From positions 1 through 20,535 of IMG/VR virus record IMGVR_UViG_3300043540_000217: a stretch of DNA of 20,535 bases; one strand, written 5' to 3'. The DNA comes from a virus. Under the pieces are notes generated by a model. It saw only the letters and a list, made by a program, of their open reading frames with translations, was not told where the DNA came from and did no database searches. This document shows, one piece after another, positions 1 through 20,535 of this stretch; position 1 is the first letter of the stretch; the number at the start of each line of letters is the position of its first letter. The position numbers and the translations under genes are program-made.

Positions 1-236
1 GCGGCATATTGAGCCGGATTATTCCCATCTGAACTTGGAGCATAATGGGATGCAAAATCTGCCAAATTCCAATCTGGATGATTATTAATTTTGCTTTGTA
101 TGTCGTTAAGGAGTGCAGCTCCTCCATCTTCTGGAGTAGAAAATTGAGCAAATCCGTTTTTTCCCTGTGTCGCTCCTTGCTGACCTACAAACTTTAAATC
201 TCCTGGATTATTGAGTTGTGTAGGAATATTTGCCAT
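1..236 (-). CDS. Partial virion protein with PGNLR-type domain, possibly lysis-related
   Basis: This gene runs off the left edge; 78 codons are visible from ATG 236. The start MANIPTQLNNPGDLKFVGQQ is followed by QGKNGFAQFSTPEDGGAALL and then NLADFASHYAPSSDGNNPAQY. The order 'NNPG(N/D)L(R/K)', 'GFA.F.TPE.G..AL' and 'YAP..D.NN...Y' is a small domain I know from phage virion proteins and from N-terminal parts of phage muralytic proteins (family recognition from memory, not searched). It may help cell-wall passage during DNA entry. The start is three bases after the TAA of the preceding A/Q/N-rich virion gene, so the two are probably co-transcribed. The leader AATT has no Shine-Dalgarno. The catalytic part, if any, lies outside the window. 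Confidence 0.6.
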   Translation of the reverse strand, partial: MANIPTQLNNPGDLKFVGQQGATQGKNGFAQFSTPEDGGAALLNDIQSKINNHPDWNLADFASHYAPSSDGNNPAQYA

Positions 237-239
237 AAT

Positions 240-1703
240 TTATTTGTTTATTACCCATTTCCCATCTTTCTTAACATAAGTTCCTAATCTTGTTTGTGCT
301 GTTTCTCCTTGATTTCCAATCTGTCCGATAGTCTGTTGTAGCTGTTGCATCTTTATTTGAGCAGTTTTATCAAGCTGATCTATTACAGATAAAATTCCCT
401 GTCCGTTCATCGATGAATCTATCAAGCTCTGTGCGATGCTTGTCTGAAGATTTGTTTGGTTCTGTCCTGGCTGAGTAAGAATACTTGCATAAGAACTTGA
501 TAGTTCTGTAATTATATCTTGTAATTGTTTATAGCGTGGATCGCTTACATTATTAGCAATTACTCGTAAAAATGAGTTGACTTCATTTAACTTGGACGGA
601 TTAACACCTGAATTCTGTAGAAATGGAACAAGCCGTTGGTCTACAATGCCCTTTGCACCGTTATAAGAAGATAACCAAGTATCGTATTGATTCTGGAAAT
701 ACTTAACAGATTCAGCATTTGCAGCCGCCGCTGGTCCGGTCCCAAAATTTCCTCCGCCAATAGGTTGTCCACCTGATGCAGTTCCAGCTTGAGCGGGCTG
801 ATAGTATCCCAATCCATAAGATGATAATTGCGGAGCAGTATATCCAGCCGCAGCATTTAATGCTTGCTGTTGTAGTCCTTGAGCTCCTTGAGCTAAAGCT
901 CCTGCCTGCTGATAACCTGCTTGCTGTAATCCCGCCTGTGCCTGAGCGTTAGCTAATGCCTGTTGTGCGGCATTCATTTGATTAGCATATAGATTTTGAA
1001 CAACTCCTTCTCTGCCTTGAGCAGTTTGCTGGGTAAGTCCTTGTCCTCCTGCTATTTGAGCAATTGTATTAGCATATTGATTTTGAAGATTTTGAATATT
1101 TTTATATGCTTCTTGGATATTTGGATTATTAGCCGCTTTAGCTAATTCTTCTTGATATTGCTGATATTGCGGATTATATTGCTGAGGAGTATTTCCTAAA
1201 GCCCCTATATAACCAGGATAAGTTGCGGCTGTAGCAGAATAAGGATTAGTTTCTCGCATAGCTGTATATGGATTAGTCGTAGGAGTAAAATCTGTTTTAG
1301 TAACATCATTAGTCATAGTCTGATTATCATTTTTTGTTATTCCTGTATTCTGTTGACTTTGTGTTTGGATTTTTAATGGTGCATTAGTATTTCCGAACTG
1401 GTCTTTTTGTCCAGGTATAGATTGCATTTTAGAATAATCAATAGGATTAGATTGATTTGTATTTTGAGTATTAGAATTCAATCCTGCTGCCTGTTGACCT
1501 TGCTGAATAATCTGATTTCCTCTTTGTGCTGATTGATTAATATAATTACCTGCTTTATTTAAAAAGTTTCCTAAATTAGATACTAAGCCGCCTAAACTCC
1601 AATTATTATTAGTTGTAGGTGGTTTAATAAGACCCTGTGTCATTTTTGGATAAGAAAAATCAGGGGTATTTATTTTTCCGAGTATAGTGTTTATCTGTGC
1701 CAT
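240..1703 (-). CDS. A/Q/N-rich internal or ejected virion protein (hypothetical)
   Basis: The protein has 487 residues starting at MAQINTILGK (ATG 1703). An ATG 63 bases further upstream lies inside the adaptor gene and would add an unlikely N terminus, while ATG 1703 sits one base after that gene's TAA, the junction style used throughout this block. Composition is very rich in Gln, Ala and Asn. There is a low-complexity N-terminal third, an Ala/Gln-rich, probably helical middle (about residues 190-290), a Gly-rich linker with GGQPIGGGNFG, and a C-terminal half predicted helical, ending with DGKWVINK. There are no catalytic motifs. Long Q/A-rich helical proteins next to the adaptor are often internal core or ejection proteins of short-tailed phages; that role is inferred from position and composition only. 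Confidence 0.6.
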   Translation of the reverse strand: MAQINTILGKINTPDFSYPKMTQGLIKPPTTNNNWSLGGLVSNLGNFLNKAGNYINQSAQRGNQIIQQGQQAAGLNSNTQNTNQSNPIDYSKMQSIPGQKDQFGNTNAPLKIQTQSQQNTGITKNDNQTMTNDVTKTDFTPTTNPYTAMRETNPYSATAATYPGYIGALGNTPQQYNPQYQQYQEELAKAANNPNIQEAYKNIQNLQNQYANTIAQIAGGQGLTQQTAQGREGVVQNLYANQMNAAQQALANAQAQAGLQQAGYQQAGALAQGAQGLQQQALNAAAGYTAPQLSSYGLGYYQPAQAGTASGGQPIGGGNFGTGPAAAANAESVKYFQNQYDTWLSSYNGAKGIVDQRLVPFLQNSGVNPSKLNEVNSFLRVIANNVSDPRYKQLQDIITELSSSYASILTQPGQNQTNLQTSIAQSLIDSSMNGQGILSVIDQLDKTAQIKMQQLQQTIGQIGNQGETAQTRLGTYVKKDGKWVINK

Positions 1704-1704
1704 A

Positions 1705-2832
1705 TTATTTTGCAAATATATATAAGTTTGGATTAGTTTGTATTGGTGAATCAGATAAATCGACATTTACCTGTTTAGTTGCAAGATATTTTTTCATTTG
1801 ATTATATCTTTCATTAAATAAATTATTGTAAATAGTATATCTGTCCGTGTCTTTAACTATTGAAGAAAAATAGACTTTTAATGCTCCATATACTATAGCA
1901 TCGTGAAAATCTGGAGAAAGCAGAGGGTATTGTCCTATAAGCAAAGTTCCACCACCGGAAGATGTAGGAACATTAACTATTGGTTTAACTAGAGTTAAAT
2001 GAGTATTATCTGTAATGCTTTGAACTTGATATGCTAACCCGTCTCCTTGTGGGGGATTAGCTGTAAAGAATATATTAGCGAAAGTTAAATCTACCCCCGC
2101 AGGAAATAGTCCAGTGGTATTCCAAGTTGTTCCACTTCCAACTACTGCATTTGAGCCTACCACTAATCCTCCTGATGCTATTGTTCCTGCTGTGTAATCT
2201 TCGTATGTCATATCAGGAACAGCCACCTGACAGTTTAATGTTATTATTTCATTTGATGTTGCAGGAATAGGCCAGAATCCAATTTGATTATTATAAACAT
2301 AGAAATAAGCTGGAATTGATGATGTATATGGAAGTGCATTTAATTTAGTCCATTCTTGAATAGATTGAACTGGTGCTGGGGAATAAACTAATTGTCCTAT
2401 AGTTATTGTTCCATTTTTTATTTTAGAAACATTAGCCGGCAACTGATAAAACTGGACACCAATGCAAGAAATACTTGCCGATGTTTGAATTGAAGTTGTT
2501 GGAGTTTGCCAGTTTATCGCAGTTGATCCCTGAGTAAAAAATACCGTTCTTTGTTCTCCATTTGAAAATACCACTAATTGTTGACAGGTTGTATTCGTCC
2601 AAGCAGATGTCAGAGTAGCAGAAGTAGATCCAGAAGCGAGATTTGAAGATGTTATATTTAGTTTTTGCGGACCAATGGTCAAAAGGGTAAAACTTCTCTC
2701 GTTATCAAAAAAATCTTGTAATAGATATTTATGCTGAATGTTAATTAAAGTCCCTGCTAATGTATTATTGGCAGTTGAACTATTCAGTGATAAATCCATA
2801 AATAGTTTTTTGAGCTGTGTGTAAGATTTCAT
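1705..2832 (-). CDS. Head-tail adaptor-like structural protein
   Basis: The protein has 375 residues. The N-terminal part (TLINIQHKYLLQDFFDNERS) and the C-terminal helix-rich part (YPLLSPDFHDAIVYGALKVY, then KDTDRYTIYNNLFNERYNQMK) match the layout of phage adaptor proteins that ring the portal, where a 'P..yHdalv.yAl..y' helix precedes a second helix. Between them is a beta-rich region with WPIPATSNEIITLNC and an inserted region (about 215-300) rich in Gly, Ser and Thr. ATG 2832 is used; a second ATG at codon 12 (2799) is possible. The gene lies between a tail-type structural gene and the A/Q/N-rich virion protein. The adaptor call rests on remembered family patterns and is moderately sure. 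Confidence 0.6.
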   Translation of the reverse strand: MKSYTQLKKLFMDLSLNSSTANNTLAGTLINIQHKYLLQDFFDNERSFTLLTIGPQKLNITSSNLASGSTSATLTSAWTNTTCQQLVVFSNGEQRTVFFTQGSTAINWQTPTTSIQTSASISCIGVQFYQLPANVSKIKNGTITIGQLVYSPAPVQSIQEWTKLNALPYTSSIPAYFYVYNNQIGFWPIPATSNEIITLNCQVAVPDMTYEDYTAGTIASGGLVVGSNAVVGSGTTWNTTGLFPAGVDLTFANIFFTANPPQGDGLAYQVQSITDNTHLTLVKPIVNVPTSSGGGTLLIGQYPLLSPDFHDAIVYGALKVYFSSIVKDTDRYTIYNNLFNERYNQMKKYLATKQVNVDLSDSPIQTNPNLYIFAK

Positions 2833-2848
2833 ATTATAATTATAACAC

Positions 2849-3292
2849 TTATAGATTAAATGTAATAAAAACTGTGGAATTGCCGGCAGAGCTTGAAACG
2901 ACTGTTATTGGCTGTCCAGCAATATGTTTTGTATTCGAAAGTGTCCCTGAACCCGTCATTACTCCCGCAGTTGTTGATTTGGCTATTACTGCCACCGAAG
3001 CCCCATTATTTGATATCGTTATATTTCCTGCCGTTGTATCCATAGAAGATATAAAAATACCCGTTATTGTACAATTTAATGGGACTATCGGGATGACTGA
3101 TACGGATGTTGTCCCATTGGTTAAAACTGCACACATAGATGCTTTTGGTTGTCCGCTCAGCGAGGAATAGGCAATCTTTTGACTATCTGTCCCATTATGA
3201 GTATGCATAGGAACTGGGGATAGTTTAAACTGAGATGAGAAGTCTGTTCCTTTAATTGACTGTGAATTGTTTAATGGTGTTTGGTCGAGCAT
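2849..3292 (-). CDS. Small tail-associated structural protein with HTHNG motif
   Basis: The protein has 147 residues, starting one base after the TAA of the 600-residue tail protein (TAA-T-ATG). Residues about 29-47 read MHTHNGTDSQKIAYSSLSG; 'HTHNG.ds..I.y..L.G' is a common element in phage fibre and baseplate-like proteins, often linking an N-terminal attachment part to a beta-rich body. The remainder (VSVIPIVPLNCTITGIFISS and onward) looks like a compact beta-sandwich ending in FITFNL. No enzyme motif is visible. Position between a propeller-like tail protein and the adaptor supports a virion role; the exact role is unknown. Confidence 0.6.
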   Translation of the reverse strand: MLDQTPLNNSQSIKGTDFSSQFKLSPVPMHTHNGTDSQKIAYSSLSGQPKASMCAVLTNGTTSVSVIPIVPLNCTITGIFISSMDTTAGNITISNNGASVAVIAKSTTAGVMTGSGTLSNTKHIAGQPITVVSSSAGNSTVFITFNL

Positions 3293-3293
3293 A

Positions 3294-5096
3294 TTATTCT
3301 ATATTTGAGATACCTGTCATTGGTTTAGTAGCTCCAATAATTCTTAATTCTGTTAAACGATTAAATGAAGGCGAAGATGTTTTTCCTGTTAAAATTGCTT
3401 TTACATATAACCACTGCATATTTTGCAGAGGAAATCCGAGACTATTGCCTGATACTAAAGAACCATCTCCATTAACCGTCAAAACACTGGTGAATGTACC
3501 ATCTAAAGAAGATGCTACCTGTAATTCTACCGTTTCTCCGACTTGAAGCGGTTTGGCTAATTTAAATTCAATCTGTTGTGGTGTTATTGGCTTGAGTAAA
3601 GTTCCTATTGGAATAGCATCTGAAATAATATAAGATTGTCCGCCCGTGTAGGGATTTGATGTGCAAATGTCTACCCCTGAGTCAATGCTACCACTATGAA
3701 CCCATCCGGCGATTATTTCATCTCCCGATGCTCCCGTGCTTAAAGCTGATACCCAACCCATAGTATATGAACCAAAAGATAATTGATGAGCTAAACTTAA
3801 CGCTCCTGTTACTGGGTCAATCATCCATACTCCTGTATATGAACCAACTTGATTTCCTCCTACTGTCGCAAATATTCCAAAATATAATCTATTCCTGTTA
3901 TAAATTGCTCCAGTGAATGTAAAAGTAGGTTCAAATGTGCCAGATAGATGATCAGGAACTTTTGCAAACCAGCTCACTTGTGTTCCATTAGTAATATAGA
4001 TATTTCCCCTATTTCCTATAAATACATAAACATTAGTATTAACCGTCACTAAAGATTGGACATTATTTTCAGGCAATAGAATAGGAGTGGTGTTGGTGCT
4101 AATAGTATCCCAATTATAAATCGTATTTCCTATTCCCCCAATTAAGATATTTTGTCCTAGTGGAGTAAGGCACGTTACTTTATCAGTGAAAGGAAGTAGT
4201 GGAAATGTATTTGTAGTATAGGTTGATGGAGTTGCAGGGTCAAAAAGCGTTGATGAAGATGTCTGATAAAACTGAATTATATTTGAACCGTTACCAAAAT
4301 AAACCGTTCCATTTGGTGCCACAATAGATGGATGTTTGTTATAAGAAGTATCAAGAACCGAACCAGACGGAGTCCACCCATAATGCCAAGTCCAATTTGC
4401 TGAATCGGTTGTTATAAAATAATCAATATATTGTCCCCTAAAAACCATTAAATATCCTTTAGCGGTTGTTCCATTAGATGCTTCATAATAAAGAAGTCCT
4501 TGTCCAAATGCATTCGTAAGTGTTGTATTTCCTGTATATTCCCAGTATCCACTCTGTGTTGTCCATTGATTTGTCCAAACCAGTCCATTGCCATCCACGA
4601 GATAATTATACAACTGATTCCTTGTCGAACTATGTGCCTTGGCAAATGCGGTCGGCATTCCCATATTATATGAGTTGAAAGTTCCAGTGCCACCTGATGT
4701 ATAAGAAACTCCAACCCCTGCTTGAAATACAGACATTAAATTACACCATCCCGTCCCATTTGTTTGACTGCAATTAAACACCCAATACGGAGTATTTGTT
4801 GTAAGTCCCCCAATAGTAGTAGATGTGAAATAAATTGCCATTCCATTTTCCAATCCAGTGGCACCCGTAAAATAGATTTCTAAACCAGCACCATTGCTTC
4901 CAACGTTCGTTACCGTTGCCCCACTAAACGACGGAGAAGATGCTTTTGCCATTGAAAAGTTTATGTCTACTTCCCCCGGAACATTAGTCAAATTAACCGA
5001 TTTAGCATCAGTTAATCCTTGATAAGGAGAAACACCTATTCCCCCTTGAAATCCATTTATTACTATATCTCCTGTGGATTGGTCAATTTGATACAT
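3294..5096 (-). CDS. Large beta-rich tail or stabilisation protein (propeller-like)
   Basis: The protein has 600 residues, nearly all beta-prone, rich in Gly, Thr, Asn, Ser and aromatic residues. The N terminus has VSPYQGLTDAKSVNLTNVPG, an opening that resembles proteins plugging or extending the portal channel in short-tailed phages, where a similar start precedes a beta-propeller. Repeating blade-like strands of the type 'NGLVWTNQW', 'NGTVYFGNG', 'NIYITNGTQ' and 'RLYFGIFA' support a propeller. The last 120 residues (PLQVGETVELQVASSLDGTF onward) look like a separate beta domain. It starts three bases after the small membrane protein. A role as tail nozzle, hub or DNA-stabilising protein is inferred; a receptor-binding role is the main alternative. 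Confidence 0.6.
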   Translation of the reverse strand: MYQIDQSTGDIVINGFQGGIGVSPYQGLTDAKSVNLTNVPGEVDINFSMAKASSPSFSGATVTNVGSNGAGLEIYFTGATGLENGMAIYFTSTTIGGLTTNTPYWVFNCSQTNGTGWCNLMSVFQAGVGVSYTSGGTGTFNSYNMGMPTAFAKAHSSTRNQLYNYLVDGNGLVWTNQWTTQSGYWEYTGNTTLTNAFGQGLLYYEASNGTTAKGYLMVFRGQYIDYFITTDSANWTWHYGWTPSGSVLDTSYNKHPSIVAPNGTVYFGNGSNIIQFYQTSSSTLFDPATPSTYTTNTFPLLPFTDKVTCLTPLGQNILIGGIGNTIYNWDTISTNTTPILLPENNVQSLVTVNTNVYVFIGNRGNIYITNGTQVSWFAKVPDHLSGTFEPTFTFTGAIYNRNRLYFGIFATVGGNQVGSYTGVWMIDPVTGALSLAHQLSFGSYTMGWVSALSTGASGDEIIAGWVHSGSIDSGVDICTSNPYTGGQSYIISDAIPIGTLLKPITPQQIEFKLAKPLQVGETVELQVASSLDGTFTSVLTVNGDGSLVSGNSLGFPLQNMQWLYVKAILTGKTSSPSFNRLTELRIIGATKPMTGISNIE

Positions 5097-5099
5097 TTT

Positions 5100-5372
5100 T
5101 TATAAATATTTACTTATAATTGGTGAAATAATCGGAATTAAAATCTGTATTGCCACCAGAATAACCGAACCTATCGTGGCTATTTTTGTTAGTTTTAAAG
5201 ACAATTCGTTATGTCTTTCTATGTTTTTTAATTCCATAGTATTTAGGGCTTCTTGAATATGCGGTAAGTGATTAGTTATTACTTTATCTACTTTCTGGTC
5301 AACTAAATTAACCCTTTCTTTAAGGTCTCTGCTTGACTCTTCTAAAATTGATATTCTTTCTTTTTCGTTCAT
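5100..5372 (-). CDS. XhlA/holin-like coiled-coil membrane protein
   Basis: The protein has 90 residues from ATG 5372 (MNEKERISIL). This start overlaps the TGA of the Gly-rich gene (ATGA), which makes it preferable to an ATG 84 bases upstream buried in that gene. Residues 1-60 form an amphipathic, probably coiled-coil segment (LKERVNLVDQKVDKVITNHL). Residues about 64-88 (IATIGSVILVAIQILIPIIS) form one hydrophobic membrane segment, followed by a short KYL tail. A charged coiled coil with a single C-terminal membrane helix is the layout of XhlA-type phage lysis accessory proteins and some holins. No endolysin is seen beside it, so a membrane-anchored virion accessory role is also possible. Confidence 0.6.
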   Translation of the reverse strand: MNEKERISILEESSRDLKERVNLVDQKVDKVITNHLPHIQEALNTMELKNIERHNELSLKLTKIATIGSVILVAIQILIPIISPIISKYL

Positions 5373-6118
5373 AGGTTTAAAAGTAATAATCTGCGACGAT
5401 TTGGCACAATAATAGTCGGCGTCCAAGTATAAGTTCCTGGGGTTGTAAAAGCCCAAACATCTAAACTACCATATACTGTATGAGTTCCACCTATTGCAGA
5501 AAAAATTGTTCCAACTGGAGCTGTTATTATAACTGCACCTGAACCTCCATTACCACCAGGAGCAAGAGCCTCAGCTGTCCCACCACCACCACCAAAAAGT
5601 CCCCCTTGACCTCCACAGCTACTTGTGCCTAGCGAACCATTTGTTCCACCATAGCCCAAATAACTACCACCACCAGTTCCACTAGTAAAAGAACCAATAT
5701 TAATCCAACCACTACCACCTCCACCGCCACCATAGACACCGCCATTACAACCACTAACTTCACCGTCATTGCTAGCACCATTTTGTGTTGTTCCTGCACC
5801 TCCACCGCCACCAAAACCATATCCATTTTCTCCTCCGTTTCCACCATTGTGTCCACTATCCCCTACATAAGTTCCGCCAGCAGCATTAACACCAGAGCCG
5901 CCACCATTACCAGCAACTATTGTATTATTTATAAAATAACTTTGACCACCGCTACTACCTCCACTACCACCAGCACCAACGACAACTGTATATCCAGTTT
6001 CGTAAGTGACTGATATATTATTCTTTTTACCATATCCTCCGCCAGCTCCAGAACCAGTTCCACCATTATTAGTACCTCCTCCACCTCCACCCCAACATTC
6101 GACTGTTACATTTGGCAT
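5369..6118 (-). CDS. Glycine-rich adhesin-like tail protein
   Basis: The protein has 249 residues. It opens with MPNVTVECWGGGGGGTNNGG, then has a bipartite Gly-rich body with many GGGG runs and alternating Ser/Asn/Thr, with hydrophobic strands (YTVVVGAGGSGG, AVIITAPVGTIF) between them. The C-terminal 35 residues contain DVWAFTTPGTYTWTPTI. Gly-rich domains of this type are known as receptor-recognising tips in some phage adhesins (polyglycine sandwich folds), and 'PGTYTW..P....VTVE.WG.GGGG' is a common fibre module in environmental phages. It lies directly after a fibre-like protein, so a host-recognition role is likely but unproven. Its TGA overlaps the start of the next gene. Confidence 0.65.
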   Translation of the reverse strand: MPNVTVECWGGGGGGTNNGGTGSGAGGGYGKKNNISVTYETGYTVVVGAGGSGGSSGGQSYFINNTIVAGNGGGSGVNAAGGTYVGDSGHNGGNGGENGYGFGGGGGAGTTQNGASNDGEVSGCNGGVYGGGGGGSGWINIGSFTSGTGGGSYLGYGGTNGSLGTSSCGGQGGLFGGGGGTAEALAPGGNGGSGAVIITAPVGTIFSAIGGTHTVYGSLDVWAFTTPGTYTWTPTIIVPNRRRLLLLNL

Positions 6119-6148
6119 ATTATTTAATAATTTTTATATCGACTTTTT

Positions 6149-7660
6149 TTATTGTTGATTATTAAATGAAACTAATGCTCGGGTAGTCGTAACATATTTG
6201 ATAATTATCTCCATAGTTTTTGAAGCCGTTGTAGTTGTCGGTAGAGCTGCGCCAATTCCAGCGTAATTCGTTCCAAAAGAAATAGTTCGTGCGGTGCCAT
6301 TATCCGTCAAATAAATTACAAAAATATCACCAACCGAAGGAGAAGTTGCATTGTTTATAGTGATAGCATTAGCCAGAGCAGTGACATAATATTCATCGTA
6401 ACTTGATTTATCAGGAGTAATCGAACTTGGAGTTGTTTGGGAGTTCTGACGAGGGCTTATTCTTTTATTTGTTAGCGTATCTGTTGTTGCTCTGCCAACA
6501 AGTGTATCAGTAGATGTGGGGAGTGTTAAAGTTCCTGTATTAACGATAGATGAAATGACTGGAGTTGTTAAAGTTGGCGAATTAGAAAATACAAGCGAAC
6601 CTGAACCAGTTTCATCTGTTATTGCAGAGGCTAAATTAGAACTTGATGGTGTAGCAAGAAAAGTCGCTATACCTGTTCCAAGCCCACTAACACCCGTTGA
6701 TATAGGTAGTCCTGTGCAGTTAGTTAAAGTTCCCGAAGCTGGCGTGCCTAATGCTGGAGTTACTAGTGTGGGAGAATTAAGTGTTTTGTTAGTGAGTGTC
6801 TGGGTATCGCTTAAAGTTACGGCGGTATTTACTACCCCAGTAGCGGGGAGTCCCGTGCAGTTTGTAAGAGTACCTGATACGGGAGTGCCTAATGCTGGTG
6901 TAACTAAAGTTGGCGAAGTATCCAGCACTAAAGCACCCGAACCTGTCGTTCCATTAGATAAATCTGATGCTGATATTTGCGACCACACAGGAGCCGCAGA
7001 TGCCGTTCCCGTTCCCGTTTGAGATAGATATTGTTTTACTGTGGTGATATTTCCAGCTAATCTGGTAGCCGCAGGGGTTGCGTCTTCATAAATTAAATCA
7101 CCTAAAGTAGTCATTGGATTTGTAAAACCAGCTGATGGTGTCTGCCAAGTGGCTGCTGTTGAAGATATGGCGGTTAATACCTGTCCAGCAGTTGGAGCGG
7201 TTGCTTCGGAAACATTGACTACTGTCGTAGCGGAATTAAGAGCATCTGTTTTGGCTGATTTTCCTGTAGTGTCTTGATTGAGAATCGGAAAGTCGGAATC
7301 TGTAGCAATACTTAATTCTCCCGTTGAAGTAGTTGATTTTAATATACCTGTAGCCAATGAAGCAGTTCCTGCGGAATAATCCGTTCCTGCAACCGCAGCA
7401 GATATTGCCGTTCCATTCCCCTTGAGTAGTCCAGTTATTGTCGTGGATAGAGTTATTGCTGGCGTAGTATTTGGAGTATCTACTGTTCCCGCAAATCCAT
7501 TAGCTGAGACAACGGATACATCCGTTACATTTCCTGAAGGCAAATCACATAAAACCCTATGAGTAGTCGGATCTATGGCTACAGTTACAGGAGTGGATAA
7601 ATCTACGGAGCTTACTCCTAATAATGTCGGTATAAAATTTTGGTCTCGTGATGCTTGCAT
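6149..7660 (-). CDS. Tail fibre-like protein with repeated PALGTP/TLTNKT modules
   Basis: The protein has 503 residues. Residues 1-40 form an N-terminal module ([20 protein letters not shown]) shared with the gene just upstream. Residues 248-273 and 296-319 are near-identical repeats of '[12 protein letters not shown](V/A)SGTLT' plus NCTGLP, separated by [12 protein letters not shown]; a third decayed copy is at 361-371 (SPTLTTPVI), followed by another DTLTNK. This TLTNKT/PALGTP pattern is widespread in phage fibre and appendage proteins as beta-helical stalk. The C-terminal 80 residues ([15 protein letters not shown] onward) look like a compact beta head domain, perhaps for trimerisation or binding. 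It starts one base after the 89-residue gene's TAA (TAA-T-ATG). Confidence 0.75.
6704..6919 (-). repeat. Direct repeat pair inside the tail fibre-like gene
   Basis: Two in-frame DNA repeats of about 72-78 bp at 6842-6919 and 6704-6775 encode the [12 protein letters not shown]...NCTGLP modules. They are diverged at third codon positions (for example GGAGTTAC versus GGTGTAAC), so they are an old duplication kept by protein selection and not a recent copy. Confidence 0.7.
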
Positions 7661-7661
7661 A

Positions 7662-7931
7662 TTAGTGTAAATTTATTAAAAGTTTATTATTAGCATCTGC
7701 GTATGCTATCACTGGAGTGCTAAAATCTGCCGAAGAAACCCCTATCATAGTAGGAACTCCGTTATCATCGTGTATAGCATTATTTGGTCCTAAATCAATG
7801 CCCGTTGTTCCATCTGATATCCGAAGTGCGTGAGTTATTGGATTAACGGCTATTTTGACGATGGTCTTTCCATCAGATTCTAATACTGCAGTTTTTGTAT
7901 TTATGAAATTATCATCTTTTGATGCGTTCAT
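7662..7931 (-). CDS. Small fibre-attachment-like protein, paralogue of neighbouring fibre N terminus
   Basis: The protein has 89 residues. Its first part ([17 protein letters not shown] ... [15 protein letters not shown]) and its last part ([20 protein letters not shown]) together match residues 1-40 of the downstream fibre protein ([20 protein letters not shown], then [16 protein letters not shown]). It therefore looks like a free-standing, internally duplicated form of the fibre's N-terminal module, perhaps a connector to the virion. The two genes are separated by one base. No catalytic motif is visible; function is inferred from similarity and order only. Confidence 0.6.
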
Positions 7932-7941
7932 ATTTTTTATA

Positions 7942-8649
7942 TTATTTTATTCTATTAAGGGCTCTTTCAAGTGTTGCTCTTTGGTCTGCCAATCTTATTT
8001 TTTCTATCTTTAACTCTTCTTCTTTTTGTCTATTTTCTTGCTCTTTTTTTTCTAATTCTTTTTCTTTTGCCGCTATTCTTTTTTCTTTCAATTCAATTTC
8101 TTTTTCGGCGTTTTCTCTAAACTTGATTGCTTCTTCCCGTATTTTTCTTGCTTCCAATAAAGAATTTTTACTATCTATACTATCATTAGAAGCTCTTATA
8201 TGAAGTCTGTTTGCTTCTTCTTCGTGTGTAGCGGCTCTTGCTAAAGAGTCTTTTGTTTCTTGAATTGTAATGGCTATGTCTATTTCTTCTAATTTCACTT
8301 TATGCTCTCTTTCCTCGATTTCTTTTTCTTTTTTCTCTAAAGCGGCTTTAAGTTTTTCTAAATTAAGTCTTTCTTCTTTGGATAAAGCAGTCTCGGTCAT
8401 CATTTCTCTACGCAAATCATCCGCTTCTTTTTGAATAGACTCTTTTTTAGCCAATAAATCCGCAATCTCTTTAGTAATGGCGGAGAGGGACTCATTACGA
8501 AACTTATTGAGAGCTTCTTCTTCTTTTGCTTTCAATTCTCGTAATGAATCCACTTTACGACTTATTTTAAGTCCCTCCGCTATCACTAATGATTTTTCGG
8601 CATTTTGGGCTTTAATTATTTCTGATTTTGGAAGTAATTTAATTCCCAT
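7942..8649 (-). CDS. Long coiled-coil protein, unknown function
   Basis: The protein has 235 residues, almost all charged alpha-helix. After a short N-terminal MGIKLLPKSEIIKAQNAEKS come heptad-like Glu/Lys/Leu/Ala/Arg stretches from about residue 30 to the end (LEKLKAALEKKEKEIEEREH, then EKRIAAKEKELEKKEQENRQ). No globular or enzymatic domain is visible. In this position, between head decoration and fibre genes, it could be a structural rod, a fibre chaperone or an internal virion protein; none can be preferred. It starts six bases after the previous TAA. Confidence 0.6.
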   Translation of the reverse strand: MGIKLLPKSEIIKAQNAEKSLVIAEGLKISRKVDSLRELKAKEEEALNKFRNESLSAITKEIADLLAKKESIQKEADDLRREMMTETALSKEERLNLEKLKAALEKKEKEIEEREHKVKLEEIDIAITIQETKDSLARAATHEEEANRLHIRASNDSIDSKNSLLEARKIREEAIKFRENAEKEIELKEKRIAAKEKELEKKEQENRQKEEELKIEKIRLADQRATLERALNRIK

Positions 8650-8655
8650 AATAAT

Positions 8656-9171
8656 TTATTCCCTTTTGCCTTTTAATGCCCTCTCTCTTAAAGAGGTTTT
8701 TCTATCAATCGCCTCTGTATTTAATTCTCCTTCTTCATTTCTCGTGAGCTTATTTTCGATTGGCTCGATGGGAGCATCTTTTACCTCAGCTTTTGCTGCC
8801 GGCAAAGGCTCTAAACATCTTTGAATGTAAGGAGCTAAATCATTTATAGAATAAGAACCGGCTTGATGTATAGAATTTAATCTTACAGTACCATCTGAAT
8901 TTCTCTCTTGTTTCATTAGTCTATTATATAATTCGGAATTTCCGAATACCTTTTGAGCTAAATCAAGAGCGAATTTCTTTCTTATTTGTTGTATTTCAAG
9001 AGGCGTTTGATTTGGGATAAATATAGGAGAAGTGGTTTTAGCAGGAAATCTATATTCTTTGCTTCCCCACTTTGCTATAAAATCCTCATCTGTCCAATTA
9101 GTAAATCTAAACGTTCCATCAAAATCTTCAGGAAGTGTAGATTCATAACTCATTATGTTTTTTTCGTACAT
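8656..9171 (-). CDS. Unknown phage structural-region protein
   Basis: The protein has 171 residues. The start MYEKNIMSYESTLPEDF is chosen at 9171 because the twin-hairpin leader ends seven bases before it; an in-frame ATG six codons on is an alternative. The N-terminal half has a beta-rich patch (DGTFRFTNWTDEDFIAKWGS, KEYRFPAKTTSPIF), then a helical part (EIQQIRKKFALDLAQKVFGN). The C-terminal third is charged and Pro/Ala-rich, probably disordered. I recall similar 'F.FTN.tdedF...W....y.f' proteins in uncultured phages downstream of the capsid gene, without a known function. Confidence 0.6.
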   Translation of the reverse strand: MYEKNIMSYESTLPEDFDGTFRFTNWTDEDFIAKWGSKEYRFPAKTTSPIFIPNQTPLEIQQIRKKFALDLAQKVFGNSELYNRLMKQERNSDGTVRLNSIHQAGSYSINDLAPYIQRCLEPLPAAKAEVKDAPIEPIENKLTRNEEGELNTEAIDRKTSLRERALKGKRE

Positions 9172-9210
9172 AGTTTTTGCCTTTTCAGGCTGTTAGACGT
9201 TTTTCAACGA
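9172..9210 (-). promoter_or_regulatory. Twin GNRA-tetraloop hairpin leader, copy 2
   Basis: Read on the minus strand, CGTT-GAAA-AACG (9209-9198), linker TCTAACA (9197-9191), GCCT-GAAA-AGGC (9190-9179), then AAAAACT and ATG 9171. Both 4-bp stems are perfect and both loops are GNRA. The same architecture stands before the scaffold gene with different stem bases but preserved pairing, which argues for a selected RNA structure. Function is unknown; translation control or mRNA protection are candidates. Confidence 0.65.
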
Positions 9211-9224
9211 TTTTTAATTTATTT

Positions 9225-10004
9225 TTACAGATTGATATATGCGAGGTCTGCTTTAGCGGATGTTCCGGCAATAGCCATATATCCGAGTACATTACCTGTT
9301 ACCAATGTACCAGATCCACCAACTGCTAACTGACCAACCGCACCAGCGGTAGCAGCAGAAGCGGTGATTGCAACTCCGACTCCGGGAGCCGTGGAATCGC
9401 ATAATACTGTAGAAACTCCTTTTGAAACCAAGAAACCAAAGCTCGAAGCAGGAATAGCATATAATGCAACTCCGCAAGAAACATTTGTTCTGGTTGTCGG
9501 GCTAACTATTACATTTGAACCGTGAGCGGGAACCAAGGAGATAACCGAAGCTGTGGTTAAGGCAACTCCAGGATTATCTTCTAAAGTGATTTCAAGGTTA
9601 GTTGAACCGCTAGCCGCTGGATGGCTGGCAATTCTGAGCATCTGACCAATGCCAACTCCGGACTGAACATAGGCAAAACCACCAGCGTACTGATTAGCAG
9701 TTACGGCTGTTGCTCCAAGAGTAACTTTTACTTTTGCAGGAACATTTCCATTTGCAGAATAAGCAGTAAATGAAACGGTTGTTAATCCCTGATGATCAGC
9801 AATCAAAGCCGCATCTTGGTATAAAAGACCAGCGACTGTTGTAGTGGCCGGAGAAGTAGAAACCAAGATAACTTCTCTTCCATCTGACAAATCCCAGCGA
9901 GTTCCTACCAAGGAAGCGAGACTTGCATCTTTCGAGGATTGGAATGAACCTCCAGCTACTAAAGCTAATGGTCCAGTTGCTCCTCTTTGTGTTATTTGTG
10001 ACAT
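9225..10004 (-). CDS. Probable capsid decoration or minor head protein
   Basis: The protein has 259 residues, rich in Ala, Gly, Val, Thr and Ser, with alternating hydrophobic strands and no enzyme motif. It opens MSQITQRGATGPLALVAGGS, has FAYVQSGVGIGQMLRIASHP and SGSTNLEITLEDN in the middle, and ends in GNVLGYMAIAGTSAKADLAY. The protein resembles beta-rich head proteins commonly found right after the major capsid gene in environmental phages; family identity is from memory. It follows the small 64-residue head protein and precedes the second twin-hairpin leader. The leader is A/T-rich (AAAAAAGAT before ATG). Confidence 0.6.
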   Translation of the reverse strand: MSQITQRGATGPLALVAGGSFQSSKDASLASLVGTRWDLSDGREVILVSTSPATTTVAGLLYQDAALIADHQGLTTVSFTAYSANGNVPAKVKVTLGATAVTANQYAGGFAYVQSGVGIGQMLRIASHPAASGSTNLEITLEDNPGVALTTASVISLVPAHGSNVIVSPTTRTNVSCGVALYAIPASSFGFLVSKGVSTVLCDSTAPGVGVAITASAATAGAVGQLAVGGSGTLVTGNVLGYMAIAGTSAKADLAYINL

Positions 10005-10033
10005 ATCTTTTTTAATTTAATTATTTAGACCTT

Positions 10034-10228
10034 TTAAGCAGCAGTTGTGATTGATGTCCAAGTAGTTCCTCCATCTGTATTGATATACAAACGAGTAGAA
10101 GAACTTGATCCATCAAGACGGATATAGATTGTTCCTTTCGCTGCGGAATAAGTCGGCTCTCCATTACCGGCAGAAATACCAATTCCAAGTAATTCGAATG
10201 CCGGGTTAAAATCTTTAATATCTGCCAT
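10034..10228 (-). CDS. Small head decoration/fibre-type protein
   Basis: The protein has 64 residues: MADIKDFNPAFELLG, then GTIYIRLDGSSSSTRLYINT, GGTTWTSITTAA. The element 'G.iYvR.DGsssstrLYvNt.GGTTWT.v' is frequent in phage head-fibre or decoration proteins encoded beside the capsid gene. It lies 27 bases after the major capsid stop, so expression with the capsid is likely. Strong on motif, weak on exact role. Confidence 0.65.
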   Translation of the reverse strand: MADIKDFNPAFELLGIGISAGNGEPTYSAAKGTIYIRLDGSSSSTRLYINTDGGTTWTSITTAA

Positions 10229-10255
10229 AGTAGTGTTTATTTTAATTCACCACGG

Positions 10256-11212
10256 TTAGATACCTTGGATGCCTGTAAGCACGCCCTGACGAAGGGGAGC
10301 TATACAAATTAACTGTCCACCAAGAATCATAAATCCATTTATGGCTCCTTGGTTATAAGATTTAATCATTCCAGTCCAGGTGAAAGCATCTCCAGGAGCA
10401 TACATTTTATCCTCATAGACGTTTCCTTCAATATCTTTAGCTTTTGGAGAAACTCTCTCACCCTCCCACCATTTCAATCCATAGAAATCTAAGAATTTAA
10501 GGTTGAGCATATAGAAGTTTCCAGCAGCAACTTTCTTATCCTTGGAGATAATCATACCATCCCATCTCTGTTCGGAATAACCAGAAGTCTGGGCAACTGT
10601 CCTCTCTGAAGGCCTAAAGTCCTGATTGTTTCTCTGGAACGGGGTCTGTAACTGTTCAAAAAGTCCCCAGGTGTTGTAATCGGTGACTATAAAGTCAGGA
10701 ATTACAGAACCATCTGAGATTGAATTATGAAGAGTTCTGACCTGTGCCAAAGAAATTTTATTGCCTGTAGCTGCAATAACAGAAGCATTTAATCCGCTAT
10801 AGGAAGCTCTTGAGAGTCCTCCATAAGTAGGAGCTATTGTTCCGTTATCAACGGTGTTGGCCAATCCGTTTGGAGCTTTACCTCCAAAAGAAGTACCATC
10901 ACCTTGCAAGAGATTTCCGATATCATCGGCAGCGTCTTGCGCTCTGCTTTCCATAGTAACCTTCATAAGATTGAGGGTTTGCAATGGAGTTTTGTTAATT
11001 GACAAGTCTGAACCAGCTAATGCAACGTTAGTCGCCACAAAGGACGGATAAAAAGTCATATTAACTGATGTTGGCTGTTGTGTTATCGGCAAAAGATCAA
11101 AACCATTAAATGCTACGGAAGAAATGCCTTTTTGATATTTAATCGCAAAAAGCATCTGAGCACCGTCCCATTTCTTAGTCTTTGACATTAATTTGCCGAA
11201 GAAATAGTTGTC
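10256..11212 (-). CDS. Major capsid protein, exon 2
   Basis: This exon encodes 318 residues beginning DNYFFGKLMSKTKKWDGAQM and ending LTGIQGI. It is the bulk of an HK97-fold-type major capsid protein: LMSKTKKWDGAQ then FAIKYQKG matches the N-arm region of capsid proteins of uncultured phages, and later parts include YNTWGLFEQLQTPFQRNNQD and WEGERVSPKAKD. Joining to exon 1 (11877-11800) after the group I intron gives a 344-residue protein. Reading only from the first internal ATG (11188) loses 34 N-terminal residues. Exon 2 starts at 11212, directly after the intron's terminal G; upstream of it the frame closes at TAG (11215-11213). Placement after the scaffold-like gene supports the call. Confidence 0.85.
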   Translation of the reverse strand, partial: DNYFFGKLMSKTKKWDGAQMLFAIKYQKGISSVAFNGFDLLPITQQPTSVNMTFYPSFVATNVALAGSDLSINKTPLQTLNLMKVTMESRAQDAADDIGNLLQGDGTSFGGKAPNGLANTVDNGTIAPTYGGLSRASYSGLNASVIAATGNKISLAQVRTLHNSISDGSVIPDFIVTDYNTWGLFEQLQTPFQRNNQDFRPSERTVAQTSGYSEQRWDGMIISKDKKVAAGNFYMLNLKFLDFYGLKWWEGERVSPKAKDIEGNVYEDKMYAPGDAFTWTGMIKSYNQGAINGFMILGGQLICIAPLRQGVLTGIQGI

Positions 11213-11799
11213 CTAATTTGTTATCGCAATTTTTTTAATTATTGCATCATGAGTTTTATTTATACTGGGTTAGATATTTTAGTGCTTTTTCTAAGAAATC
11301 TTTTTTTTCTATGTGTCCAAGCGACATATTACAGCTATCACATAAAAGTCCTCTTACTTTCCCTGTTATGTGGTCGTGGTCAATATTCATCGCTCGTCTC
11401 TTTGCTTTTGCACCGCAAATAGCACACCTTTGACCTTGTTTTTTAAGCATTTCATAGTATGTATCAGGAGATATTCCATAAGCACGTATTCTAGAATTTC
11501 TAGTATATAACTTTCTTTTCTCTGGATGTTTTTCTGTCCATTCTTTCCATATACCATACTATTTGATGCTTTTCAAAGTTCTCATGTTCAGACTATATCA
11601 TCACCTTTTCGGTGTTGGGCACTCGTGGGTCAACTCTTTTTGAGTTGTCGCCAGATTTCTTGGCGAAGATTATATTCTCTTGCGAGTTTCACTACCTAGT
11701 CGTTAGAGGTTTATAAGATTTTAACCTTATACTTCCTACGGGATTGTCCTTTGTGGAGTTTCCCCGTTTCACCCAATTTTAATTGCGCAACACTTATTT
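11213..11799 (-). ncRNA. Group I intron (td-like, subgroup IA) in the capsid gene
   Basis: The intron is 587 nt. Exon 1 ends TTGCGT, which pairs with intron GCGCAA (11788-11783) to form P1 with the required U.G pair at the splice site. Bases just 5' of that G (TGTT) can pair with exon 2 GACA as P10. The intron ends in G (11213). ACGGGGA ... ACAATCCCGT form P4, and CTAACGACTA ... GATATAGTCTG hold P7 (11701-11697 with 11595-11591); these strings match the T4 td intron core from memory. Further hairpins include TCGCCA/TGGCGA, CAACTC/GAGTTG and CACC-GAAA-GGTG. CATGAG/CTCATG may close P9 around the HNH frame. Not folded computationally. Confidence 0.85.
11256..11450 (-). CDS. Intron-encoded HNH (endonuclease VII-type) homing endonuclease, possibly N-terminally damaged
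   Basis: The 64-residue frame starts MLKKQGQRCAICGAKAKRRA. Zinc and catalytic signature: C9-x2-C12, then IDHDHITG (D24-H27), RGLLCDSCN (C37-x2-C40, N41), then LEKALKYL; this is the recombination endonuclease VII/HNH pattern of intron homing enzymes. The same frame stays open 36 codons further upstream to TAG at 11561-11559 and encodes WKEWTEKHPEKRKLY ... YGISPDTYYE, the usual N-terminal part of such enzymes, but contains no ATG, GTG or TTG start. So either a truncated protein begins at 11450, or a frameshift removed the start. It lies in the P9 region of the group I intron and would promote intron spread into intron-less capsid genes. Confidence 0.75.
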   Translation of the reverse strand: MLKKQGQRCAICGAKAKRRAMNIDHDHITGKVRGLLCDSCNMSLGHIEKKDFLEKALKYLTQYK

Positions 11800-11877
11800 A
11801 CGCAACACTTGGTCAACCATAAACGGTGCCAAGTACTGGTTTGTAGTCGTTGTGACATTAATTCCAGGGGCTATCAT
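11800..11877 (-). CDS. Major capsid protein, exon 1
   Basis: Twenty-six codons from ATG 11877: MIAPGINVTTTTNQYL, then APFMVDQVLR. The frame meets TAA two codons past the proposed splice point. 'T.....L.P.....vl' is the usual start of phage capsid proteins that continue with a 'k.w.G' segment, which here is found 587 bases downstream. Splicing after CGT (11800) joins VLR to DNYFFGKLM in frame. The leader is A/T-rich with no Shine-Dalgarno. This short exon would be missed by ordinary gene callers. Confidence 0.8.
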
Positions 11878-11932
11878 ATTTTTGTTTATTTATTAATTTA
11901 TAATTTTTTTTAGTCCCTAAAATGATTTTTTT

Positions 11933-12700
11933 TTAGATAATACCGTTTTCTCTCAATGTTCGTTCGAGTGCGTCTTGCGAGATTTTTGATTCTTTAGAAC
12001 CTCCACGAGACATTGAACGAGAAGATAATTCTTTAGCTCTGCTTGATGATTTTTCTTTATTGGCAAGATATATTTCGGCGACTGAGTCCACATCTGCATA
12101 TTCTTTGATATTTCCTTCTCCATCTTTAGGAGATAATTTCTCCAAAAGTGTAAAAATACCTTTTCTTACAGATTCATCGGACATATCTATTCCGTAATCG
12201 TCTTCCCATTTATCGGATATTTCATCAAGAGTTCTTTCTTCTTCCTTGATTTGTTGAGCTTCTGCTTCTTTTTCGGCTTCAAGTTTTTCAATAGCCTTTT
12301 TAATAGCAGATTCTTCAACTCCTCTGAATGCTTCGATTAGAAGATTTGTTGCTTCCTTAGCTTCAGGGGTAGCATCGCCGTATATTCTTTTTATACGTTC
12401 GATATACTCCGATTCCTCGGTTGTGCCTCTGATTTGCTGTGCCTCTTGTATGGCTTGCAATCGTGCGGCATAAGCAATGGCTTCTTCTTTGGTTCTCTGA
12501 TATTTCTCCAGCAACCTTCTTTCTCGGCGATTTTTAGCTTTTAACTCCATATCTTCCTCTGATTCTTCTTTTTCAGGAGCTTCTTCGGTTAATGGAGCGT
12601 CAAGCACATTATTATCTTCTTTTGTATCTAATTCTTTTAGGAACTTTGACTGTTCTGACTGTTCTGACGCATTTTGTTCTAATATATTTTGTTCTGACAT
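11933..12700 (-). CDS. Capsid scaffold-like protein
   Basis: The protein has 255 residues, highly acidic and helical. It has a repetitive N terminus (MSEQNILEQNASEQSEQ), a basic helical patch (LKAKNRRERRLLEKYQRTKE), a long Glu/Lys/Ala coiled coil at about 130-170, and a basic Ser/Arg tail (SSRSMSRGGSKESK). Charged helical proteins with a basic C terminus immediately before the major capsid gene are typical phage scaffolds, which guide procapsid assembly and bind capsid through the C-terminal end. No protease motif is visible. It carries the twin-hairpin leader. Role inferred from position and composition. Confidence 0.7.
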   Translation of the reverse strand: MSEQNILEQNASEQSEQSKFLKELDTKEDNNVLDAPLTEEAPEKEESEEDMELKAKNRRERRLLEKYQRTKEEAIAYAARLQAIQEAQQIRGTTEESEYIERIKRIYGDATPEAKEATNLLIEAFRGVEESAIKKAIEKLEAEKEAEAQQIKEEERTLDEISDKWEDDYGIDMSDESVRKGIFTLLEKLSPKDGEGNIKEYADVDSVAEIYLANKEKSSSRAKELSSRSMSRGGSKESKISQDALERTLRENGII

Positions 12701-12740
12701 ATTTTTTTTGCTTTTTCAAGCTGTTAAACCCTTCGCAGGG
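12701..12740 (-). promoter_or_regulatory. Twin GNRA-tetraloop hairpin leader, copy 1
   Basis: Minus strand: CCCT-GCGA-AGGG (12740-12729), linker TTTAACA (12728-12722), GCTT-GAAA-AAGC (12721-12710), then AAAAAAAAT and ATG 12700. Compared with the copy at 9172-9210, the second stem changes a C-G pair (CCT/AGG) to T-A (CTT/AAG) while pairing is kept, and the first stem is fully different yet still pairs. A weaker stem CGCCT/AGGCG (12787-12783 with 12769-12765) lies upstream. Confidence 0.65.
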
Positions 12741-12793
12741 ATTTGTATTCAAGCCATTCTTTTACGCCTGTGACTTTACGAAAGGCGAATGTG

Positions 12794-13057
12794 TTATCTT
12801 GTTTTTCTATTTAATTCAGCCAGTCTACGCATAGTAAATCTATTTTCGTGTCCTTCATATCTGTCGTTGCGGAGAGCCCTTTTTTCTTTCGCTATCGGGC
12901 TATTTATTTTTCTTTCCAACGCTTTCCCCTTGGCATTCAGATTGTAAACCTTCCCACTTCCAGCAGCAGGGATTCCTCCATACTTTCTGAATGACTGAGT
13001 ATTTTTCATATACTCGGCGTGTTTTTTTAGGAAATCCTCCGATTCGTCTTTTTTCAT
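12794..13057 (-). CDS. Small basic protein, unknown
   Basis: The protein has 87 residues, strongly basic: MKKDESEDFLKKHAEYMKN, FRKYGGIPAAGSGKVYNLN, then a Lys/Arg/Asn-rich C terminus (NRFTMRRLAELNRKTR). No known domain recognised. Its ATG overlaps the TGA of the preceding gene (ATGA), so translation is probably coupled. It lies between the portal and scaffold genes and could be a nucleic-acid-binding or head-assembly accessory protein; this is speculation from charge and place. Confidence 0.55.
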   Translation of the reverse strand: MKKDESEDFLKKHAEYMKNTQSFRKYGGIPAAGSGKVYNLNAKGKALERKINSPIAKEKRALRNDRYEGHENRFTMRRLAELNRKTR

Positions 13058-13242
13058 ATACTTTTAATTTCTCTCAAATGATGTTTTTCTTGCGGTAAAA
13101 TCCTTTCATAAATTGACCGCTCACGACCTTTTGATTTTTTAATTGCTTTTTTATATTCACTTATACCTTCTTTCTCGTCCTTTTCAAAAGCTATTTTTCT
13201 TTTTAATGCTTTTGTTTTAGCCTTGTAGTCCATATGCTTCAT
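13054..13242 (-). CDS. Small Lys/Glu-rich protein, unknown
   Basis: The protein has 62 residues: MKHMDYKAKTKALKRKIAFE, then EYKKAIKKSKGRERSIYERI and a HHLREIKSI end. It is predicted to be nearly all helix. The start at 13242 overlaps the end of the previous gene by 26 bases; an in-frame ATG at 13233 would reduce the overlap. KTKALKRKI recalls KSKALKHKL in the 70-residue neighbour, so the two may be related duplicates or share a composition bias. Function unknown. Confidence 0.5.
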   Translation of the reverse strand: MKHMDYKAKTKALKRKIAFEKDEKEGISEYKKAIKKSKGRERSIYERILPQEKHHLREIKSI

Positions 13243-13366
13243 TTGGTTCGTTATTTTCTTCTTTCTTTTTATGTTTTTCTGCGCGTCTTTCTTCTGTTTC
13301 GTGGGCTTTAAAATATTCTTTTTCTTCGTCTTTATGTAGTCCGTACACTTCTTGTTCGAGTTTCAT
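13217..13366 (-). CDS. Very small charged protein, unknown
   Basis: The protein has 49 residues: MKLEQEVYGLHKDEEKEYFK, AHETEERRAEKHKKKEENNE, PNEAYGLQG. It fills the gap between the 70- and 62-residue genes, starting two bases after the former's TAA and overlapping the latter, which supports it as a real gene despite its size. 'YGLHKDE' and 'AYGLQG' near the ends are a faint repeat. Nothing further can be said about function. Confidence 0.5.
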   Translation of the reverse strand: MKLEQEVYGLHKDEEKEYFKAHETEERRAEKHKKKEENNEPNEAYGLQG

Positions 13367-13368
13367 AT

Positions 13369-13581
13369 TTATTCTTCTTCTTTTTCTTCTTTACGACTTT
13401 TTTTCTCTTCCAATTTATGTTTAAGGGCTTTTGATTTGGCTTCGTGTTTCTTTTCCTCTTTTTCTCCTTTTTTAGTCTCCTTGTTGCCTTTCATAAAACC
13501 AAGTTTATTCATAATTTTATATGGAATATCTGATTTAGCTCCGTATTCTTTTTTAAGTTTTTCTTCTAAGAATTTTGGCAT
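13369..13581 (-). CDS. Small Lys/Glu-rich protein behind a promoter-like element, unknown
   Basis: The protein has 70 residues. The first 35 (MPKFLEEKLKKEYGAKSD, PYKIMNKLGFMKGNKE) form a recognisable small-phage-protein opening ('KEYG......Y.imNK.G.m.GNKeT') that I recall from portal-scaffold gaps in other phages. The rest is Lys/Glu repeats (KKGEKEEKKHEAKSKALKHK). It is the first gene behind a promoter-like sequence placed immediately after the portal stop, so it probably heads a head-gene transcript. Function unknown. Confidence 0.55.
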   Translation of the reverse strand: MPKFLEEKLKKEYGAKSDIPYKIMNKLGFMKGNKETKKGEKEEKKHEAKSKALKHKLEEKKSRKEEKEEE

Positions 13582-13582
13582 A

Positions 13583-13618
13583 TTTTTTATTATTATTTAA
13601 TTTTTTATTATTATTTAA
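13583..13618 (-). repeat. Perfect 18-bp tandem duplication in a gene leader
   Basis: Plus-strand TTTTTTATTATTATTTAA occurs twice with no gap (13583-13600, 13601-13618). On the minus strand it makes a leader TTAAATAATAATAAAAAA twice between the -10-like hexamer and ATG 13581. The related portal element lacks it, so it lengthens this leader from about 11 to 36 bases after the -10. Confidence 0.85.
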
Positions 13619-13657
13619 TTATATAACTTATTTTATTTTTTGTATAAAATGTGTGGA
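13618..13657 (-). promoter_or_regulatory. Promoter-like element A with TCCACACATTT box
   Basis: Minus strand: TCCACACATTT directly followed by TATACA (13646-13641, -35-like), a 17-bp spacer and TATAAT (13623-13618, -10). It begins in the base after the portal TAA. The same box, spacing and -10 occur before the portal gene. A sigma70-type promoter with an adjoining activator site is inferred. Confidence 0.55.
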
Positions 13658-15544
13658 TTATTGGGGTAATTGAATTTGTGATAATGCCGCTGATGCTGGC
13701 TCTAAAGAGGGTGGATTAGGTGCTTGCGGCTGTTGAACAGGCATTCCTCCTTGTGGTTGTCCTTGTGGTATTTGAGGTTGTCCTTGGGGGGCTTGTACTT
13801 GTGCCTCTTGTGCTATTCGTGCCATCAGGTCTGGGAAGTTCATTTTCATATAGGTCATCGGATCAAGTTTAAATAGCAATCCATCGGAAGCTGCATCATC
13901 TGGGTTGGGGAAGTCTAATGTTTCTAATAATACCTTTGGTCCAATAGCTCCTGCTTTAAACAAGTTTTGAGCCATATTCATCTTGCTTATCTCATCTTTT
14001 GGCTTCATTGAATTTGGAGATACCGAGACAATAAGCTGTCTGTCAATATCCTGTGAAGATAAGACAATATATTGAGTGGCTCTTCCAAGTCCCATAATCG
14101 CTCCAAAATGCTTCTCATCATAGAATACGCAATATAACTGCACTAACCAGTTAAATATAGTTTTAGCCACTTGCTCTATAGCGTCTCCTATTCCGCCTCC
14201 AATGCGAGATGTATCGTGGGCTTGATTTAGTATCATACCCCTTGCAGTTTCATCTGCTTTTGGAGGCTGAGATGCTATACCTTGAACTCCCCAAGATGAT
14301 TTTAGATTGTTTTTATTATTTTCTAATTCATCAAAAAATGCCGCTGGCAAGTTCGGTGCAGGTATGCGAACGATTGCCTCTCCTATTGATCCACCGGCAG
14401 GAACTAAAACCTTACCAACACCCTTGGTTAATGCGTTAGCTGCCTGTTTAGCCGTCTCTTGGTTAAAATTATTTTCTGAAAATGCTATGCCATTATTTGC
14501 TTGTGATAGATTAGAATCTATCTGCTCCGTCCTTCTGGATATTAGGTATTGATTAGGAATGTTCTGTTCAATTAATCCTGTTATGTCGTGTGGCTGTTCT
14601 TGTAAAGAAAATACTGATAGGAACACATATGGTTTATGCGGAGCAGCAAAATGATTTCTCTTTTTAACTGGAATTAACTGCCCTAAAATATCTTCTTCTT
14701 TTTCCTCTTTGTAATTAAAATACTCGTTTTTATGTTTATCTAATATAATATCTTTGAATGTTGAGAAGCAATACTCATCTGTCCACCATTCTGTATAGGT
14801 TACTTCTGTTCCTAATTTGCCATTAGTTTTAAGTATTATTTCTGCTTCATGCTCAGGGAATAATTCAATCAATCTTTTGGCAGTAACGTGTATTCTTTCT
14901 CCTAACCACGAACTAAAGTTCCCATAAACATCTACATAACCAGTAGGGTCAAATATAAAATCCTGTATTTTTCTATTGTCTAAATCTACATCGCCTATTA
15001 TTTCTCCGTTAACTTCTTGCTCTTTCCAACCGACTTTAATTACCCCCAAATGATAAATACTCCATTGCCTTACCATAACACCTAATCTACGCCTGAGTAA
15101 TAACTGGTCTGCATGGAACTGGAGCATTCCTTGAACTGCTTTAGATATTGCATTACCTTCTGGAGAGTTATCGCTATAAACAACTGGAGTGGGTTCCTCT
15201 GATAGCGAGGCAGCTAAAAATGTTTCCTCTGCTTCAAATTGCAAATTAGCAGCCGTAACTGTGTCATCTTCAATCAAAGATCCATCTTTATTTCTACCTA
15301 AATATGAATTTAAGTTTCTCTTAAATATAGGAGTCATCTTTGCCTCGTATGGGGCATAGATTTTTTCCCAATCGTCACGAAGTTTTAATAATTCCTCATC
15401 GGATATGTCTAAATCAAGCACGTCTACTTTTTCGCCTGTTACTCCTTCTAATTCCGAACCACTTTTGGAATTAATTTTATTATCGCCCGATTCTATTAAA
15501 TCGGCGACTCCTTTTATATTCGCGGTAAATGATGTTTCTTCCAT
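13658..15544 (-). CDS. Portal protein
   Basis: The protein has 628 residues. After an acidic N-terminal part, the body has WEKIYAPYEAKMTPIFKRNL, RRRLGVMVRQWSIYHLGVIK, VDLDNRKIQDFIFDPTGY, IEQNIPNQYLISRRTEQIDS and WGVQGIASQPPKADETARGM, the order of conserved stretches I know from portal proteins of environmental podo-like phages: N-terminal helices, the 'v.i..i.P.d.ifDp' core, the central long helix with an R..qid segment, and the 'g....taRgm' region. A Gln/Pro-rich tail (PQGQPQIPQGQPQGGMPVQQ) closes it, probably flexible. The portal forms the dodecameric DNA channel and terminase docking site. It starts 11 bases after a TATAAT. Size is in the normal range. Confidence 0.8.
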   Translation of the reverse strand: MEETSFTANIKGVADLIESGDNKINSKSGSELEGVTGEKVDVLDLDISDEELLKLRDDWEKIYAPYEAKMTPIFKRNLNSYLGRNKDGSLIEDDTVTAANLQFEAEETFLAASLSEEPTPVVYSDNSPEGNAISKAVQGMLQFHADQLLLRRRLGVMVRQWSIYHLGVIKVGWKEQEVNGEIIGDVDLDNRKIQDFIFDPTGYVDVYGNFSSWLGERIHVTAKRLIELFPEHEAEIILKTNGKLGTEVTYTEWWTDEYCFSTFKDIILDKHKNEYFNYKEEKEEDILGQLIPVKKRNHFAAPHKPYVFLSVFSLQEQPHDITGLIEQNIPNQYLISRRTEQIDSNLSQANNGIAFSENNFNQETAKQAANALTKGVGKVLVPAGGSIGEAIVRIPAPNLPAAFFDELENNKNNLKSSWGVQGIASQPPKADETARGMILNQAHDTSRIGGGIGDAIEQVAKTIFNWLVQLYCVFYDEKHFGAIMGLGRATQYIVLSSQDIDRQLIVSVSPNSMKPKDEISKMNMAQNLFKAGAIGPKVLLETLDFPNPDDAASDGLLFKLDPMTYMKMNFPDLMARIAQEAQVQAPQGQPQIPQGQPQGGMPVQQPQAPNPPSLEPASAALSQIQLPQ

Positions 15545-15555
15545 AATTATATTTA

Positions 15556-15595
15556 ATTATAAACCTTATTTAATAAATTGTAAAAAATGTGTGGA
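15556..15595 (-). promoter_or_regulatory. Promoter-like element B with TCCACACATTT box, upstream of portal
   Basis: Minus strand: TCCACACATTT, TTTACA (15584-15579), 17-bp spacer, TATAAT (15561-15556), then 11 bases to the portal ATG. Box, -35 position, spacer length, the AAATAAG in the spacer, and -10 all match element A. Transcription starting about 7 bases after the -10 would leave a very short leader. Confidence 0.6.
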
Positions 15596-15600
15596 ATGTC

Positions 15601-15789
15601 TTAATTTCTATCTTTTAAATATTTTTCGTAATACGGACATCCTTTATGATATTTTAGATTTTCTGGTCTCATAATCATTCCGCATACAGGACACTGATTG
15701 TTTTTAAGCATTCTCTCTTCCCTTTTTTTAGCCCTGAAGTTTCTCATCCATATTTTATTGTATTCTTTTTTTTCTTCTAATGTTTTCAT
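15601..15789 (-). CDS. C2HC zinc mini-protein
   Basis: The protein has 62 residues. A basic helical N terminus (MKTLEEKKEYNKIWMRNFRA, KKREERMLKN) is followed by a compact zinc site C33-x2-C36 ... H48-x2-C51 (CPVCGMIM, then YHKGCPYYEKYL). The helix 'KEYNKIW...F' resembles the stretch before the zinc site in HNH/endonuclease VII enzymes, but no catalytic HNH residues follow, so it may be an HNH relic or an independent nucleic-acid-binding protein. It overlaps the large terminase stop by four bases (ATGA) and ends just before the portal promoter-like element. Confidence 0.6.
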   Translation of the reverse strand: MKTLEEKKEYNKIWMRNFRAKKREERMLKNNQCPVCGMIMRPENLKYHKGCPYYEKYLKDRN

Positions 15790-17372
15790 AAATTGGCTGG
15801 ACTACCCAGTATAACTCCCCCTTCGTTGACAATTACTCCTTTTTTAGTTCCTTTCCATACATCTTCGCCTTCAACTATTTTAGCCATTGTTTCCGCAAAC
15901 TTATCCAGTCCTATACGAGCATATATTGAGCAGTGGACATAATGATCTGGTCCCGACCTTTCCCATTTAAACTCTTTCATTCCTAAAGCATTCTCTTCCC
16001 ATACACGATAGATATTTAACCAGTGGCTTATGTATTCCTGCCATTCGGACTCAGTTCCATTGAATACTACTCTTTTATCCATCATTTCATCTATAAATAA
16101 CTGTATTAACCTATTTCTATCTGCGGTTACTTTTCCATATTCGTTGTCTTTACCCCATTCAATCATTTCCGTTCCTTTTTTATCTCGCCTATACCATACC
16201 AAAAACACTCTGCCCGGATATTTTGCTTGTAATTCTCTTATACCTATTAAATCTCCCCCTTGGTCTGCTATTACAATTGATTTTGGCCATCTTAACATTA
16301 GCGACTCTAATTCCTTATAAGGATTTCCTTTATCTGGCATTGATAGCGTATCGTAATAGAAATAACCTTCTTTATTAGCACAAACTATATGTATTGGTAA
16401 ACCTGTATCCACTCCAATAATAACTCTGCTTGATTGACTATTAACTTTCGGGCTAAGACATTTGCTTATCGTTTGGGCTGATACTTTATCTCCACCACCA
16501 ACATAGGCAGTTCCTGCCACGAAATTAGCAAAGTATTCTGGGCTTTTATCTTTCTTATATTGGGCTATTTTTTTAGCAGATGTCCAAGGCGTAATCCATA
16601 ATGGTATCCAATAACCAGACCAGACTCCCTCTGATGTTTTAATCCATTCGCCCATTCTTCTTTCTTCGTCTGTTATTTCGTGATGACATATTGGACAGAT
16701 ATACATTTCCTTATCATAGTCTATACACTTCTCGTCCATTACAAATGTCTTTCCACACGAGTGATGGATATGCCATTTCTTTTGGTCTGACTGTTTATAA
16801 ATCTTATCTATTCCAAAGTCTGGTATAGATGGGTTAGAAAAGAAAGCCTTTTTTGGGTTATTTATAGCCTGCAAACGAGAGTCGTATTGTTCAATAACCG
16901 AACTCTTGCACCTATCCAATTCATCTACAATAAGTTTTTTAGCTGAAATCATTAACGCAGCTCTTTCGGTCCAGCTGCCTTTGTAGTAAATCGTTGCCCT
17001 ACCAAACTTCTTCTGTTCTACGCTATCCTTATCTGATGTCCATTTCTGTAAAATGGGATTATTGCCTATTATCCTATTAGTTTTACCACCTGAAAACTGC
17101 TTAACATCGTCTGCTGTGGGCAATACATAAATAATATCTATATTTTCGTTATATGCTTCAAATGCTGATTTTAATATTTCGTAAGTAGTAAATCCTATCT
17201 GAGCCGCCTTCATAGCACACATAAACGGCGAATTATCGGCGTATATGTCTAATAAAAATCTATAGTTATTAAAATTAAGAGGTTCTCCACTCTCTGTTTT
17301 TATATTATTCTTGATTATCCAAGCGTTTATATTTACACGCTCAATTTTGTCCAGAATGTTTGAGGAATTCAT
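15786..17372 (-). CDS. terL: Terminase large subunit
   Basis: The protein has 528 residues, the DNA-packaging motor and nuclease. A variant Walker A is at 55-63 (KAAQIGFTT, lacking the usual GK[ST]); Walker B LIVDELD is at 147-153. A zinc site C206, C216, C226-x2-C229 (CPICHHE) sits between the ATPase and nuclease parts, as in GpA-like terminases. Nuclease-like aspartates are D322 (IIGVDTG) and D370 (IVIADQGGD). It overlaps the probable small terminase by 32 bases and precedes the C2HC protein. Degenerate Walker A is normal in this group. Family assignment to the GpA-like class is from motif pattern only. Confidence 0.85.
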   Translation of the reverse strand: MNSSNILDKIERVNINAWIIKNNIKTESGEPLNFNNYRFLLDIYADNSPFMCAMKAAQIGFTTYEILKSAFEAYNENIDIIYVLPTADDVKQFSGGKTNRIIGNNPILQKWTSDKDSVEQKKFGRATIYYKGSWTERAALMISAKKLIVDELDRCKSSVIEQYDSRLQAINNPKKAFFSNPSIPDFGIDKIYKQSDQKKWHIHHSCGKTFVMDEKCIDYDKEMYICPICHHEITDEERRMGEWIKTSEGVWSGYWIPLWITPWTSAKKIAQYKKDKSPEYFANFVAGTAYVGGGDKVSAQTISKCLSPKVNSQSSRVIIGVDTGLPIHIVCANKEGYFYYDTLSMPDKGNPYKELESLMLRWPKSIVIADQGGDLIGIRELQAKYPGRVFLVWYRRDKKGTEMIEWGKDNEYGKVTADRNRLIQLFIDEMMDKRVVFNGTESEWQEYISHWLNIYRVWEENALGMKEFKWERSGPDHYVHCSIYARIGLDKFAETMAKIVEGEDVWKGTKKGVIVNEGGVILGSPANL

Positions 17373-17730
17373 TGAATTGATTTGATAATCTTTCTAATTC
17401 TTTAGCGTTTTTTTCGCTTTCCTCATCGGGTATTATTTTAATTTCCTCTGGAGCCTTACCATATATTCTGTCGTGAATATCTTTATAAAAATTGAAATTG
17501 CCGTCTTTGGCTTGCTTGAATGCTACCTTAAGCAGTAATTTTCTAGCTTCACTTTTGGTCATTCCATTCTCTTTAGCTATTTCTTCCACCGCTTCGTCAA
17601 AGTCTGTTTCAAAGTTTCTTGTTCCCAATGCTTTTCCACCAAGTTTAGGATGTCCTACCTTGAAAGTTCCATCTGGATTTCTTTCCACTGAATTACCACC
17701 ATTTATGGTTTTTTCTGTGTCTTTGTCCAT
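17341..17730 (-). CDS. Probable terminase small subunit
   Basis: The protein has 129 residues. The N terminus ERNPDGTFKVGHPKLGGKAL resembles the 'G.f..G.pk..G.' opening common to small proteins encoded just before large terminase genes. It is followed by two helical segments (DEAVEEIAKENGMTKSEARK, LLLKVAFKQAKDGNFNFYKD) and then DRIYGKAPEEI, a frequent motif in small terminases ('dr..Gk..e.i'). The end overlaps the large subunit start by 32 bases in another frame, which supports coupled synthesis. Role: DNA recognition for packaging, inferred from motif and position. Confidence 0.7.
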   Translation of the reverse strand: MDKDTEKTINGGNSVERNPDGTFKVGHPKLGGKALGTRNFETDFDEAVEEIAKENGMTKSEARKLLLKVAFKQAKDGNFNFYKDIHDRIYGKAPEEIKIIPDEESEKNAKELERLSNQFNEFLKHSGQN

Positions 17731-17741
17731 ATTGACATTTA

Positions 17742-17915
17742 TTATTTACCATCGTGAACTAATAACCTTTGCAATACAACTTCGGGACTAATATCTCTTA
17801 CTTCAATTAACTTTCCAAACTTTTGCATATACCCTTTCCAGTTTCCGTCTTCCTGTTGAATAATTGATATTGCTTTATTGTTTTTTATAGGGTCAAATTC
17901 TATATTTTTTTCCAT
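17742..17915 (-). CDS. Small unknown protein (57 aa)
   Basis: The gene runs MEKNIEFDPIKNNKAISIIQ, QEDGNWKGYMQKFGKLIEVR, DISPEVVLQRLLVHDGK. It fits a compact fold with the 'I.Q.DG.WkGy....Gk...vRd..P...l..ll.H.G' layout, which resembles small phage proteins near terminase genes, function unknown to me. It starts one base after the zinc-ribbon TAA and stops 11 bases before the small terminase ATG. Supported by tight gene packing and non-random protein sequence. Confidence 0.65.
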   Translation of the reverse strand: MEKNIEFDPIKNNKAISIIQQEDGNWKGYMQKFGKLIEVRDISPEVVLQRLLVHDGK

Positions 17916-17916
17916 A

Positions 17917-18072
17917 TTATCTTATGTTAATTACTTTATTAACTATATTCGCACACTTTGAACACATATCTTCTTTACTTAATGCTCTTTCCCCCGTTGG
18001 TAATGTAATTGCCTGCTTTTTTAGGATAAATCTTATTTTCTTACAGTATTTACACCGTCCTATTATTTTCAT
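17917..18072 (-). CDS. Zinc-ribbon mini-protein (51 aa)
   Basis: The protein is MKIIGRCKYCKKIRFILKKQ, AITLPTGERALSKEDMCSKC, ANIVNKVINIR. Two CxxC knuckles (C7-x2-C10 and C37-x2-C40) with basic flanks make a four-cysteine zinc ribbon, probably binding nucleic acid or a protein partner. It begins 13 bases after the GroEL stop. A role in transcription control is possible but unsupported beyond the fold. Confidence 0.7.
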   Translation of the reverse strand: MKIIGRCKYCKKIRFILKKQAITLPTGERALSKEDMCSKCANIVNKVINIR

Positions 18073-18085
18073 TGTAGTATTTTTA

Positions 18086-19672
18086 TTAATTAGTAACCTT
18101 TTCTTCTATTGGTAAAGTTATTACTGTTCCTATTGTTAGAATAGAGGCTGCTACGCCTATAGCATTTTTTATAGAATTTATCACGACATCTGTTGGGTCT
18201 ACAATTCCTGCATCAAACATATCTACTATTTCTCCGGTTCTTGAATCAAACCCTTCGACACCTTCTATGACTTCTGTTATTTTTCCAGTTCTTAATTCAA
18301 ATCCTTTCTCAGGTTCTAAAATTTCTATTTTTTCTGCAAGGTCTCTTCCCGTATTTAATATAATCTGATTTATTGGAGTTATAAGGGCTTCTTTAAGTAT
18401 TCTGCTGCCGACATCTGTGTCTTTTAGCTGTCTAGATACATTTAGTAAAGTAATTCCGCCTCCAGGAACTACACCATTTTCTAAAGCACAACTTGCGGCA
18501 TTTATAGCATCTTCAACTTTCAATCTCCTGTAATATAGGGCTTGTTCTGATACAGCTCCCACAAAATACCTCGCCGTCTGAGTGTTAAGTCTACTTGCTC
18601 TTAATAGAGATTTATCGCTTCCTTCGGCTATTAAATCGGCTATATGTTTAGTTATATCCTGTATGCCGTCAATAAAAGTATTCTCTTTGGTCACTCTAAT
18701 ACTTCCAAACTTCCCCAAGTGTTCTTCTGTCATATCTTTAATTTGAATACCCGATAATGCGTCAATTATTTTTGCTCCACTGGCCAAGCTTAAATCTTCC
18801 CACCATTCATCTTTCCAAAGGACGGGCATTTTAACAACCAAACTTCTAAAACCTCTCTGTTGCTGAGTTAGAATTAAATGAACTATCGCTGGAACTTCTA
18901 TTTCATCACAGAAAATAACAATATCTTTTATTCCTTTTGAATTTAATTCTTGAAATAGATTTCCAAAATCTGCTCCTGTAGTAATCTTTTGTCTTATCAG
19001 TGCTACTAATGGGTCTTTTATGTTTGCTACTGTAGAAAACTCTGTTGGGCTAATCATATCACCCATATAAGGCGATGCATAGGTTGCTCCATTTATTTCA
19101 AGTCCCGTTCCTATCGTATAAGAATCCTCTGCTGTTTTTGATATATCCAAATGGATAATCCCTTTTGGTCCAATTTTTTGATAAATCTCTTGAATTGTGT
19201 CTCCTATTTTTTTATCTTCTGCAGATATAGATGCTACCTGAGATACGGTATCTACCGTTATATCTCTTTTTTGGTCTTTGATTGCTTTTTCTATTGTAGG
19301 TATTAAACCTTCAAGTGATCTTTTTATTTCCATCGGACTGGCTTCTTCTAAATGTTTCATTCCTTCTTCAAGTATTGCCGATGTTAATACGCAAGTAGTT
19401 GAGCTTCCATCGCCCGAACTTTTATTTGCTCGTGATACTGCCTCATTGAGTATTTTTCTACCCATTTCTTCTATTGGGTCGGCTAATTTAATACTACTGA
19501 GAATAGTCGCGCCATCGTTGGTTGTAGCCTGTCCCGGACTTTCAATTGTTTCAATTAAGCTATTTTGTCCGCTCGTTCCAAGTGTTATAGCAACGGCATT
19601 AGATGCCTTTCTAACACCCGACATTAACTTTTGACGAGCTATATCTCCTGTGAATATGTTGTCTGTTTTCAT
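18086..19672 (-). CDS. groEL: Phage-encoded GroEL-type chaperonin
   Basis: The protein has 528 residues, close to full bacterial length (about 545). Equatorial ATP motifs: LGTSG at 31-35 (LGPKG in most GroELs), TNDGA with D53 (D52 of E. coli), GDGSST at 87-92 (usually GDGTTT), V386-E-D388 matching catalytic D398, and NGVVPGGG at 399-406. The apical domain has EVPAIVHLILTQQQRGFRSL where GroEL binds substrate and GroES. The C terminus ends KVTN with no GGM tail. A 17-residue unit is duplicated at 457-473 and 474-490. One base separates it from the upstream Zn protein. It probably folds phage virion proteins with the linked GroES; all catalytic aspartates are kept, so activity is likely. Confidence 0.92.
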   Translation of the reverse strand: MKTDNIFTGDIARQKLMSGVRKASNAVAITLGTSGQNSLIETIESPGQATTNDGATILSSIKLADPIEEMGRKILNEAVSRANKSSGDGSSTTCVLTSAILEEGMKHLEEASPMEIKRSLEGLIPTIEKAIKDQKRDITVDTVSQVASISAEDKKIGDTIQEIYQKIGPKGIIHLDISKTAEDSYTIGTGLEINGATYASPYMGDMISPTEFSTVANIKDPLVALIRQKITTGADFGNLFQELNSKGIKDIVIFCDEIEVPAIVHLILTQQQRGFRSLVVKMPVLWKDEWWEDLSLASGAKIIDALSGIQIKDMTEEHLGKFGSIRVTKENTFIDGIQDITKHIADLIAEGSDKSLLRASRLNTQTARYFVGAVSEQALYYRRLKVEDAINAASCALENGVVPGGGITLLNVSRQLKDTDVGSRILKEALITPINQIILNTGRDLAEKIEILEPEKGFELRTGKITEVIEGVEGFDSRTGEIVDMFDAGIVDPTDVVINSIKNAIGVAASILTIGTVITLPIEEKVTN

Positions 19673-19673
19673 T

Positions 19674-19901
19674 TTATATTTTTATGTTTGGATATTCTCT
19701 TTTGAATAATGGGTCATTAGCTCTCAATATGTCTCTTATGTGATAACTAAGAAACAAATGAGATGGCATATCATTAGGAAAGTGTTTCTTCATTCCACAT
19801 CTTTCACATCTTTCTAATACACCAGATTTTGTTTTTTCTACCTCAATCCATTTATGAAGCCACCCTGGCTTACATACACTATTTTGGTATTTCGTCTTCA
19901 T
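19674..19901 (-). CDS. Small zinc-binding protein between groES and groEL
   Basis: The protein has 75 residues: MKTKYQNSVCKPGWLHKW, then ERCERCGMKKHFP. Candidate zinc ligands are C10, H16, C32, C35 and perhaps H40; 'C....HkW.......C.rCG..k.fp' is a pattern I have seen in small phage proteins. The C-terminal half (HLFLSYHIRDILRANDPLFK) is helical. Its start overlaps the GroES end by 23 bases and its TAA is one base before the GroEL ATG, so it belongs to the chaperonin operon. Function unknown. Confidence 0.65.
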   Translation of the reverse strand: MKTKYQNSVCKPGWLHKWIEVEKTKSGVLERCERCGMKKHFPNDMPSHLFLSYHIRDILRANDPLFKREYPNIKI

Positions 19902-20157
19902 ATTCTATTGCTCTTACATCGTCCATTTTCACAAGCCAAAAGTATTTATCACCCTTCCCTGTAGGATACTTGCTCGCAAGCCACGAGTCAAAATATACCT
20001 TCTTGCCAACCAAATTATCAAATAAACTATTTTTTTGATTGTGTTCAGGAACCGCTTTTACTACTCCAATCTCTTCATAGCTCCCCTTATCTAAAGGAAT
20101 AAACGAATCGTGTTTTAATGGCTCTATGATTATATGTCCGTTAATTGGTTTTATCAT
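19879..20157 (-). CDS. groES: GroES-like co-chaperonin
   Basis: The protein has 92 residues (bacterial GroES about 97). MIKPINGHIIIEPLKHDSF aligns with the first strand ('irPl.drviv') of GroES. EEIGVVKAVPEHN matches the 'rGeVlavG.G' strand, VGKKVYFDSWLASKY matches 'vGd.ViF..y.g', and WLVKMDDVRAIEY matches 'lim.e.dilAiv'. The mobile loop (about 15-30) is short and lacks the usual G-G-I-V-L; FIPL may take the place of the hydrophobic tripeptide that contacts GroEL. It overlaps the genes on both sides. The close GroEL gene strengthens the call. Confidence 0.8.
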   Translation of the reverse strand: MIKPINGHIIIEPLKHDSFIPLDKGSYEEIGVVKAVPEHNQKNSLFDNLVGKKVYFDSWLASKYPTGKGDKYFWLVKMDDVRAIEYEDEIPK

Positions 20158-20332
20158 TGATTTTAATTTCTTCGTTTAGTAAGTCTCTTTCTTCTTGAAT
20201 TATTATTGCCGGCTTTTTACGGATAGTTGAAATATCTTTGATTAGATATTTAAACATTTTATCATCTGGATTACTTTCCACTCTATATTCAGAAAGTTTC
20301 CATATATTTTTAATTCGTTTTAACAAATTCAT
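20141..20332 (-). CDS. Small unknown protein (63 aa)
   Basis: The protein has 63 residues: MNLLKRIKNIWKLSEYRVES, NPDDKMFKYLIKDISTIRKK, PAIIIQEERDLLNEEIKIND. An amphipathic N-terminal helix, no known motif. It overlaps the 62-residue gene upstream (23 bases) and GroES downstream (17 bases), consistent with one tightly coupled operon. Function not recognised. Confidence 0.5.
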   Translation of the reverse strand: MNLLKRIKNIWKLSEYRVESNPDDKMFKYLIKDISTIRKKPAIIIQEERDLLNEEIKINDKTN

Positions 20333-20498
20333 CTTTTTTCTCTGAAATATCTACTAGAGTATTTTGAATTTTAATATCAAAACCACCGTCTTTATTTGGA
20401 ACAAACATCGGAAAAGTAGCCAAATCTATTTGATGTTTTTTGACTAATTCTCCGTATTCTTTAATAAAAGAGTTTTTCCTTTCTTCGAGTTTTTTCAT
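20310..20498 (-). CDS. Small unknown protein (62 aa)
   Basis: The protein has 62 residues: MKKLEERKNSFIKEYGELVK, KHQIDLATFPMFVPNKDGGF, DIKIQNTLVDISEKKDEFVK. The middle 'K....la.fP.fv...dG.f.i' resembles small phage proteins that I cannot assign a role. It is the first gene behind the edge promoter-like sequence, so it may open the chaperonin-terminase transcript. Confidence 0.5.
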   Translation of the reverse strand: MKKLEERKNSFIKEYGELVKKHQIDLATFPMFVPNKDGGFDIKIQNTLVDISEKKDEFVKTN

Positions 20499-20505
20499 AT
20501 TATTA

Positions 20506-20534
20506 ATTATACACCTTTTTAATTATTTAATCAA
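20506..20534 (-). promoter_or_regulatory. Promoter-like sequence at the window edge
   Basis: Minus strand: TTGATT (20534-20529), a 17-bp spacer, TATAAT (20511-20506), then seven bases to ATG 20498. The run AAGG-N2-TATAATTAA resembles the end of element B, but the TCCACACATTT box cannot be checked because the window ends. It could instead be only an A/T-rich start region. Confidence 0.4.
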
Positions 20535-20535
20535 C

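What the first reader, a model, noticed from the sequence alone, without database searches (positions are those of the whole stretch)
11213..11877. Group I intron splits the major capsid gene after codon 26
The capsid N terminus (MIAPGINVTTTT ... VLR) and its continuation (DNYFFGKLMSK) are 587 bases apart. The sequence shows P1 (TTGCGT with GCGCAA, U.G at the junction), a possible 4-bp P10, the P4 strands, the P7 strands, and a terminal G. The core strings match the T4 td intron as I remember it. The splice keeps frame exactly. Naive annotation would start the capsid at 11188, lose 34 residues and leave the region upstream without a gene. A self-splicing intron in a gene needed at very high level means that splicing could limit or time capsid production.
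Basis: partly seen in the sequence, partly recalled or inferred. Interest (0 to 1): 0.8.

Follow-up and report, generated by a model that had tools for sequence, protein, structure and literature searches.

The report
Self-splicing intron in phage capsid gene

Summary
Confirmed. Window 11213-11799 (minus strand) is a 587-nt group I intron, IA-like, in the major capsid gene. Exon 1 (26 codons) joins exon 2 (318 codons) in frame. Ten of the first 12 related capsid genes run straight through the predicted junction with no insert. Rfam RF00028 matches the core at E 8.7e-8, 37.1 bits, below the gathering score. The core covaries with three sister introns.

It has lost about 66 N-terminal residues and its start codon, compared with sister introns.

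Capsid introns of this kind are known (mycobacteriophage LittleE), so the window's intron is a new member of a known kind. The family picture is less ordinary. Nineteen of 97 non-redundant capsid genes carry 27 inserts at nine exact sites, all in the first quarter of the gene, gained or lost at least 15 times.

Four relatives, not the window, carry core-less inserts with near-perfect P1+P10 guides. Each lies 20-33 nt upstream of a complete intron. They may be spliced by the neighbour's core, which would be new, but no RNA data exist.

The parts
11800..11877 (-). capsid exon 1, 26 codons, MIAPGINVTTTTNQYLAPFMVDQVLR
   Evidence: homologous peptide ends directly at the exon 2 peptide in 10 of 12 first relatives
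11213..11799 (-). group I intron, 587 nt, IA-like (extra stems between the P7 5' strand and the P3 3' strand)
   Evidence: RF00028 match 11573-11809, E 8.7e-8; boundary by protein continuity with U at exon end and G at intron end
11800..11805 (-). P1 5' strand UUGCGU (exon), U.G at the 5' splice site
   Evidence: sequence
11783..11788 (-). P1 3' strand / internal guide GCGCAA
   Evidence: sequence
11789..11792 (-). P10 strand UGUU, pairs with GACA at the start of exon 2
11772..11776 (-). P3 5' strand UUGGG (partner CCCAA 11619-11615)
   Evidence: covariation
11763..11767 (-). P4 5' strand ACGGG (partner CCCGU 11742-11738)
   Evidence: invariant pairs
11697..11701 (-). P7 5' strand GACUA (partner UAGUC 11595-11591)
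   Evidence: invariant pairs
11602..11614 (-). P8 hairpin CACC-GAAAA-GGUG
   Evidence: covariation
11256..11450 (-). endonuclease-VII-type HNH ORF, 64 aa from the first in-frame ATG; conserved codons continue upstream to about 11549 without a start codon
   Evidence: Pfam PF02945 E 3.8e-21; alignment to full-length sister proteins
10256..11212 (-). capsid exon 2, 318 codons plus stop
   Evidence: phrog_9953 major head protein E 5e-30, profile positions 46-328; alignment A1

Best explanation
The capsid gene is interrupted after codon 26 by a self-splicing group I intron, IA-like as in T4-type introns. In the transcript, the guide UGUU-GCGCAA holds the end of exon 1 (P1) and the start of exon 2 (P10). 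The P3-P8 core catalyses the two transesterifications and joins CGU to GAC, giving an unbroken 344-residue capsid protein. A stop codon two codons into the intron halts ribosomes coming from exon 1 before they reach the core. The intron arrived by homing into this conserved stretch of the capsid gene; its own HNH endonuclease gene is now shortened, so it has probably lost efficient mobility. Shown by sequence: structure, covariation, junction, sporadic distribution. Inferred: splicing in vivo, the ribosome stop, arrival by homing, loss of homing.
For: Intron-less homologues are joined at exactly the predicted junction, and 70 of 96 non-redundant relatives are uninterrupted end to end. RF00028 E 8.7e-8. 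Core pairs: 98.3% standard, 7 pairs changed on both sides, 0 of 500 shuffles reach this, and slid controls fall to 44% paired or less. P1+P10 guide. HNH ORF inside. The same IA-like intron core sits 3 nt downstream of this site in L065, L075 and L087, and a different group I intron sits at exactly the window's site in L103. Intron presence changes at least 15 times on the capsid tree.
Against: The Rfam score is below the curated gathering score, and the whole-window search missed it. No RNA reads were available. IA subtype was assigned by eye, not by a subtype model. The covariation alignment has only four sequences.
Confidence: 0.96

Rival explanations
1. The insert is a decayed intron that no longer splices, and the phage uses the internal start at 11188 to make a shortened capsid.
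For: The HNH gene is truncated, so part of the intron is decaying; an ATG lies 8 codons into exon 2.
Against: All core helices and the guide are intact; the exon 1 peptide is conserved with homologues, which carry this N terminus.
Confidence: 0.03
2. The insert is an intein or a free-standing endonuclease gene that merely splits the capsid gene.
For: An HNH ORF is present.
Against: Stop codons interrupt any read-through frame (the intron opens AAA UAA), so no intein can be made; group I core, guide and intron-less alleles at the exact junction.
Confidence: 0.01

Closest known systems
Mycobacteriophage LittleE capsid-gene intron (PMC3706429)
   Same: group I-like intron near the N terminus of the mature major capsid protein, with an endonuclease ORF; U at exon end, G at intron end; intron-less alleles in sister phages; splicing shown by RT-PCR and N-terminal sequencing
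   Different: 819 bp, LAGLIDADG-type ORF on the opposite strand, unrelated phage and site
Lactococcal phage Tuc2009 capsid intron (as cited in PMC3706429)
   Same: group I intron in a capsid subunit gene
   Different: other phage lineage; details not examined here
T4 td, nrdB and nrdD group I introns
   Same: group I introns with homing-endonuclease ORFs in phage genes (named in PMC3706429; IA subtype from general knowledge)
   Different: host genes for nucleotide metabolism; direct sequence comparison with td not made
Phialophora 63-75 nt degenerate group I introns (PMC3160393)
   Same: for the core-less inserts of relatives: P1, P10 and a pairing between intron middle and 3' exon (called PM there), core missing
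   Different: fungal rRNA gene, no homing endonuclease, single origin, no adjacent complete intron reported; one member splices in vitro with a long 3' exon

Membership tests
group I intron | conserved core P3-P8 with J8/7 | tested here: met
   RF00028 positions 1-253 aligned, E 8.7e-8, but 37.1 bits against a gathering score of 50; covariation of P3, P6, P6a and P8
group I intron | P1 with U.G wobble at the 5' splice site | tested here: met
   UUGCGU with GCGCAA
group I intron | terminal G and P10 aligning exon 2 | tested here: met
   ends in TTAG; 4-bp P10
group I intron | exact excision restores the gene | tested here: met
   alignment with intron-less homologues
group I intron | splicing of the RNA | not testable with these tools
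   no RNA data; needs RT-PCR or an in vitro splicing assay
group IA subtype | extra stems P7.1/P7.2 between P7 5' and P3 3' strands | tested here: inconclusive
   segment of about 70 nt with hairpins at that place; no subtype-specific models were available
mobile (homing) intron | intact intron-encoded endonuclease | tested here: not met
   the window ORF lacks about 66 N-terminal residues and the start codon compared with sister proteins of L065 and L087
mobile (homing) intron | sporadic distribution among homologous genes | tested here: met
   at least 15 changes of intron state on a 92-gene tree

The most novel reading that the evidence does not exclude
In relatives of this phage (L087, L075, L073 and L103/L104), a core-less group I intron is spliced out by the catalytic core of the complete intron 20-33 nt downstream. 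The inserts are 37, 41, 43 and 673 nt, break the frame and carry stops. They keep only a 12-14 nt P1+P10 guide, and in three cases a 7-9 bp pairing with exon 2. The window's intron belongs to the same capsid-site lineage as the helper introns of L087 and L075. This would be a non-autonomous group I intron, comparable to the degenerate group III introns of Euglena plastids (general knowledge). The L103 element even keeps a full HNH gene in its P1 loop.
Probability: 0.45. Interest if true: 0.85.

Novelty: new member of a known kind. Interest (0 to 1): 0.5.

Why it matters
The capsid gene would be mis-annotated without the intron, losing 34 residues at the N terminus. For the family, the front quarter of one highly expressed gene has been invaded by several intron types at nine exact sites, with endonuclease VII-type HNH, NUMOD-HNH or LAGLIDADG genes. 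That makes it a natural test of what limits where introns can sit in a bacterial virus gene. If the core-less inserts of relatives are really spliced, group I introns can live off a neighbour's catalytic core, a dependence for which no report was found in the papers searched.

Tried and rejected
Rfam on the whole window gave nothing at E<=1; only the narrow search worked. Rfam does not recognise the other introns of the family well: nothing in L007, E 1.3 in L011, nothing in L103. Ribosome bypassing (T4 gene 60 style) was considered for the core-less inserts and rejected: no matching take-off and landing codons seen, and in L087, L075 and L103 the conserved Trp would not be encoded. Assembly error was rejected for L103, since a second contig (L104) with 21 differences, all inside the capsid exon and changing only 3 amino acids, has the same insert. 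A second intact capsid copy was sought in the five core-less contigs and not found, but these contigs may be fragments. The exon-2 pairing in L073 (5 bp) is not better than shuffles (p 0.40). Searches of the paper library for non-autonomous or trans-spliced group I introns in phages found none; the library lacks most subscription journals. One genome-contig scan gave a single relative, in a Hydrogenedentes MAG, so the host is not established.

Full report
1. The observation. Read on the minus strand, the window has an open exon 1 (11877-11800, 26 codons), a 587-nt interval, and the capsid ORF from 11212 to 10256. The ORF list starts the capsid at 11188 with 310 residues. Exon 2 matches PHROG 9953 (major head protein, E 5e-30) but only from profile position 46, so an N terminus is missing. 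No Pfam family matches it.

2. Group I intron. A whole-window Rfam search found nothing; restricted to 751 bases it gave Intron_gpI RF00028 over all 253 model positions, E 8.7e-8, 37.1 bits, below the gathering score of 50. The strand folds better than all 200 shuffles (z -4.0). P1 is UUGCGU/GCGCAA with U.G at the splice site, P10 is UGUU/GACA, and the intron ends in G. P3 UUGGG/CCCAA, P4 ACGGG/CCCGU, P7 GACUA/UAGUC and P8 CACC/GGUG are present. About 70 nt with further stems lie between the P7 5' strand and the P3 3' strand, as in IA introns (subtype by inspection, not tested with a model).

3. Intron-less alleles. Of 12 close relatives, ten carry the exon 1 peptide directly joined to the exon 2 peptide at the predicted junction, for example DLVLR-DNYFFGK in L003. 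The other two, L007 and L011, have inserts at other sites. Five protein-based scans of IMG/VR and one of bacterial genomes give 96 non-redundant capsid genes besides the window; 70 are uninterrupted, 18 carry inserts, 8 are truncated or gapped.

4. Sister introns and covariation. The IA-like intron of the window is shared with L065, L075 and L087; an exact 26-base core pattern is found in IMG/VR only in those three capsid genes (the window's own record is left out there). On their alignment 30 core pairs are 98.3% standard, with 7 pairs changed on both sides; no shuffle of 500 reaches this and sliding the partner by 1-3 columns drops pairing to 25-44%. In the relatives the intron sits after the Asp codon, 3 nt downstream of the window's site, so either the intron slid by one codon or it was gained twice. 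L103 carries a different group I intron at exactly the window's site, with the same guide GCGCAA.

5. The endonuclease. Compared with the 165-171 residue proteins of L087 and L065, about 66 N-terminal residues and the start codon are gone, while the HNH motif is intact. I infer that homing ability is weakened or lost.

6. An intron hot spot. Including the window, 19 of 97 non-redundant genes carry 27 inserts (26 measured on both sides, plus L089, cut by a contig end). In the numbering of the intron-less relative L003 they lie at nine exact sites: after L14; in the codon before W18 (A-); in W18 (A); after R24 (B, the window); after D25 (B+); after P47 (C1); in I48 (C2); after P80 (D1); in F82 (D2). 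All are in the first 24% of a 342-codon gene; under uniform insertion nine sites would do so with probability about 3e-6, or 0.003 if only four clusters are counted as independent (my arithmetic). Boundaries were chosen by best joined translation, and a choice with U at exon end and G at intron end was at or within 1 score unit of the best for the inserts so resolved; the last ten listed were set by hand on the same rule. One intron, L169, ends in A. ORFs in the inserts are NUMOD3-HNH type at site A, endonuclease VII type at B/B+, LAGLIDADG at C and D. The tree needs at least 15 changes of intron state. The 5' clustering is unexplained; early positions would limit ribosome entry into the intron (inference).

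7. Core-less inserts. L087 (37 nt), L075 (41 nt), L073 (43 nt) and L103 (673 nt with a 189-residue NUMOD3-HNH gene) have an additional insert in the capsid 5' region with no P3-P8 core. Each breaks the frame and its removal restores the conserved protein. Each contains a 12-14 nt segment complementary to the ligated exons with G opposite the final exon U; permuted exon ends match this in at most 0.05% of trials. Core-bearing introns at the same site A have guides of 6-10 nt, all but one without P10. A second pairing of the insert with exon 2 is 9, 9 and 7 bp in L087, L075 and L103 (shuffle p 0.0006, 0.0006, 0.009), and each insert pairs best with its own exon. All four sit 20-33 nt upstream of a complete intron, whereas none of nine core-bearing inserts at the A/A- sites does (Fisher about 0.0014, my arithmetic). 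L103's closest relative on the tree, L079 (row L121), carries the same HNH intron with its core, so L103's element looks like a core deletion. The capsid appears to remain under purifying selection there (21 nucleotide but 3 amino-acid differences between L103 and L104). A fungal precedent for group I introns reduced to P1, P7, P10 and a middle/3'-exon pairing exists (PMC3160393). Splicing by the neighbour's core is an inference, not shown.

8. Comparison and novelty. Capsid-gene group I introns are known in LittleE and Tuc2009 (PMC3706429), and phages whose genes are riddled with group I introns are known (PMC12363816). The window's intron is therefore a new member of a known kind. The family-level hot spot and the core-less inserts are the unusual part, and the latter are outside the window.

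Noticed in passing
L087 3179-3215, L075 3173-3213, L073 3682-3724, L103 3074-3746 (and L104 820-1492): Core-less group I-like inserts with near-perfect P1+P10 guides, each 20-33 nt upstream of a complete group I intron in the capsid gene.
   Followed up: partly
L103 and L079: Sister capsid genes carry the same NUMOD3-HNH intron at site A, with the core in L079 and with the core deleted in L103.
   Followed up: yes
L169 about 3650-4330: Intron at site C1 whose last base is A instead of G while guide and LAGLIDADG gene look intact; splicing state unclear.
   Followed up: no
L107 and L108, locus ends: These contigs end exactly at intron sites D1 and D2, as if assembly broke at an intron present in only part of the population.
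   Followed up: no
window 18086-19672 and 19879-20157: The phage encodes a GroEL-like chaperonin (Pfam Cpn60_TCP1 E 1.5e-40) and a GroES-like protein (E 0.0023, below cut-off) upstream of the terminase.
   Followed up: no
window 11213-11799 compared with L065, L075, L087: The homologous IA-like intron sits one codon further upstream in the window than in its sisters, which suggests sliding or a second gain.
   Followed up: partly
window 11213-11877: Rfam's general group I model misses this intron in a whole-window scan and missed the introns of L007 and L103, so routine annotation will under-report them.
   Followed up: yes
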